The notes under the pieces: model-generated | What the model saw: only the letters and a program-made list of their open reading frames with translations | Told to the model about the DNA's origin: nothing | Database searches by the model: none | DNA from: Chitinophaga pinensis | Lineage (GTDB): Bacteria; Bacteroidota; Bacteroidia; Chitinophagales; Chitinophagaceae | DNA length: 64,000 nucleotides | NCBI GenBank assembly: GCA_943333125.1 | Contig: CALQSB010000014.1 | Location: forward strand, 1-64,000 | Direction of reading: 5' to 3' | Position numbers and translations under genes: made by a program | Shown here: positions 1 through 64,000 of the stretch, in pieces | Layout of the letters: each line of letters starts with the position of its first letter | Position numbering within the stretch: the first letter of the stretch is position 1

Positions 1-3000
1 TCCTAATGAAGAAGTAGAGGCATTTAAGTTCAATTGTTCCCCTTCACAAATAGGTGCTACAATAGGAACAACCGGAGCCGGCGGTGGATTGGGATCTGAA
101 AGGCTGAAAGGACCAACAGATGAAGAAGGACAATTCGTCAATACCACATATACATTGTTGTATGTTCCAGCTAAAAGTCCTGTGATAGTTACAGTTCCGC
201 TTGCATTCGCTGAGAGATTGACTGTACGCGGTCCGGATGGTCCTGTATAATTGACTGTATAAGAAGTTCCGACAGTAAGACCATTTAAAATAATGATTCC
301 TGTAGGAGTTGCACAATTAGTTGGATCAGTGGAACTGCTTCCTGAAATAACTGGTGTTGGATTCACAACCACAGTGGCATTGCCCGGTAAAGATGGGCAA
401 CTTAAAGCTCCATATGTGGCAGTGGCAATAACTGAATAGTTACCCGACATGTTGGTTGTTGCTGTATTACTAACAACCGGATTCTGTGTAGTGCTTACAA
501 AACTATTGGGACCACCCCAGCTCCACGTCACAGGCATCGTACTTGTTGTGCTGGCTGAAAGCGTTAATGAATTGCCGCTGCAGACCGGTGTATTAGAAGA
601 AGCTGTTGGTGTGGCAGGTGTTTGCTGAACAGTTACGGTTACTGTTGTGGCAGGTGAAGCACATCCACTAAGCGTTGATGTTACACTGTACGTTCCTGAT
701 GAATTTATACTTGCATTGTTTATTGTTGGATTTTGCAATGTGCTGCTGAAACTATTCGGTCCACTCCAGGTATAAGTAGAGCCTGTAGGTGAACCACTTG
801 CCGAAAGGTTGATCGTACCACCGGAACAAATATCATTCACTGGCGACACCACCGGTGATGTAGGCGGATTGGGATCAACGATGTTGAAAGGGCCAACTGT
901 AGCCGATGGACAAATTCCTTGTGTCACATAAACATTGCTGTAAGTACCTGCCGGAAGATTTGTAATTATAATATTTCCACTACCGTTTGCAATTATATTC
1001 AAATTGACGACCGTACTGGAAGGATTTGTATAATGAACTCCGTAGTTTATACCCGAAGTAAGTCCGCTCAATTGTATGGAACCAGTGGATGATGAACAGT
1101 TGGCCGGATTAGTGAAGTTGCTTCCTGTAATGACCGGTGTAGGATTTATAACAACGATTGTATTACTCGGCGATGATGGACAATTCAATGATCCGTATGT
1201 TGCAATAGCAGTAACGGTGTAAGTACCAGCCATGGCGTTTGTTGCTGCATTGCTGACAACAGTATTCTGTGTAGAGGCCAAATAACTGTTGGGCCCACTC
1301 CAGCTCCAGCTCACTGGCATCGTGCTTGTTGTGTTAGCTGAAAGCGTTAGTGAATTGCCAGCGCAAACAGGTGTATTGGAAGAAGCTGTTGGTGTAACAG
1401 GTGTTTGCTGTACAGTTACGGTTACGGTAGTAGATGGTGAAGTACAGCTATTAAGCGTTGCTGTTACACTATATGTACCAGTTGCGTTAATACTTGCATT
1501 ATTTATTGTTGGGTTTTGTAGTGTGCTGTTAAAACCATTAGGACCGCTCCAGGTGTATGTGGATCCTGCGGGCGAGCCACTTGCCGAAAGGTTGATCGTA
1601 CCACCGGAACAAATATTATTTACAGGTGACACCACCGGTGTTGCAGGTGGATTGGGATCAGATAACGAAAAGCTTAATGCATTGGATGCACAGCCATTGT
1701 ATGTTATGGTTATATTAGAATATGTTCCGGATCTGAGATTACTGATGATATAGGATGTGACACCTGCACTTGTTGTAAAATTTACAGCTGTTTGTGGGGT
1801 TCCGTTATAAGAATAGTTAAGTGTGTAAGGTGTGCCGGATATTAATCCGTTGATGGTAATGCTTCCGGTACTACTGGCACAGGAAGTAGGATTAGATGAT
1901 GTTCCGGTAATTGTTGGCGCTGTGTTTACCGTTACAACAGAAGTAACAGTTTTGCTGCAACCGGTGGCTGTTATGGTACCCGTTACGAAATAATTTGTAG
2001 TGGTAGTTGCAGTAGATGTAACAGTTGCGCCTGTTGTAGCACTGAGTCCGGTTGAAGGGCTCCACGAATATGTATCTGCACCTGAAGCAGTGAGTGTTGC
2101 CGAATTGCCTGAACAAATATTCGGGCTATTCACTGTAACAGAGGGAATAGGGTTTACGGTGATAGTGAATGAAATTGAGGTACCGGTACAACCATTTAAA
2201 GAAGGACTAACAGTTATGGTTGAGTTAATTGGAGAGCCAGAATTATTTGTAACATTAAATGTAGGAATACTTCCGGTTCCTGATGAAGCTAGGCCTATTG
2301 CAGTATTACTATTCGTCCAGGTGTAAACAGTTGCGCCTTGATTACCTGTAAAGTTAATAACGCCAGAGGATTGACCTGCACATTTTGTGATGCTGGATAC
2401 CGCATTTACGGTTGGTGTGGGATTGATGGTTATGGGTTGTGTGGCGTTTGTGGTGCCGCATGAGTTGGTAACCGATAAGGAAATAGTTGGTGATGCCGCA
2501 GTTCCAAAAGTTACATTGCCCGGATTCTGTAATGTTGAAGTAGCAGGAGTACCTCCGGGAAAAGTCCACGAATAAGTAGTGCTTGCATCAATATAACACG
2601 AGGCGCTTGAGCTTGCATTAATAGACTGATTGACACACAGTGTGGAAGCCAATCCTCCAATGGAAATTACCGGTTTTCCTTTAACCGTTACTGTTTGGGT
2701 AACCACGGTAGTAGAACACGCATTTGCTGGTGAAATTACCTGAAGACCAATAGTATATACCCCCGGACTTATAAACCTAAATTGGGGATTAGTTGAGTTA
2801 GCGTTTGTTCCATTACGAAATAAATAATTAGATGTATCTGGCAAACATCCTGCAGTGGGAACATATGTTACGGTCCAGATGTATTTATTAACTCCGCAAA
2901 GAGGAGAATTTGATAAGTTAGTTGTGTTTACATTTAGTGAGGCACACCCAATGTTATTATTTATTGAGAAGTCGGCAATAGGTGTTGGATTTATACAAAT

Positions 3001-4608
3001 GTTATTTGTTGTATCGTCATTACCGCATAAACTGTTTCCACCTCCGTTTAAATTTACATTGTAAATACCAGGAGTATTAAAGTTTATTGCAAGAGGTGAA
3101 GTGCCCGAAGTCCATGGATTAGGATTTGCCGGAAAGCCATTGTCGCTTCCAAGAAGTCCGGATACAATTGTCCAGCCTGTTGCTGGTGAAATATTCCAAA
3201 CAAGTTTTCCGTTTGCACAATCCCCATTATCCAAACCGGCATCAACAATATTTCCTACACTTCCATTACTTGTAAATGTTGCCGTAGAATTCTGACAAAG
3301 AGTATCATTTGAAGAAATTGAAAAATCTGAATTGGGTTTTGTAGAAACATATATTGGAACAATAGAAGCTGTAGATGACTGACATGGATTAGACGCAGTT
3401 ATTGTTACAGAAAAAGAATTTGTATATGTGCCACTTAGATTATTGCAACTGGTAATATTGAAAACATGTGTTATAAATGGCTGAGGAAGTCCTACAGTAG
3501 GATGGGTAAAAACAACTGGAGCGCTGCCGTCATTGAAGACAACGGTATAAATTGTACCTGGAGCATTGTTGCTGTTTCCCGCAGCATTTAAATAACTAAT
3601 GGGAAAGGTCAGAGAATCTCCCGAACAAATACTGGTATTTCCGGGGTTACCCATACCAATAGCAGGGTTTGTACCAACAAAAACATTATAATTAGTAGTG
3701 GTTTTACAAAAACTTGGAGCAGGTCCAGTTACAATAAATTTTAAAACATAAGTACCAATAGAATAAATATGGGGAATGTTTGAAGTAAAGGTAGAGGCAT
3801 TGAAATCCGAACTTCCATCACCCCAAATTATTTGATAATTAGAATTTGTGGTTGTAGTTGATGATGTATTTATAAATGTCAGGGAAGAAGATGTAGAATT
3901 AGAACATACTTTAAAATAAGTCACTCCATTAAAAGTCGATGTTGTTGCATCACTATTTAAAGTAGCACCAGGTTTTTGATAAACAGAAACTGTTTGAGTT
4001 GCCGTTCTAACACAACCAGTAGCTGTTGCTGTTGTAGTTAACGCAACTGTAAAATCTTGCGTTCCCCCACCAGTTGATGTATTGAAGGGGTGGGTTACAT
4101 TGATTCCATTTGCATTATTTGATCCGTCTCCAAAATTCCAGCTGTATGTTTGACCACCTTGAGGAGTAGTAAAAAAATTAATGTTAGTGCCAGAACATAC
4201 TATTGAATTTGGATTTACAGATATAGTAGGCAGAGCAGGCAAAGATGTCGTAATAATTGTTACCAAATTAAGGGTGTCCTGATTATTTCCTGATGTTATA
4301 ACACATGTATACACTCCAGCCGCCGACACAGATAGTGTACTATTAGTTGCTCCACTTATTACTTGAAATACAGTTGCTGTTCTAACCAGCCATTGATATG
4401 TTGTTCCGGAAGATGTATTATTTACTGTTAATATTTGGGAAGATCCGCTGCAAAGTGGAACATTGTTGGCAGGGGTAATATCAGGATTTGATAGAAGAGA
4501 TACTGTTATACTATCCTTGTAAAGAGGGCTGGCATTTGATCCATTTACAATTATTAATAATGCAAATGCACACAAAGTGCACCTAAGTACAGATTTTCTG
4601 AGTTTCAT
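1..4608 (-). CDS. Large secreted/surface protein with PKD, Ig-like and SprB-type repeats; C-terminus lies outside the window
   Basis: Start codon at 4608 (MKLRKSVLRCTLCAFALLIIVNGSNA, signal peptide). The frame reads open to base 1 where checked, with repeated motifs such as NPTSCASSTGSITINGL and SPVNNICSGGTINLSASGSPAGSTYTWSGPNGF. Absent from the ORF track because there is no stop in the window. Confidence 0.88.
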   Translation of the reverse strand, partial: MKLRKSVLRCTLCAFALLIIVNGSNASPLYKDSITVSLLSNPDITPANNVPLCSGSSQILTVNNTSSGTTYQWLVRTATVFQVISGATNSTLSVSAAGVYTCVITSGNNQDTLNLVTIITTSLPALPTISVNPNSIVCSGTNINFFTTPQGGQTYSWNFGDGSNNANGINVTHPFNTSTGGGTQDFTVALTTTATATGCVRTATQTVSVYQKPGATLNSDATTSTFNGVTYFKVCSNSTSSSLTFINTSSTTTTNSNYQIIWGDGSSDFNASTFTSNIPHIYSIGTYVLKFIVTGPAPSFCKTTTNYNVFVGTNPAIGMGNPGNTSICSGDSLTFPISYLNAAGNSNNAPGTIYTVVFNDGSAPVVFTHPTVGLPQPFITHVFNITSCNNLSGTYTNSFSVTITASNPCQSSTASIVPIYVSTKPNSDFSISSNDTLCQNSTATFTSNGSVGNIVDAGLDNGDCANGKLVWNISPATGWTIVSGLLGSDNGFPANPNPWTSGTSPLAINFNTPGIYNVNLNGGGNSLCGNDDTTNNICINPTPIADFSINNNIGCASLNVNTTNLSNSPLCGVNKYIWTVTYVPTAGCLPDTSNYLFRNGTNANSTNPQFRFISPGVYTIGLQVISPANACSTTVVTQTVTVKGKPVISIGGLASTLCVNQSINASSSASCYIDASTTYSWTFPGGTPATSTLQNPGNVTFGTAASPTISLSVTNSCGTTNATQPITINPTPTVNAVSSITKCAGQSSGVINFTGNQGATVYTWTNSNTAIGLASSGTGSIPTFNVTNNSGSPINSTITVSPSLNGCTGTSISFTITVNPIPSVTVNSPNICSGNSATLTASGADTYSWSPSTGLSATTGATVTSTATTTTNYFVTGTITATGCSKTVTSVVTVNTAPTITGTSSNPTSCASSTGSITINGLISGTPYTLNYSYNGTPQTAVNFTTSAGVTSYIISNLRSGTYSNITITYNGCASNALSFSLSDPNPPATPVVSPVNNICSGGTINLSASGSPAGSTYTWSGPNGFNSTLQNPTINNASINATGTYSVTATLNSCTSPSTTVTVTVQQTPVTPTASSNTPVCAGNSLTLSANTTSTMPVSWSWSGPNSYLASTQNTVVSNAATNAMAGTYTVTAIATYGSLNCPSSPSNTIVVINPTPVITGSNFTNPANCSSSTGSIQLSGLTSGINYGVHYTNPSSTVVNLNIIANGSGNIIITNLPAGTYSNVYVTQGICPSATVGPFNIVDPNPPTSPVVSPVNDICSGGTINLSASGSPTGSTYTWSGPNSFSSTLQNPTINNASINSSGTYSVTSTLSGCASPATTVTVTVQQTPATPTASSNTPVCSGNSLTLSASTTSTMPVTWSWGGPNSFVSTTQNPVVSNTATTNMSGNYSVIATATYGALSCPSLPGNATVVVNPTPVISGSSSTDPTNCATPTGIIILNGLTVGTSYTVNYTGPSGPRTVNLSANASGTVTITGLLAGTYNNVYVVLTNCPSSSVGPFSLSDPNPPPAPVVPIVAPICEGEQLNLNASTSSLG
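83..1660 (-). repeat. Intragenic tandem repeat, two units of about 783 bp (261 codons)
   Basis: Near-identical blocks at 533/1316 (ggcatcgt...ctgaaagcgtta) and 801/1584 (ccgaaaggttgatcgtaccaccggaacaaata), offset 783. Weaker boundary repeat 'ggattgggatc' near 88, 868 and 1651. Confidence 0.85.
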
Positions 4609-4796
4609 AATGAGGTTCTAAGGTTAAAATAGGTCTTCGACGGAGATTGGATTGGAAAAAATCTGAATACCAACTAACAATAACCTTGCCATTAGAGTAG
4701 ACAAAGGCTTTGTTTGTTGGGGTTCAGTGTGTAAACTTAATTATTTTATATTATAATTTATAATAAATTGGCTGGTTTTTTTTAGTTAGGTACATA

Positions 4797-4834
4797 AAAA
4801 ATCCCGGCTACACCTTTGTAACCGGGATTTTTTT
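4797..4834. terminator. Rho-independent terminator, possibly bidirectional
   Basis: aaaaATCCCGGctacacctttgtaaCCGGGATttttttt. Confidence 0.75.
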
Positions 4835-4874
4835 AAAACTTGTCAACTTATTTCAGGACAATTCTATCTTAGAT

Positions 4875-7800
4875 TTATTGCTTCACTATTTTAGTTCTAG
4901 AAACAACTTTACCATCTTTTACTACTTTAATTAAATAAATTCCAGCAGGTAATTTGGCAACATTAAGTTGTGATTTAGCTGAACTTGTACTTTTCGTCAT
5001 TACCTGTACACCGTTAATATCATAAATCTGAATGTCTGAAACACCTTCATTGGTTGTTAAATCAATGTTCAGAATATTCTGTACCGGATTAGGAAATACA
5101 GATAGTTGATTAATAGGATTAACGTCAGGTTTAGTAGCTGTACCTAATGCCACTTTTAACGTGTAACAAGTAGTAGCGCTAAAGCCTGTGCTGTATGGGA
5201 ACACTAATGCATAGTAAATGCCGGCTGCGGCAGTATAACTAATGGTTTCACTGGTGGTTGATGCATTTGCCGAACTGCCTACCTGTGTTCCTGCGCTGTT
5301 AAAGAGTTTTAAATCGAAATCCGCAGGAAGCGTTGTTAATGAAATCGTTATCGTTCCGCCAGTTGTGATAGTAAATTTATAATAATCAGAATCTTTTGCA
5401 ACACTAACTAGTCCTTTAATATCGGTATTAAAAGGAATTACTGCGGCTCCCGATGTTTTATTATTTGTTGTATTATCATAAGCACTGCCTGTGCAAGATG
5501 TTACTGTAGTAGATGTAGCCTGAATGGTGTAACAGGTAGCACTATTTGCTCCACTGTATCCAAAAACTTTAATATAGTAAGTTCCTGCCGCCTGGTTGGT
5601 TATTGAAACCGTTTCTGTTGAAGAAGTAGTGGCTGCTGATCCTACAGAAGTTCCTGCACTGTTATAAATAGTCAAATCATAATCAACTCCCGAAGGACCA
5701 ACAAGATTATAAACAATATTGCTGGTAGCCGTAGTTGTTATTTTAAAATAATCAATATCGATAGTTGTAGTAAGTGCTGCAGAATTGACAACTCCCGAAG
5801 AGATTGCTGCTGCTGTTGCAGTAGTTTCATTAGGCTCAAATGCTGTTCCACAAACCGAAACGGCAATAGTAGTAAACTGAGCAGCACTAAATCCACTCGC
5901 GCCATTAGCTCCGCAATTGGTACTTACTCGATAGTCATATAAAGAAGTTGCAGCTAACCCGCTAATAACAACTGATGTAGTTGTTGATGCAGTGGCCGCG
6001 CTTGTCCATGTTGTTGCTGTACTTAATTTATAATCTACAGAGTAACTAACGGCTCCGGTAACTGCTGTCCAACTAACGGTTGCGCCTGTTGCACTTATTG
6101 CTGATGAAGTTAAACCTGTTGGTGCATTACAAACAAATGGTGCGCTGGTAGTAAACTGAGCTGCAGAAAATCCACTAGCTCCGTTTGTTCCACAATTGGT
6201 ACTTACTCTCCAGTCGTATAATGTACTTGTAGTCAAACCACTTATGGTAAACGATGTTGTTGTTGAAGCTGTTGCAACACTTGTCCATATCGCATCTGTA
6301 CTTAATTTATAATCTACCCCATAGCTAACTGCTCCGGTAACTGCTGTCCAACTAACGGTTGCGCCTGACGACGTAACCGATGAACTCAATCCCGCTGGAG
6401 AAGTACATACAAAAGGAGCTGTTGTTGTAAAGTTTGCTGTTACATAATTTCCGCTGCCTGCAGCACAGGTTGCTCTTACTCTAAAATTATATAATGAACC
6501 CTGAGTCAATCCTGAAAGATTTGCAGTTGTTGCTGTTTGTGCAGTTGCAAAACTTGTCCATGTTGTTGCGCTATTCAATTTATAATCTACCGCATAACTT
6601 AATACATTGGAAACCGCTGACCAGCTTACTGTAGCTACATTATCACCAATAGCAGAAGAAGTTAATCCTAATGGATCACCACAAGCAACCACTCCACTGA
6701 TAGTGAAATTGGTATTGCTAATATCAAAGAAAATGTTTCCAACAGCTTCTACTTTAATTCTTGCTGTTGTAGATGGTGTTGTAGGAATAACCAAAGCTTC
6801 TGTTCCGTCATTTGGTGTACTTGCAGATAATACTGTAGGGAAAGTTAATCCGCCATCCGTACTCAATGAAATTTTTACATTAGCACAACTTACAGGCGTA
6901 GCAGTAGTACTGGCCACGCTCCAAGTAATCGTCTGTGTTGATCCTCCAGCCCAGCTTACTGCTGTATTAGGAACCGAAACAGCAAATGGACCAGATGCAG
7001 AACTAACGGTAACTGTCATATCGGTAAACTGTGTTTGGCCCACTTTAACAGGAGCTGTAGAACTATATGGGCAATTATCCCTTACTGTTAATCTGAATTT
7101 TAATGTTCTCGCCACCGAACTTAGTGCTTCGGTATTTGTAGCGGCATCGCCACCTGTAAGAGGACCAGAAATTAAACTACCTGCAAGTATAGTTGCAAGT
7201 TTTGGAAAATATCTTGTGGGTGATGATGTTGGAGAAAAAGAAACCCAGTTTGGACCCGTTGCTTTAGTAGCGCTTGCTACGCTGCTTGTCGTTGTTTGTG
7301 AGGAAGAAGCATTATCATTTTGCTCCCAGCAATAAGTCAGCGCATCTCCGTTAGCGTCTGTTGCAGCGCCAGTCAATGCAAATGGTGTGCTCTTAGGAAT
7401 GGTATAATTTGAAACGGCTGCAACTACAGGAGTAGCATTGTTCGCTGAAATACTTGTGGTTATTGGACAAGTTTTAGTGCCCAAATTAGTTTGTATTTGA
7501 GCAATGGTTGCTTCATGATAAATACTTATAGAATGATTAGCCACATCCTGACTTGTTATCCCAGCATAACCCATAATCGTAATTCCCGAACCAACTTCAT
7601 CATTAACACCAGAACCCTCATTGCTCATAGAAAAAGTATGATTCCCGCCTAATTGGTGTCCTACTTCATGTACCACATAATCAATATCAAAATTATCTCC
7701 CTGAGGAATACCATCAGCAGGTGAAGTGATTCCACTTCCCTTAGTTCCGCTTGTACAAACACAACCTATACAACCTGCATTACCACCACCACCTGATGAT

Positions 7801-8702
7801 CCAAACATATGTCCAATGTCGTAATTGGCATCTCCTATAACTGAAGTAAGTGTTGATTGTAAAGAAGCGTTCCAACTTGACAAAGTAGTAGAATAAGGAT
7901 CGGTAGAAGTGCTATAATATATAACTGATGTTGTATTAGAAATAAGATTTAAATGCAAAGCGAGGTCTTTCTCATAAACGCCATTACATCTTGTAATCGT
8001 TGCATTAAAAGCAGCTAAAACCAAAGACACCTGAGACGCGCTTGTTGCTCCAAAATAATTAGAATATTCTGCATTACAAGATTGTGCCAAACGCATGGTT
8101 TTTAAATCGCCGCCCGATCTTGCGGTAATACCACTGTTCATCACAACGGTATTAATGCCTTCTGATAAAATTCTGTCTTCTGTAGAGCAAGACCATGACA
8201 ATTGACCTGGATTTCTTTGAGAAACAAACACGGCATAAACAGTATGATCTTGTGAATAAGCCTCAATAAATTCATTAGGTTTATCTGTTCTGAACAACAT
8301 GGTTTGAATACCCTGTGGAGAAATACTCAATTTTAAGGTTGCATATTTATCTGTAAGTCCTTTTCCGGAAAATGCTCTGATTTCGGGAAAACGAGCCTGT
8401 AACGCTGGTTCAAAATTCGAAGCTTCTACCATTTCGAATTCTTCGATCTGACCGTCAACGTTTGGAAGAGAAATTATTGTAGTGTGTCTTGTTGAATTAT
8501 CTACCACCGAGAACAACTCTTGTCTGAGATCGGAAATATTTAAATCATATAATTTAAAAAGTTTTGGAAAGGAAAGTCTGGCTACCGATTTATCTGTTGT
8601 AATTCTTTCGGAACCTTTATGTAATGACCAGTAATTTTTAGGCTGAGCCATCGCTGCATTCAATAAGGTGAATGAAAGCACAATAAGTAGCAATTTTTTC
8701 AT
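4875..8702 (-). CDS. Secreted reprolysin-like (M12B-type) zinc metalloprotease with FN3 repeats, PPC domains and T9SS type A sorting domain
   Basis: HEVGHQLGGNHTF zinc motif; three FN3-like repeats; two FEPNET/DYYKF-type PPC domains; C-term SVFPNPVQNILNIDL...LPAGIYLIKVVKDGKVVSRTKIVKQ. Confidence 0.92.
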   Translation of the reverse strand: MKKLLLIVLSFTLLNAAMAQPKNYWSLHKGSERITTDKSVARLSFPKLFKLYDLNISDLRQELFSVVDNSTRHTTIISLPNVDGQIEEFEMVEASNFEPALQARFPEIRAFSGKGLTDKYATLKLSISPQGIQTMLFRTDKPNEFIEAYSQDHTVYAVFVSQRNPGQLSWSCSTEDRILSEGINTVVMNSGITARSGGDLKTMRLAQSCNAEYSNYFGATSASQVSLVLAAFNATITRCNGVYEKDLALHLNLISNTTSVIYYSTSTDPYSTTLSSWNASLQSTLTSVIGDANYDIGHMFGSSGGGGNAGCIGCVCTSGTKGSGITSPADGIPQGDNFDIDYVVHEVGHQLGGNHTFSMSNEGSGVNDEVGSGITIMGYAGITSQDVANHSISIYHEATIAQIQTNLGTKTCPITTSISANNATPVVAAVSNYTIPKSTPFALTGAATDANGDALTYCWEQNDNASSSQTTTSSVASATKATGPNWVSFSPTSSPTRYFPKLATILAGSLISGPLTGGDAATNTEALSSVARTLKFRLTVRDNCPYSSTAPVKVGQTQFTDMTVTVSSASGPFAVSVPNTAVSWAGGSTQTITWSVASTTATPVSCANVKISLSTDGGLTFPTVLSASTPNDGTEALVIPTTPSTTARIKVEAVGNIFFDISNTNFTISGVVACGDPLGLTSSAIGDNVATVSWSAVSNVLSYAVDYKLNSATTWTSFATAQTATTANLSGLTQGSLYNFRVRATCAAGSGNYVTANFTTTAPFVCTSPAGLSSSVTSSGATVSWTAVTGAVSYGVDYKLSTDAIWTSVATASTTTSFTISGLTTSTLYDWRVSTNCGTNGASGFSAAQFTTSAPFVCNAPTGLTSSAISATGATVSWTAVTGAVSYSVDYKLSTATTWTSAATASTTTSVVISGLAATSLYDYRVSTNCGANGASGFSAAQFTTIAVSVCGTAFEPNETTATAAAISSGVVNSAALTTTIDIDYFKITTTATSNIVYNLVGPSGVDYDLTIYNSAGTSVGSAATTSSTETVSITNQAAGTYYIKVFGYSGANSATCYTIQATSTTVTSCTGSAYDNTTNNKTSGAAVIPFNTDIKGLVSVAKDSDYYKFTITTGGTITISLTTLPADFDLKLFNSAGTQVGSSANASTTSETISYTAAAGIYYALVFPYSTGFSATTCYTLKVALGTATKPDVNPINQLSVFPNPVQNILNIDLTTNEGVSDIQIYDINGVQVMTKSTSSAKSQLNVAKLPAGIYLIKVVKDGKVVSRTKIVKQ

Positions 8703-8958
8703 AACAGTGTTTTTAATTTATAATAGCTATAAATATACCGATTTATATATGGTATTAATCAGGAAAATTAGGCTAACACGACTCGTTAGTGATTTTTTTA
8801 TTGGGATGGAATTTTTTTAACTTTATTACAAATTATTAATCAATAACTTATAAAAATAAATATCTTTTAAATGCCTTAGCATGTTTATTTTTTATTTATG
8901 ATTTGATATGTGAGTTTAATTATTTGTAAGATTTTTTAAAACAATAAAATCACTTTAT

Positions 8959-9927
8959 TTAAATAGCCCTGAATATCATCAATATATTAATAAAGAAATA
9001 GCTGAGAAATACAAAAACACCAGCAATTTTATCAAATTTGAAATACCTTAATGAGTGTTTCGATTCATATAATTTTAAAGAAATTATTGAACACAAAATA
9101 GATATCAATATATAAACAAAAGTTATGTCGTGGATTTTATCTACAAGGGTAAAAGAAATACTTTCAGGCATATTGGAATCTACTACATATTTATTTCCAA
9201 CTGCAGCAAACAAGGCTCCTATACTCAATCCAAATCTCGGATCAACATGTATAGGCTTTATAAAAAACACCAGAAATGCGACAAGGAAAGCTACATAACA
9301 CCCGGTAAATAATTTAAAAAATAAAGCCAGGCTGTCTCTGGATAAATATAACGTATAGACGACATTTGGATAATGGCTTTCTCCATTGAGAGAAGGGTTT
9401 TCAAAATCCGTTTTATAATGGCTTAATCCTTTGCTAATTTTACTGCTGTCTATTTTCCAGCCTTTGATGTTTATTTGTTTGCCGTATTCAAACACCGGTT
9501 TTAATTCTGTTAGAAAAACTTTTCTGATATCGAGATCTTCTTCCTCTAAAATAATTTCTACTTTTTGCAGATCGAACGGATAGTTTTCCCAGTCCCAATT
9601 TTGATTAATGATTGCTTTGCAATCCTGTGAAGCCCATATTATATCCCCCTTCTTTTCGATTTTCTGATTTGAACATTCAAAATCTTTTGCATTAACTATC
9701 TCAACTGAATTTAACGGATTTAAAGAGTCGTTTTTGTAACTATACCACATCCAAAGATCTGCGCCATAGATAAACGTATTTGAGTTAAATTCAGATAATG
9801 ATTTTAAATAAATGCCCACCTTTACAGTGTCTGCTGGTTTGTTTTTTTGTGCCTTCAGTTGCAACAAAAAGAAAGTAAAAATTATAAACAGACTGGCTGC
9901 TTGAAATACTTTTCTGTTTTTTATCAT
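8959..9927 (-). CDS. Putative pentameric ligand-gated ion channel (prokaryotic Cys-loop-like family)
   Basis: Signal peptide; extracellular beta domain with NWDWENYPFDLQKVEI (compare FPFDxQ of pLGICs); four C-terminal TM segments with DPRFGLSIGALFAAVGNKYVVDSNMPESISFTLVDKIHD resembling TM2-TM3. Confidence 0.7.
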   Translation of the reverse strand: MIKNRKVFQAASLFIIFTFFLLQLKAQKNKPADTVKVGIYLKSLSEFNSNTFIYGADLWMWYSYKNDSLNPLNSVEIVNAKDFECSNQKIEKKGDIIWASQDCKAIINQNWDWENYPFDLQKVEIILEEEDLDIRKVFLTELKPVFEYGKQINIKGWKIDSSKISKGLSHYKTDFENPSLNGESHYPNVVYTLYLSRDSLALFFKLFTGCYVAFLVAFLVFFIKPIHVDPRFGLSIGALFAAVGNKYVVDSNMPESISFTLVDKIHDITFVYILISILCSIISLKLYESKHSLRYFKFDKIAGVFVFLSYFFINILMIFRAI

Positions 9928-9997
9928 TTGAATTTTTTTTCAGCCGGTGTTAGTTTATTTTTATATAACATCAAGAAATTGCTTTATTGCTCTTTTT

Positions 9998-10813
9998 TTA
10001 TTTAAATATTTTATTAAGAAACAATTGCATCTCTTTCCAGGAAGCTAGATCTGCTGCTGCGTTATAAGCAATAGGTATATTAAATTTCTTTCCCCACTCA
10101 GTTGCAGCCGGATTGGAAAATGCATGAGTCGCATTGGGATATTGTTTAAAAATATAATCAGCTCCAATATCATCCATCTCTTTTTTAAAAGCTTCTACCT
10201 CTTCTTTTTTTACAAACTTATCTTCTTCGCCATGACAAATAAGAATTTTAGATGTCATTAATTCTTTTTTTGCAGGAACACCTATTAGGCTCCCATGAAA
10301 ACTTACGACACCGGTCAGTGGTTCTCCCATTCGGGCCATATTTAATGCCATCGCTCCACCAAAACAGTAACCAATAGCCGCTATTTGTGTTGTGTCTGCC
10401 TGACTATATGTTTTTACTTTAGTTATTGCGGCATCAAAACGACTCTTCGCCAAATTGCTATTTTGATATAAAGGTGCTGAAAGTGCAGCGGCCTCCTCTA
10501 CACTATTGGCGCTATTCCCATTACCATATAAATCAATAGCCATAGCCAAATACCCTAATTGCGCTATTTGATTTACCCTGTTTTTCATATAATCATTCAA
10601 ACCCCACCACTCATGTATAATTAATACTATAGGTCGTTTTGATGTTATATTTGAATCGTATGCCAACACTCCGGTTAGATTTACTCCATCAGAAACATAA
10701 TTTACTGTTTCGGTTTTTATATTCATTGAAGATTTATTTTGGGAATTACAGGCTGTGATAAACGAAAAAATTGCGGCTATCGGTAATAGTATATTTTTAA
10801 TTTTTAACTCCAT
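9998..10813 (-). CDS. Dienelactone hydrolase family protein (lipoprotein)
   Basis: Lipobox SFITAC; VLIIHEWWGLNDYMKNR; GYCFGGAMALNMA nucleophile elbow; ATHAFSNP. Confidence 0.88.
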   Translation of the reverse strand: MELKIKNILLPIAAIFSFITACNSQNKSSMNIKTETVNYVSDGVNLTGVLAYDSNITSKRPIVLIIHEWWGLNDYMKNRVNQIAQLGYLAMAIDLYGNGNSANSVEEAAALSAPLYQNSNLAKSRFDAAITKVKTYSQADTTQIAAIGYCFGGAMALNMARMGEPLTGVVSFHGSLIGVPAKKELMTSKILICHGEEDKFVKKEEVEAFKKEMDDIGADYIFKQYPNATHAFSNPAATEWGKKFNIPIAYNAAADLASWKEMQLFLNKIFK

Positions 10814-10907
10814 TTTTAAAAGTATTTTAAATAAATATAGAAAAAATAATTTGTTTCTATTTTACTTTTTATGATTTTCAACTATAGGTTTTAATTAATT
10901 TTAGGTT

Positions 10908-11381
10908 ATGAGTTTAAGCAATTTCGAAAGAATGATTCAATTAGCAGAAGATGTATTTAATGTAAGAACGGATTCGAGTCAGTTAAATGTTGATGAAAAG
11001 GTAATTGATCGGCTGCTTAAAATACATCCCAACACCATGTCTGAAATTGATGATGGCAATGGGCCTGTGATCTGGATATTATTAATTCCTACTACTACAG
11101 AACTAATGAATCAATTTCTTGAAAACACTATTACAGAAAAAAAACTTTATGAATTAACACCCTTAAACAACACATACACATCATTGTATTTGTGTTCGGC
11201 TTTAGTTCTTGAAGAGTTCCGCGGAAAGGGAATGGCAAAAAAACTCACCATTCAGGCCATAGAAAATATAAAAAAAGATCATCCTATAGAATCTTTATTT
11301 GTATGGCCTTTTAGTAAAGAAGGGGAATGGCTTGCAGAAAAAATTTCTGCCATAACTCAATTGCCTTTAAGAAAAAAATAG
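10908..11381 (+). CDS. GNAT-like N-acetyltransferase
   Basis: VLEEFRGKGMAKKLTIQAIENI acetyl-CoA binding-like motif. Confidence 0.6.
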   Translation: MSLSNFERMIQLAEDVFNVRTDSSQLNVDEKVIDRLLKIHPNTMSEIDDGNGPVIWILLIPTTTELMNQFLENTITEKKLYELTPLNNTYTSLYLCSALVLEEFRGKGMAKKLTIQAIENIKKDHPIESLFVWPFSKEGEWLAEKISAITQLPLRKK

Positions 11382-11490
11382 TTTGGAGTATGCTGTTCTG
11401 ACTTTAAATCATTTAATTACTGTTGTTAATAAATAGTGTTTTGATTTTGGGGTTATTTTATGCAACGGCCTTTTGTTTTTTTTGGTAATT

Positions 11491-11949
11491 TTATTCGGTA
11501 ATTCGCTTTGGAAAAAACGCTCTTATTCCAATTCCATAATAAAACTTCTCGCAATACTGAATCATCGTTAACATTCTTCCATAATAGGCATCTTTTCCAA
11601 ACTCTAATGAAAATATTGGCTGAATTTTATTTATAATTTCTATATTTTTTGTTGGATTTTTATCAAACGAATTAAAATCTTTACTTTTTACTATCGCTAT
11701 TCCTGCAAATGGAGTTATAGAATAATTATCATAGACTTTTTGAGTTATATTTATTTGCCTCCCAAAATTCAATGAAAATATCGATGGCTTAACGTTCGAC
11801 ATAACATTGGTCTTATATTGAAGTCTAACATCAATTTTATTTATCACTACTCCAGAGTTGAAATTTAGTCCTTCGTTCTGAACACCAAATCCAACATAGC
11901 CTTGAGCAACAACATTTAAATTGATTAGTAATAGAATTAGCGTTTTCAT
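11491..11949 (-). CDS. Hypothetical secreted protein
   Basis: ORF with N-terminal signal peptide MKTLILLLINLNVVAQG. Confidence 0.55.
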   Translation of the reverse strand: MKTLILLLINLNVVAQGYVGFGVQNEGLNFNSGVVINKIDVRLQYKTNVMSNVKPSIFSLNFGRQINITQKVYDNYSITPFAGIAIVKSKDFNSFDKNPTKNIEIINKIQPIFSLEFGKDAYYGRMLTMIQYCEKFYYGIGIRAFFPKRITE

Positions 11950-11985
11950 TTGTTTGTATTTTTCTTGTTGGGAACATCCATTTTA

Positions 11986-13236
11986 TTAGTTTTTTTTGGG
12001 CTTCTTTCTTATTGGAAATCCCTGAACAGGTCTTTCTGAGATTTGTCTTTCATTTAATGGTTTTTGTTCAGTTACTCTTTGTGGTATTGGTTTTTCCTGG
12101 TGTGGCATTTCTCTTACCGGCTGACGTTCTTCTCTTGCGGGTTGTTGTATAGCGGGTTGCCGATTTTGAGGTTGCTCTTGTTTAGGAATTTCTTTTGTTG
12201 GTTGACGCTCTTCTTTTATATTTTGTTGGGTAGACGGTTTCTGAGGTTGAGCATCCTCTTGTTTGGGTATTTCTCTTATGGGTTGATGATCTATTTTATC
12301 CGGTGGTTGAATTATGTTTTGTTGTTGAGCCGGAATTTTTTTAGCAGGATAAGGCTGAACCATGATTGGTTGTTCTTTTTTAGGAGGCGCTTCTTTCCAA
12401 TTATTAAAAGTTTTGGGGGATGGCTTACTTTCAATGGTTGTAATCTCTTTTACTTCTGGCCTGTAAATAAACAACTCGTTTTTTTTGATGCTTTGACTGG
12501 GTGTATTTAATGATTTTACTTTTACGGCATTCAGCCTTTGTCCTATATAACTTTCTACTTCTCGTTTATCCGGCCCTGCATTAAATTTTGTGTTGTTTCT
12601 TTTGTCTTCATATAAATTTTTAATCACCGTTGATTTGTTTAAATATTTTACATTGCTTTCCGTTTCTGTATAATGATGGTCAATGTCCCGTCTTCTGATA
12701 TCTCGTCTTCTTACAAATCTCCACCTGTTGTGAGGTAAATAATATCCATTGCTATAAGCTAAATCATAGCCTATATCGGGACCTAAAGGTGCCCAGCCAT
12801 AATACCCAGGACATTGTCTCCAGGTAACCCAGGCTCCTGCCCAATGATAACCAGGAACCCATATCCAGCCATAAAATGGATCGTAAAACCACCTGCCATA
12901 ATGAAAAGGTGCCCAACCCCAGGGGTAATATGAATACCAAGTCCACCCAAATTCTGTATATAACCAATAGCCATTTGATCCGTAAGGAAAAAAATCATGA
13001 CCCGCAGATGGAACCCACACATAGCCATATTCTATATTCTCTACCCAGGTTCCGTAAGAACTTAATTCATCATAAAAAATTTGAAAACTTACATTTATCT
13101 GTGAGTATGATTTTTGTGGTGTGATTACCATAAACGAAGAAACGAAAATCAATAAAATTACCGCGGTGATTTTAAACTTTCTTATACTGTGAGGGGTCGA
13201 AAAAAGCCCTAATGAGGCCTGTGTGTTTTTTTTCAA
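11986..13236 (-). CDS. DUF6600-like W/Y/G-rich protein with a Q/P/E-rich C-terminal tail
   Basis: YGTWVENIEYGYVWVPSAGHDFFPYGSNGYWLYTEFGWTWYSYYPWGWAPFHYGRWFYDPFYGWIWVPG; repetitive QPIREIPKQE tail. Confidence 0.78.
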   Translation of the reverse strand: MKKNTQASLGLFSTPHSIRKFKITAVILLIFVSSFMVITPQKSYSQINVSFQIFYDELSSYGTWVENIEYGYVWVPSAGHDFFPYGSNGYWLYTEFGWTWYSYYPWGWAPFHYGRWFYDPFYGWIWVPGYHWAGAWVTWRQCPGYYGWAPLGPDIGYDLAYSNGYYLPHNRWRFVRRRDIRRRDIDHHYTETESNVKYLNKSTVIKNLYEDKRNNTKFNAGPDKREVESYIGQRLNAVKVKSLNTPSQSIKKNELFIYRPEVKEITTIESKPSPKTFNNWKEAPPKKEQPIMVQPYPAKKIPAQQQNIIQPPDKIDHQPIREIPKQEDAQPQKPSTQQNIKEERQPTKEIPKQEQPQNRQPAIQQPAREERQPVREMPHQEKPIPQRVTEQKPLNERQISERPVQGFPIRKKPKKN

Positions 13237-13466
13237 TTTGAATTTAATTAAAGTGAAAATGGAATAGCTGAAATTAAAAAGAATTGATGCCGATTTTAAT
13301 GATAATGATTAGTAAAAACGGTGATAGAAGTAGAAGTTGATTTTGAATTACAATTCGTAAATGATTTTTATAACTGCTAATGATTAATAATTATTAGAAA
13401 ACACAAAAGAATTTCAATTTGCATAAGTACATTTACAAATAGTTTTATTTATACCATTCCTGAAAA

Positions 13467-16004
13467 TTGAATTTAATATATACAATACCACATAGAGTAA
13501 TTCGCGGTTTTTTATTTTTGTTTTTATTTTTTCTGCTTTCAAAAGCAGAGGCTCAGGAGTTTTTTACTTATTCCGGAAAAATTAGTGATCCCAATAACGC
13601 CGGTATCCAAAACGTGACCATTCGTTCGGATAATCCTGTGTTTAATTATTTAACCAAAAAAGACGGGACTTTTTCTTTTACAAATGAACAATGGTTTGAT
13701 AGTTTAACTTTTTCCTGTGTTGGCTTTGTATCAGTAAAAATTAAGCTGCAAAAAGACCAGATTGCTGATTTGAAAATACAATTGGATCATAAGTCAGAAA
13801 ACCTGACAGGCGTGGTCGTAGGTGCAAAAGCAAGAATTAATAATTACTTTATCAGGAAAGCGATAGAAAATAAAAATAAAAACAACCCTTCAAGATTTAA
13901 TGCCTATAGTTATCAGCGCTATACTAGAAACGAACTCGACTTTGATAATATAGATTTTAATAAATCAAATGGCAAAGGTTTAAAAAGCCTGATGATTAAA
14001 ACACTTGAAAATATCGACAGTACAACAAAAGACGACAAAGAGCTTCCTGTTTATTTTGCTGAAAATATTGTCAATGTAAAACATTCTGTTTCTCCAAAAG
14101 TTGAAGATGAAATTATTATTGCCAATAAAAATCTTGGATTAAAAACAGATGAGCTTTTAAAAAACTTACAGAAATTTTATGTTCATTTCAATATTTACGA
14201 AGACTGGATTTCTGTTTTTGACCAAACCTTTGTAAGCCCATTAAACAATAATGGACTCAATTATTACAAATATCTTGTTGGTGATACCCTTACAGAAAAA
14301 GGCGACACTATTGTACAGGTTATTTTTATTCCGCTAAGGAATTTCGAAAAGGGTTTTAACGGAAATTTATGGATAAATACCAAAAATTTTGCCGTGGTTA
14401 ATGTTAATATGAAACTCAGTAAAACAGCTAATCTGGATTTTGTAAGCGATATAAATTATAATGAAGAATATAAATTTGTTTACGATTCCGCAAAAGATGA
14501 TCTGGTTTACATGCCTTATAAATATTCTTCGGAAATAAGATTTGAAAGTGGTCTTGCATTGCTGGGTATTCCCTCTTCATCAAAGAAAAAAAAGGTCAGT
14601 TTTGTTATTAAAAACACTACTGTAACCAATAAAATTGATTTAAATACAGTAATAGTAAAAAGAACAAACAAAGAAAAAAAGACAGAAGAAAATCTGGTAA
14701 ACATTAATAGTTCTGATACTTACTGGCAAGAATATCGTCCGGATTCATTGTCAAATCAGGAGAAAAATATTTACACAATGATTGACTCCCTAAAGGGAAA
14801 ACAAAAATTCAATACTCACATTAAAATGATCTCTCTGATCGGAAGTGGATACTGGGATATTAAAAACAAAATCAGATTAGGCCCTTCTTCTTCTATTGTC
14901 AGTAGCAACCGAATTGAAGGCTATCGATTCAGAAGCGGATTTTGGACTATGCCCGGCATCAGCAAAAATATAAATCTCAATGCATATTTGGCTTATGGTA
15001 CAAGAGATCAAAGAATTAAAGGTAAAATTGGAATCAAATATATCTGGAATCAAACACGATGGACAAAAACAGAATTAAATTATAGCTCTGATTATGATTT
15101 GTTAAATGGAAATGCTGATGAGCTGGATAATGATAATATCATCAGTGGTTTTTTTCAAAAAAATACACCTTATACAAAACTGTTTATTAAAAATGCAGAG
15201 CTAAAACATGAACAGTTTTTAAATTCCAACTGGAGCCTTAACGCCTCTTTAAACTATAAAGAAATAACGCCTTCTTTCGATTTTAAATACCGGCCTTTAA
15301 ATTCAAATGAAAATTATTATGACAGCGTTTATGTAAAGACGTTGCCGTTAACAGAAGTAAATATTGGTCTCAGATATGCTCACCATGAAACTACGCTGGT
15401 TTTTAATTATGATAATTTAAAATTAATTACTTACTCCCCTATTCTTTCAGCAAATTATACTCATGGTTTTAAATTGGGCAGAAATATGTTTAATTACGAT
15501 AAAATAAATTTAAGCATTCAGCAATGGCTTAGACTGCCTCCAAAATTTTTGTTATACTATAAAATAGAAGGCGGTAGTGTTTTAGGAACCCTTCCATATC
15601 TATTACTAAACATCCCTAACGGAAACCAATACTATATTTCCAGTAAATATGTTTTCAATACAATGAATCCTTATGAATTTGTTTCTGATAAATATTTAAG
15701 CCTGCAAACTAGATTACATTTAGGTGGAGCTCTTTTTGATAAAATTCCCTTTCTACAAAAGCTGGGTTGGAGAGAAAGGTTTTCCTTTAATGCGTATTGG
15801 GGAAATATGAAAAAACAAAATCTGGATTATAATAAATTATATAACTTCAATATAGCCAATGGGGTTCCTTTTATGGAAGCCAGTGCTGGTGTCGAAAATA
15901 TTTTTCATATTCTAAGCGTAGAGTATTTCAAAAGATTAAGTTATCTGGGAAGTCCATCTATTACAAAAGGCGGATTGTTTTTTGGAGTCAATATTGTTTT
16001 TTAA
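13467..16004 (+). CDS. DUF5686 family protein with N-terminal carboxypeptidase-regulatory-like (CarboxypepD_reg) domain
   Basis: FTYSGKISDPNNAGIQNVTIRS domain, then a long beta-barrel-like region ending GGLFFGVNIVF. TTG start in the track is uncertain. Confidence 0.78.
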   Translation: MNLIYTIPHRVIRGFLFLFLFFLLSKAEAQEFFTYSGKISDPNNAGIQNVTIRSDNPVFNYLTKKDGTFSFTNEQWFDSLTFSCVGFVSVKIKLQKDQIADLKIQLDHKSENLTGVVVGAKARINNYFIRKAIENKNKNNPSRFNAYSYQRYTRNELDFDNIDFNKSNGKGLKSLMIKTLENIDSTTKDDKELPVYFAENIVNVKHSVSPKVEDEIIIANKNLGLKTDELLKNLQKFYVHFNIYEDWISVFDQTFVSPLNNNGLNYYKYLVGDTLTEKGDTIVQVIFIPLRNFEKGFNGNLWINTKNFAVVNVNMKLSKTANLDFVSDINYNEEYKFVYDSAKDDLVYMPYKYSSEIRFESGLALLGIPSSSKKKKVSFVIKNTTVTNKIDLNTVIVKRTNKEKKTEENLVNINSSDTYWQEYRPDSLSNQEKNIYTMIDSLKGKQKFNTHIKMISLIGSGYWDIKNKIRLGPSSSIVSSNRIEGYRFRSGFWTMPGISKNINLNAYLAYGTRDQRIKGKIGIKYIWNQTRWTKTELNYSSDYDLLNGNADELDNDNIISGFFQKNTPYTKLFIKNAELKHEQFLNSNWSLNASLNYKEITPSFDFKYRPLNSNENYYDSVYVKTLPLTEVNIGLRYAHHETTLVFNYDNLKLITYSPILSANYTHGFKLGRNMFNYDKINLSIQQWLRLPPKFLLYYKIEGGSVLGTLPYLLLNIPNGNQYYISSKYVFNTMNPYEFVSDKYLSLQTRLHLGGALFDKIPFLQKLGWRERFSFNAYWGNMKKQNLDYNKLYNFNIANGVPFMEASAGVENIFHILSVEYFKRLSYLGSPSITKGGLFFGVNIVF

Positions 16005-16054
16005 TCTGTGCTAATCGAAAAATATTTACCCCTTTAAATTACAATAGGATTGTT

Positions 16055-16291
16055 TTATAAAAAAAGTCCAAAAATAAATACGCACATCATTCCAATTAAA
16101 ATTATTAAAAAAAACATACAGCCACTGCTTGTTCTGTTATAAACCCTGTTATACAATGCTTTCTTTGGATTAGTAATCCATCCCATTCCTCTGGGTGCTT
16201 TAAATCCCATATTCTGACGAACATACCTTTTAAGAGAGGTTCTTGCGGCTATTCTTTTATTAAGATTGGGAATACGAAAACCAAATTTCAT
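16055..16291 (-). CDS. Small hypothetical protein with PKKALYNRVYNRTS motif and one TM
   Basis: MKFGFRIPNLNKRIAARTSLKRYVRQ...MGWITNPKKALYNRVYNRTS. Internal start preferred over the track start at 16429. Confidence 0.5.
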   Translation of the reverse strand: MKFGFRIPNLNKRIAARTSLKRYVRQNMGFKAPRGMGWITNPKKALYNRVYNRTSSGCMFFLIILIGMMCVFIFGLFL

Positions 16292-16520
16292 CTGTGTCTG
16301 TTTTAGATTGTTTGAATTTACTTCTTTTTGAGTACGCTGGCTTATAAAAAACATTTTGAGATTAATGCGCTTGTATTGTAATCTCTTTAAATAGCGAAAT
16401 TCAATTAGCCCGCCTAAGTAATAATACATAATTGAGAAGAATAATGTTAAATAAATTCTTTTTAAGGATTTGTTATTTCTATCTATGTATCACAATCCTT
16501 AACCCTAAAAAAATCAGAAT

Positions 16521-17684
16521 TTGGTATTTGATCCAAATCATATCGAAAAGCATACCCTGCGAAAAAACTCATACAATATGAGATGGGCAGAAGTTGAAGA
16601 GGGCGTTATTCCTCTTACTGCGGCAGATTTAGATATCCCTTGTTCGCCGCTGATATCTAAAGCCATACAGGAGTTTGCCGCTAATAATTGCTTCAATTAT
16701 GGGCCATCAGAAGGTATGCCGATGCTTAAAGAAGCTTATGCCAATTATTTTATCAGAAAAAGAAATCTAACCCTTTCTCCTAATAATATTTTACCTGTTG
16801 ACAGTGCCGCGTTTGGAATCTATCTCATTTGTAAATCTATTTTAGAAACAGATGATGAAGCTATCATTTTTGATCCGGTAGATTTTTTATTTCGTTATTC
16901 TGTGGAGTCTGTTGGCGCCAAAGCGGTGTCTTTTTCTATTCCCCCGGGAACTACTGTTGTAGATTTTTCAAAAATTGAAAATTTAATCACTAGTAAAACG
17001 AAACTCATTTGTTTGTGTAATCCTTTAAATCCAACCGGAAAGGTTTTTACAAAAGGTGAACTTTATAAACTGGCAACAATAGCAGAGAAATACAACCTGA
17101 TTATATTATCGGATGAGATCTGGAGCGATATTGTTTATTCTCCTAATGAATTCACGAGTATTGCTTCTTTGCATGAAGATATTAGCAATCTAACGGTTAC
17201 AGTTACCGGACTTAGTAAGTCATATGGATTAGCTGGCTTGCGTATCGGAGCCATCATGACATCCAATGACCAGCTTTTTAAACTGATAAAAAAGAATTCA
17301 CTTCATCATACAACTATTCATGGAACTAATATTCTTTCTCAGGTGGCCGCTACCACGGCGCTTAATGAATGTGATGAATGGCTTGATAATTTTGTTGACC
17401 ATCTTTATCGCATGAGAAATATATGTGTTGATGCTATTAATAATCTTGATGGATTTTTGTGTATTCCACCCGAAGGCTGTTACGTGGCATTTGCTGATAT
17501 CAGAAATACAGGAATGAGCAGTAAAGAAATGCATCGGTTTTTATTGGAAGAAGCAAAAGTTGCTGTGGTGCCAGGTTTAAAAGAGTGGTTTGGACCTGGT
17601 GCAGAAGGCTATATACGATTTAGTTTTGCAACTTCTGAACAGATTTTACAAGAAGCTTTTTACCGTATTCGTTACTCAATATAA
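16521..17684 (+). CDS. PLP-dependent aminotransferase class I/II, MalY/PatB-like
   Basis: RWAEVEEGVIPLTAADLDIP; CNPLNPTGKVFT; SDEIWSDIVY; TGLSKSYGLAGLRIG. TTG start. Confidence 0.85.
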   Translation: MVFDPNHIEKHTLRKNSYNMRWAEVEEGVIPLTAADLDIPCSPLISKAIQEFAANNCFNYGPSEGMPMLKEAYANYFIRKRNLTLSPNNILPVDSAAFGIYLICKSILETDDEAIIFDPVDFLFRYSVESVGAKAVSFSIPPGTTVVDFSKIENLITSKTKLICLCNPLNPTGKVFTKGELYKLATIAEKYNLIILSDEIWSDIVYSPNEFTSIASLHEDISNLTVTVTGLSKSYGLAGLRIGAIMTSNDQLFKLIKKNSLHHTTIHGTNILSQVAATTALNECDEWLDNFVDHLYRMRNICVDAINNLDGFLCIPPEGCYVAFADIRNTGMSSKEMHRFLLEEAKVAVVPGLKEWFGPGAEGYIRFSFATSEQILQEAFYRIRYSI

Positions 17685-17689
17685 CCCTT

Positions 17690-19636
17690 ATGAAAATCGT
17701 AATTATTGGTGGTGGTGTGGCCGGAATGGCATTCAGCATCATGATGCAAAAAAAAGGACACGATGTGGTCGTCAACGAAAAGGGCGGCAGTATTCCATTA
17801 GGTGGAAACGCATTCATGATGCACGAAGAAGGTATGTCTGTTCTTGCCGAAATTCTGGGAAACGAATCTCTTATTCCAGGGAATCTTATTGATACGTTTA
17901 TTTTAAAAAGACCAGATGACAGTGAATCTATGCATACCAAAATGGAAGCCTGGCAATGTATTAAAAGAATGGATCTTATTAACGCTTTGCTTTCTGTTAT
18001 TGATAAAAAAACCATTAGATACAATAGAAACTTTTCTCATTTTATTTACGACAGAGGAAAAGCAATCGCTGCGGTTTTTGAAAATGGAGAAGTTGAAATA
18101 GGCGATATTTTTATTGGCGCCGACGGTTGTAATTCACAGGTGCGACAATTACTTTTTGGAGAAACAAATTTTACTAAAGTAGACGTTCGGGAAATACTTG
18201 GTGTGGTGAAAAATCCGGAACTGGCTAAAAAACTCAATGGCGTATTTACAAAATATCAACATCCGGAAAAAGGAATTTCTTTCGGGTGTATCCCTTTTTC
18301 AGAAAATGAAGTCATCTGGTTTAATCAATTTGATGTTTCATTGACACCAAAACCATTAATAACAAAAAAAGATTTTCAACAGTTTACAAAAGAAATATTA
18401 AAAGATTTCCCCGCTTTTGTTCATACCATTCTGGATGAAACAGATTTTTCTCACTCTTATTTATGGAATACCAAAGATTTTGATGCACTTACAACCTTTC
18501 ACTCAGAAAATATAGTGTTGATTGGCGATGCTGCACATATTTCTCTTCCCTTTACAAGCGCAGGAACAACCAACGCGCTTTTTGATGCCAAACAACTGGC
18601 TTTTGAAATGGAAGAAAATCTTGACTTAAACAAAGTATTTATTTCATTTTATAATGCCAGAATAGAATCTATTAAAGATCATATCGACCTGGGAAGAAAA
18701 CTAAAGACGTCTTTTTTGTATCCTATGATGAATGCAAAAAATGACATAGAAATTCCACTGATTAAAACTGCTGTTAAAATCACACCAGAAAAAATCACAG
18801 ATAACAAACTGGAAATCTTATATTTTACAGACCCTATTTGTTCTACCTGCTGGACCATTCAACCTCAATTAAGAAGACTGAAGCATAATTATACGGATAG
18901 CCTTAAAATAAAATATGTGATGGGCGGGCTATTGCCTTCATGGGAAAAATTTGACAGAGGCGGTATTCAAAAACCATCGGATGTGGTAGGACACTGGAAT
19001 GATGTTTCGATGGAATCAGGAATGCCCATAGACTCAAGTGTATGGTTAAACGAACCCCTGGAATCATCCTATCCATCGTCAATTGCTTTTAAGGCTGCGC
19101 AAATGCAAAATACCGATCGGGCTATTATTTTTCTGCGAAGAATGAACGAGCTTGTTTTCATGGAAAGTAAAAATATCAGCAATGTTGAGGTTATTAAAAA
19201 AGCTGCTTTAGAAACAGGATTAAATGTTCCAAAATTATTAAATGATATTAAAAATAATGCAGCTCGTCTTTTTTATGAAGATCTTGAGTATTCTAAAAAA
19301 TTAGGAATAGATACTTTACCGACATTTCTATTTAAAGTAAATGGTATTGATACTCAGTTTTTATATGGCGCTCAAACTTACCATACTTTTGAAGAAACTA
19401 TTTTAAAACATGCGCCTCATTTACCGAAAAGTCCACCATTGGCAACGCCCATGGATGTTTTTATTGGATACCCGTCTATAACAAAACATGAGTTTAAATA
19501 TCTTACAGATTCTAATGACAAGATTGCAGACAAACTTCTTGATGACTTGTTGAGATTTGGAATGATAAAAAAACAAAACACTCCCGCAGGTTCTATCTTT
19601 TTGTCAAACACAAAAAATAGAGCCTTTTTGGCTTGA
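17690..19636 (+). CDS. FAD-dependent monooxygenase fused to a C-terminal DsbA/SpxH-like thioredoxin-fold domain
   Basis: N-term MKIVIIGGGVAGMAFSIMMQKKG and GDAAHISLPFTSAGTTNAL; C-term from about 18800 EILYFTDPICSTCWTIQPQLRRL...MGGLLPSW...SYPSSIAFKAAQ. Confidence 0.85.
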   Translation: MKIVIIGGGVAGMAFSIMMQKKGHDVVVNEKGGSIPLGGNAFMMHEEGMSVLAEILGNESLIPGNLIDTFILKRPDDSESMHTKMEAWQCIKRMDLINALLSVIDKKTIRYNRNFSHFIYDRGKAIAAVFENGEVEIGDIFIGADGCNSQVRQLLFGETNFTKVDVREILGVVKNPELAKKLNGVFTKYQHPEKGISFGCIPFSENEVIWFNQFDVSLTPKPLITKKDFQQFTKEILKDFPAFVHTILDETDFSHSYLWNTKDFDALTTFHSENIVLIGDAAHISLPFTSAGTTNALFDAKQLAFEMEENLDLNKVFISFYNARIESIKDHIDLGRKLKTSFLYPMMNAKNDIEIPLIKTAVKITPEKITDNKLEILYFTDPICSTCWTIQPQLRRLKHNYTDSLKIKYVMGGLLPSWEKFDRGGIQKPSDVVGHWNDVSMESGMPIDSSVWLNEPLESSYPSSIAFKAAQMQNTDRAIIFLRRMNELVFMESKNISNVEVIKKAALETGLNVPKLLNDIKNNAARLFYEDLEYSKKLGIDTLPTFLFKVNGIDTQFLYGAQTYHTFEETILKHAPHLPKSPPLATPMDVFIGYPSITKHEFKYLTDSNDKIADKLLDDLLRFGMIKKQNTPAGSIFLSNTKNRAFLA

Positions 19637-19689
19637 TAAAGCCTTTCTCGTAACGTTGTTAAAACAGCCTCATTTCCTTTCTACAATAA

Positions 19690-20031
19690 TCAAGGCCTGC
19701 CATAATTGAAAATCCATTTTTCGTAAATTTCTTTTTCTTTTTCAATTAACTTTTTGTTACGCTCTTCTTTAACAAAAATATCTTCCTTTATTATCACCGC
19801 TTTTTCTTTGTCTGCTAAAGGCAATGAATTTAGATGCTCTTTTTCGAGCAATAGAAACTGATATTCTGCAGGATATTTATGTGTCAGAATTTTAAATAAT
19901 TGTTCACTCATAATTCCCAGTCGGTCTTTATTCATCAGTCTTCTGATTTTATTAAACTCCTCTTTATATCCTGCGGGATAACTTTTGGTATTATTAATAA
20001 CGTAAGCCTGTTGTGAATGGTACTGTATCAT
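19690..20031 (-). CDS. Hypothetical protein (charged C-terminus)
   Basis: 113 aa ORF, divergent from 20151; no recognised domain. Confidence 0.5.
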   Translation of the reverse strand: MIQYHSQQAYVINNTKSYPAGYKEEFNKIRRLMNKDRLGIMSEQLFKILTHKYPAEYQFLLLEKEHLNSLPLADKEKAVIIKEDIFVKEERNKKLIEKEKEIYEKWIFNYGRP

Positions 20032-20068
20032 GATTTTTTTATTTACCGTACAAAAATATTATGCCACC

Positions 20069-20119
20069 CCTCATTCTATTTGAGGACGTATATTTTTTTA
20101 CTCCTCAAATAGAATGAGG
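20069..20119. promoter_or_regulatory. Paired dyad operators forming a perfect 18-bp inverted repeat
   Basis: CCTCATTCTATTTGAGGA at 20069-20086 and TCCTCAAATAGAATGAGG at 20102-20119. Each arm contains its own CCTCA-N7-TGAGG dyad. Lies between divergent gene starts. Confidence 0.6.
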
Positions 20120-20150
20120 ACCAATTAATCATCTTTGAAAAAAGTACTTT

Positions 20151-20801
20151 ATGCATATTATGACTCAATTATACAGGATAAATAATTTTTATCCTGTATT
20201 AAAAGAGAATTTTACCAGTAACAAAAGAAGGTGGGAAATTACTGACGCCGATACAGAAAACACTTATATAAATGAAGGGCATTACTTTATGCAAAACAAA
20301 TCAATTGAAAATTGGAAATATTATAAAATCAAAACACTGCTTAAATCAAAAGATAATTTTGTTATAGACACCACTATAGAGCTAATCGATTATGACGTAC
20401 CCGGGCATTTTGGACTAGTGTGGGGATTTAACAAAGATGTTAATCTGCTAAATAAGTTTACTATTTCTGTTGACGCCGAAAGATCACTGATGATGTTCTT
20501 TGATAAAAATTATAGAACTATTTATTCTCGTTATCAATGCAAGAAATTACCAAAAATAAACATAAAGAAACCTATTCGTTTTTCTATTATAAAACTTGGT
20601 GTGTCTTATTATTTTTTGGTAAATAATACTATCATCAGTATTATTCACGAATCACAATTTATTCACGACGGTCCTTACCTGGGATATTATATTGAACCCG
20701 GATTAAAAATAAAAAGTAAATACCTGACTGTTAAAAGAATTAGTGCCATGGAAATGGATGTTGTTTCAGGATTAAATATGTTGCTGGATAAAATGTTTTG
20801 A
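20151..20801 (+). CDS. Hypothetical protein, concanavalin A-like/LamG-like fold suspected
   Basis: NFTSNKRRWEITDADTENTYINEGHYFMQNK...GHFGLVWGF beta-rich pattern. Confidence 0.55.
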   Translation: MHIMTQLYRINNFYPVLKENFTSNKRRWEITDADTENTYINEGHYFMQNKSIENWKYYKIKTLLKSKDNFVIDTTIELIDYDVPGHFGLVWGFNKDVNLLNKFTISVDAERSLMMFFDKNYRTIYSRYQCKKLPKINIKKPIRFSIIKLGVSYYFLVNNTIISIIHESQFIHDGPYLGYYIEPGLKIKSKYLTVKRISAMEMDVVSGLNMLLDKMF

Positions 20802-20940
20802 TGATAAAAAGCTGATGTCTGAGCTTTTTGCAATATTGCAACATTACGTGTACCGGATCCGAACAGACAACTATTTAAACTACTCTTTATTCACCTCTAC
20901 TTAACTTTTATTTCCTGTATTTAATACGCTCAAAGAATAT

Positions 20941-21948
20941 TTATTTGTATTGTTTTAATGCATCCCCGAGCATTAATATAATGGTCTTTTTTAAAGATAA
21001 TGGTTGAATGACCTTACAATAAGATGACATTGAAATAATTCTGTTACAAAACTCATGATTGATATAAACCGAAAGTTCAATTTGAATACACTCTTTGGTT
21101 ATTTTGATTATTTTTTGAGAGGCGTGTATAGGTTCAAGCTGAACGAGTTTATGATAAGGATCCTTTATTGATAAAATAATTTTTGAAGGCGTTCCTTCGT
21201 TTTTCATTATTCCTACAGAGTGCTTTAGAAACAAATCTGAATTAAAATCCGATCTGAATTTTTGTCTTTCTTGTACAACTGCAACGTGTATAATTCTGTC
21301 AAGCGCAAAGGTTAAATAATCGTTCCTTTCTTCAACCCACACTATTACATACCAGCGATTGCGATTTTCTTTTAATAAATAAGGAACAACATCATAATTC
21401 TTGATTTCGTTTTTATAAATATTTTCGTATCGAATATTTAATAGCCATCTTGATTGAACCGCTTTAAATATTTGTCCCAACCATTCATAACCGGTAGTTG
21501 CATTACTTGTGTCAAATTGAATGTAATTTTGAAGAGCTTCATCCTCCACATCAAGCTGTAATCTGAACCTGGCATCAATTTTTTCTATCGCCTGTTTAAA
21601 GTCTTTAAAAATCGGCACATCAGAATACTGATATAAAAGCTTGGCTGCATATCTTAGCGACTCCCATTCCTCATCCTCAAGTTTAAGATCTGATATACTG
21701 AAATTAGGGTCTCCGTAAGCGTAACCTTTTCGTTCTTTACTATAGATGATATGCGCATCAAAACCATGAGGTCGGCCGCGTTTCATTGCGCTAATATCTT
21801 TCTCTATAGTAGATTGAGATATTTCCTTTTCAAGCTTTTCGCTGCATATACGAGCAAGGTTTTCTAATGAAGGAAATGGTTTTTGTTTATTCGTTAAGCA
21901 GGCATCAATAATTCGGTATCTAATAGCAGCAGACTTTGTAAGGGGCAT
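20941..21948 (-). CDS. WYL domain-containing transcriptional regulator
   Basis: N-terminal HTH-like region (LARICSEKLEKEISQSTIEKDISAMK) and WYL-like core (LLKENRNRWYVIVWVEERNDYLTFALDRI). Confidence 0.82.
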   Translation of the reverse strand: MPLTKSAAIRYRIIDACLTNKQKPFPSLENLARICSEKLEKEISQSTIEKDISAMKRGRPHGFDAHIIYSKERKGYAYGDPNFSISDLKLEDEEWESLRYAAKLLYQYSDVPIFKDFKQAIEKIDARFRLQLDVEDEALQNYIQFDTSNATTGYEWLGQIFKAVQSRWLLNIRYENIYKNEIKNYDVVPYLLKENRNRWYVIVWVEERNDYLTFALDRIIHVAVVQERQKFRSDFNSDLFLKHSVGIMKNEGTPSKIILSIKDPYHKLVQLEPIHASQKIIKITKECIQIELSVYINHEFCNRIISMSSYCKVIQPLSLKKTIILMLGDALKQYK

Positions 21949-22095
21949 GATAATTAGTTTGAGGGAAATTTAATTACGAATTTAAAGGAAATAACCTGCT
22001 TATATAAATAATGTTAAACTAAATCTATCGGGTATTTCTAGAGCCACTTATTTTATTAAGGTTTTATTTGGTGACAACGAAACCAATACGCTTTC

Positions 22096-22278
22096 TTTAA
22101 CCCGGATTTTGCAGTTGGAATCGTGATGAAAGGAAAAAAGGCAATAAAGACGGGTGTTTGAGCCGATATTTTGGACGAAAGCATAATGAATTATGTAGAG
22201 ATCAAAATATCAAGCAAACGCTAGTCTTTGCAGCATTTTTTTCTTGTAATAGATTTCAACTGCAAAATCTGGGTTAAA
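22096..22278. mobile_element. MITE-like element with 27-bp terminal inverted repeats flanked by TTAA
   Basis: TTTAACCCGGATTTTGCAGTTGGAATC (22096-22122) versus the reverse complement of 22252-22278, TTTAACCCAGATTTTGCAGTTGAAATC (2 mismatches). About 129 bp of noncoding core. Confidence 0.55.
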
Positions 22279-22285
22279 TTACAAT

Positions 22286-22963
22286 TTAAAGCTGCTGTTG
22301 ATTGATAAACTGATAGTATAAAATCCAGCTGGGTTCTTTTGGCAAAAAAACTTCAGTGGCCTTTTTGTCGATAAATAATTTGTAATCGAACTTTTTATAT
22401 TCAGGAGAAAAGTATCCGGGATAATACCATTGAATTTTATTTCCTAAACAATAATGATATTTTACAATCATTAAATATTTTCCAAGTCCATATTTTTTGT
22501 ACTCTGGGTGATAAATATTTTTTATTCCGGCAATAGCATTTTTTCCCTTGTCAAATATTCCTGCTCCAATCAATTTTTTATTTTCTCTCATTTCAATGAG
22601 GTACGTATCGTAAACATCTCTTCTGATATCTTCAAGCATTGTTTTTAAACTGCTGCTTGTTAAAAAGTCTATGCTGTCAAAATAATCATTATGAAGCTCT
22701 TCCAATTCTGCTGTAAGTTTGAATGGAATTATTTTTAAATCAAAGCCTCTGTTATTTTTAATTAATTCTTTAGTCGAACGACTCTCTGTTATTTTATTTA
22801 CATCATACCTTAACCAAAAAACTTCGTAGTTTTTATCATTTTCAGAAAAAGAATTTATTGTAAATATTTTATTACCATATCGGTACCAACCAGATTGCAA
22901 ATAACTATCCAAAAGCTCGCCTTTAATTGTTGGAAGCTGGTGAAAAACAAATTGATCATCCAT
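22286..22963 (-). CDS. Arginyl-tRNA-protein transferase (ATE/Bpt)-like protein
   Basis: SYLQSGWYRYGNKIF...FWLRYDVNKI...GIKNIYHPEYKKYGLGKYLMIVKYHYC...WYYPGYFSPEYKKFDYKLFI resembles the ATE C-terminal pattern. Confidence 0.6.
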   Translation of the reverse strand: MDDQFVFHQLPTIKGELLDSYLQSGWYRYGNKIFTINSFSENDKNYEVFWLRYDVNKITESRSTKELIKNNRGFDLKIIPFKLTAELEELHNDYFDSIDFLTSSSLKTMLEDIRRDVYDTYLIEMRENKKLIGAGIFDKGKNAIAGIKNIYHPEYKKYGLGKYLMIVKYHYCLGNKIQWYYPGYFSPEYKKFDYKLFIDKKATEVFLPKEPSWILYYQFINQQQL

Positions 22964-23134
22964 ATTCAGATAAAAATTAGTTACCAGAGGTTTTAATAAG
23001 CCAGTGCTTCTTTGCTAAAATAATCAACTAATTTATATTATCTTTCTTTTTATTGTTTGATTTGAATTGCGTGATAATTAAAAAATATACGTGCAGTTTA
23101 TTTAGTCTTTTGAGTATCTCTTATCTTTTTATCG

Positions 23135-23368
23135 ATGAGGAAATTTATTTTACTTTTTACTATTCTTTGGTTGGGATGTAATGATAATTCTAATCAAAGA
23201 AGGCCAGCTGCTCGTGCTGTGTATATTCGACCCTCTATTAATAAATATGGTGTATTTAAAAAAGGGCACCTCAGAATGCCCATATCTGTAAAAGCCAATG
23301 CTGTTCAAAGTCGTAACAAAAGCAGGTATTATTATCATTCGCGGGGCAAATACAAAAAGAAAAAATAA
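23135..23368 (+). CDS. Small putative lipoprotein
   Basis: MRKFILLFTILWLGCNDNS lipobox; basic tail. Confidence 0.45.
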   Translation: MRKFILLFTILWLGCNDNSNQRRPAARAVYIRPSINKYGVFKKGHLRMPISVKANAVQSRNKSRYYYHSRGKYKKKK

Positions 23369-23522
23369 AACATTACCTCCTTTTAAGTAGCTATACGTAT
23401 TAATGTAGCGTGTAAAGACCGAATTTTAAAACTCTATAAGCATATTAGTTGACCACGGTCATTCTTTAGTATACTTTTATATCAGATAAGCGCTAATAAC
23501 AAATCCAATATCAAAAAACCAA

Positions 23523-23612
23523 AAAAAATCCGAAACCTAAGAAAAACAAACTAAGAAATCCGAAACCTAAGAAAAACAAATCAAGAATCCAAAACCTAAG
23601 AAAAACAAACCA
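23523..23612. repeat. Three degenerate copies of a ~30-bp tandem repeat
   Basis: atccgaaacctaagaaaaacaaa at 23528 and 23558, with a variant at 23587 (periods 30 and 29). Confidence 0.75.
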
Positions 23613-23772
23613 AGTCCTGACTAACCGAAAAAAACCTTTATCCAGTTCTATTGAAAACCAAATTAACCATCCATCCCTACTGAAAAAAACCAAAACGCAC
23701 CTGCAAAGGGGCATAGCTTCCAAATCCTATTTAAAATCTGAAAAGATTAAACCAACCGAAGCTAAGATATTT

Positions 23773-23805
23773 AACCCCGATTTTTTCGGGGTTTTTTCTT
23801 TTTTA
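23773..23805 (+). terminator. Rho-independent terminator
   Basis: AACCCCGAtttttTCGGGGTTttttcttttttat. Confidence 0.8.
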
Positions 23806-23849
23806 TGAATTGGAAAAATGTGGTTAAATTGTAGTCCCAAAATCACATT

Positions 23850-24116
23850 ATGAATTACTTCAAAACAGAAATTCCTGCTCCTACAGTAAAAGATTTTTTA
23901 AAAACACTTAAGGCTTATGATTATGAATTCTGCATTGTAGCGCTAAAAAACAATAGCACTCTTGTAATTTCAAACAGTCAAAACCTTACCGATCAGTTGC
24001 TTTTGCAACAAACTGATTTTTCTGAGATAACGGTTCCAAAAGTTGATATTAAAAGAATTCAGGAAGAAAAACAATACAAAACAACCCAGGGAAACCATGG
24101 GTTGCTAATTGATTAA
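23850..24116 (+). CDS. Hypothetical protein
   Basis: 88 aa ORF with normal composition. Confidence 0.5.
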   Translation: MNYFKTEIPAPTVKDFLKTLKAYDYEFCIVALKNNSTLVISNSQNLTDQLLLQQTDFSEITVPKVDIKRIQEEKQYKTTQGNHGLLID

Positions 24117-24148
24117 ACTATTTTTTTGGGTATTTTTTATCGTTCTTA

Positions 24149-24478
24149 TTAATTATACTCTTGTATTTCCATAAAACAATAAGGATCTATCGAAGCATAA
24201 TAATCTAGCTCTGTTGGCTCTTCCGACATTTCTAACGTCAGTAATTTTTCACATTCTCTCATCTGCCATAAATATAGTTTTACATCTGGCGTAAACATGA
24301 AAAAAAGCTCTGGCATCATGTCTTTCAACATTCCATTCCAGCAAGCTTGTTTCAGCTTTTCATTTTGAGATAAATAGTTATTATTATTAGGTGGCGGGGT
24401 TTTTTCACAATACTGTCGGCTTGTGAAACCCGTTCCCTGAACGAGGATTACTTCTTGTTGTGTAGTTAGTTTTGCCAT
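24149..24478 (-). CDS. Hypothetical protein
   Basis: 109 aa ORF with normal composition. Confidence 0.5.
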   Translation of the reverse strand: MAKLTTQQEVILVQGTGFTSRQYCEKTPPPNNNNYLSQNEKLKQACWNGMLKDMMPELFFMFTPDVKLYLWQMRECEKLLTLEMSEEPTELDYYASIDPYCFMEIQEYN

Positions 24479-24598
24479 AAGGTGGATTTTGTATAGCTAT
24501 AACGCACAATCATTTCATTTTATTATGTTGTTGTCATAATAATTATTAAACCCAGATTAAAATACAAATGCTTGAAAATCAATTACACAGAAGAAAAA

Positions 24599-25807
24599 CT
24601 ATCTGCTTCTTTTAAAAATAATAGCAGCGTTTTTGTTTAAATCACCCGAAAACCTGATTTCATACCTGTCTTTTCCGTCCAGAACAATCAACAGGCCCGT
24701 ATTAGGCGCTATGGCCCCAAGGTTTTCGGCATACATGATCATTTGAAGCGAGTCTCCCATTTCTGGAGTTATATAGAGTGTTTCTGTAATTGCTTTAGTA
24801 CTTAGTCCTTTTTTGCCCATTATTACCTTTCCATTTACTACTACGCTTACCGTGTCTCCATCCACTTCACCATTGTCATATAAAATAAGATTGAGGCTGT
24901 CGTTTTTAAAATAAACCGTCTGGATGGTTTCTATGCTTCTTTTATTTAAGTCTGATGCAGATCCCGCCGCAATAACCGTTTCTGGCCTTGGAGTTCTTAC
25001 AACTTTGGGAGCAGGAACAACAGTTGCGGGAGTTGGTGTTGTTGGTTTTTGAACAATGGCAACCGATGTTTTAGAGGTCGCTGCCGGTGGTTTATTTGCT
25101 GTTGCTCTTACAATTGGGGGTGGTACAGGTTTTGGTATTGGGGATTTTGCTGGTGGCGGAGTATTAATAACCACAGCGGTTTGAATAGGCGCTTTAGTTG
25201 CAATTACAACCGTGTCTTTGGGTTTTTGAGGCGCGGCTGCTGCAATTGCCGCCTGTTCTTTTGCTTCCTTCACAAAAGATAATTTTTCTGTCAACCCCAT
25301 TTTATTCAGCTCGCTGAAAAGCAATGAAGTATCAGGAACTATTGCTTTTTGTAAAAAAACCTCTCCAGTTGCGCTCTTTAAACCCATCGTTGCCTTGGTT
25401 TTAAATTCTCCGGAAAATTGCATTTTTTTAGTGCCTATAACCAAGTCAAGAGTATTAATCTGTTTTATTTTTCTAGGCGCATCATTTTCAAAATTATCCG
25501 AAAGCAGCTGCTCTTCCTCCAATATGTATTTTTCTTCTTCTATTCTGATCGATAATGATTTAATAGCCGAATATTCTTTTCCTTTATTATTAAAAATAAT
25601 TTTCGAATAACCAACATAGGTTCCCGAACTATCGCTAATGACTACCTCATAAGTTATTTTTTTATCTGACGTCTTTACATATCCCGACCAGGCGCCGGTT
25701 ATATCATATTTTGGTTTAGGCTGTGAAAAGATTAGTTTGGGAATAAATAAAAAACACAGCACAATAATCACATTAATGCCATTCTGTATTTTATTATTTA
25801 TATGCAT
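24599..25807 (-). CDS. Secreted hypothetical protein with P/T/A-rich linker and C-terminal beta domain
   Basis: Signal peptide; linker KPVPPPIVRATANKPPAA...; C-term ETIQTVYFKNDSLNLILYDNGEVDGDTVSVVVNGKVIMGKKGL. Confidence 0.65.
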   Translation of the reverse strand: MHINNKIQNGINVIIVLCFLFIPKLIFSQPKPKYDITGAWSGYVKTSDKKITYEVVISDSSGTYVGYSKIIFNNKGKEYSAIKSLSIRIEEEKYILEEEQLLSDNFENDAPRKIKQINTLDLVIGTKKMQFSGEFKTKATMGLKSATGEVFLQKAIVPDTSLLFSELNKMGLTEKLSFVKEAKEQAAIAAAAPQKPKDTVVIATKAPIQTAVVINTPPPAKSPIPKPVPPPIVRATANKPPAATSKTSVAIVQKPTTPTPATVVPAPKVVRTPRPETVIAAGSASDLNKRSIETIQTVYFKNDSLNLILYDNGEVDGDTVSVVVNGKVIMGKKGLSTKAITETLYITPEMGDSLQMIMYAENLGAIAPNTGLLIVLDGKDRYEIRFSGDLNKNAAIIFKRSR

Positions 25808-25832
25808 GATAAGAGTTAGTAAAAGAATATTT

Positions 25833-26786
25833 TTACAGTAATTTTTTTACCACATTGGCCACCAGAAAAGGTCTGCCAAGTGTATAATAGTGCAATATCG
25901 GAACTCCGGCTTTCTTTAATTCTATGGATTGATTTAATAACCACTCCTCCCCTATTTTTTCAACCTCTTCGTCATTCTTGCAACTGTTCACAGCTTCGGT
26001 TAATGGTGTAGGTAAGTCTATGTTAAACGTCTTAGGTAAAATAGTAAGTTGTTTTTTTGTATAGATTGGTTTTAATCCCGGAATAATAGGAACCGTAATA
26101 CCAATCTCTCTGCAGGCATTAACAAAAGAAAAATATTTTGCATTATCAAAAAACATTTGTGTTACAATATAATCAGCACCTGCATCTATCTTTGCTTTAA
26201 GGTATTTTAAATCGCTTTCCATATTTGGTGCCTCAAAATGTTTTTCAGGGTAACCGGCAACACCAATGCAGAATTTAGTTTTAGAGGTGTTTTTCAAATC
26301 TTCTTCGAGATATATTCCTTCGTTTAAATTAGTAACCTGCTTTAAAAGATCAATAGCGAATTTATGTCCTCCTGGTTCGGGCTCGAAACTGGTTTCATTT
26401 TTTGCGGCATCTCCCCTCAATACCAAAACATTATCTATTCCAAGATAATTTAGATTGATTAAAGCATCTTCAGTTTCACCGATTCCAAAACCACCACATA
26501 TTAAATGCGGAACAGTATCAACATTATACTTATTCATAATTGCAGCACAGATAGATTCTGTTCCCGGACGTTTTCTGATTACCACCTTTTCAAAGCTTCC
26601 ATCTGCTCGCTTTTTAAAATTATGTTCACTTCTGTGATAAGTTACATTAATAAAAGAGGGGTTAAATTCCATCAATGGGTCAAGGTGGCCATATAGAGAT
26701 TGTATTCCTTTTCCTTTTAATGGCGGTAAAATCTCAAAAGAAATTAGTGTTTTGTCCGAATGATTGATGTGATCTGTAACTTTCAT
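25833..26786 (-). CDS. metF: Methylenetetrahydrofolate reductase
   Basis: ISFEILPPLKGKG; NYLGIDNVLVLRGD; FCIGVAGYPEKHFEAPN; DYIVTQMFFDN. Confidence 0.95.
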   Translation of the reverse strand: MKVTDHINHSDKTLISFEILPPLKGKGIQSLYGHLDPLMEFNPSFINVTYHRSEHNFKKRADGSFEKVVIRKRPGTESICAAIMNKYNVDTVPHLICGGFGIGETEDALINLNYLGIDNVLVLRGDAAKNETSFEPEPGGHKFAIDLLKQVTNLNEGIYLEEDLKNTSKTKFCIGVAGYPEKHFEAPNMESDLKYLKAKIDAGADYIVTQMFFDNAKYFSFVNACREIGITVPIIPGLKPIYTKKQLTILPKTFNIDLPTPLTEAVNSCKNDEEVEKIGEEWLLNQSIELKKAGVPILHYYTLGRPFLVANVVKKLL

Positions 26787-26993
26787 TATTCTTTTTTTGT
26801 CTTTTCGCTTATCTTAATTGTATTTAAGAATAGCAATTAATTTCGTAATATAATTTATAAAGAGCAGTAAAGATAATCCCAAATAAAAAAAGTATCAAAG
26901 ATTGTTCGTTGCAATCCGTCTTTTTTATTGCTGTTTTATTAAATAAATAGAAATTGAGTACCTAACAAGAGTTATTTTTGTAAAAAATATAAA

Positions 26994-27764
26994 TTGGCCT
27001 TAACGATACATTCTAAAAATTTGGTGAAAACTTACGGTAGCAGAACCGTGGTTAACGATGTGTCGTTTGATGTAAGTCAGGGAGAAATTGTTGGACTGCT
27101 AGGTCCTAATGGTGCCGGAAAAACAACTTCTTTTTATCAGGTAGTTGGATTGGTAAAATCAGATAAAGGTGAGGTTTTCTTAAATGATATCAACATTACC
27201 AAGCTTCCAATGTATAAAAGAGCAAAATTAGGAATTGGATATTTGCCTCAGGAAGCCAGTGTTTTCAGAAAACTAAGTGTAGAAGATAATATTATGGCGG
27301 TTTTAGAAATGACCAGACTTTCTAAAAAAGAACAAAAAGAAAAGCTTGAATCACTTCTGAATGAATTTAGATTGGGCCATGTTCGTAAAAACAATGGCGA
27401 CACCCTAAGTGGGGGCGAAAGGAGAAGGACCGAAATTGCCCGGGCCCTGGCCGTTGATCCAAAATTTATTTTATTAGATGAACCTTTTGCGGGAGTTGAT
27501 CCTATTGCTGTTGAAGATATTCAGGAGATTATAGCCCGCTTAAAATATAAAAACATTGGTATTCTTATTACCGATCACAATGTAAATGAAACATTATCCA
27601 TCTGTGATCGGGCATATTTATTAATAGACGGGAAAATATTCAAACATGGCACAGCAGAAGAACTGGCAAGCGATGAGCAGGTAAGAGGACTTTATCTCGG
27701 TCGTAATTTTGAACTTAAACGCAAAGATTATCTTCACGAACAGGCTTCCAAAGAAAATTACTAA
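26994..27764 (+). CDS. lptB: LPS export ABC transporter ATP-binding protein
   Basis: [12 protein letters not shown] Walker [16 protein letters not shown] signature; [29 protein letters not shown] start. Confidence 0.95.
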
Positions 27765-27840
27765 AAACAATTTTTTATTTTACAATTTAGTAATAAAACA
27801 CATTAGTTTTTATACAGATAAAATTCTTTATCTTAGGTCA

Positions 27841-29346
27841 ATGAAGTTGCTTTCCCCCGCAATATCTAAATTAGCAAGGATGCGCCTTTGGCGTATAAAG
27901 AACTGGACGAATCATCCTGTTGTTTCACAAAGAGAAGTATTACAAGATTTGGTTACTTCGGCACAGTATACTGTTTTTGGAAAGCAACACTCTTTTTCAA
28001 AATTATTTTCAGTAAAGGAATTTAAGCTTCATGTTCCCATCAGTGAATATGAAGACCTGCAACCTTATATACAAAGAATGCTCGATGGAGAAGAAAATGT
28101 ATTGTGGAACGCGCCGGTGAAATGGTTTGCCAAAAGCAGCGGAACTACAGGAAATAAAAGCAAGTTTATTCCGGTAAGTGATGAGAGCTTGAATGAAAAT
28201 CATTTTAAAGCAAGCAAAGATGTACTTACCAACTATTATAATAATTTTCCTTCGAGTGATTTATTAACCGGTAAAGGTCTTGTTGTTGGAGGCTCTCATC
28301 AAATCAGTACTTTTAATGGCGAAATACAATATGGCGACCTAAGCGCTGTGCTTATGCAAAACACTCCATTCTGGGGCCAGTGGCTTCGCACTCCCGAATT
28401 GAGCGTTGCGCTTATGGATGATTGGGGCGAAAAGATTGAAAAGCTAGCCCAGTCTACAGCCAATGAAAACGTTACCTCTCTTGCAGGTGTTCCAACCTGG
28501 ACATTATTATTGTTAAAACGAATTCTTGAAATAAAAGGAAAACAAACAATTAGCGAAATTTGGCCTAATTTAGAATTATATATTAATGGCGGCGTTTCGT
28601 TTATTCCTTATCGTGATCAATTTGAAAAAATCATTGGAAAGCCTATTAACTACCTCGAAATTTACAATGCCAGTGAAGGTTTTTTTGCCGGACAGGATGG
28701 TCCCGAGAACGACGGAATGACCTTGTTTACAGAACATGGAATTTTCTACGAGTTTATGCCTGTTGAAGAATATGGAAAAAAATTACCGAAGACATTCGGT
28801 TTGGATAAAGTAGAAATAAATAAAAACTATGCATTAATTATTAGCACTACCGGTGGTTTGTGGAGATATCTTGTTGGAGACACCATAAAATTCACTTCCT
28901 TAAACCCTTATCGAATAAAAGTAACCGGAAGATTAAAACACTATATGAATGCTTTTGGTGAAGAAGTAATCGTGGATAATTCAGACAAGGCTATTGCTGT
29001 AGCTGCTCAAAAAACCGGATCTGTAGTTATGGATTATACAGCAGCTCCTGTATATTTTTCTGATAAAAATAATGGGGCACATGAATGGTTGATTGAATTT
29101 GACAAAGAGCCTTTAGATATTAATCAGTTTACATTTGAACTTGATCTTGCATTAAAAAATGTAAACAGCGATTACGAGGCAAAAAGATATAAAGACATCG
29201 CTTTGCGTTTGCCTTATGTTCACCAATTACCCAAAGGAACATTTACGAAATGGCTTCAAAATAATAATCGGGTGGGCGGTCAGCATAAAGTACCAAGACT
29301 AAACAATGAAAGAAAAATAATTGAAGAAATACTGTCTTTAATATAA
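27841..29346 (+). CDS. GH3 auxin-responsive promoter family (acyl-amidoligase-like) protein
   Basis: WFAKSSGTTGNKSKFIPVSDES; LEIYNASEGFFAGQDGP; GLWRYLVGDTIKF. Start moved to ATG 27841 because the track start overlaps lptB. Confidence 0.88.
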   Translation: MKLLSPAISKLARMRLWRIKNWTNHPVVSQREVLQDLVTSAQYTVFGKQHSFSKLFSVKEFKLHVPISEYEDLQPYIQRMLDGEENVLWNAPVKWFAKSSGTTGNKSKFIPVSDESLNENHFKASKDVLTNYYNNFPSSDLLTGKGLVVGGSHQISTFNGEIQYGDLSAVLMQNTPFWGQWLRTPELSVALMDDWGEKIEKLAQSTANENVTSLAGVPTWTLLLLKRILEIKGKQTISEIWPNLELYINGGVSFIPYRDQFEKIIGKPINYLEIYNASEGFFAGQDGPENDGMTLFTEHGIFYEFMPVEEYGKKLPKTFGLDKVEINKNYALIISTTGGLWRYLVGDTIKFTSLNPYRIKVTGRLKHYMNAFGEEVIVDNSDKAIAVAAQKTGSVVMDYTAAPVYFSDKNNGAHEWLIEFDKEPLDINQFTFELDLALKNVNSDYEAKRYKDIALRLPYVHQLPKGTFTKWLQNNNRVGGQHKVPRLNNERKIIEEILSLI

Positions 29347-29391
29347 TTTTTCACTTTTCTTTTATTACTTTTTTTATATCCCCTTCAATCT

Positions 29392-29399
29392 TACTTTTG
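29392..29399 (+). promoter_or_regulatory. Bacteroidota -7 promoter element (TAnnTTTG) upstream of fabG
   Basis: TACTTTTG, 22 bp before the ATG at 29422. Confidence 0.4.
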
Positions 29400-29421
29400 C
29401 ATATATTAATAAAACAATAAA

Positions 29422-30177
29422 ATGAAATTATTAGAAGGAAAAGTTGCCATTATCACAGGTGCTGCCAGAGGAATTGGTGAAGCTGTAGCTTTAAAGTTTG
29501 CAGAAAATGGTGCTCATGTTGTGTTTACTTATGTAAGTGATGGAAGTAAAGAGAAAGCAGATATCCTTGTTGAAAAACTTGTTGCTTTTGGCGTAAAAGC
29601 AAAGGCTTATCAAAGCAATGCTGCTGATTATGCCTCTTGCGAAACCCTGGTAGCCGATGTATTGGCTGAGTTTAATCAGATTGATATTTGTGTAAACAAT
29701 GCCGGCATTTCAAAGGATAATCTTTTGCTTCGTATGACTTATGAACAATGGAACGAAGTAATGCAGGTAAATCTTAATAGTGTTTTCAATATGACGAAAC
29801 AAATTATTAAGCCCATGATGAAGGCCAGATCTGGCAGTATAATAAATATGAGCAGTGTTATTGGAGAAATGGGAAATGCTGGACAAGCCAGTTATGCTGC
29901 AAGTAAAGCGGGTGTTATTGGTTTCACTAAAAGCGTTGCTAAAGAACTCGGTAGCAGAAATATTAGATGTAATTCAATTGCTCCTGGTTTTGTGGAAACC
30001 GATATGACAAATTACCTAAAAGAAGGTACTAATGCCGATAAATATAAATCAATGATTGCTTTAGGAAGATTTGCAACTGCAGAAGACATTGCTAATGTTT
30101 GTTTATTTCTGGCAAGCGACATGGGAAACTACATTACAGGACAAACAATCAGCGCCTGTGGAGGAATGAATATTTAA
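29422..30177 (+). CDS. fabG: 3-oxoacyl-[acyl-carrier-protein] reductase (SDR)
   Basis: GAARGIGEAVA; NNAG; YAASKAGVIGFTK; RCNSIAPGFVETDM. Confidence 0.92.
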   Translation: MKLLEGKVAIITGAARGIGEAVALKFAENGAHVVFTYVSDGSKEKADILVEKLVAFGVKAKAYQSNAADYASCETLVADVLAEFNQIDICVNNAGISKDNLLLRMTYEQWNEVMQVNLNSVFNMTKQIIKPMMKARSGSIINMSSVIGEMGNAGQASYAASKAGVIGFTKSVAKELGSRNIRCNSIAPGFVETDMTNYLKEGTNADKYKSMIALGRFATAEDIANVCLFLASDMGNYITGQTISACGGMNI

Positions 30178-30256
30178 TTTAAACTGCCTTGTTTAATTTT
30201 ATTACACAAAACATTAGATTCGGATTAACGTAGGCTTTTTCTTTTTATAATATTCC

Positions 30257-30285
30257 TTTGTAATTAATTTTCCTGTTTATCTTTG
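30257..30285 (+). promoter_or_regulatory. Bacteroidota-type promoter (TTTG-N17-TATCTTTG)
   Basis: TTTG at 30257-30260; TATCTTTG at 30278-30285; ATG at 30294. Confidence 0.55.
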
Positions 30286-30293
30286 CAACGACT

Positions 30294-30647
30294 ATGAAAA
30301 GAATGGTTTATTTTTTTGACAATCCGCTTTGCATTCGAGCATTGTTAATTTCTTTTTTGCTTTGTATTTGCACGCTGTATTTTTTAGGTGGCGATTTTTA
30401 TTATGTCTTATCGGATACCTCTTTCAATAATGAAAAGAAATATCAGGACGAGGAAAAATCAGAGCAATCAGAAAAAACGGAAAAAGATCAAGATAATTTT
30501 TATTCAATCACAAAAGAATCAAACGTGACTGCCAATGTATTAATCATTGGTTGCTCAAATTCATATTTTACCATTTCAGAGAAAAAGAGTTTAAAAGGTT
30601 TCTCTGATATCCTTTCGCCGCCTCCCGATAGTTTTATTTTCATTTAA
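30294..30647 (+). CDS. Hypothetical membrane-anchored protein
   Basis: Short ORF with an N-terminal TM, preceded by a good promoter match. Confidence 0.5.
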   Translation: MKRMVYFFDNPLCIRALLISFLLCICTLYFLGGDFYYVLSDTSFNNEKKYQDEEKSEQSEKTEKDQDNFYSITKESNVTANVLIIGCSNSYFTISEKKSLKGFSDILSPPPDSFIFI

Positions 30648-30773
30648 GTGTATTAACTGGGTTATTTTCAAATTCAGTTATCTGTTTTTAATTCATTGCG
30701 AAATGTTTTATTGTTTTTGATTTTAAACGAATCGAAAACAAAGACACGTTTCTTATCATTATTAAATTTTATT

Positions 30774-32330
30774 ATGAAAAAGTATTTTACAAGTTTGGGT
30801 GCTGATTTTTCTGCAGCAATTGTTGTTTTTTTGGTGGCTATTCCATTGTGTTTGGGAATTGCAGTTGCGAGCGGCCTGGGTGAATTTTCGGGTATCATTG
30901 CAGGTGTTGTTGGCGGCGTTGTTGTTGGATTAATAAGTGGGAGTCATTTAAGTGTAAGTGGTCCTGCAGCAGGATTAACCGCTATTGTTGCTGCAACCGT
31001 TTTAAAGCTACCCGCAATTGAAGCGTTTTTTTTAGCTGTTGTTATTGCCGGTTTACTGCAAATAATTATGGGCTTTTTGAAGTTGGGTATAATCGGTGAT
31101 TATGTACCCAATAGCGTTATTAAAGGCATGTTGGCTGCAATTGGAATTATTCTGATTTTAAAACAACTGCCTCATCTTGTTGGCTACGACAAAGACTATG
31201 AGGGTGACGAAACTTTTTTACAAATTTCAGGAGAAAACACTTTTTCTGCTGTATTTAATGCCGTGAATTTTATTACCCCTATTTCGATTATTATAGGATT
31301 GGTGGGTATTTTTATTCTAATTATTTATGAATCAAAAAAAATAAAAGAAAAAAGATTGTTTCAAATTTTAAGCGGTCCGCTGCTTGTGGTAATCGCCGGT
31401 ATTTTAATTAATAAATTTTTAGGTGGCATCGATTCTGTTCTTACAAACAGAGAAGCTCATCTAGTAAAAATTCCTGTCGCTTCATCTTCTGCCGAATTTT
31501 TCTCTTTCTTTAATTTCCCAAACTGGAGTTATATTTCCAACGCAGATGTATGGGTTAGTGGATTTACAATAGCAATTGTGGCCTCGCTTGAAACCTTATT
31601 AAGTATTGAGGCTGTTGATAAATTAGACCCTGTTAAAAGGGTTACTCCCCCAAACAGAGAGCTGGTGGCTCAGGGATTTGGCAATATGGCAAGCGGGCTT
31701 ATTGGTGGGCTTCCTCTTACAAGCGTTATCGTTAGAAGCAGCGCCAATGTGAATGCTGGGGCCAAAACAAAAAGCAGTGCCATCATACATGGATTGTTGA
31801 TTTTAATTTGTGTTTGTTTTGCTCCCGTGGTTTTAAATATGATTCCAAAGGCGGCATTGGCGGCGATCCTTGTTTTCACCGGATATAAACTTACTCGTGT
31901 TTCTCTTTTTAAAGAGTATTACAAAAAAGGATGGGAACAATTCATGCCTTTTGTTGTTACAATTTTGGCTATCGTTCTAACAGATCTTCTTAAGGGTGTT
32001 GTTATTGGTATCTCTCTAGGGCTTTTTTATACCATCAGAAGCAACTTCAGAACAGCGGTTTTTGTGATTCATGAAAAAAATAATTATTTGATTCGTCTTA
32101 GAAAAGATGTTTCTTTTTTTATTAAACCCATACTAAAAGAAAAGCTTGAATTGATTCCAGAAAATACCAATCTCATTATTGATCTGGTACATGCTGAACA
32201 TATCGACAGAGATGTAATTGATACTATTAATGAATTTTTAAGTCACGCTCATTTGAAAAATATCATTTGTACTATCAATAAGAATGATTTTAATGAACTT
32301 CATAAATTAGTAAATGATCCTTCTTTTTAA
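30774..32330 (+). CDS. SulP family inorganic anion transporter
   Basis: IVVFLVAIPLCLGIAVASG; GSHLSVSGPAAGLTAIV; NMASGLIGGLPLTSVIVRSSAN; C-terminal STAS-like region. Start moved to ATG 30774. Confidence 0.92.
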   Translation: MKKYFTSLGADFSAAIVVFLVAIPLCLGIAVASGLGEFSGIIAGVVGGVVVGLISGSHLSVSGPAAGLTAIVAATVLKLPAIEAFFLAVVIAGLLQIIMGFLKLGIIGDYVPNSVIKGMLAAIGIILILKQLPHLVGYDKDYEGDETFLQISGENTFSAVFNAVNFITPISIIIGLVGIFILIIYESKKIKEKRLFQILSGPLLVVIAGILINKFLGGIDSVLTNREAHLVKIPVASSSAEFFSFFNFPNWSYISNADVWVSGFTIAIVASLETLLSIEAVDKLDPVKRVTPPNRELVAQGFGNMASGLIGGLPLTSVIVRSSANVNAGAKTKSSAIIHGLLILICVCFAPVVLNMIPKAALAAILVFTGYKLTRVSLFKEYYKKGWEQFMPFVVTILAIVLTDLLKGVVIGISLGLFYTIRSNFRTAVFVIHEKNNYLIRLRKDVSFFIKPILKEKLELIPENTNLIIDLVHAEHIDRDVIDTINEFLSHAHLKNIICTINKNDFNELHKLVNDPSF

Positions 32331-32383
32331 ATATAAATTCATTTCAAATTGCTTTATTTCTTTACCTTCAAAAAAAATAAAAA

Positions 32384-33019
32384 ATGATAAACTCTTACGA
32401 TAAACTTTTACTCGAAAATAAAGCCTGGGCGACAGAGCAGGTTCAATTAGACACAGACTTTTTTAAGCGATTATCTCACATTCAAACTCCAGAATTTTTA
32501 TGGATTGGATGTAGTGATAGTAGGGTACCTGCAGATAAAATAACCGGAACCCAGCCCGGTGAAATTTTTGTACATAGGAATATTGCCAATATGGTTGTTC
32601 ATACAGACTTAAACCTGTTAAGCGTTTTAGAATATGCTGTTCAGGTGCTTAAGGTAAAGCATATTATTGTTTGTGGTCACTATGGTTGTGGCGGGGTTAG
32701 AGCAGCAATGGGAAACCACTCTCTTGGTATCATAAATAAATGGCTCAGAAACATTAAAGATGTTTATAGAATTCACCAATCGAATTTGGAAAAAGAGACC
32801 AATGAAGACAAAAGAGCAGACATGCTGGTTGAATTGAATGTTAAAGAACAAATTATGAATCTAGCAAAAACTTCAATCATTCAAAAAGCCTGGAAGTATG
32901 AACAACGCCCTCATTTACATGGATGGGTATATGGATTAAACGATGGTATTATTAAACCCGTTTGTGAAATGGAACCAGGAACACACATCGACCCTATTTA
33001 CGAATATGATAATTTATAA
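32384..33019 (+). CDS. can: Beta-class carbonic anhydrase
   Basis: LWIGCSDSRVPADKITGTQPGEIFVHRNIANMV; HIIVCGHYGCGGVRAAM. Confidence 0.95.
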   Translation: MINSYDKLLLENKAWATEQVQLDTDFFKRLSHIQTPEFLWIGCSDSRVPADKITGTQPGEIFVHRNIANMVVHTDLNLLSVLEYAVQVLKVKHIIVCGHYGCGGVRAAMGNHSLGIINKWLRNIKDVYRIHQSNLEKETNEDKRADMLVELNVKEQIMNLAKTSIIQKAWKYEQRPHLHGWVYGLNDGIIKPVCEMEPGTHIDPIYEYDNL

Positions 33020-33022
33020 AAA

Positions 33023-33523
33023 ATGACCGCTAAAGATCTAATTGACCAGTTTCAAATGCTGCCTCATCCCGAAGGTGGCTGGTATAAAGAAAACTATAGA
33101 AGCGCTGAACAAATTTCTGCAAATGATTTACCTGAAAGGTTTTCCGAAAGCCGCCCTATTTCAACAGCTATATACTTCTTAATGGAACAAGGTAATTTTT
33201 CTGCTTTTCATAAAATAAAAAGCGACGAGTGCTGGCATTTTTATGCCGGACAAACACTGTTGATTTATATTATAGACAATAATGGTACACTTGAAATTGT
33301 AAAACTTGGAAACAATATAGATAATGAAGCGTGTTTTCAGTTTGTTGTTCCCGCCAATTGCTGGTTTGCAAGCAGGCCCGCCAACGAAAGCCTGTTTTCA
33401 TTCGTTGGTTGCACCGTTGCTCCGGGCTTTGATTTTAATGATTTTAAATTAGCAAAAGCTACCGAACTAATAGAATTATATCCAAATCATACTGATATTA
33501 TTAAATCATTGTGTCGTCAATAA
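33023..33523 (+). CDS. Cupin domain-containing protein (DUF985-like)
   Basis: MLPHPEGGWYKENYRS; STAIYFLMEQGNFSAFHKIKSDECWHFYAG. Confidence 0.85.
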   Translation: MTAKDLIDQFQMLPHPEGGWYKENYRSAEQISANDLPERFSESRPISTAIYFLMEQGNFSAFHKIKSDECWHFYAGQTLLIYIIDNNGTLEIVKLGNNIDNEACFQFVVPANCWFASRPANESLFSFVGCTVAPGFDFNDFKLAKATELIELYPNHTDIIKSLCRQ

Positions 33524-33607
33524 CAATTTTGATATTATTGAGCTGATCATTCTTCTTTGATTTTACATCAGCAATTTATTTCTCTTTTTCTTGTTTCTTC
33601 TTTTTTT

Positions 33608-33634
33608 AAAAACAGATTATATAAACCTGTTTTT
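33608..33634 (+). terminator. Putative terminator downstream of the SulP-CA-cupin cluster
   Basis: AAAAACAGattatataaacCTGTTTTT; modest stem. Confidence 0.45.
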
Positions 33635-33747
33635 GATTGATTGATAATTGTTGAAAAAATCGGTATAATTTTTTTTATTACTAATATTATACTTTATATC
33701 TTTCCGTTGATTACTACCAATCTATTAAATTCTAAATAAATAACTTT

Positions 33748-34242
33748 ATGCAAGACGGTACTGTTGATAAGGAGGCTGTCATTCTTATTAGCAAAAACTC
33801 TTTCTCGGAAATTTGTATAAAGCCAGAATCCGGAATGCGTTTTCTTCGTTCATTGTGCACAATAAAAAAAGACGCCATAATCACTGCTTTTAAAGAAAAT
33901 GGATATTTTTATGAGCCGAGTTGCTTTACCATTCAAACCGAAATAAATAAACATATTTCTTTGTTTCCTTTTTTACTTAAATACACTAATCATAGTTGTG
34001 ATCCTAATGTTTTTTTTGATACCACCTCGATGCTTTTGATTGCAATAAAAGACATTGCGGCAGGAGATGAGCTTTGTTCTTTTTATCCTTCTACGGAAAA
34101 AAATATGGCTCAGTCTTTTTTTTGTAACTGCGGAAGTAAGAATTGTCTTGGAGAAATTACGGGCGCTTCTACAATTCCAAAAGACATTTTAAAAAAATAC
34201 AGACTAACCGATTTTATACGTTCTCAAATTTTTGATATCTAA
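33748..34242 (+). CDS. SET domain-containing protein with post-SET cysteine cluster
   Basis: LLKYTNHSCDPNVFFDTTSMLLIAIKDIAAGDELCSFY and FFCNCGSKNCLGEITG. Confidence 0.85.
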   Translation: MQDGTVDKEAVILISKNSFSEICIKPESGMRFLRSLCTIKKDAIITAFKENGYFYEPSCFTIQTEINKHISLFPFLLKYTNHSCDPNVFFDTTSMLLIAIKDIAAGDELCSFYPSTEKNMAQSFFCNCGSKNCLGEITGASTIPKDILKKYRLTDFIRSQIFDI

Positions 34243-34253
34243 TTTTTAAATTA

Positions 34254-35423
34254 ATGACAAGAGCCGTTGCTTCTTTATTTAAATTTTCTTTACCGAAAAA
34301 TCTAAAAATAAAAGTTTGGGTACTGGCACCTGCAATAGAATCAAAGGATGAGCATATAGATTATTATTACGATTTTACACAAAGCATTGCCGAGTATACT
34401 GCTGTTTTTAAAACTTTGAATATTTTGTGGGAATGGAAAGAAATAAATATGAATAATTTTAAAGCGGTTATTAATGAGATTGAGTCAGACCGCGATACTT
34501 TCTTTCCTGTTGCACTCAATCTTTGTGATGGCGATGAAATAAATGGCGCTCCCGGGCTTTCTGTAATTAAATATCTAGAAGAAAAAGAGATTATTTATAC
34601 AGGTTCGGATGAGTTCTTTTATAATATTACCACGTCAAAAATTCCTATGAAAAAAGCTTTCGACATGGCGGGTGTAGCTAATGCGGAGTGGACTTTTTTT
34701 AGAAGTAAGGGAGATTTTAATGCAGAAGATATTTTAAATAAAACAGGAACTCCTGTTATCATTAAGCCTGCTGTATCCGGTGGAAGTATGGGGGTGGGAA
34801 TTAAAAACGTTGTAGATAATAAAGAAGAGCTAACGATATTGGTTGATAGTTTGTTGGACGGTTATAGAGGCTGGAATTTGAATGCAGATGGAATTATTGC
34901 AGAACGATTTATTGCCGGCCCGGAATTTACAGTATTTATCAGCGGCTCTTATGACCGACCAAATGATGCAGTTATTTATACGCCAGTCGAACGCGTTTTT
35001 CATCAATCTCTTCCTGACAAAGAAAAGTTTTTATCTTTTGACCGTCTTTGGGAAATTTATGAAACAGAATCTCCAATGCCCGAAGATGAGAATTTTTATG
35101 AGTATCAGTTACCGGATCCATCTTTGATTGATTCTATAAAACAATTAAGCTGGGAAGCTTATGTTGCAACTAAAGGTATGGGCTACACGAGGGTTGATAT
35201 CAGAATGGATTTAGTAACTAATAAATTGTATGTATTGGAAGTAAATGCACAATGCGGAATTAGCGAGGATGAAAATTTTACTTCTATTGGAGCAATATTA
35301 AAATTTTCAGGAAGAACTTTTTCACAACTTATTGAAGAAATTCTAAATGATGCCATTAAAAGGGGTTACTCAAAAATTATTTCTCATGTCAATAATAATA
35401 AAAAGAAGGCTATAAGATCTTAA
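34254..35423 (+). CDS. ATP-grasp protein related to D-alanine-D-alanine ligase
   Basis: VIIKPAVSGGSMGVGIKNV; FIAGPEFTVFISG; GYTRVDIRMD; LYVLEVNAQCGIS. Confidence 0.85.
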   Translation: MTRAVASLFKFSLPKNLKIKVWVLAPAIESKDEHIDYYYDFTQSIAEYTAVFKTLNILWEWKEINMNNFKAVINEIESDRDTFFPVALNLCDGDEINGAPGLSVIKYLEEKEIIYTGSDEFFYNITTSKIPMKKAFDMAGVANAEWTFFRSKGDFNAEDILNKTGTPVIIKPAVSGGSMGVGIKNVVDNKEELTILVDSLLDGYRGWNLNADGIIAERFIAGPEFTVFISGSYDRPNDAVIYTPVERVFHQSLPDKEKFLSFDRLWEIYETESPMPEDENFYEYQLPDPSLIDSIKQLSWEAYVATKGMGYTRVDIRMDLVTNKLYVLEVNAQCGISEDENFTSIGAILKFSGRTFSQLIEEILNDAIKRGYSKIISHVNNNKKKAIRS

Positions 35424-35440
35424 TTTATAGCAGGAATCAG

Positions 35441-36910
35441 ATGTCAAATGAATTGAAAAATAAAAACCAATTTGCAGTAAAAAAAGTTTGTGTTTTACTG
35501 CCCGATTATTCTACCTCCGATGTAGATTATCAACATTATGATCCTCCAAGAGACCTTTCTCTGCTCCTTCCAGAATGTGAGATCGAGCATGTATTGTTAA
35601 ATAAACTTACCACCTATAAACAGCTTAAAGAGCTCAGTAAGAAAAATTTTGACGTTTTTGTAAACCTATGCGAAGGTTATCTGGAGTGGGCCGTTCCTTC
35701 AATTGATGTTATTTATTTTCTTGAATTACTAAATCTTCCTTTTACAGGACCAAGTTCCCTTTTGTATGATCCTACAAAAGAGTTAATGAAATATGTTGCT
35801 TACACACAAGGCGTAAAAACGCCAAATTATGCTTTGATTGAAGAATTGTCTGATATCGAAACACAATGCAAGCATCTCTCCTATCCTTTGTTTGTTAAGC
35901 CATCAAAAGCTGGAGACAGTTTAGGTATTGACGAAAAATCGCTGGTATATAATTATGGCGAGCTGTTTAAAAAAATCAGTTCAATCATTGATGAATACGG
36001 GCCTTTGCTGGTGGAAGAATATATTGATGGAAGAGAATTTACTGTTATGCTGGTAAGAAATCCAGAAAGCCTTTTATCCACCAAGGTGTTCGCCCCCGTT
36101 GAGTATGTTTTTCCGGAAGGTAAAAAGTTTAAAACCTATGCTTTAAAAACATCCGAACTTCATACCGAAGCCAACAGAGCTGTCAAAGATTTTGAGCTGT
36201 CTGATAAATTAAAAACATCTGCTGAAGATATTTTTAATGGTTTTGGTGGTGTTGGATATGCAAGACTGGATTTCAGAATGAACGAACATGGTGATTTGTT
36301 TTTTCTGGAAATCAATTTTACGTGCTCCGTTTTTTACAGTGGTGGGTATGAGGGTTCTGCAGATTATATTTTAAAAATGGACGGCTGCAGTCCTGATACT
36401 TTTTTACGAATGATTATTGAAGAAGGCAGGGCAAGATATCTTCGAAACCAGAAAAAATATAAAATGAGGGGCAACTCCATCTCTGGATACGGAATCTATG
36501 CCACCAAAGATATTGAAGCCAATGAGTTGATTTTCAAGGGAGAAGAAAGATCACAACGCATTGTATCTCAATCATATGTGAATAACAACTGGACTGTTAA
36601 AGAATTAGAAAACTTTAAAAAATACGCATATCCTCTCAGTAATGAAGTATTTTTGCTCTGGGATGAAAATCCGGCGGGTTGGGCTCCTCAAAATCATAGT
36701 TGCGAGGCCAACACGGTTTATAAAGGACTTAATGTTGTTGCATTACATCCAATAAAAAAAGGCGAAGAACTAACCCTCAATTACGCTGATTTTTTAAATG
36801 ATAAAATGGAGCCCTTTAATTGTACATGTGGAAGCTTGAAATGCCAGGGTTATATTAGTGGCGTTCCTTTAAATTCTGTCAGCACAAGAGAAGAACATAT
36901 CAAGATCTAA
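35441..36910 (+). CDS. Bifunctional ATP-grasp (D-Ala-D-Ala ligase-like) and SET domain protein
   Basis: ATP-grasp: LFVKPSKAGDSLGI, YIDGREFTVML, GYARLDFRM, LFFLEINFTCS. SET from about 36470: ISGYGIYATKDIEANELIF, APQNHSCEANTVYKGLNVVALHPIKKGEELTLNYADF, CTCGSLKCQGYISG. Confidence 0.87.
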   Translation: MSNELKNKNQFAVKKVCVLLPDYSTSDVDYQHYDPPRDLSLLLPECEIEHVLLNKLTTYKQLKELSKKNFDVFVNLCEGYLEWAVPSIDVIYFLELLNLPFTGPSSLLYDPTKELMKYVAYTQGVKTPNYALIEELSDIETQCKHLSYPLFVKPSKAGDSLGIDEKSLVYNYGELFKKISSIIDEYGPLLVEEYIDGREFTVMLVRNPESLLSTKVFAPVEYVFPEGKKFKTYALKTSELHTEANRAVKDFELSDKLKTSAEDIFNGFGGVGYARLDFRMNEHGDLFFLEINFTCSVFYSGGYEGSADYILKMDGCSPDTFLRMIIEEGRARYLRNQKKYKMRGNSISGYGIYATKDIEANELIFKGEERSQRIVSQSYVNNNWTVKELENFKKYAYPLSNEVFLLWDENPAGWAPQNHSCEANTVYKGLNVVALHPIKKGEELTLNYADFLNDKMEPFNCTCGSLKCQGYISGVPLNSVSTREEHIKI

Positions 36911-37009
36911 CCCGCTGATTTCCTGTTACTACCTATTTTATTTTTTTCTTTTTGTTAAGTCAAATCCATTGGGTATTGACTATTGTTTCTGTTTTTAAAA
37001 ATAAAATTT

Positions 37010-37942
37010 ATGTATAAGCTCGATTTAATTGGAAAACTAATTAAGAGATATAGGGCAAAACTTGCTATAACATATTCTCTTTTTTGTTTGGAAATGTTGG
37101 GTACCCTTTTAAGGCCCTTTATGTTGGGTGTTGCTGTAAACGATCTGATAAAAGGAAAATATCAGGGATTAATTATTCTTTCTGTTGTTCATTTGTGTTG
37201 GTTGGTTATTAGTACGATAAGGCACATGTATGATACCAGAACTTTTTCTGCGATTTATACTTCATTGGTAACAAGATTTCTGAATCGCAGATACGGGAAA
37301 TCTGATATCTCTAAACTAAGTGCACATTCCACCCTTTCCAGAGAATTGGTGGATTTTTTAGAATCTGACCTTCCGTATATAATAGAGGCTTTTTATAATA
37401 TTGTAGGGTCTTTGATTCTCCTTTATTTTTATGAAAGCAGCGTGGTATTAATTTGTTATGCAATTCTTTTTCCGGTGATTATCATCAGCTATTTCTATGG
37501 TAAAAAAATGAGAAAATTAAGTCAGTTGAAAAACGACGAATTGGAAAACCAGGTTAGTATAATTGCAATTGGGAATAACGAATCAATACTCAGGCATTAT
37601 AACAAGCTACGTAACCTTCAGATTAAAATATCAGATAAAGAGGCTTGGAATTTTGGAATAATAGAAATGCTGGTATTAATTGTAATAGGCGGTTCTTTGA
37701 TTATTTCTTCAAACATGTTTGGCACTACAATTCTGGCTGGAAATTTAATTGGTATTTATAATTACATTTTAAAATTTGTATCTGGCCTTGATACTATTCC
37801 CTATACCGTTCAGCGATTTTCATTACTTAAGGATATAATAAAAAGAATTGAACTTCAGTCTGACGATATTTCTGAGTCCTATGATTATTCAGATGACACA
37901 AAAGAAAAATATCGTCAAGGCGTTTTAAAACTCAGGGCATAG
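37010..37942 (+). CDS. ABC transporter transmembrane-domain protein lacking an ATPase domain
   Basis: Six-TM exporter-like pattern (LIGKLIKRYRAKLAITYSLFCLEMLGTLLRPFMLGVAVNDLI...); ends after the TM region with no Walker A or LSGGQ. Start moved to ATG 37010. Confidence 0.65.
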   Translation: MYKLDLIGKLIKRYRAKLAITYSLFCLEMLGTLLRPFMLGVAVNDLIKGKYQGLIILSVVHLCWLVISTIRHMYDTRTFSAIYTSLVTRFLNRRYGKSDISKLSAHSTLSRELVDFLESDLPYIIEAFYNIVGSLILLYFYESSVVLICYAILFPVIIISYFYGKKMRKLSQLKNDELENQVSIIAIGNNESILRHYNKLRNLQIKISDKEAWNFGIIEMLVLIVIGGSLIISSNMFGTTILAGNLIGIYNYILKFVSGLDTIPYTVQRFSLLKDIIKRIELQSDDISESYDYSDDTKEKYRQGVLKLRA

Positions 37943-37944
37943 TT

Positions 37945-38316
37945 TCACATGTATTCGTTTTTTATAATCACACACCATTCGTTGTCCAGGGGCATGTATC
38001 CGTATTCGTAACAATAGAAGTAATGGGCGCCTAATTTATTTTTATGTATTTGGGTGGTAAGATTAAAAGAAAATCCAAGCTGCATCATATATTCTTTTTT
38101 CAATTTTATCATTGAATCTTTTTCTCCTAAAATATTTTCAAGAATTCTTCTGTTTTTCGAAAGTCTGTTATTGATATTTCTAACATAATTATTAGCCGCG
38201 GATTTAAGTTGATTATTATATCCGTTTCTGCAATAATCATTACAGAACTTTTTATCTATTCTTCCTTTAATAACTTTACTACAGGCGATACAATTTTTTA
38301 ATGGGGTGTGTTGCAT
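37945..38316 (-). CDS. Hypothetical protein with N-terminal zinc-ribbon-like CxxC...CxxxC motif
   Basis: KNCIACSKVIKGRIDKKFCNDYCRNGYNNQ. Confidence 0.65.
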   Translation of the reverse strand: MQHTPLKNCIACSKVIKGRIDKKFCNDYCRNGYNNQLKSAANNYVRNINNRLSKNRRILENILGEKDSMIKLKKEYMMQLGFSFNLTTQIHKNKLGAHYFYCYEYGYMPLDNEWCVIIKNEYM

Positions 38317-38513
38317 GTTGTTTTTTTAATTTCAAAAATACAATTAGAATCATCAGACTTATCCGTTTTTACACGCTTTCAAATATGTATTTTCAACAAC
38401 AAACGAATAAATACCGAATATTAAAATAAAGCAGGTGCACCTTTGCATTGTTATTATTGAGGCGCCCATAATAACTGAGATATAATTTTATAAACAATTA
38501 AAAAAACACAATT

Positions 38514-38858
38514 ATGTATTCTTTAAGAAACAAAGTTCAACTAATCGGAAATCTTGGGAAATCACCAGACATTAAAAAAACAGAGTCTGGTAAAAAACTC
38601 GTGAAGTTTTCTGTTGCAACCAATGAAATATTCACAAACCTAAAAGGCGAGAAAGTTAAGGAAACACAATGGCACAATCTTGTTGCTTGGGGAAAACTTG
38701 CAGACGTTGCAGAAAAATATCTGAATAAAGGTAGCGAGGTGGCTGTAGAAGGGAAACTCGTCTCCCGCGATTATACAGATAAAGAAGGCAATAAAAAATA
38801 CGTAACAGAGGTTCACGTTAATGAGCTGTTATTACTGGGTGGAAAAGCAAGTGCCTAA
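38514..38858 (+). CDS. ssb: Single-stranded DNA-binding protein
   Basis: NKVQLIGNLGKSPDIKKTESGKKLVKFSVATNE; TQWHNLVAWGKLADVAEKYLNKGSEVAVEGKL. Confidence 0.95.
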   Translation: MYSLRNKVQLIGNLGKSPDIKKTESGKKLVKFSVATNEIFTNLKGEKVKETQWHNLVAWGKLADVAEKYLNKGSEVAVEGKLVSRDYTDKEGNKKYVTEVHVNELLLLGGKASA

Positions 38859-38962
38859 AATAGATCATTATGTGTTGAAAGTAAATTTACTTTTATTTCT
38901 TTTAGATCTTTTATAAATTTTAAAGATTTTTGTAGGGTCGATAATTTTTAACTGTTCTTCTC

Positions 38963-38998
38963 TAAAAAATGCGCGATTGGTTATAAGGCCAATCGCGC
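38963..38998 (-). terminator. Terminator for the minus-strand mnmG/cupin unit
   Basis: GCGCGATTGG(38971-38980)-ttataagg-CCAATCGCGC(38989-38998); minus-strand T-run (ATTTTTTAG) follows. Confidence 0.75.
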
Positions 38999-39045
38999 CA
39001 CATAATGAAATTCTTATTGGAATAAAAAATGATTTATTTAAACTA

Positions 39046-39540
39046 TCATGCCCTTCCGAATTCATCATTTATTCTAATGATATCATCTTCATCACTTGGA
39101 TTTTCGGGATCCGTATGCATCCAAATTTCAGCAACTATCCCCCACTCTGATAATCCAACAAGTCGGTGTCTTTCTCCTTGTTTAAGAGTAATAATATCAT
39201 CAATAATTAATAGCTCCAAATTATTTTCAACATCGGTTTCGCTCCGAATAATTGCCGCTTCGCCTTTTATTAATTTCCATATTTCTGCTCTGCGATGATG
39301 ATACTGCCAGCTTAATTTTTTATTAGGAGCAACCAATAATATCTTAGGACTTAATTTTCCTTTTTGTATTTCCTCTTTGTTTACTGTAGGAAAAAAATAA
39401 TCAATAAATTGGGCGGTGTTTGATTCTTCAATAACAAAAAAACCACCCCAGGGTCTATTATTATCAATGGTTTTTATTTTAATTGCCAATGAGTTTAAAA
39501 AACCGTTCACCTCTGAAAAAATATTTTCTTTTGTTTTCAT
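39046..39540 (-). CDS. Cupin protein resembling mannose-6-phosphate isomerase/mannose-1-phosphate guanylyltransferase cupins
   Basis: DNNRPWGGFFVIEE; PNKKLSWQYHHRRAEIWKLIKGEA; LKQGERHRLVGLSEWGIVAEIW. Confidence 0.75.
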   Translation of the reverse strand: MKTKENIFSEVNGFLNSLAIKIKTIDNNRPWGGFFVIEESNTAQFIDYFFPTVNKEEIQKGKLSPKILLVAPNKKLSWQYHHRRAEIWKLIKGEAAIIRSETDVENNLELLIIDDIITLKQGERHRLVGLSEWGIVAEIWMHTDPENPSDEDDIIRINDEFGRA

Positions 39541-39551
39541 TTTTATAGTTT

Positions 39552-41420
39552 TTATCTACCCATAAAAAGCATTAATATTTGAACATCGCTTGGATTTACA
39601 CCTGAAATTCTTGACGCCTGACCAAGTGTCTTGGGTTGTATTTTTGTGAACTTTTGTCTTGCCTCATTGCTTAAAGAAACTAATTTGTTGTAATTAAAAT
39701 TATCTGGAATATTTAGATTTTCCAACTGACTCATTTTAACGACCAGTTCTTTTTCTTTTTCTATGTATGTATCATACTTAATTTGAATTTCAGCCTGTTC
39801 TATAATATCTGAATCAAAATTACACAGCAGTTCATTTAATTTAGGCAATGCCAACATCATTGCTTTTAGCCCAACTCCTGGCCTTAATAATATTTGTGCT
39901 GTTTTTTGTTTTATTAATAACGGAGATGAGTATACGCTAATTAAAAATTCGTTTACCTCTTCTGTTTCAAAGCTTGTATTAAACAGGATTTCTTTAACTT
40001 CTTCTACTCCCTTTCTTTTTACTAATAACTTATCCATCCTATCCTGCCCAGCCAGGCCCAATTTGTAGCTTATTTCTGTGAGCCTGATATCTGCATTGTC
40101 TTGTCTTAAAAGGGTTCTAAATTCTGCCCTACTGGTAAACATCCGGTAAGGCTCATCGGTACCTTTATTAATTAGGTCATCTATTAGCACTCCAATATAA
40201 GCTTCGCTTCTTTTTAATACCAGAGGTTCTAAATTATTTACATTTTGATGTGCGTTAATCCCTGCCATTAAACCTTGGCATGCCGCCTCTTCGTAACCAG
40301 TTGTACCATTTATTTGCCCTGCAAAAAATAAATTTTTAATTAGTTTTGTTTCCAGGCTGAATTTAAGTTGTGTAGGTGGAAAATAATCATATTCAATCGC
40401 ATAACCGGGTCTGAACATTTTACAGTTCTCAAAACCAGGAACCTTTCTAAGTGCTTGAATCTGAATATCTTCTGATAAAGAGGTTGAAAATCCATTAACG
40501 TATATCTCCACCGTATTCCATCCTTCCGGTTCAACAAACAACTGGTGCCTGTCTCTTTCTGCAAAACGATTTATTTTATCTTCAATACTTGGGCAATACC
40601 TTGGTCCCGTTCCTTGAATTCTTCCCTGATACATTGGACTGGAATCAAACCCTTCTTTTAGAATATCATGAACCTCCTGACTTGTATAGGTAATCCAGCA
40701 ACTTCTTTGATTTTCCGGCTTAAGTGTTGGTTTTTCTAAATAACTAAAGCCAACAATCTCATCATCACCTTTTTGTTCTTCCATTTTAGAATAATCCAAG
40801 CTTCTTCCATCAATTCTTGGAGGGGTTCCGGTTTTTAATCTGTCACTTTCAAAGCCAAGAGCTACTAATTGTTCTGTTATGCCTGTTGCCGCTTTCTCTG
40901 CAACCCTTCCACCGCCGAAATTTTTCTCTCCTATGTGAATTACCCCATTTAAGAAAGTACCATTGGTTAAAACAACAGATTTTGATTTTATTTCGTGACC
41001 CAAACCTGTAATTACTCCTTCTACTTTGTTATTATTAACGATCAGACCCTTAACCGTATCCTGATAAAAATCCAGATTAGGTGTTTGCTCCAGCATTTCC
41101 CTCCATGTTTGAGCAAATAACATCCTGTCACTTTGGGCTCTTGGGCTCCACATTGCTGGGCCCTTAGATCTATTAAGCATTCTAAATTGAATCATGCTTT
41201 TATCGGTAACAATTCCGCTGTATCCGCCCAAAGCGTCTATTTCTTTTACAATCTGTCCTTTTGCGATTCCTCCCATAGCAGGATTACAACTCATTTGGGC
41301 AATGGTTTGCATGTTCATTGTAATAAGCAAAACCTTGCTACCCATATTAGCGGCCGAAGCAGCGGCCTCGCAGCCGGCGTGCCCGGCACCCACTACTATA
41401 ATATCGTATTTCTGAAACAT
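39552..41420 (-). CDS. mnmG: tRNA uridine-5-carboxymethylaminomethyl(34) synthesis enzyme MnmG
   Basis: YDIIVVGAGHAGCEAAASAANMG; MQTIAQMSCNPAMGGIAKG; MFTSRAEFRTLLRQDNADIRLT. Start moved to ATG 41420. Confidence 0.97.
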   Translation of the reverse strand: MFQKYDIIVVGAGHAGCEAAASAANMGSKVLLITMNMQTIAQMSCNPAMGGIAKGQIVKEIDALGGYSGIVTDKSMIQFRMLNRSKGPAMWSPRAQSDRMLFAQTWREMLEQTPNLDFYQDTVKGLIVNNNKVEGVITGLGHEIKSKSVVLTNGTFLNGVIHIGEKNFGGGRVAEKAATGITEQLVALGFESDRLKTGTPPRIDGRSLDYSKMEEQKGDDEIVGFSYLEKPTLKPENQRSCWITYTSQEVHDILKEGFDSSPMYQGRIQGTGPRYCPSIEDKINRFAERDRHQLFVEPEGWNTVEIYVNGFSTSLSEDIQIQALRKVPGFENCKMFRPGYAIEYDYFPPTQLKFSLETKLIKNLFFAGQINGTTGYEEAACQGLMAGINAHQNVNNLEPLVLKRSEAYIGVLIDDLINKGTDEPYRMFTSRAEFRTLLRQDNADIRLTEISYKLGLAGQDRMDKLLVKRKGVEEVKEILFNTSFETEEVNEFLISVYSSPLLIKQKTAQILLRPGVGLKAMMLALPKLNELLCNFDSDIIEQAEIQIKYDTYIEKEKELVVKMSQLENLNIPDNFNYNKLVSLSNEARQKFTKIQPKTLGQASRISGVNPSDVQILMLFMGR

Positions 41421-41449
41421 TTTTAAAAGTATTAAGAGATTGGTTTCTT

Positions 41450-41498
41450 GTTCCACGTGGAACTTTTTGATGAAAAAATATTACGTTCCACGTGGAAC
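41450..41498. promoter_or_regulatory. parS: Two parS-like palindromes (ParB/Spo0J sites)
   Basis: GTTCCACGTGGAAC at 41450-41463 and 41485-41498, 35 bp apart; matches the GTTnCACGTGnAAC parS core. Confidence 0.75.
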
Positions 41499-41927
41499 AT
41501 TTTGATATTTAAAAAACTTTGCTAAATAAAAATCTTCTTTTGCTCTAATTTTTGTTTGTTGAGATTTTGTTTTGTCTTTGTAACCACAAAGATGTAAAAC
41601 CCCATGAAATATAACACGGTGTAACTCACTCTTTATACTAGATTGATAATCAATACTATTCTGCCTAATTCGTTCTAAACTAATATAAATTTCAGCAGGT
41701 TTAACCGTGCTTTTATTGTTGGATAAATCAAAAGTAATTACATCGGTTAAATAATTATGATTTAAATAGGTTTTATTAATTTCCAATAAATAAAGATCAG
41801 AACAAAATATGATATTTAAATCGTTTATGTGCCCTTTTTCTGTCTTTATGATATTACCAATGAACAACTTAAGTTGTTTTCTGTTTTTTAAATGAGTTGG
41901 TAATAAATAAAAAAAATGTGTAGTCAT
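41481..41927 (-). CDS. ybeY: Endoribonuclease YbeY (rRNA maturation)
   Basis: LHRVIFHGVLHLCGYKDKT motif; YLTDVITFDL. Confidence 0.9.
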   Translation of the reverse strand: MTTHFFYLLPTHLKNRKQLKLFIGNIIKTEKGHINDLNIIFCSDLYLLEINKTYLNHNYLTDVITFDLSNNKSTVKPAEIYISLERIRQNSIDYQSSIKSELHRVIFHGVLHLCGYKDKTKSQQTKIRAKEDFYLAKFFKYQNVPRGT

Positions 41928-41992
41928 TATTATTTCGTTACTCGAAAATAAGACGAATTTCTATTATCTAAATTTATAGTTAATTTTATTAA

Positions 41993-42223
41993 ATGTTTAA
42001 GAGGTTATCTGAATTAAATTCTGGCAAAAAAGCAACGATTAGATCGTTTGAAAATGAAGAATTGTTTATTAAATTAATGGAGATGGGTTGTGTACCAGGA
42101 GAGATTATTACTATAGAAAAATCTTCTGCAACCAGAGATCCAATCACAATAAATATATCCGGTTACAGACTAAGTTTAAGACTTGACGAAGCCCATACAA
42201 TTATAGTAGAGGAATTTATATAA
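41993..42223 (+). CDS. FeoA family protein
   Basis: RLSELNSGKKATIRSF; KLMEMGCVPGEIITIEKSSATRDPITINISGYRLSLRLDEAHTIIV. Confidence 0.85.
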   Translation: MFKRLSELNSGKKATIRSFENEELFIKLMEMGCVPGEIITIEKSSATRDPITINISGYRLSLRLDEAHTIIVEEFI

Positions 42224-42238
42224 TCTTATTGTTTTAAT

Positions 42239-42829
42239 ATGAAAATAGCTTTATATTTTGGTTCTTTTAATCCGATTCATAACGGTCATTTAATAATAGC
42301 AAATCATATCGTTCAGACTGAAAATATTAAAGAGCTATGGTTTGTGGTAACTCCACAAAATCCCTTTAAAATTGAAAAAAAACTTCTAAATGCAAACCAT
42401 CGGTACCAATTGATTAAATTTGCTATTGATGGAGAAAATAAATTAAGAGCCAGTAATATTGAATTTAATTTACCAAAACCTTCTTACACAGTTAACACGT
42501 TAGTTTATTTAAAGGAAAAATTCCCTAATGATGAATTTGTTATAGTAATGGGAAGTGATGGATTTAAAAATATTTCTAAATGGAAAAATGCAAACTATAT
42601 TTTGGAAAATTATAGTTTTTTTATTTATAAAAGACCAGGGTTTGAAATAGAAAATACAGTAGGGGCTAGTATTAAAATTATTGATGGTCCACAATTATAT
42701 ATAACGTCAACTTATATTCGCGAATTAATTAAAAATAAAAAATCTATACGATTTCTTGTACCCGATACCGTAAAAGATGAAATAGAAATAAATAATTATT
42801 ACAATAACAGTTTAGAAAAAGAAACCTAA
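42239..42829 (+). CDS. nadD: Nicotinate-nucleotide adenylyltransferase
   Basis: [36 protein letters not shown]-like ITSTYIREL. Confidence 0.93.
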
Positions 42830-44062
42830 AAGCAAGCAGAATAATGCAATGAAAGGGGCGGGGATTCTGGTATAATTTAGGGTAAAAAAAGTACCTAGAA
42901 TAATTAATACAAATAATACTGAATCAATATTAAAATTATTAATAGCTAAAGATTTTAGAAGATAAAGCGTTGCCGCCCAGATGACCCCAACAACAACTGC
43001 ATTTATTCCTTCGAGCGCTCGGTATACAATAACATATTTCTTTAAATTTTGCCAAACGGGAAAAAAGAAAAACAATAAAAGAATACTAGGTAAGAATAAT
43101 GCAATAGTTCCAATTATACAACCCAGTAATTGAGAGGAATTACCTTCTTTTTGTAAAGCCATTCCTCCGACGAAAGAACCCACAGAGAAAACTGGACCGG
43201 GTATAGCTCTTACCAAACCATAACCAGTAAGTAGGTCTGATTTATTAATTTTTATAACATTAGGATTATTTTTTTGAATTTTTGAATCTGTTGGACGCGC
43301 AACGTATTGATCTAACATCATAGGTAACAAAACATCTCCGCCGCCAAAAACAAAACTACCAAAGCGATAAAAATTTTCAAATAAATTGAAAGCTTTTCTA
43401 TGTTGCCATTCCTGTTTTCTTGCAGTTTCACTAAGAAATCCCGCAATTAAAAATAAGAAAAGGAATAATAAAATATTGGTCCATTTTATTTGTCTTGGTT
43501 TGATATTCTCTTTTTTCGGAATTCTTTTATTGCTAAAATTAGTTGCGATACCGCCGAGTAATATTATTAAGGGGAAGATCCAAGGTGTTTTGAAATATAA
43601 ATAACTAAAAATAAAACTGATGAGCATTATAATCTGTGTGATTGGATTTTTTATTGAAATATTAAATGTTTTGATAGCAGAAAAAGCAAGAAACCCAATC
43701 GCCATTGGTTGTATAAATTTAAAAAGAGTAGTAGTTAAATCTTCGTGATGAAAATTAGTAAGTAAGAAGGAGAGCGCTCCCATTATGAAACAGGCGGGCA
43801 GTATCCAAATTAAAAGTGTTATTATAGAAAGAAATAAACCACCTCTTTTATAACCAATTAATCCTATTAATTGTGTGCTTGATGCTCCTGGTAGTAATTG
43901 ACAGAAAGAAAAATAATCCACTAGTTCTTCTTCTGTTAAATATCTATTTTTTAAGACAAATGTTTTGTGAATCATTCCAAGGTGACCCTGAGGTCCTCCA
44001 AATGCAGTTAAAGAATAGATAAAAACATCTTTTAGAAATCTTATGTGTCTGAATAATGGCAA
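42812..44062 (-). CDS. chrA: Chromate efflux transporter (two CHR domains)
   Basis: [55 protein letters not shown]; second half [16 protein letters not shown]. Confidence 0.92.
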
Positions 44063-44117
44063 TAAATTTTTAAATTATTTATGATTACAGTTAAAGATAA
44101 AAAGAACAAATGTAGAT

Positions 44118-45197
44118 TTGAATATGAAAAATTACAAAATTAAAGTTTTTATTAAAAGTTCGATTATGTTCAGGTTGTTTTTTGTATTCCTTTTTTTATT
44201 AACCAATATTTTTGCTTGTATTGCACAGCCATTAAAAAGTGAATTAATTAAAAGTAATTCAAATGTTCCTGATTACAATAATTTATACTATTGGGCTGCT
44301 CATCCTTGGAAATACGATAAATCAGACAATACTCCGAAGGAAATAAAAAATGTTATAAAAAATGATTCATTAGCAGATGTTTTTTTTATACATCCTACTA
44401 CGTACTACGATAAAAATTTTGTTAGTTGGAATGCGTTAATTAATAATCAGGAATTAAATGATAAAACAGATAATTCTACAATATTGTATCAGGCCAGTGT
44501 ATTTAATGAATCGAGCAGAGTTTTTGCTCCAAGATACAGACAAGCACATATAAAATCGTTTTATATAGAAAGTTCAATTGCTCAGCCATATTTCGATACT
44601 GCGTATGAAGATATCAAAAATGCTTTTATGTTTTATATGGAACACTATAACAAGGATCGGCCAATAATTATAGCTTCTCATAGTCAGGGGACAAAACACG
44701 CGGGTAGATTACTTAAAGAATTTTTTGATGGAAAACCATTAATGGAGAAACTTATTTGCGCTTACATTATTGGAATGCCAATACCTGTAAATTATTTCAA
44801 TACAATTCCACCATGTAGTAATGAGAATCAAACTGGTTGTTTTGTTGGATGGCGAACATTTAAAAAAGGATATACACCTGAATTTGTGATAAAAGAGAAT
44901 TTTATTAGTGTTGTTGTGAACCCACTTACCTGGAATTTGAATGATACAATGGCACCTGCAAACTTGAATAAGGGTGGTGTTCTAAAAAACTTTAATGATA
45001 TTGTTCCTGGGGTTGTGGATGCTCAAATACATCATAATATATTATGGAGCTGCAAACCAAATGTTTTTGGGAAGATATTTTTTCACAAGAAGAATTTTCA
45101 TATTGCTGATATAAATCTATTTTACATGAACATTAGAGAAAATGTAAATAATAGAATACAGAATTATTTAGAATTGCAGAATAGTATTATCAATTAA
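44118..45197 (+). CDS. DUF3089 family protein (alpha/beta hydrolase fold)
   Basis: YYWAAHPWKYDKSDNTPKEI; DVFFIHPTTYYDKNF; PIIIASHSQGTKHAGRLLKEFFDGKPL. True start may be ATG 44166, since TAGATTTG at 44113-44120 looks like a -7 element. Confidence 0.85.
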   Translation: MNMKNYKIKVFIKSSIMFRLFFVFLFLLTNIFACIAQPLKSELIKSNSNVPDYNNLYYWAAHPWKYDKSDNTPKEIKNVIKNDSLADVFFIHPTTYYDKNFVSWNALINNQELNDKTDNSTILYQASVFNESSRVFAPRYRQAHIKSFYIESSIAQPYFDTAYEDIKNAFMFYMEHYNKDRPIIIASHSQGTKHAGRLLKEFFDGKPLMEKLICAYIIGMPIPVNYFNTIPPCSNENQTGCFVGWRTFKKGYTPEFVIKENFISVVVNPLTWNLNDTMAPANLNKGGVLKNFNDIVPGVVDAQIHHNILWSCKPNVFGKIFFHKKNFHIADINLFYMNIRENVNNRIQNYLELQNSIIN

Positions 45198-46707
45198 GCA
45201 ATCCTATTATTTCATTTTGCATTAAATAAACAACGTATCTACCAGCTATAATAAGAGCCTCTTTCTCCCAAGGTGTTATTTTTAATTTTGTTTCTACTTG
45301 TGAGGACAATTCAAATAATTGGAAAATAGTTTTGATAGTAAAAAGAGAAAATCTATCTGTAGGGATTTCAGAAAGGTTATCTTTTGTATAACCATTAAAG
45401 GCTGAATTAGTCACGAATTCCTTATAAAGAGTATTCCATTTTAAATGGCCTGTATTTATTCTTTTAGTTAAATTTTTAACCTGCTCCAAAGAGACACTGT
45501 CTTGATTTTTTTCTAGTTCAATAAATTTTTCTTTTATAGAAGAGAAACCAATTCTTATAATATTATTTTCATTAAGATCGTAAAATTTTGTAAGATATTT
45601 TATATTATCGTCAGAGTTAAATAGGTTTATTTCAACTGCAAAAAGCAAAGACTTTTTTAATAGTTTTAATATTTTTACTTTATCATTATCCTGAAGTTGT
45701 AATTCTTTTCCTAATCCTGAACAATCTACAATTAATAATTTTTTATTTTTATTTTCTAATTTATCACAATGCAATAATTCAAACAGAGTAGTATAACCCA
45801 AATTATCTACAGGAGCGCCATCAATTACTCTAATTACAGAATCAGCATTGTCTTTGATATTAAATTTTAACATTGGTAAAACACCAGGAAAAGCAGCGCT
45901 ACCGGTTATTGCGTAAGATAACGGTAAGCCATAACCTTTATTAATATTAAATTTTTCAACAGGTAACAAAGATCCTTCAATTTTTAAGTCGTCTATGATA
46001 TGTGGCATAAATGGAAGCCGTTCTCCGTTATTATAAATAGTACCATTTGTTACAAACATCGGCATAGTAACTTGTACATCTGATTTAGCCGGAATAAAGA
46101 AATCGCTTAAATAAAGTCTTTCTATTTTTTTTCCATTATATATTTTACCATATTGAAGTAATTCTGTTTCAATCATAGTAGGGTAGGGCTTCCTGATTCT
46201 GTTTTTTTCATAACGGGAAAGTTTAAATACAGAAGTAACACTTACATCACGAGAAAGAAATTCCTGTAAAACTATTTTCCTGTCATCAGAATGCCAAAAA
46301 TCTAAAAAAGATCTATTGAGTAGTACATTATTTTTCATAAGAGATAAATAATAACCTACAGCAAAACCACCACCAGAAACTGTTGAAAAATAATCTAATT
46401 GATCTAAAAAAGAAATACTGTCTTTTTTAATTTCATCTAAACCAATTAATATACCTAATCCAAAATATTGAGCTCTGGATCCACCACCAGAAATTGATAT
46501 ACCGATAGCACGGGTACTATCTTGTCCAAACCTTGTCTCTGGAGATTTATAAAAATCTGTTTCAACTTTTGAAATAGGTGTAAATCTGTTATCGGAGTAA
46601 ACTGAAATTTTATTACTAGCACAAGAAGAAATAAAAATTAGTATATAAAATAAAATAGAATATAGATAGAATCTAAAATAGTTTAAGTGTTTTAAATAAG
46701 TAATCAT
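45190..46707 (-). CDS. Patatin-like phospholipase family lipoprotein
   Basis: GISISGGGSRAQYFGLGILIGLDEI; YFSTVSGGGFAVGYYLSL (GxSGG); RVIDGAPVDNLG. Confidence 0.88.
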   Translation of the reverse strand: MITYLKHLNYFRFYLYSILFYILIFISSCASNKISVYSDNRFTPISKVETDFYKSPETRFGQDSTRAIGISISGGGSRAQYFGLGILIGLDEIKKDSISFLDQLDYFSTVSGGGFAVGYYLSLMKNNVLLNRSFLDFWHSDDRKIVLQEFLSRDVSVTSVFKLSRYEKNRIRKPYPTMIETELLQYGKIYNGKKIERLYLSDFFIPAKSDVQVTMPMFVTNGTIYNNGERLPFMPHIIDDLKIEGSLLPVEKFNINKGYGLPLSYAITGSAAFPGVLPMLKFNIKDNADSVIRVIDGAPVDNLGYTTLFELLHCDKLENKNKKLLIVDCSGLGKELQLQDNDKVKILKLLKKSLLFAVEINLFNSDDNIKYLTKFYDLNENNIIRIGFSSIKEKFIELEKNQDSVSLEQVKNLTKRINTGHLKWNTLYKEFVTNSAFNGYTKDNLSEIPTDRFSLFTIKTIFQLFELSSQVETKLKITPWEKEALIIAGRYVVYLMQNEIIGLLN

Positions 46708-46770
46708 TGAATAAAATTAATTATAAAATGTTTTCAGAAATAGATTTTTTAAAAAAATTTAATTAAAAAT

Positions 46771-47784
46771 TTACAAACCGTATTGAGCACTTATTTCTAA
46801 CATTATTTCAATTGGTTTTCTAGCTGCATTTAAAAGTTCAGGAGACATTAATATTTCCGGAGTTTCATAATTTAAACAAATAAATAATTTTTCAAGTGTG
46901 TTTAACTTCATATATGGACAATTATTACAGGCGCAGGAATTATTGGGTGGCGCAGGGATAAAAGTTTTGTGTGGATTTAATTTTTGCATTTGATGCAGAA
47001 TCCCGGTCTCTGTAGCCACAATAAATATTTTTGAGGGATTATGTTGGGTAAACTTTAAAAGAGCCGTAGTGCTGCCTATATAGTCTGCCAGAGCTAATAC
47101 ATTCTCTTCGCATTCGGGATGTGCAATAAATTTAGCATCTGGATGTCTTATTTTTAATTTGGTGATTTTCTCTAAACTAAAAATTTCATGAACCATACAT
47201 GAGCCATTCCATAACAACATATTTCTTCCGGTTATTTTGTTGATATAAGCTCCAAGGTTCTTATCAGGTGCAAAAATTATAGGTTGACTTATAGGTAGAC
47301 TATCAACGATTATTTTTGCATTTGATGAAGTGCAAATTATATCACTAAGAGCTTTTATTTCTGAACTGCAGTTGATATAAGTAATTATTTTATGATCAGG
47401 ATGTTTCTCTTTGAATATTTTAAATAAGGGAGTTGGAGCTGAATCACTTAAAGAACAACCCGCTTTTAAATCTGGTAATAAAACTTTTTTTTGAGGATTT
47501 AAAATTTTAGCAGTTTCTGCCATAAAATGAACACCAGCAAAAACTATTATATCTGCCGTTGTCTTTGCTGCATATTGGGCTAATCCTAAACTGTCGCCTA
47601 TAAAGTCAGCTATATCCTGTATATCTGATTCCTGATAATAGTGGGCCAGAATTATTGCGTTCTTTTCTTTTTTTAATTTATTTATTTCTTCAAATAAATC
47701 AAGATTAGGATTTAAATCGACATCATAAAAACCATTATTCTTTATTGAATTAATTTTTAAAATTTCATTGTTAATATCTACCAT
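46771..47784 (-). CDS. nadA: Quinolinate synthase
   Basis: [80 protein letters not shown]. Confidence 0.96.
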
Positions 47785-48336
47785 AATATGTATTAATACT
47801 ATTTATTTATATAATCACCTATTACTACTATGTCTGTTAATAAGTGGAAAATTTAATTTTTTAGCAGTTGGAAAATTTAATTTTTGAACTTATTAACTTT
47901 AATAAACACGAAATTAACATTATTGTTATTTTTTATTTACCTGATTTACGCTATTCATTAGGGTTATATAAATTATTTATAAACAAACGTTGATAAATTA
48001 ACACGTGAATAATTTTTTTTGTATAAAAATAAAAATCAGTGTTAATGAGAGTAGGATAACTTGTCACTAAAATCTATAAATAAGCCCAATGACTATTATG
48101 GGTCTTATTATTTCACATTTTATCCTAATTATTCTTTTAAAAAATGCCAGATATCCACAAAAATTTGAAATATTCACATTGATGCTGTGGAAACTAAAAA
48201 AAAGGAAAAAAAAGCACCTCAAAAAAAAGTTTTTTGGAAAATGACTAATAATTAATCATTTATGAGGTTATCCACAGTTTGTTAATACCCTTTTTTATAC
48301 TATTTTTGCTTTCCCTTAAACTTAATATAAAGTTAT
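47785..48336. other. Candidate chromosomal replication origin (oriC) region
   Basis: 552-bp AT-rich intergenic region. Exact DnaA box TTATCCACA at 48268-48276; one-mismatch boxes at 48151 (ATATCCACA), 48170 (ATATTCACA) and 48004-48012 minus strand (TTATTCACG); direct repeat TGGAAAATTTAATTTTT at 47845 and 47869. Confidence 0.5.
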
Positions 48337-50469
48337 ATGCAAATTATTCAAAGTATTCGTGAAAAAGGAGCCGCAATTGTAATTGTTGTAATTGCGCTAA
48401 GCTTGATTGGTTTTATTTTAATGGATGCCAAGCAAGGCGGAGGCAGTCTTTTTGGTTCTTTATCAAATAATGTAGGAAAAGTAAATGGAGAAACCATTGA
48501 TCTGATTGACTTTAATAAAAAAGTTAAAGAAGCAGAAGATATGCAGGCACAACGTTCCGGACAACGTCCAACGGGAACACAAACCTATCAAAGCAGAGAC
48601 CAGGTATGGAATCAACTAGTTGCAGAAAAAGTATTTTTCAATGAAGCAAAAAAATTAGGAGTTGAATTTACTGCAAAAGAGCTTTCCTATATATTATTAA
48701 GCAATGATGCTTCAAACCCATTTTTACAAGAGCAATCACTTAAAGATTCAATTACCGGAAAACTTGATGTTAAAAAAGCACAAACAGCTTTAAACAACAT
48801 AAAGAAATTTAAAGGAGAGCAAAAGGATCAAGTAAATTCACAAATTGTTGATCCTTTAAAATTAAATAATACGGTTGCAAAATATTCTGCATTATTAAAT
48901 GCAAGCGCATATTATCCAAGCTGGATGGAGAAAAAAGAAACTGCAGAAAATTCTGCCTTTTCTTCAATATCATTTGTAACGGTTCCTTTTTCTGAAATTT
49001 CGGACAGCACGGTAAAGGTTACAGACGAAGAAATTAATAGTTATACAAGCAAACATAAAGAACAATTTAAGCAAGAGGAAGGAAGAAATATATCTTATGT
49101 TTCATTTAGTCAATTGCCTTCTAAAGAAGACAGCGCAACCGTTTACAATGGCTTACAGGAATTAAAAAATTCATTTCAGGCAGACACCAACACAATAGCA
49201 TTTGTTGCCAGAAATACATCAACAATTGATTTTAATGATGACTATACAGTAAAATCAAAACTTAACCAGGCTAATACAGATACCCTATCTAAGTTGGCTA
49301 TAGGAAATGTATTTGGGCCTTATGTAGATAAAACAAATTTTGTGTTGGCAAAAATGATTGCAACAAAACAATTACCCGATAGTGTAAACGCCAGACATAT
49401 ATTAATCGGAACAAACGAACCAAGTACCGGTAATCCTACTATGCCAGATTCAACAGCTAAAAAACTTGCTGATAGTGTTTATAATGCAATACTTGCTGGT
49501 GCAGATTTTACCCTTATGGCATTGAAATATTCAACGGATCAAGGTAGTAAAATTAAGGGTGGTGATTTAGGAACTTTTGCATACGGAACAATGGTTCCTG
49601 AATTTAATGAATTTTGTTTTACAAAATCTTCGGGTTCAAAGGGTGTGGTTAAAACTCAGTTTGGATATCATATAATAGATTTGATTAGTCAGAAAGATTT
49701 TAAAACGGCTTATAAAATTGCTTATGTAGGTAAAGAAATATCTGCAAGTGATGTTACCGTAAATAAATCAAGTTTGGAAGCCACAAAAGCATCTGCAGAA
49801 AAAAACAAAGAAGGACTTGAGAAGTTTATTGCAAAAAACGGACTTAGTCTGACCTCTGTTCCTAATTTAATCAAAGAGAATGATTATCAGATTGGAGCGC
49901 TGCAAGATGCAAGAGGTTTGGTAAGATGGGCATTTGAGGCAAAAAAAGGGAATATTAGCGAGCCCTTCAGTATTGGTGATCAGTTCATTGTTGCTGTTTT
50001 AGATAAAATAAATGATAAAGGCGTTCAGGATGCAACAGCTGCAAGACCAGGATGTGAAGCCATTATTAGAAATAACAAAAAGGCTGAATTAATTAAGAAA
50101 AAAATTGGCAGCAATCCAACATTAGAATCTACTGCATCTGCATATGGTAAAACGGTACAATCTGCAGGAGCGGATTCAACAATTACCTTTAATTCACAGA
50201 TAATTAATGGTGTTGGAATGGAATCTAAATTAATTGGCGCATCATTTAATAAAGAATATCAAACTAAAGCCTCTCCATTAATTGATGGAACAACGGGGGT
50301 TTTTATTGTAAAAGTTAATTACATCCAGAACAAAACAGCAGAGACTTCAGAAGCAATAGCTCAGCGAGTAACTTCAAAAATAAGCAGCATAAGAAGCCAA
50401 ACCAATGGCTGGTATGAGGGTTTAAGAAAACAAGCTGATATAGTAGACGAAAGAAGTAAACATTTCTAA
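48337..50469 (+). CDS. PpiD-like membrane-anchored peptidylprolyl isomerase
   Basis: N-terminal TM; SurA_N-like region; parvulin motif NARHILIGTNEPS...GSKIKGGDLGTFAYGTMVPEFNEFCF...QFGYHIIDL. Confidence 0.92.
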   Translation: MQIIQSIREKGAAIVIVVIALSLIGFILMDAKQGGGSLFGSLSNNVGKVNGETIDLIDFNKKVKEAEDMQAQRSGQRPTGTQTYQSRDQVWNQLVAEKVFFNEAKKLGVEFTAKELSYILLSNDASNPFLQEQSLKDSITGKLDVKKAQTALNNIKKFKGEQKDQVNSQIVDPLKLNNTVAKYSALLNASAYYPSWMEKKETAENSAFSSISFVTVPFSEISDSTVKVTDEEINSYTSKHKEQFKQEEGRNISYVSFSQLPSKEDSATVYNGLQELKNSFQADTNTIAFVARNTSTIDFNDDYTVKSKLNQANTDTLSKLAIGNVFGPYVDKTNFVLAKMIATKQLPDSVNARHILIGTNEPSTGNPTMPDSTAKKLADSVYNAILAGADFTLMALKYSTDQGSKIKGGDLGTFAYGTMVPEFNEFCFTKSSGSKGVVKTQFGYHIIDLISQKDFKTAYKIAYVGKEISASDVTVNKSSLEATKASAEKNKEGLEKFIAKNGLSLTSVPNLIKENDYQIGALQDARGLVRWAFEAKKGNISEPFSIGDQFIVAVLDKINDKGVQDATAARPGCEAIIRNNKKAELIKKKIGSNPTLESTASAYGKTVQSAGADSTITFNSQIINGVGMESKLIGASFNKEYQTKASPLIDGTTGVFIVKVNYIQNKTAETSEAIAQRVTSKISSIRSQTNGWYEGLRKQADIVDERSKHF

Positions 50470-50499
50470 GCATTTCGTTAATCGTAAATATTTTTAATC

Positions 50500-50526
50500 A
50501 GTCGGTCCTACGAGGCCGACTTTTTA
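50500..50526 (+). terminator. Rho-independent terminator after the peptidylprolyl isomerase gene
   Basis: AGTCGGtCCTacgAGGCCGACTttttaattt. Confidence 0.75.
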
Positions 50527-50541
50527 ATTTAAATTTGAATT

Positions 50542-51051
50542 ATGTCTGAATCAATTATTAATAAAGTAACAGAAAGCGGAATCATTACCCTGAATCTCGA
50601 AACTTATTTACCGGTTGAAACAATTACGGTATTTGACATCAAGGATTATTTGTTTATGGGATTGATACTAAAAGAAAAAGATTTCCGACAATCATTAAAA
50701 GAACTTGACACGAATCAATATCAAAATAAAATTGTTGCCGTGACTTGCAGCGCAGACGCAATAATTCCATTATGGGCCTACATGCTTATTAGCAGTATTT
50801 TACAACCTGTAGCAAATTCAATAATATATGGAAACGAAGAAGAAGCCCAAAAAAAAACATTGATAAAAAATATACAGAAAATAAACCCATCAGAATTTAC
50901 AGATAAAAGAGTAGTTGTAAAAGGTTGCGGAGAGATTTCTATCCCTGAAGAAGCATACTTTGAAATTACAAATATTCTGAGGCCGGTTGCAAAAAGTATT
51001 ATGTTTGGAGAGCCCTGCAGCACAGTGCCGATATATAAAAAAATCAACTAA
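50542..51051 (+). CDS. DUF2480 family protein
   Basis: SGIITLNLETYLPVETITVFDIKDYLFMGLILKEKDFR. Confidence 0.85.
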   Translation: MSESIINKVTESGIITLNLETYLPVETITVFDIKDYLFMGLILKEKDFRQSLKELDTNQYQNKIVAVTCSADAIIPLWAYMLISSILQPVANSIIYGNEEEAQKKTLIKNIQKINPSEFTDKRVVVKGCGEISIPEEAYFEITNILRPVAKSIMFGEPCSTVPIYKKIN

Positions 51052-52139
51052 AACCATTTCTTCTTTTTAAAATAAAGCATCATCCAGGCGGGAATAAGAA
51101 TCATCAATCCAACCGAAACAAAGAACCCCCATTTATTATGAAGCAGGGGAAGTCTTTCAAAATTCATTCCGAATATACCGCCAATAACGGTAGCGGGAGC
51201 CAGCATACAAGTTACGATGGCCATAACTTTCATAGCCTCATTTAATTTAAGATTCATATTGCTCATATACAGGTCGTGAATATTTATCATTATATCACGA
51301 TAGTTTTCTGCCAGATCGTTTGCCTGAACTATATGATCATAAACGTCTTTAAAATATTTTTCAGTTTTTTCTTCGATAATTTCATTTTCACTTCTTAAAA
51401 TTCCATGAATTAATTCTCTAACCGGACCTATACTTCTTTTTAATAAGATCATTTCTTTTCGAAGATTATTAATATTTACCAGTGTTCTATTACTTGAATT
51501 TCTGATGATATCTTCTTCCAGCTGTTCAATTTTATCACCTAGTTTTTCCATCACCAGATAATAGTGATCAACTATAGAATCAATTAAGGAATAATAAAGA
51601 AAATCGGCACCGCTTTGTCTTATTTTACTACCATTTATTTTCATTTTTTCTCTCAACAAATTAAATACATCTCTTTTTTCATCTTCCTGAAAACTAATTA
51701 CAAAATTTCTACCTAAAACAATACTTATTTGTTCAGCCTCAACAGCAGATTCTTTTTCATTAAAATAAAGCATATCCAGCACGCAAAAAAGAAGCCCATT
51801 TATCTGATCCATTTTCGGGCGTTGACTGACGCTTAAAATATCTTCAATAATTAAAGGGTGCACACCAAAATGAAAACAAATTTTTTCGACATCATCTTTT
51901 TTTATACCATCGATATTTATCCAGGTAGTTTCTGTCGTTTCAAGGTGCTTATAACAATCTTCTATATTTTTAATAATGCTTGAAGTAATCGATTCGTTAT
52001 TGTATTCAAATAAATAAATCTTTGATTCAGTAATTTCTTTTCGTTCAGGAATAATTGTTGGATTAACTTTTAAAACCTCTTTAGTTCTTAAGAGTTCAAG
52101 GGGATTAATGATATAATCAAGATATTTTTTACTGTTCAT
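51048..52139 (-). CDS. corA: Magnesium/cobalt transporter CorA
   Basis: WINIDGIKKDDVEKICFHFGVHPLIIEDIL; C-terminal two-TM GMNFERLP region (YGMNF-like). Start at 52139 preferred. Confidence 0.93.
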   Translation of the reverse strand: MNSKKYLDYIINPLELLRTKEVLKVNPTIIPERKEITESKIYLFEYNNESITSSIIKNIEDCYKHLETTETTWINIDGIKKDDVEKICFHFGVHPLIIEDILSVSQRPKMDQINGLLFCVLDMLYFNEKESAVEAEQISIVLGRNFVISFQEDEKRDVFNLLREKMKINGSKIRQSGADFLYYSLIDSIVDHYYLVMEKLGDKIEQLEEDIIRNSSNRTLVNINNLRKEMILLKRSIGPVRELIHGILRSENEIIEEKTEKYFKDVYDHIVQANDLAENYRDIMINIHDLYMSNMNLKLNEAMKVMAIVTCMLAPATVIGGIFGMNFERLPLLHNKWGFFVSVGLMILIPAWMMLYFKKKKWF

Positions 52140-52186
52140 TTTTTTTAAATTAGGAATAGTAAAATTAGGTTTTGTATCACACAAAA

Positions 52187-52210
52187 AAACCGCAAATATT
52201 TTTGCGGTTT
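52187..52210 (-). terminator. Terminator between asnS and corA
   Basis: AAACCGCAAAtattTTTGCGGTTT with A/T-rich flanks. Confidence 0.65.
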
Positions 52211-52217
52211 AAAATTT

Positions 52218-53660
52218 TTAAAATGAAGCACTCTTCGGATATCTTGGAAATGGAATTACATCTCTGATATTTCCCATTCCGGTTACAAATTGTACAATTC
52301 TTTCGAAGCCCAATCCAAAACCCGCATGAGGACAGGCGCCGAATCTTCTGGTATCTAAATACCAATCAAGCTCTTCGGTTGGTATATGCATTTCTTTCAT
52401 TCTTTCGGTAAGTTTATCAAAACGCTCTTCTCTCTGAGAACCACCTACAATTTCTCCAATCCCAGGAGCCAGGATGTCCATAGCTGCTACCGTTTTACCA
52501 TCATCATTCTGGCGCATGTAGAAAGCCTTTATTTCTTTAGGGTAATTGGTTAGGATAACGGGTTTTTTAAAATGTTTTTCTACCAGATATCTTTCGTGTT
52601 CACTTTGCAAATCAATACCCCATTTGTCTATTAAGTAATTGAACTTCTTTTTTTTATTGTGACTGCATTCTTTTAAAATATCAATTGCTTCTGTGTAAGT
52701 GATTCTTTCGAAATCGTTGTTTACCACAAAATCAAGTTTTTGTATCAAACCCAGTTCGCTTCTTTCGTTCTGTGGTTTTTGTTTTTCTTCCTCCTCAAGT
52801 CTTTGTGATAAAAACTCTAAATCTTCTCGATTGTTTTCCATTGCATATCTGATGATATACTTAATAAACTCTTCTGCCAGATTCATATTGTCTTCCAGAT
52901 CATGAAAAGCCATTTCGGGTTCAATCATCCAGAACTCAGCAAGATGGCGGGTTGTGTTACTATTCTCGGCACGGAATGTAGGACCAAATGTATAAATATC
53001 ACTGAAGGCCATAGCCGCTAATTCTCCTTCAAGCTGACCACTAACCGTTAAGTTTGTATTTCTTCCAAAAAAATCATCTTTGAAATTTATAGAGCCATCT
53101 TCATTTCTTGGCGCCGTTCCATCTAAAGGCAACGTAGTTACTTTAAACATTTCTCCAGCGCCCTCGGCATCGCTAGCTGTAATGATAGGAGTGTGCAGAT
53201 AAACAAATCCCTTTTTATTAAAAAAATCATGGATCGCAAAAGCAAGAGAATGCCTTACTCTGAAAATGGCTCCAAATGTGTTTGTTCTGAAACGCAAATG
53301 AGCAATTTCTCTTAAAAATTCAAGACTATGTTTTTTCGGTTGTAAAGGAAATTTTTCAGCATCACTATCGCCAAGTATTTCAATACTACTTGCATTTAAT
53401 TCTACTTTCTGACCCTTTCCAAGAGAAGCGATTATTTCTCCGGTTGCTTTAATGCAAGCACCCGTTGTTATTCTTTTTAAAGTAATATCATCCAAAGAAC
53501 CCAGGGAAACTACAACCTGAATATTATTATTGGTGCTGCCATCATTAAGGGCAATAAACTGATTGTTTCTAAATGTTCTTACCCAGCCCATAACCGTAGC
53601 CTGGTAGTTTACATTATCTGACAACAACAATTCTTTAATTTTTATACGCTTTCCGAACAT
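52218..53660 (-). CDS. asnS: Asparagine-tRNA ligase
   Basis: [84 protein letters not shown]. Confidence 0.97.
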
Positions 53661-53704
53661 GCTATTATATTTTTATGCAAAGATAGAAATCGAATTCCTT
53701 AAAA

Positions 53705-54991
53705 CTATCTGTCTGATTGTTTTCCTCTAAAATTACCACCTCTGGGAGTATTAAATTTTCTTTTATTACCAGAATTCTGAGAAGAACCTCTTTGATTTCC
53801 TTTGAATTGTTGATTTGATGGCTTGCTTTTTTTAGGAGCATTGTAATTTCCATACTCAACATGATACACATGAGTCCTGTCTACCTTAATTTCCCTTCCG
53901 ATTAATTTTTGAATATCTTTTAAGTAAGGCAATTCTTCACCTTCACAAAAAGAAAGCGCGATACCGCTAAGTCCTGCTCTTCCGGTTCTGCCTATACGAT
54001 GAACATAAGTTTCGGGCACATTTGGAAGTTCGTAATTAATAACATGAGTAAGTTCATCCACATCTATTCCTCTGGCGGCAATATCCGTAGCTACAAGAAC
54101 GCGTGTTGTTCTGTCTTTAAAATTCGAAAGGGCTCTTTGTCTGGCATTTTGAGATTTGTTGCCATGTATGGCTTCTGCTTTTACTCCAATTCTTATTAGA
54201 TCCTTAACTACTTTATCAGCACCGTGTTTTGTTCTGGTGAAAACCAATGCGGTTTCTATTGAAGTGTCTTTTAGAATTGTTGAAAGCAGATCTTTTTTAT
54301 TTGCTTTATCTACATAATAAAGCAACTGATTAATAGTATCTGCGGTTGATGATGGCGGCGCTACTTCAACTTTTTCCGGGTTGGTAAGAATTGAATTAGC
54401 CAGCGATTGAATTTCGTTTGGCATTGTAGCCGAAAAGAAAAGTGTTTGACGTTTTTGAGGAAGCTTAGTAATTATTCTTTTTACATCATGAACAAAACCC
54501 ATGTCCAACATACGATCGGCCTCATCCAAAACAAAAATCTCCACATCTTTAAGGCTAATATAACCCTGGCTGATTAAATCGAGTAAACGGCCTGGTGTAG
54601 CCACAAGGATGTCTGTTCCTCTTTCAAGCGCATTGGTTTGGGGTACCTGACTAACGCCTCCAAAAACAACCAGATTTTTTAGTCGGAGTTTTCTACCGTA
54701 GGCGTTAAAGCTTTCCTCAATTTGAATGGCGAGCTCACGCGTTGGAGTCAGAATCAAAGCACGAATGTTTTTTTGTCCTGGCTTTTGTGCATGTGGCTTG
54801 CTTAGCAACTGCAGCATAGGAATAGCGAAGGCGGCAGTCTTTCCTGTTCCTGTTTGAGCGCAACCCAAAAGGTCTCTGCCGGCAAGAATAAAAGGAATGG
54901 CCTTCTCTTGAATTGGTGTGGGTTTTGTGTAACCCTCTTCTTTGAGCGCATTTAAAATAGGCTCAATGATTTGTAAGTCTGTAAATAACAA
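53705..54991 (-). CDS. DEAD-box RNA helicase, RhlE-like
   Basis: PTPIQEKAIPFILAGRDLLGCAQTGTGKTAAF; VLDEADRMLDMGF; FSATMP; HRIGRTGRAG; basic QNSGNKRKFNTPRGG tail. Confidence 0.95.
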   Translation of the reverse strand: MLFTDLQIIEPILNALKEEGYTKPTPIQEKAIPFILAGRDLLGCAQTGTGKTAAFAIPMLQLLSKPHAQKPGQKNIRALILTPTRELAIQIEESFNAYGRKLRLKNLVVFGGVSQVPQTNALERGTDILVATPGRLLDLISQGYISLKDVEIFVLDEADRMLDMGFVHDVKRIITKLPQKRQTLFFSATMPNEIQSLANSILTNPEKVEVAPPSSTADTINQLLYYVDKANKKDLLSTILKDTSIETALVFTRTKHGADKVVKDLIRIGVKAEAIHGNKSQNARQRALSNFKDRTTRVLVATDIAARGIDVDELTHVINYELPNVPETYVHRIGRTGRAGLSGIALSFCEGEELPYLKDIQKLIGREIKVDRTHVYHVEYGNYNAPKKSKPSNQQFKGNQRGSSQNSGNKRKFNTPRGGNFRGKQSDR

Positions 54992-55242
54992 AATAAATAA
55001 ATTAAAAAATGAGTGCGGAAATGAAGCTGGGCCTCATCATCAAAAAGGTTGCTTAGAAAGCGATTATTGGGAAAATAAATTATCAATAAAACCGGCTTTG
55101 AGCCGCGGAATAGCATAAAGATAAACTATTTGATTGATTAAAGCTAGTCTTTGGTTAAAGGGAAGTAGATGTTTTAACCATAAAAGCAAGTTTATAGCTA
55201 TTATAACCGGCAACAATTTTAAATTAAGTCCAACTAAATTTA

Positions 55243-57015
55243 TTAATTATAGATGCCGTTCTTTTCGCTCAGGCTAATATTTAATATTTTGGAAAAGTAT
55301 ACAGCACCTGCATGAGTTAGGTGTGAACAATCCTGGCTAATAAACGTACAATCAGAAGTAAATACGGGCACTCGATTATCTTTATCGATTATTGCCCCAA
55401 TTAAATCTATATATTTTTTACCCCATTGTTTTTTTAAAGTATTATTTCTTTCAAGAAAATACCGAGTCATAAATGTTCTTTGAAAACAATAATCCTCATC
55501 TCTTTTTTTATTATAAAAGATTCCATTATTTGAACCAAAGTTTTTTGTTCCCACATTCCAAACCTTTTCGGAATCAATGTTATATTTTCTTTCTAAATCA
55601 TGAAAACCATCAATACTTAATTCCGAGAAAAAGATAAACCTTGCTTTTTCAAGTCTATCATTAATATCTGCACAGGCATTAATATCATATACATACGATA
55701 TTTCGATTTGATTTCCTGATTGAGATTCTAATAAAATATTTGCAAAGTCACGGGCAAAACTATTTCCAATTACCAAAACTTTTGTTTTTTCATTGGTTGT
55801 AAATTTTTTATCTAAGTCATAAATTTTTGCATTGTATTCAATATGTATATTTCTCTTGCCGCTACCATGATTTAATTTTTTCTCCGATTTATTGATTTCT
55901 AATTCTGGAACATTTCTAACTATGCCTCCTATAGAATACAAATAATATGAAACAATACAGGTAAATAAAAAAACAAAACCAGAAATCTGTAATAAAAATT
56001 TTGTGTTGATTCGATTCTTGTCTCTGAAAGGCTGTTCGATTATAAAATATGAAAATATGGACAGAAGAAAAATAATTACAAAAAAGTAAATCGATTCTAT
56101 AACGCCAGGTTTATCAACAAAACAGTAGCGCATGTAAGCCAAAACAATTTGATGCCACATGTATAGGCTAAAACTGATTTTACCAATTCCAACCATAATT
56201 TTATTTTCTAAAAACAAAGAGCCTATTTTATTTTTATTATCAGAAATCAATAATCCAATCGAAAAAAGCACTACCAAAATAAGTTTAATTTCAGCGATTA
56301 AATGAAAATCAAATAGCAAAATAAATAAAAGAAACAAGGTCATTAAAACTTTGTATCTGGCGTTGATAAGCCGATCCTTACAAATAATATAACCAATACC
56401 GCCAAACGATAATTCAAAAAACCGAAACTGAATGGAATAAAATTTATCTGCAGGATTAGTTGAAAAAACAAACAACAAAAGAGAGATTAATGCCAGTATA
56501 AATAATACAGGTAAAATTAATCGACTTCTTTTCTTATCAAGCAGAATAAACAGCAGGGGGAATATTAAATAAAACTGTTCCTCAATACCAAGGCTCCAGG
56601 TGTGCATTAAAGGCTTATATTCATTAGCGATAGCCCAATAGTTACCAGAAGTAATTAATAAAAGAATGTTGTTTGCAAAAACATTTGTAGCAAATACAGA
56701 TTGACATAAATTTTCAAAGTCATCAGGAAGCATTACAAATAAACCGATAATCAGGGCGGTTAAAGAAGTAAACAGAACCAGCGGAATTATTCTTCTAATT
56801 CTTCTTAAATAAAAACCAAGTATTGAAAATTGATTTCCGAGAACATCATTGTAAGCTATTTTGGTTATCAGGTAGCCGCTTATTGCAAAAAAAACATCAA
56901 CACCAAGATATCCATTTGGAAGAAACCCAAGATGAAAAAGGATTACAGCCATAACCGCAATAGCCCTTAGTCCATCAATGTCTTTTCGATAATCTGTTAT
57001 TTTTATTTTGTTCAT
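55243..57015 (-). CDS. Acyltransferase 3 (OafA/YrhL-like) with C-terminal SGNH domain
   Basis: YRKDIDGLRAIAVMAVILFHLGFLPNGYLGVDVFFAISGYLIT; MHTWSLGIEEQFYLIFPLL; KVLVIGNSFARDFA. Confidence 0.93.
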   Translation of the reverse strand: MNKIKITDYRKDIDGLRAIAVMAVILFHLGFLPNGYLGVDVFFAISGYLITKIAYNDVLGNQFSILGFYLRRIRRIIPLVLFTSLTALIIGLFVMLPDDFENLCQSVFATNVFANNILLLITSGNYWAIANEYKPLMHTWSLGIEEQFYLIFPLLFILLDKKRSRLILPVLFILALISLLLFVFSTNPADKFYSIQFRFFELSFGGIGYIICKDRLINARYKVLMTLFLLFILLFDFHLIAEIKLILVVLFSIGLLISDNKNKIGSLFLENKIMVGIGKISFSLYMWHQIVLAYMRYCFVDKPGVIESIYFFVIIFLLSIFSYFIIEQPFRDKNRINTKFLLQISGFVFLFTCIVSYYLYSIGGIVRNVPELEINKSEKKLNHGSGKRNIHIEYNAKIYDLDKKFTTNEKTKVLVIGNSFARDFANILLESQSGNQIEISYVYDINACADINDRLEKARFIFFSELSIDGFHDLERKYNIDSEKVWNVGTKNFGSNNGIFYNKKRDEDYCFQRTFMTRYFLERNNTLKKQWGKKYIDLIGAIIDKDNRVPVFTSDCTFISQDCSHLTHAGAVYFSKILNISLSEKNGIYN

Positions 57016-57186
57016 TAGAACTTCTCAAATATCAGTAAATATAAGTCAGAATACCCCAGACTGTTTTAGGGCGTTAATACTTAATTAGAATAATTGTATG
57101 CTTTTAAATTTTGCTTTTCCATAAATAAAACAGGCATTAATTATATCAATCTGTTTTCGGTTGATGACAGATACCGGCTACGTTTT

Positions 57187-57705
57187 TTAAAGATCCATTT
57201 TCATCATGATGTCTGTTTGATTATCATTGCCCAACTTGAAGATATGTTTATCAAACTCAATAAATCCGTTTTTCTTGTAGAAGTTTATTGCCCGCAGATT
57301 TTTCTCCCATACGCCCAGCCATAAATAGCCCGCATTTTTCTGTTTAGCTATGTCAAGAGCCTTTTCATATAAAAGCTGCCCGACTTTCTTTCCGTGAAAT
57401 TCAATCAACACATAAATACGTTCTATTTCAATAGCATTATTTTCTTTAAGTTCTGTTTGTGCCGAACCAAAATTTATTTTCAAATAACCAATTATATTTT
57501 TAGAAATAGTTGCAAAATAAAACGCAGAGTCTGGGTTTGTCAATTCTGCTGTTAATTTATCAATGGTAAATCCTTCTTCTAAATACTTTTGCATATTTTC
57601 TTCGGTGTTGCCATCTGCAAATGTTTCAAAAAAAGTTTGTCTGCCAATAATTTGTAATGCCGTTATTTCTTCAAGACCAATTTTATTAATTACAATTTCA
57701 TCCAT
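57187..57705 (-). CDS. GNAT family N-acetyltransferase
   Basis: IEIERIYVLIEFHGKKVGQLLYEKALDIAKQKNAGYLWLGVWEKNLRAINFYKKNGFIEF. Confidence 0.92.
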   Translation of the reverse strand: MDEIVINKIGLEEITALQIIGRQTFFETFADGNTEENMQKYLEEGFTIDKLTAELTNPDSAFYFATISKNIIGYLKINFGSAQTELKENNAIEIERIYVLIEFHGKKVGQLLYEKALDIAKQKNAGYLWLGVWEKNLRAINFYKKNGFIEFDKHIFKLGNDNQTDIMMKMDL

Positions 57706-57812
57706 AAGTATTCTTTTTTTAAAAGATTATCGCAGACAGATTAAAAGCCCATCAAAAATTCAAACCTTATTTTTTTAGGAGATTTTTAATTAATTAAATC
57801 AAAAATTATTTA

Positions 57813-58532
57813 TTACGGTTTAATTAGAGCAACAGCATCAAGAATTCCGTCGTTATAAATATTAAGCACGATGTTTTGTCCTTGTATATAACCATCTCCA
57901 GTGACAAAGAATCCAAGGTGAGTCAGAGGCTGCATCGTAAAGGTTTGCGCCTGACAGTTAAAGTTTAGTACTACAGGAAAGGTGGTCAAATTATTCACAA
58001 CAAGTTGCCCCTGATCATTATAAGCGCAATTAATATTTTTGTTTAATAAAATTCCATTAATCTGATAGGTGATTTCACCATTAAGATAATTGCGATAATT
58101 GTAAGCACAGTTAGGCGCATAAACAAGTTGAATATTTTTAGTCTGAGAGGCATTATTATTTACGTTAAAAACAGCAACCGTTAACTGACATGGATATATA
58201 CCAGGAACGGCATTGTTTTGATAGAAATTAATATTGAAGAAGCGTTCTTGATTAGAAGGAATTACAAGTTGCTGGCTTCCGTCAGAAAATGAGCCGTTTA
58301 AGCCTGTTAAGCTGGCACCAAATTCATAGTTCCCTGAATTTTGAACCGCTACAGCAAGTTGTTTAGAACCAGTATATTCAAACGTAAGTGTGTCTGGGGC
58401 GGTAAATGAAAAAACCACATTTTGCGAATTCTCATTATTATTATTTTTTTTGCAGGACTGAATCCCAATAATAAATCCAATTGCTAATATCCAGCTAAAA
58501 GACCACATTATTTTTTTAATAAACTTTATCAT
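57813..58532 (-). CDS. Hypothetical lipoprotein with Ig-like region
   Basis: Start at internal Met (MIKFIKKIMWSFSWILAIGFIIGIQSC, lipobox); beta-rich remainder. Confidence 0.6.
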   Translation of the reverse strand: MIKFIKKIMWSFSWILAIGFIIGIQSCKKNNNNENSQNVVFSFTAPDTLTFEYTGSKQLAVAVQNSGNYEFGASLTGLNGSFSDGSQQLVIPSNQERFFNINFYQNNAVPGIYPCQLTVAVFNVNNNASQTKNIQLVYAPNCAYNYRNYLNGEITYQINGILLNKNINCAYNDQGQLVVNNLTTFPVVLNFNCQAQTFTMQPLTHLGFFVTGDGYIQGQNIVLNIYNDGILDAVALIKP

Positions 58533-58666
58533 AAAAAATTTTTCACAAAAATAGCGCAATTGTTGGCACGATTGGTTGTTAGATAAGTAATTAGTATACC
58601 CAATAAAAAAAACAATCGGTCTGAAATTAATTACAAACACCAATTTTGATTTACAGCGTATCATTA

Positions 58667-59245
58667 CTATTCACTTAAACCCTTACCACCCATAATTTGG
58701 GGTATACATTTCTCAATTCTTGAGGACCGGGTTTTGGATTGTTTTGGTGCGGTAAAAAAAAGATTGTAGGCTCTTTGTCTCCCGGGGGTTAATGTATCAA
58801 AAGCAATTTTAAGCGAAGGATTTTCTTTTAATTTATTTTCAAATTCTTCAGGAAAGATAAGCCTGGTATTCTTATTAAGGGTTGTTTTTTTTCCCGATCT
58901 TTCCAAATCAATAGCTTCGTTGATATATTTTTTCAGGACGGGTTCCAAATTTTTAATTTCTTCAATGTTAGTAAATCTAATCTGTCGTCCCGCCTGAACA
59001 TTAATGGTTTGTTGGATTAAAATATGATTAGCGTCTTTTAGTAATACGCCTTTCACAAACAAAATCGCACAATAATTTTTAAAGGCATGAATTAAAACAA
59101 TATTGCTATTTTGGGCTGTGTAACAAGGAACACCCCATTTTAATTCTTCGGTTAAATTACAGTCGAGAAGAATCTGTCTCAGCGTCTTTAATTCGTCCTG
59201 CCAGCTTTTTGCTTTATTAAAATAAAAATCAACGTTGGTATTCAT
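58667..59245 (-). CDS. DUF1801/YdeI (OmpD-associated) family protein
   Basis: LRQILLDCNLTEELKWGVPCYTAQNSNIVLIHAFKNYCAILFVKG; SLKIAFDTLTPGRQRAYNLFFTAPKQSKTRSSRIEKCIPQIMGGKG. Confidence 0.85.
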   Translation of the reverse strand: MNTNVDFYFNKAKSWQDELKTLRQILLDCNLTEELKWGVPCYTAQNSNIVLIHAFKNYCAILFVKGVLLKDANHILIQQTINVQAGRQIRFTNIEEIKNLEPVLKKYINEAIDLERSGKKTTLNKNTRLIFPEEFENKLKENPSLKIAFDTLTPGRQRAYNLFFTAPKQSKTRSSRIEKCIPQIMGGKGLSE

Positions 59246-59413
59246 TCTGCATTTATCAATTGTTAACTTTCCCTGGTTGGTAAAAGCCTACTCTTCTGGT
59301 TCTTTATGATTTTAAGTAAATATCTTTTGTTGAGTATCAAATATATAAGAATTTATTTTTTATACAAACGCAGTGATGTTTTTTTAAAGCCTATTGTAAT
59401 TAATCACCATTTT

Positions 59414-60202
59414 TTATTCTGTCCAGAAATTTCCAATGGAATATGTTTTTGCCTGACCGCCTATTATAACTCTGTCGCCCTCGTCATTGCAAAAAAGTTT
59501 TCCCGCTCGTTCAGAAATCTGAATGGCAATTAATTCTTTTTTATTAAGTCGTTGCGCCCATAAAGGTATTAAGGAGCAATGAGCCGAACCAGTAACCGAG
59601 TCTTCCAGAATTGAGGCTTGTGGGGTAAAAAATCTTGATACAAAATCACAAGAATCTCCTTTTGCGGTTACGATAACTCCGCCAGGGTCAAGATTTATTT
59701 GATCAAAAATTTGTCGGTTAATTTTTATGTTTTGGATTTCTTCTTCTGTTTCATAAACCAGCACATAATCTCTGGACTTTAAAACTTCTTTTGGCTGAAT
59801 GCTTAAAGCTTTTGAAATAATATCCGGCAAACTGCTTTCTATTGGCATTCTTGAAGGAAAGTTCAGATAATAAAAATCATTTTCTGCCGAAACAATTAAA
59901 TCGCCGCTAAGGGTTTCAAAAATAATTTTATTGTTTTTGTAATTAAGAATGGTCTTTAAGCAATGTGATGTGGCAAGAGTAGCGTGTCCACATAAATCTA
60001 TTTCGATTTCAGGAGAGAACCAGCGTAAATGAATTTTTTCTCCATTATCCACAAAAAAAGCAGTTTCGGCAACAGCGTTTTCTTTTGCAATTTTCAATAA
60101 AAGATCATCAGGCAACCAATGATTCAAAGGCACAACACAAGCCGGATTTCCTCCAAATGTTTTGTCTGTAAAAGCGTCTATTTGAAAAAGGTCTAGTTTC
60201 AA
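59414..60202 (-). CDS. PhzF family phenazine biosynthesis-like isomerase
   Basis: IDAFTDKTFGGNPACVVPL; ETAFFV; LRWFSPEIEIDLCGHATLATSH; DSVTGSAHCSLIPLW. Confidence 0.93.
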   Translation of the reverse strand: MKLDLFQIDAFTDKTFGGNPACVVPLNHWLPDDLLLKIAKENAVAETAFFVDNGEKIHLRWFSPEIEIDLCGHATLATSHCLKTILNYKNNKIIFETLSGDLIVSAENDFYYLNFPSRMPIESSLPDIISKALSIQPKEVLKSRDYVLVYETEEEIQNIKINRQIFDQINLDPGGVIVTAKGDSCDFVSRFFTPQASILEDSVTGSAHCSLIPLWAQRLNKKELIAIQISERAGKLFCNDEGDRVIIGGQAKTYSIGNFWTE

Positions 60203-60230
60203 AATTGTTTATTTACTGTAAAAACTAAAT

Positions 60231-61766
60231 CTATACAAGGTTAATTTTTAATAACTCAGGCTTCTCGTTATACAGATGCAAAATCAGTTCACCAAAAATT
60301 GTATTTGCCCAAGCAAACCAGCTTCTGGAAAAATCTTTTGGATTATCTACATTAAATGATTCATGTATAAATCCGGTGTCGGCATGGGTTTTCTTCAGCA
60401 TGGTTAAACATTCAATAATCTCTTTATTATCATTGCTGGTAAGCGCTTGCATTACCAAACCTAAAGGCCATATTTTTTTTTCGCCAACATGTGGCCCGCC
60501 AATTCCCTTAGCAAACTTTCCTACATTAAACCAAGGATTAGATTCACTCAATGAAAACTTTCTGGTGTTTAGGTATAATTCATCATCAGATTTACAGTAA
60601 CCAATATAAGGTATAGAAAGCAGGTTGGGAACATTGGCATCATCCATAAACAGTGCATTTCCAAAACCATCGATTTCAAGCGGGTAGATGTTACCGGCAG
60701 TTTGGTGATGAAGTATTGCATGTTGTTTTATAGCCAGGTCTAATTCAGCAGAAAATTGTTTACATTCATTAGCCGTGTCGGAATCATGTAAAACAGTTTC
60801 AAAAATTGCTGCAAGCTGTTGCAAGGAAACAATGGCAAACATATTTGAAGAAATCAAAAATGGGAAAATGGTGGAATCGTCAGAAGGACGAAACATAGAA
60901 TGAATAAGTCCAATTTTTTTTGTTGGATTACCATATCCACTTCCAAATTGAGTATCGGTAGGACTTGCGGCAGACCGTTGAAAATGATAGGGTCCTTTAT
61001 TGTGGACGCGCTGTTGATCTCTGAAAGTTTTTATGATCAACTTCATAGCATCTTGCCAGCTCTTGTTGAATATGGAGGTGTCACCAGTTTGTTTCCAATA
61101 GCCATGAGCCAAACGAATAACATAACATAGTGAATCAATTTCCCATTTACATTCATGAACACCGGGCTTCATGGTAGTATAATCATCTTTCCATTCGCTA
61201 ATGCGTTTTGGATCGTTGTAAAAAGCGTTGGCGTAAGGTTCGAGCAGCACGAATTCACTTTGTTTGGCTATCACACCTTTTAATAATTTTTTCAATTTCT
61301 CATCATTATTAGCCAGAGAAAGATACGGCCATACTTGGGCGGAAGAATCCCGGAGCCACATGGCATCAATATCTCCTGTGATTACATACGTAAAAGGATC
61401 GCCATTTATTTCTGTGTAGGTTACGGTAGTATCCAGTGTGTTAGGAAAACAATTTTCAAACATCCATGCCAGCTCTTTGTCGGCCATAACCGATTTTATT
61501 TTGACAATAGTTTCTTCGACAGCGTTGCTAGTAAATTTTCTTTTTCCTGGCTCGGGACGCATGGAGATAAAAGAACCATCAGTTAACCGAATTGGTTTAT
61601 CATGTAAAACATTATTTGTTGAATTATTAAGTAAGTCAGCATTTTTTTGTTTGTCTTTTTCTGAAGAAAGTAGCTCCAGTTTTGAATTAGCAAAAGTTGA
61701 AATACCATTTACTAATAAGAAAGAACCGATTCCGGCTTTTTTAATAAAGTCTCTACGATGAGGCAT
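60231..61766 (-). CDS. Glycoside hydrolase family 125 protein (exo-alpha-1,6-mannosidase-like), Tat-type signal
   Basis: Tat-like MPHRRDFIKKAG; TGDIDAMWLRDSSAQVWPYL; GLIHSMFRPSDDSTIFPFLISSNMFA; HESFNVDNPKDFSRSWFAWANTIFGELI. Confidence 0.9.
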   Translation of the reverse strand: MPHRRDFIKKAGIGSFLLVNGISTFANSKLELLSSEKDKQKNADLLNNSTNNVLHDKPIRLTDGSFISMRPEPGKRKFTSNAVEETIVKIKSVMADKELAWMFENCFPNTLDTTVTYTEINGDPFTYVITGDIDAMWLRDSSAQVWPYLSLANNDEKLKKLLKGVIAKQSEFVLLEPYANAFYNDPKRISEWKDDYTTMKPGVHECKWEIDSLCYVIRLAHGYWKQTGDTSIFNKSWQDAMKLIIKTFRDQQRVHNKGPYHFQRSAASPTDTQFGSGYGNPTKKIGLIHSMFRPSDDSTIFPFLISSNMFAIVSLQQLAAIFETVLHDSDTANECKQFSAELDLAIKQHAILHHQTAGNIYPLEIDGFGNALFMDDANVPNLLSIPYIGYCKSDDELYLNTRKFSLSESNPWFNVGKFAKGIGGPHVGEKKIWPLGLVMQALTSNDNKEIIECLTMLKKTHADTGFIHESFNVDNPKDFSRSWFAWANTIFGELILHLYNEKPELLKINLV

Positions 61767-61894
61767 AATTGAAAATTAAAAAATAATTAAAATATTCGTT
61801 TGATTTTATAAAAAAATACAATTGTTATTGCAGTCAATTAATGGAATATTGATTTGTTCACAAATATTCATTGTATGACCCATTCTGCCGAAAA

Positions 61895-62425
61895 TTAGTT
61901 TTTTAATTCATCTTGTCTTGTAAAATAATAATTTAATCTGTAATCCCAACTTGTTTGATTTCCGTTTGGATAGTAACCACCCAGTGAAATGATCAGGTAT
62001 TTATTATTTTTTGTCATTACCATCGGTCCATTAATGACATTACCGACACTGTCTTTTATAAATCTAGAATCGTCCAGGTAAAACAATTTTTTCAATGATG
62101 ATGTGGTAAAAATGTCATTTCCTTTTCGCAAAACATTTATATGGTTGAAATCAGTTCTGAACATTTTGACGCCTGATGAGGAGCCATTAGAACCAATTAC
62201 CGTTTGCCAGCCCTTTTTGTAAGAGCAGATGTATTTCCATTTAAAATCATTGTTTACAGCATGGGTTATCGAATCTAAATTCGAAACCCTAGAATCAATA
62301 TTTTTTATAGTAAACATATATTGATTGATAGCAAGCGTATTGATTATCAAGCTGTCGTTGTTGTCGAATTGGGAATAACAGTTTTGAAAGGAAAATAAAA
62401 AAACAAACAATAGAATTGTTTTCAT
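61895..62425 (-). CDS. Hypothetical secreted protein
   Basis: Signal peptide MKTILLFVFLFSFQNCYS. Confidence 0.55.
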   Translation of the reverse strand: MKTILLFVFLFSFQNCYSQFDNNDSLIINTLAINQYMFTIKNIDSRVSNLDSITHAVNNDFKWKYICSYKKGWQTVIGSNGSSSGVKMFRTDFNHINVLRKGNDIFTTSSLKKLFYLDDSRFIKDSVGNVINGPMVMTKNNKYLIISLGGYYPNGNQTSWDYRLNYYFTRQDELKN

Positions 62426-62660
62426 GTGTGTATTTTTATTTTACATTATTGCCACATGTTATGCCCTTGAATACTCCCCGAAATTTCGGGGCACGCTATC
62501 CTTGGTTGGTAAGAGGTTTTCTCTTATGGGCATTTTATGTGTTAATATTTATTGTTTTTGGTGACACGGTATAGCATTTATTAGTGAAAGATAAGAATTA
62601 TAGGATAGAAAAGTTGGATGGATAATCGGGTTGCGAAAAAACATTAATTAACTCATAATA

Positions 62661-62996
62661 TTAAAAATCCAAACCTGCTTCCAAATCAATTTTTATCATC
62701 TCGTTGTTTCTGAAATTCTGCAAACTACCGACTTCGCTTCCTGAAACTGCTTTTATTTCTGTTCTTTTATTGTTTTTATCAATCACAATAATTCCACTTG
62801 ATAGGGATTCGTCTTCGGCGCTGTAAGACGAATAGATGATATAATGAAAACCGGCGTTATCAAAAAACAAATTATCAATATCAATACCCGCATTTTCTTT
62901 ACCGCCGTCAACCGAAGACCATTTTTGATTTTCTTTTTTGAACAGCACCGTGCTTCCTGTGCCGCAAAGTCCGGGACATAAATTTCTGATCATCAT
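62661..62996 (-). CDS. Hypothetical protein with uncertain or missing 5' end
   Basis: MMIRNLCPGLCGTGSTVLFKKENQKWSSVDG; the same frame continues upstream without an obvious start codon. Confidence 0.45.
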   Translation of the reverse strand: MMIRNLCPGLCGTGSTVLFKKENQKWSSVDGGKENAGIDIDNLFFDNAGFHYIIYSSYSAEDESLSSGIIVIDKNNKRTEIKAVSGSEVGSLQNFRNNEMIKIDLEAGLDF

Positions 62997-63051
62997 GATG
63001 GCATTCTTTCTGTCTTTTGAAAATAAAGGAACAGAAAAACAAAACGAGATC

Positions 63052-63324
63052 TTATTGATTAACGTTATTAACCACCCTAATCGGAGTAATCGCTATTTTC
63101 ATAAAAGGATAGTAAGGTAATATAGAAAGCTTTGCATGAACATCATCTTGGTCATTCGCCATCACCACCATGTATATACCCGACATATCGAGCTTTATGA
63201 AATTATCAACAATCGTTCCATCGCTTTCCAATACTTTAACCAACCTCTGTTCTTCGGGAAGTAGTTTCATTCTTGTTTCGGTGTCTAATCCTTCTAAAAG
63301 GATATCAATCATAAATTTTTTCAT
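63052..63324 (-). CDS. YCII/muconolactone isomerase-like small protein
   Basis: MKKFMIDILLEG...PEEQRLVKVLESDGTIVDNFIKLDMSGIYMVVMANDQDDVHAKLSILPYYPFMKIAITPI. Confidence 0.65.
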   Translation of the reverse strand: MKKFMIDILLEGLDTETRMKLLPEEQRLVKVLESDGTIVDNFIKLDMSGIYMVVMANDQDDVHAKLSILPYYPFMKIAITPIRVVNNVNQ

Positions 63325-63390
63325 CGTATAAATTGAATAAGGTTTAATAAATACATTTTTGTAAAATTAATCATCATTATAACATTTGTT

Positions 63391-63642
63391 TCATTTTCTT
63401 TTTTTAAGAAAAGCAAGATTACTCTTAACTAAAATGATCGTCCAAAAAACCAAAAAGCCAAGCCCCAAAGGAAAGGTAATCAACGCCAACCATGGAACAG
63501 CACCAAAGATACCGTTACCTTCATGAGCCCTGCGTCCGGTTATGATTTCCTGCAGATACATTCCGCCAAATCCCACAATGACGGGAATCATAGCCACAAT
63601 AAGAATAACCACATAAACCACAAGGATTTTTAAAAACCCCAA
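63391..63642 (-). CDS. Small membrane protein, hypothetical
   Basis: Two predicted TM segments. Confidence 0.5.
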   Translation of the reverse strand: MGFLKILVVYVVILIVAMIPVIVGFGGMYLQEIITGRRAHEGNGIFGAVPWLALITFPLGLGFLVFWTIILVKSNLAFLKKRK

Positions 63643-63796
63643 AGGGCTTCTGCAAACGTTTTTAATTTGTTCATCCGAATTTGATGAGACGTTGGTGGAA
63701 GCTCAAACATGGTTATTGGTTGAATTGTTAGATTAAAATAAATCAATCAAAAAAAGAAAGGATTCACTTTTATTAGGGATTATTTTCTCCACCGAC

Positions 63797-64000
63797 CTAA
63801 CTCCATTTCCAATTGTCTTCAACATTATAGCTGATTTTTAAAAAGCTGGCAAGGTTTATCAATGTCTCCTTGACTTCATCAACATTACTGATTTTATTTT
63901 TCGGAATGATCAATGATTGACCACTTTTCAATCTGATCAGAAACAAGGAAGGGATTTCTACAATCTCTTCGGTTTCTGTTGCGATTATTTTGCTTTCTAC
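63797..64000 (-). CDS. YcxB-like protein, C-terminal fragment (start outside window)
   Basis: Manual translation ...VESKIIATETEEIVEIPSLFLIRLKSGQSLIIPKNKISNVDEVKETLINLASFLKISYNVEDNWKWS*. Not in the ORF track because it runs off the edge. Confidence 0.6.
   Translation of the reverse strand, partial: VESKIIATETEEIVEIPSLFLIRLKSGQSLIIPKNKISNVDEVKETLINLASFLKISYNVEDNWKWS

Follow-up and report, generated by a model that had tools for sequence, protein, structure and literature searches.

What is the joint task of two ATP-grasp ligases, two SET domains and an ABC-exporter-type membrane domain when they are encoded side by side in a bacterium, given that SET domains are best known from chromatin? The question is raised by positions 33748-37942 of the window, by which we mean the whole 64,000-nucleotide stretch of the Chitinophaga pinensis contig CALQSB010000014.1 that was analysed; here the open reading frame calls place SET1, GRASP1, GRASPSET and ABCm3 in this order on the plus strand. 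SET1 (33748..34242, 164 aa) is, by Pfam (PF00856, SET, 1.1e-8), PDB match and motifs, a stand-alone SET plus post-SET zinc-site methyltransferase of a BurB-like group. GRASP1 (34254..35423, 389 aa; Dala_Dala_lig_C, 1e-16) is a carboxylate-amine ligase of the ATP-grasp type, with the Ddl fold and a non-Ddl identity, as judged from Pfam, AlphaFold, Foldseek and its residues. GRASPSET (35441..36910, 489 aa) joins an ATP-grasp ligase (Dala_Dala_lig_C, 3.8e-19) to a C-terminal SET/post-SET methyltransferase domain (SET, 5.6e-11), and 80 homologues were found. ABCm3 (37010..37942) is, by Pfam (PF13748, 1.4e-44) and alignment, an ABC-exporter-type membrane domain without a nucleotide-binding domain. 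Its true start is probably the ATG at 37010, because homologues align from this position in a 7-sequence alignment; the TTG at 36983 is a merely mechanical start. The intergenic gaps are 11, 17 and 99 nt, the last measured to the ABCm3 ATG and possibly holding a separate promoter for that gene. Reading frames and Pfam thus agree with the first-pass annotation, which had described a four-gene set of this composition with short gaps on the plus strand, followed by a minus-strand gene; the latter is a zinc-ribbon gene at 37945-38316, directly after the cassette.

The same annotation had placed two regulatory elements before the set, and both are borne out. In the stretch that separates the cassette from the cupin gene before it, a plus-strand hairpin, AAAACAG...CTGTTTT, can be read directly in the sequence at about 33608..33634; it is also found in a relative with 91% identity (locus L005) and is a probable terminator of the preceding operon. 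The -7-like promoter element TATCTTTC (33697..33704, plus strand) is backed by a comparison across 61 loci, in which TATCTTT lies upstream of SET1 in 23/61 (13 of those at -22 to -24; shuffles expect 3.4) and the longer pattern TTTG-N15-22-TANNTTT in 11, against 1.5 in shuffles; in the window itself TATCTTT lies ~50 nt upstream of SET1. The flanking cupin, carbonic anhydrase, SulP, zinc-ribbon and SSB genes reflect the synteny of close relatives and are mostly missing in more distant loci, and are therefore not counted among the parts of the cassette.

Co-conservation had been proposed as a check on the set, and among 197 sampled Chitinophagaceae genomes the genes co-occur tightly, with their order conserved across loci. 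GRASP1 is present in 65/197 genomes, GRASPSET in 64/197 and SET1 in 65/197, with GRASP1 and SET1 together in 64 (Fisher p = 8e-50, and 5e-15 for GRASP1 with ABCm3, both without correction for shared ancestry); in 7 genomes SET1 is kept but lies unlinked, at another site. The genomes with ABCm3 are cassette genomes without exception (26/26, all inside the GRASP1 set), and in most of them the gene adjoins the cassette. Among cultured bacteria, Ginsengibacter hankyongi (L010) has SET1, GRASP1 and GRASPSET. A second Bacteroidota clade has the arrangement SET1-GRASPSET-full ABC exporter-SET, and across 65-80 distinct sequences the key catalytic residues of the ATP-grasp and SET domains do not vary. 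The four genes are a real, selected functional unit. The viral contigs searched held no relative, plasmid matches to the GRASPSET fusion appear limited to its ATP-grasp half, and PADLOC gave no convincing match for a role as a defence system. The searched literature held no paper on an ATP-grasp and SET cassette, in line with the earlier statement, made without a search, that no characterised pathway of such composition was known; an earlier mention is possible, for example in an amidoligase survey, and Iyer et al. 2009 is reportedly such a survey.

For the membrane component the picture is more mixed. ABCm3 shows neither a Walker A nor an ABC signature motif in a sequence scan, Pfam finds no ATPase domain elsewhere in the cassette, and Bacteroidota members of PF13748, mostly about 284-348 aa long, leave no room for an ATPase domain. 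In the second clade, however, ABCm3 is replaced by a full ABC exporter, which supports a membrane or export component as belonging to the cassette. Of the export step in the first-pass annotation, the membership of a membrane protein in the unit therefore stands, whereas ABCm3 as an exporter in itself is weakened by its missing ATPase and by its absence from most cassette genomes (39/65). We favour the prediction that the product is exported where a transporter is present.

The chemistry of the unit is best approached through SET1. Among solved structures its best match is BurB (9l4t), nearly full length at E 4.5e-21, with the next match at ~1e-9; in bits the scores are 78.5 and 41.1, a margin of about 37. 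BurB scores 77.8 bits with the SET1 profile and 56.4 bits with the profile of the GRASPSET SET half, while the two other SET proteins of the genome, one of which resembles protein-lysine SETs, reach about 15 bits or less. The residues Q, H, Y, E, I, G and A of the TxQ...H, YxSTE and IxGA motifs are invariant in 66/66 SET1 homologues, the remaining positions being less fixed (first T 88%, S 97%, second T 83%). Of the five SAM-contacting side chains of BurB, SET1 keeps His93 alone (Arg42, His72, Arg133 and His138 are not conserved), so the protein is better called BurB-like than BurB. The wider BurB-like group takes in proteins of unknown function, and in Eleftheria a PKS/NRPS cluster resembling bur contains a SET1 homologue. 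BurB S-methylates free methionine, which it binds via main-chain atoms (PMC12542666), and specificity is for this reason unreadable from sequence. Since SET1 is nearest to BurB, an amino-acid or small-molecule methyltransferase is favoured over a protein-lysine methyltransferase.

On this basis the cassette probably directs the NRPS-independent biosynthesis of a small peptide or amide that is methylated and perhaps a sulfonium compound, and it is the nearness of SET1 to BurB, not to lysine methyltransferases, that leads us to favour this pathway. We infer the following order of steps, substrates, small-molecule product and direction of transport. SET1 would methylate a free amino acid with SAM as the donor, the best single guess being methionine to S-methylmethionine because BurB, the closest characterised relative, methylates methionine. 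GRASP1 and the ligase half of GRASPSET would spend ATP on converting a carboxylate into an acyl phosphate that then reacts with an amine, so that one or two amide bonds form, and the SET half of GRASPSET may place a further methyl group on the intermediate or product. ABCm3, or the complete ABC exporter of the second clade, would then carry the product through the membrane or insert it there. Against this pathway speak the poor conservation of most BurB SAM-contacting residues in SET1, a specificity that sequence does not reveal, the proteins of unknown function in the wider BurB-like group, the post-SET zinc sites, which are typical of protein-lysine methyltransferases too, the lack of a dedicated precursor-making gene in the cassette, and the missing ATPase and patchy presence of ABCm3. 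The first-pass annotation had likewise proposed, next to protein tagging with methylation, a small peptide or amide that is made, N-methylated and exported; one unit with non-Ddl ligases fits, while lysine-type N-methylation gives way to the BurB affinity of SET1.

The ligases could simply be Ddl paralogues that make D-Ala-D-X for the cell wall and have nothing to do with the genes beside them, as their best named matches are D-alanine--D-alanine ligases and the fold is shared (Foldseek gives the Ddl fold for a GRASP1 model of pLDDT 82.7). The Lys, Glu, RxD and ExN metal/ATP residues are indeed invariant in 70/70 GRASP1 and 80/80 GRASPSET sequences, but HGxxGEDG is absent from all GRASP1 (0/70), and among GRASP1 and GRASPSET homologues combined HGxxGE[DN]G occurs in 0/150 and E[LIVA]N[STP]xP[GA] in 1/150, the two patterns that mark a Ddl. 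The NCBIfam Ddl cut-offs are far from reached (77 vs 243 bits; 84 vs 246 bits), the neighbours co-occur tightly, and a separate, normal Ddl with both signatures is encoded elsewhere in the genome. With the signatures missing and a true Ddl present, both proteins are by sequence non-Ddl, and the paralogue reading, which the first-pass annotation had named as one of the cases that would undo its proposal, is the least probable of all. Among the weak PDB matches of GRASP1 are BacD and an L-amino acid ligase, and the ligase half of GRASPSET gives a Thioflavicoccus ligase, encoded in a diaminopropionate-type operon, a higher score than the Ddl of this genome. Alternatively, the substrate of the ligases and SET domains might be a precursor peptide made by the ribosome, since tailoring by ATP-grasp ligases is known among RiPPs from the graspetides (PMC8939145). 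The gaps of the cassette hold no conserved small ORF, the candidate ORFs are unrelated between loci, and the ligases are Ddl-like in sequence and fold, which makes a RiPP improbable, even though RiPP genes are often found together with those for methyltransferases and transporters.

The main rival is protein modification, in which the ATP-grasps add an amino acid or a peptide to a target protein as a tag and the SETs methylate this tag or the protein itself, possibly in the envelope and in partnership with ABCm3. SET plus post-SET proteins are classically protein-lysine methyltransferases, ABCm3 lacks an ATPase, and the eukaryotic TTLL12 fuses a SET-like to a TTL-like ATP-grasp domain (PMC3520985). 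The fusion in GRASPSET is kept in 80 distinct homologues with intact catalytic residues; in its SET half (NHxC, catalytic Tyr, post-SET CxCx4C) N, H, C, Tyr448 and three Cys are invariant in 80/80. The AlphaFold model of this half is poor (mostly pLDDT <50, with only 11 sequences in the input), and a PDB profile search puts it about equally close to MLL-type SETs and BurB, although its larger profile ranks BurB over the genome's other SETs. SET1 is clearly closer to BurB than to any protein-lysine SET, the ligases are Ddl-type, not RimK/TTL-type, and the second clade has a complete exporter, so that protein modification appears rather unlikely. An end product such as DMSP or another simple sulfonium osmolyte would suit the BurB-like SET1, but the bur pathway feeds its PKS/NRPS line through a decarboxylase, a transaminase and a dehydrogenase (PMC12542666, PMC7496086); the cassette encodes no counterpart to BurI, BurD or BurE, whether decarboxylase, transaminase or aldehyde dehydrogenase, and DMSP would not call for two ligases, which renders such a product very improbable.

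The small methylated peptide or amide remains the preferred reading. A single fusion protein and a single co-inherited cassette, which occurs in about a third of the sampled Chitinophagaceae genomes (64/197), here tie SET methyltransferases to peptide synthesis by ATP-grasp enzymes. In its boldest form, which we put forward tentatively, the cassette would stand for a novel kind of metabolic route, with SET domains serving as amino-acid methyltransferases, one of them fused to a peptide ligase, to yield a sulfonium (S-methylmethionine-type) or N-methylated peptide secreted by Bacteroidota; if true, this would be a widespread, possibly secreted small molecule of these bacteria. Should SET1 methylate a free amino acid like BurB, many bacterial annotations as "SET domain-containing protein-lysine N-methyltransferase" may be wrong.

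Compared with known systems, SET1 shares with BurB/MSMT (PDB 9L4T, 9L4V), the SET-domain methionine S-methyltransferase of Burkholderia thailandensis and Streptomyces mobaraensis, the TxQ...H segment, the HSC core, the active-site Tyr followed by xSTE, the post-SET cysteines and the IxGA motif; unlike BurB, it nearly always occurs together with ATP-grasp ligases. ABCm3 is a strong member of ABC_membrane_3 (PF13748), a family for which we know of no characterised function, and within the Chitinophagaceae sample its branch occurs in cassette genomes only. GRASP1 and GRASPSET have the fold and the ATP/Mg residues K, E, RxD and ExN of Ddl, but carry NLC[DE]G in place of HGxxGEDG and ExNTxPG, and GRASPSET is fused to a SET domain. 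They resemble BacD and other L-amino-acid ligases of NRPS-independent pathways as free-standing ATP-grasp ligases in small operons, while showing no sequence membership in that group; to our knowledge, no BacD-type case involves SET domains or an ATP-grasp-SET fusion. By analogy only, GRASPSET is like TTLL12 in uniting a SET-like domain and an ATP-grasp-superfamily ligase in one polypeptide, whereas its ligase is Ddl-type and that of the eukaryotic TTLL12 is TTL-type.

Four plus-strand genes at window 33748-37942 form a cassette that is a unit, and chance neighbourhood can be rejected. The first-pass annotation had described these four ORFs from sequence, and ORF calls and Pfam searches agree with it: SET1, a stand-alone SET protein (164 aa; Pfam SET); GRASP1, a Ddl-like ATP-grasp (389 aa; Dala_Dala_lig_C); GRASPSET, an ATP-grasp-SET fusion (489 aa; Dala_Dala_lig_C plus SET); and ABCm3, a PF13748 membrane protein (ABC_membrane_3) whose better start, ATG 37010, gives 310 aa. 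The hairpin claimed ahead of the cassette is present, as is the promoter-like word TATCTTT, about 50 nt upstream of SET1, which precedes SET1 at 23 of the 61 loci compared; shuffled sequence would give 3.4. Just upstream, a SulP transporter, a carbonic anhydrase and a cupin_5 gene (30774-33523) form a conserved run of their own in close relatives. A small zinc-ribbon (DUF2116-like) gene follows on the minus strand (37945-38316); its position is kept in several relatives, and in one (L014) it lies nearby but elsewhere.

In a first set of ten relatives from public genomes, with fusions about 58-91% identical, gene order is the same in nearly all; the nearest is a Chitinophagaceae MAG (L005; 91% GRASPSET identity), in keeping with a Bacteroidota host that most probably belongs to Chitinophagaceae. 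GRASPSET occurs in 17 of 395 genomes of a phylum-wide Bacteroidota sample and in 64 of 197 Chitinophagaceae genomes (35 of 95 genera). Among these 197, GRASP1 and SET1 are each found in 65 and ABCm3 in 26; GRASP1 accompanies GRASPSET in 64 genomes and SET1 in 64, and all 26 ABCm3 genomes carry both GRASP1 and SET1. The sole genome with GRASP1 and no GRASPSET (G501) has its GRASP1 broken off by a contig end. Fisher p values, uncorrected for phylogeny and descriptive only, are 8e-50 (GRASP1 with SET1) and 5e-15 (GRASP1 with ABCm3). In seven genomes (G293, G392, G433, G468, G525, G558, G573) SET1 is distant or on another contig, yet kept, which argues for a functional and not merely positional linkage. 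A contig titled Streptomyces griseus MAG (L006) has the gene order of Chitinophagaceae (SDR, SulP, carbonic anhydrase, cupin, cassette, SSB), and its title looks mislabelled.

ABCm3 lies closely downstream of GRASPSET in most genomes that bear it; in G033, SET1 is relocated downstream of ABCm3. Sequence inspection found no ATPase motifs in ABCm3, and this is a family trait and not decay, since PF13748 members in Bacteroidota are mostly too short for an ATPase domain. The best evidence that transport is part of the system comes from another, more distantly related Bacteroidota clade (L044-L047, L049, L143), whose fusion shares about 38% identity and in which a complete ABC exporter with ATPase takes the place of ABCm3: the order is SET1, GRASPSET, exporter and a second small SET protein, and GRASP1 is absent beside the fusion. 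That small protein, the third with a SET domain in this variant and about 120 aa long, has as its own best match BurB, a SET-domain methionine S-methyltransferase.

Both ligases resemble D-alanine--D-alanine ligase (Ddl) in fold (Foldseek; GRASP1 model pLDDT 82.7) and in the ATP-grasp Lys, Glu, RxD and ExN, kept in 70/70 and 80/80 distinct sequences of GRASP1 and GRASPSET, but differ from it in the signature motifs. HGxxGEDG is found in none of the 150 sequences and E-x-N-[STP]-x-P-G in one, and NLC[DE]G stands where the Ddl signatures are missing. As scores also fall far under curated Ddl cut-offs, and the genome has a separate Ddl with both motifs, these proteins are not Ddl. With the profile of the GRASPSET ligase half, a ligase from a Thioflavicoccus plasmid reaches 116.7 bits and the genome's Ddl 88.4; the gene of the former adjoins diaminopropionate-type biosynthesis genes. 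On Thioflavicoccus mobilis plasmid pTHIMO01, genes for a diaminobutyrate transaminase, SbnA, an ornithine cyclodeaminase-like protein and a Ddl-like ATP-grasp follow one another beside that of a KamA-type radical SAM protein (L050:4485-9966), an arrangement suggestive of a diaminopropionate dipeptide pathway.

In the account that we favour, SET1 would methylate a free amino acid, GRASP1 and GRASPSET would use ATP to form bonds between amino acids or between an acid and an amine, the fused SET would methylate the product or an intermediate on the way to it, and the membrane protein would move the product. The analysis demonstrates the gene content, the intact active sites, the joint inheritance and that the ligases are not Ddl, whereas substrates, step order and export are our inference. 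The cassette might instead tag and methylate a protein, which we consider the less probable reading, as its SET proteins point, by sequence affinity, to small-molecule methylation. A RiPP system is unlikely, because the gaps between the genes hold no conserved small ORF.

The literature searched yielded no paper on this composition or on a bacterial ATP-grasp-SET fusion; the parts are of known kinds, but neither their combination nor the fused enzyme seems to have been described before. Among solved structures, SET1 comes closest to BurB (PDB 9L4T), a SET enzyme that methylates methionine as the free amino acid, giving S-methylmethionine, and accepts neither of two related thioethers (PMC12542666). 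The SET1 profile matches it over nearly its full length (E 4.5e-21), the next-best matches being histone methyltransferases at about 1e-9 over the C-terminal half only. The genome's two other SET proteins, one protein-lysine SET-like, reach at most 15 bits with this profile. The SET half of GRASPSET is more ambiguous: in PDB searches it matches MLL-type SETs and BurB about equally, although its larger profile gives BurB 56 bits versus 15 for the genome's other SETs. A SET1 relative lies on an Eleftheria plasmid within a bur-like cluster that contains PKS, dioxygenase, aminotransferase and aldehyde dehydrogenase genes. Elsewhere, a BurB-like SET gene on a Sphingomonas paeninsulae plasmid overlaps a diaminopimelate-decarboxylase-like gene (L153:5794-7532), as might be expected of methionine methylation followed by decarboxylation in a DMSP-type pathway, and another, annotated as a lysine methyltransferase, has a SulP anion transporter gene directly downstream (L151:5797-7903, Streptomyces sp. 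NBC_00648 plasmid). Since four of the five BurB side chains that contact SAM are missing from SET1, we use the name BurB-like for it and make no claim that methionine is its substrate; what the two have in common is TxQ...H, the active-site Tyr with xSTE after it, and IxGA, all invariant or near-invariant.
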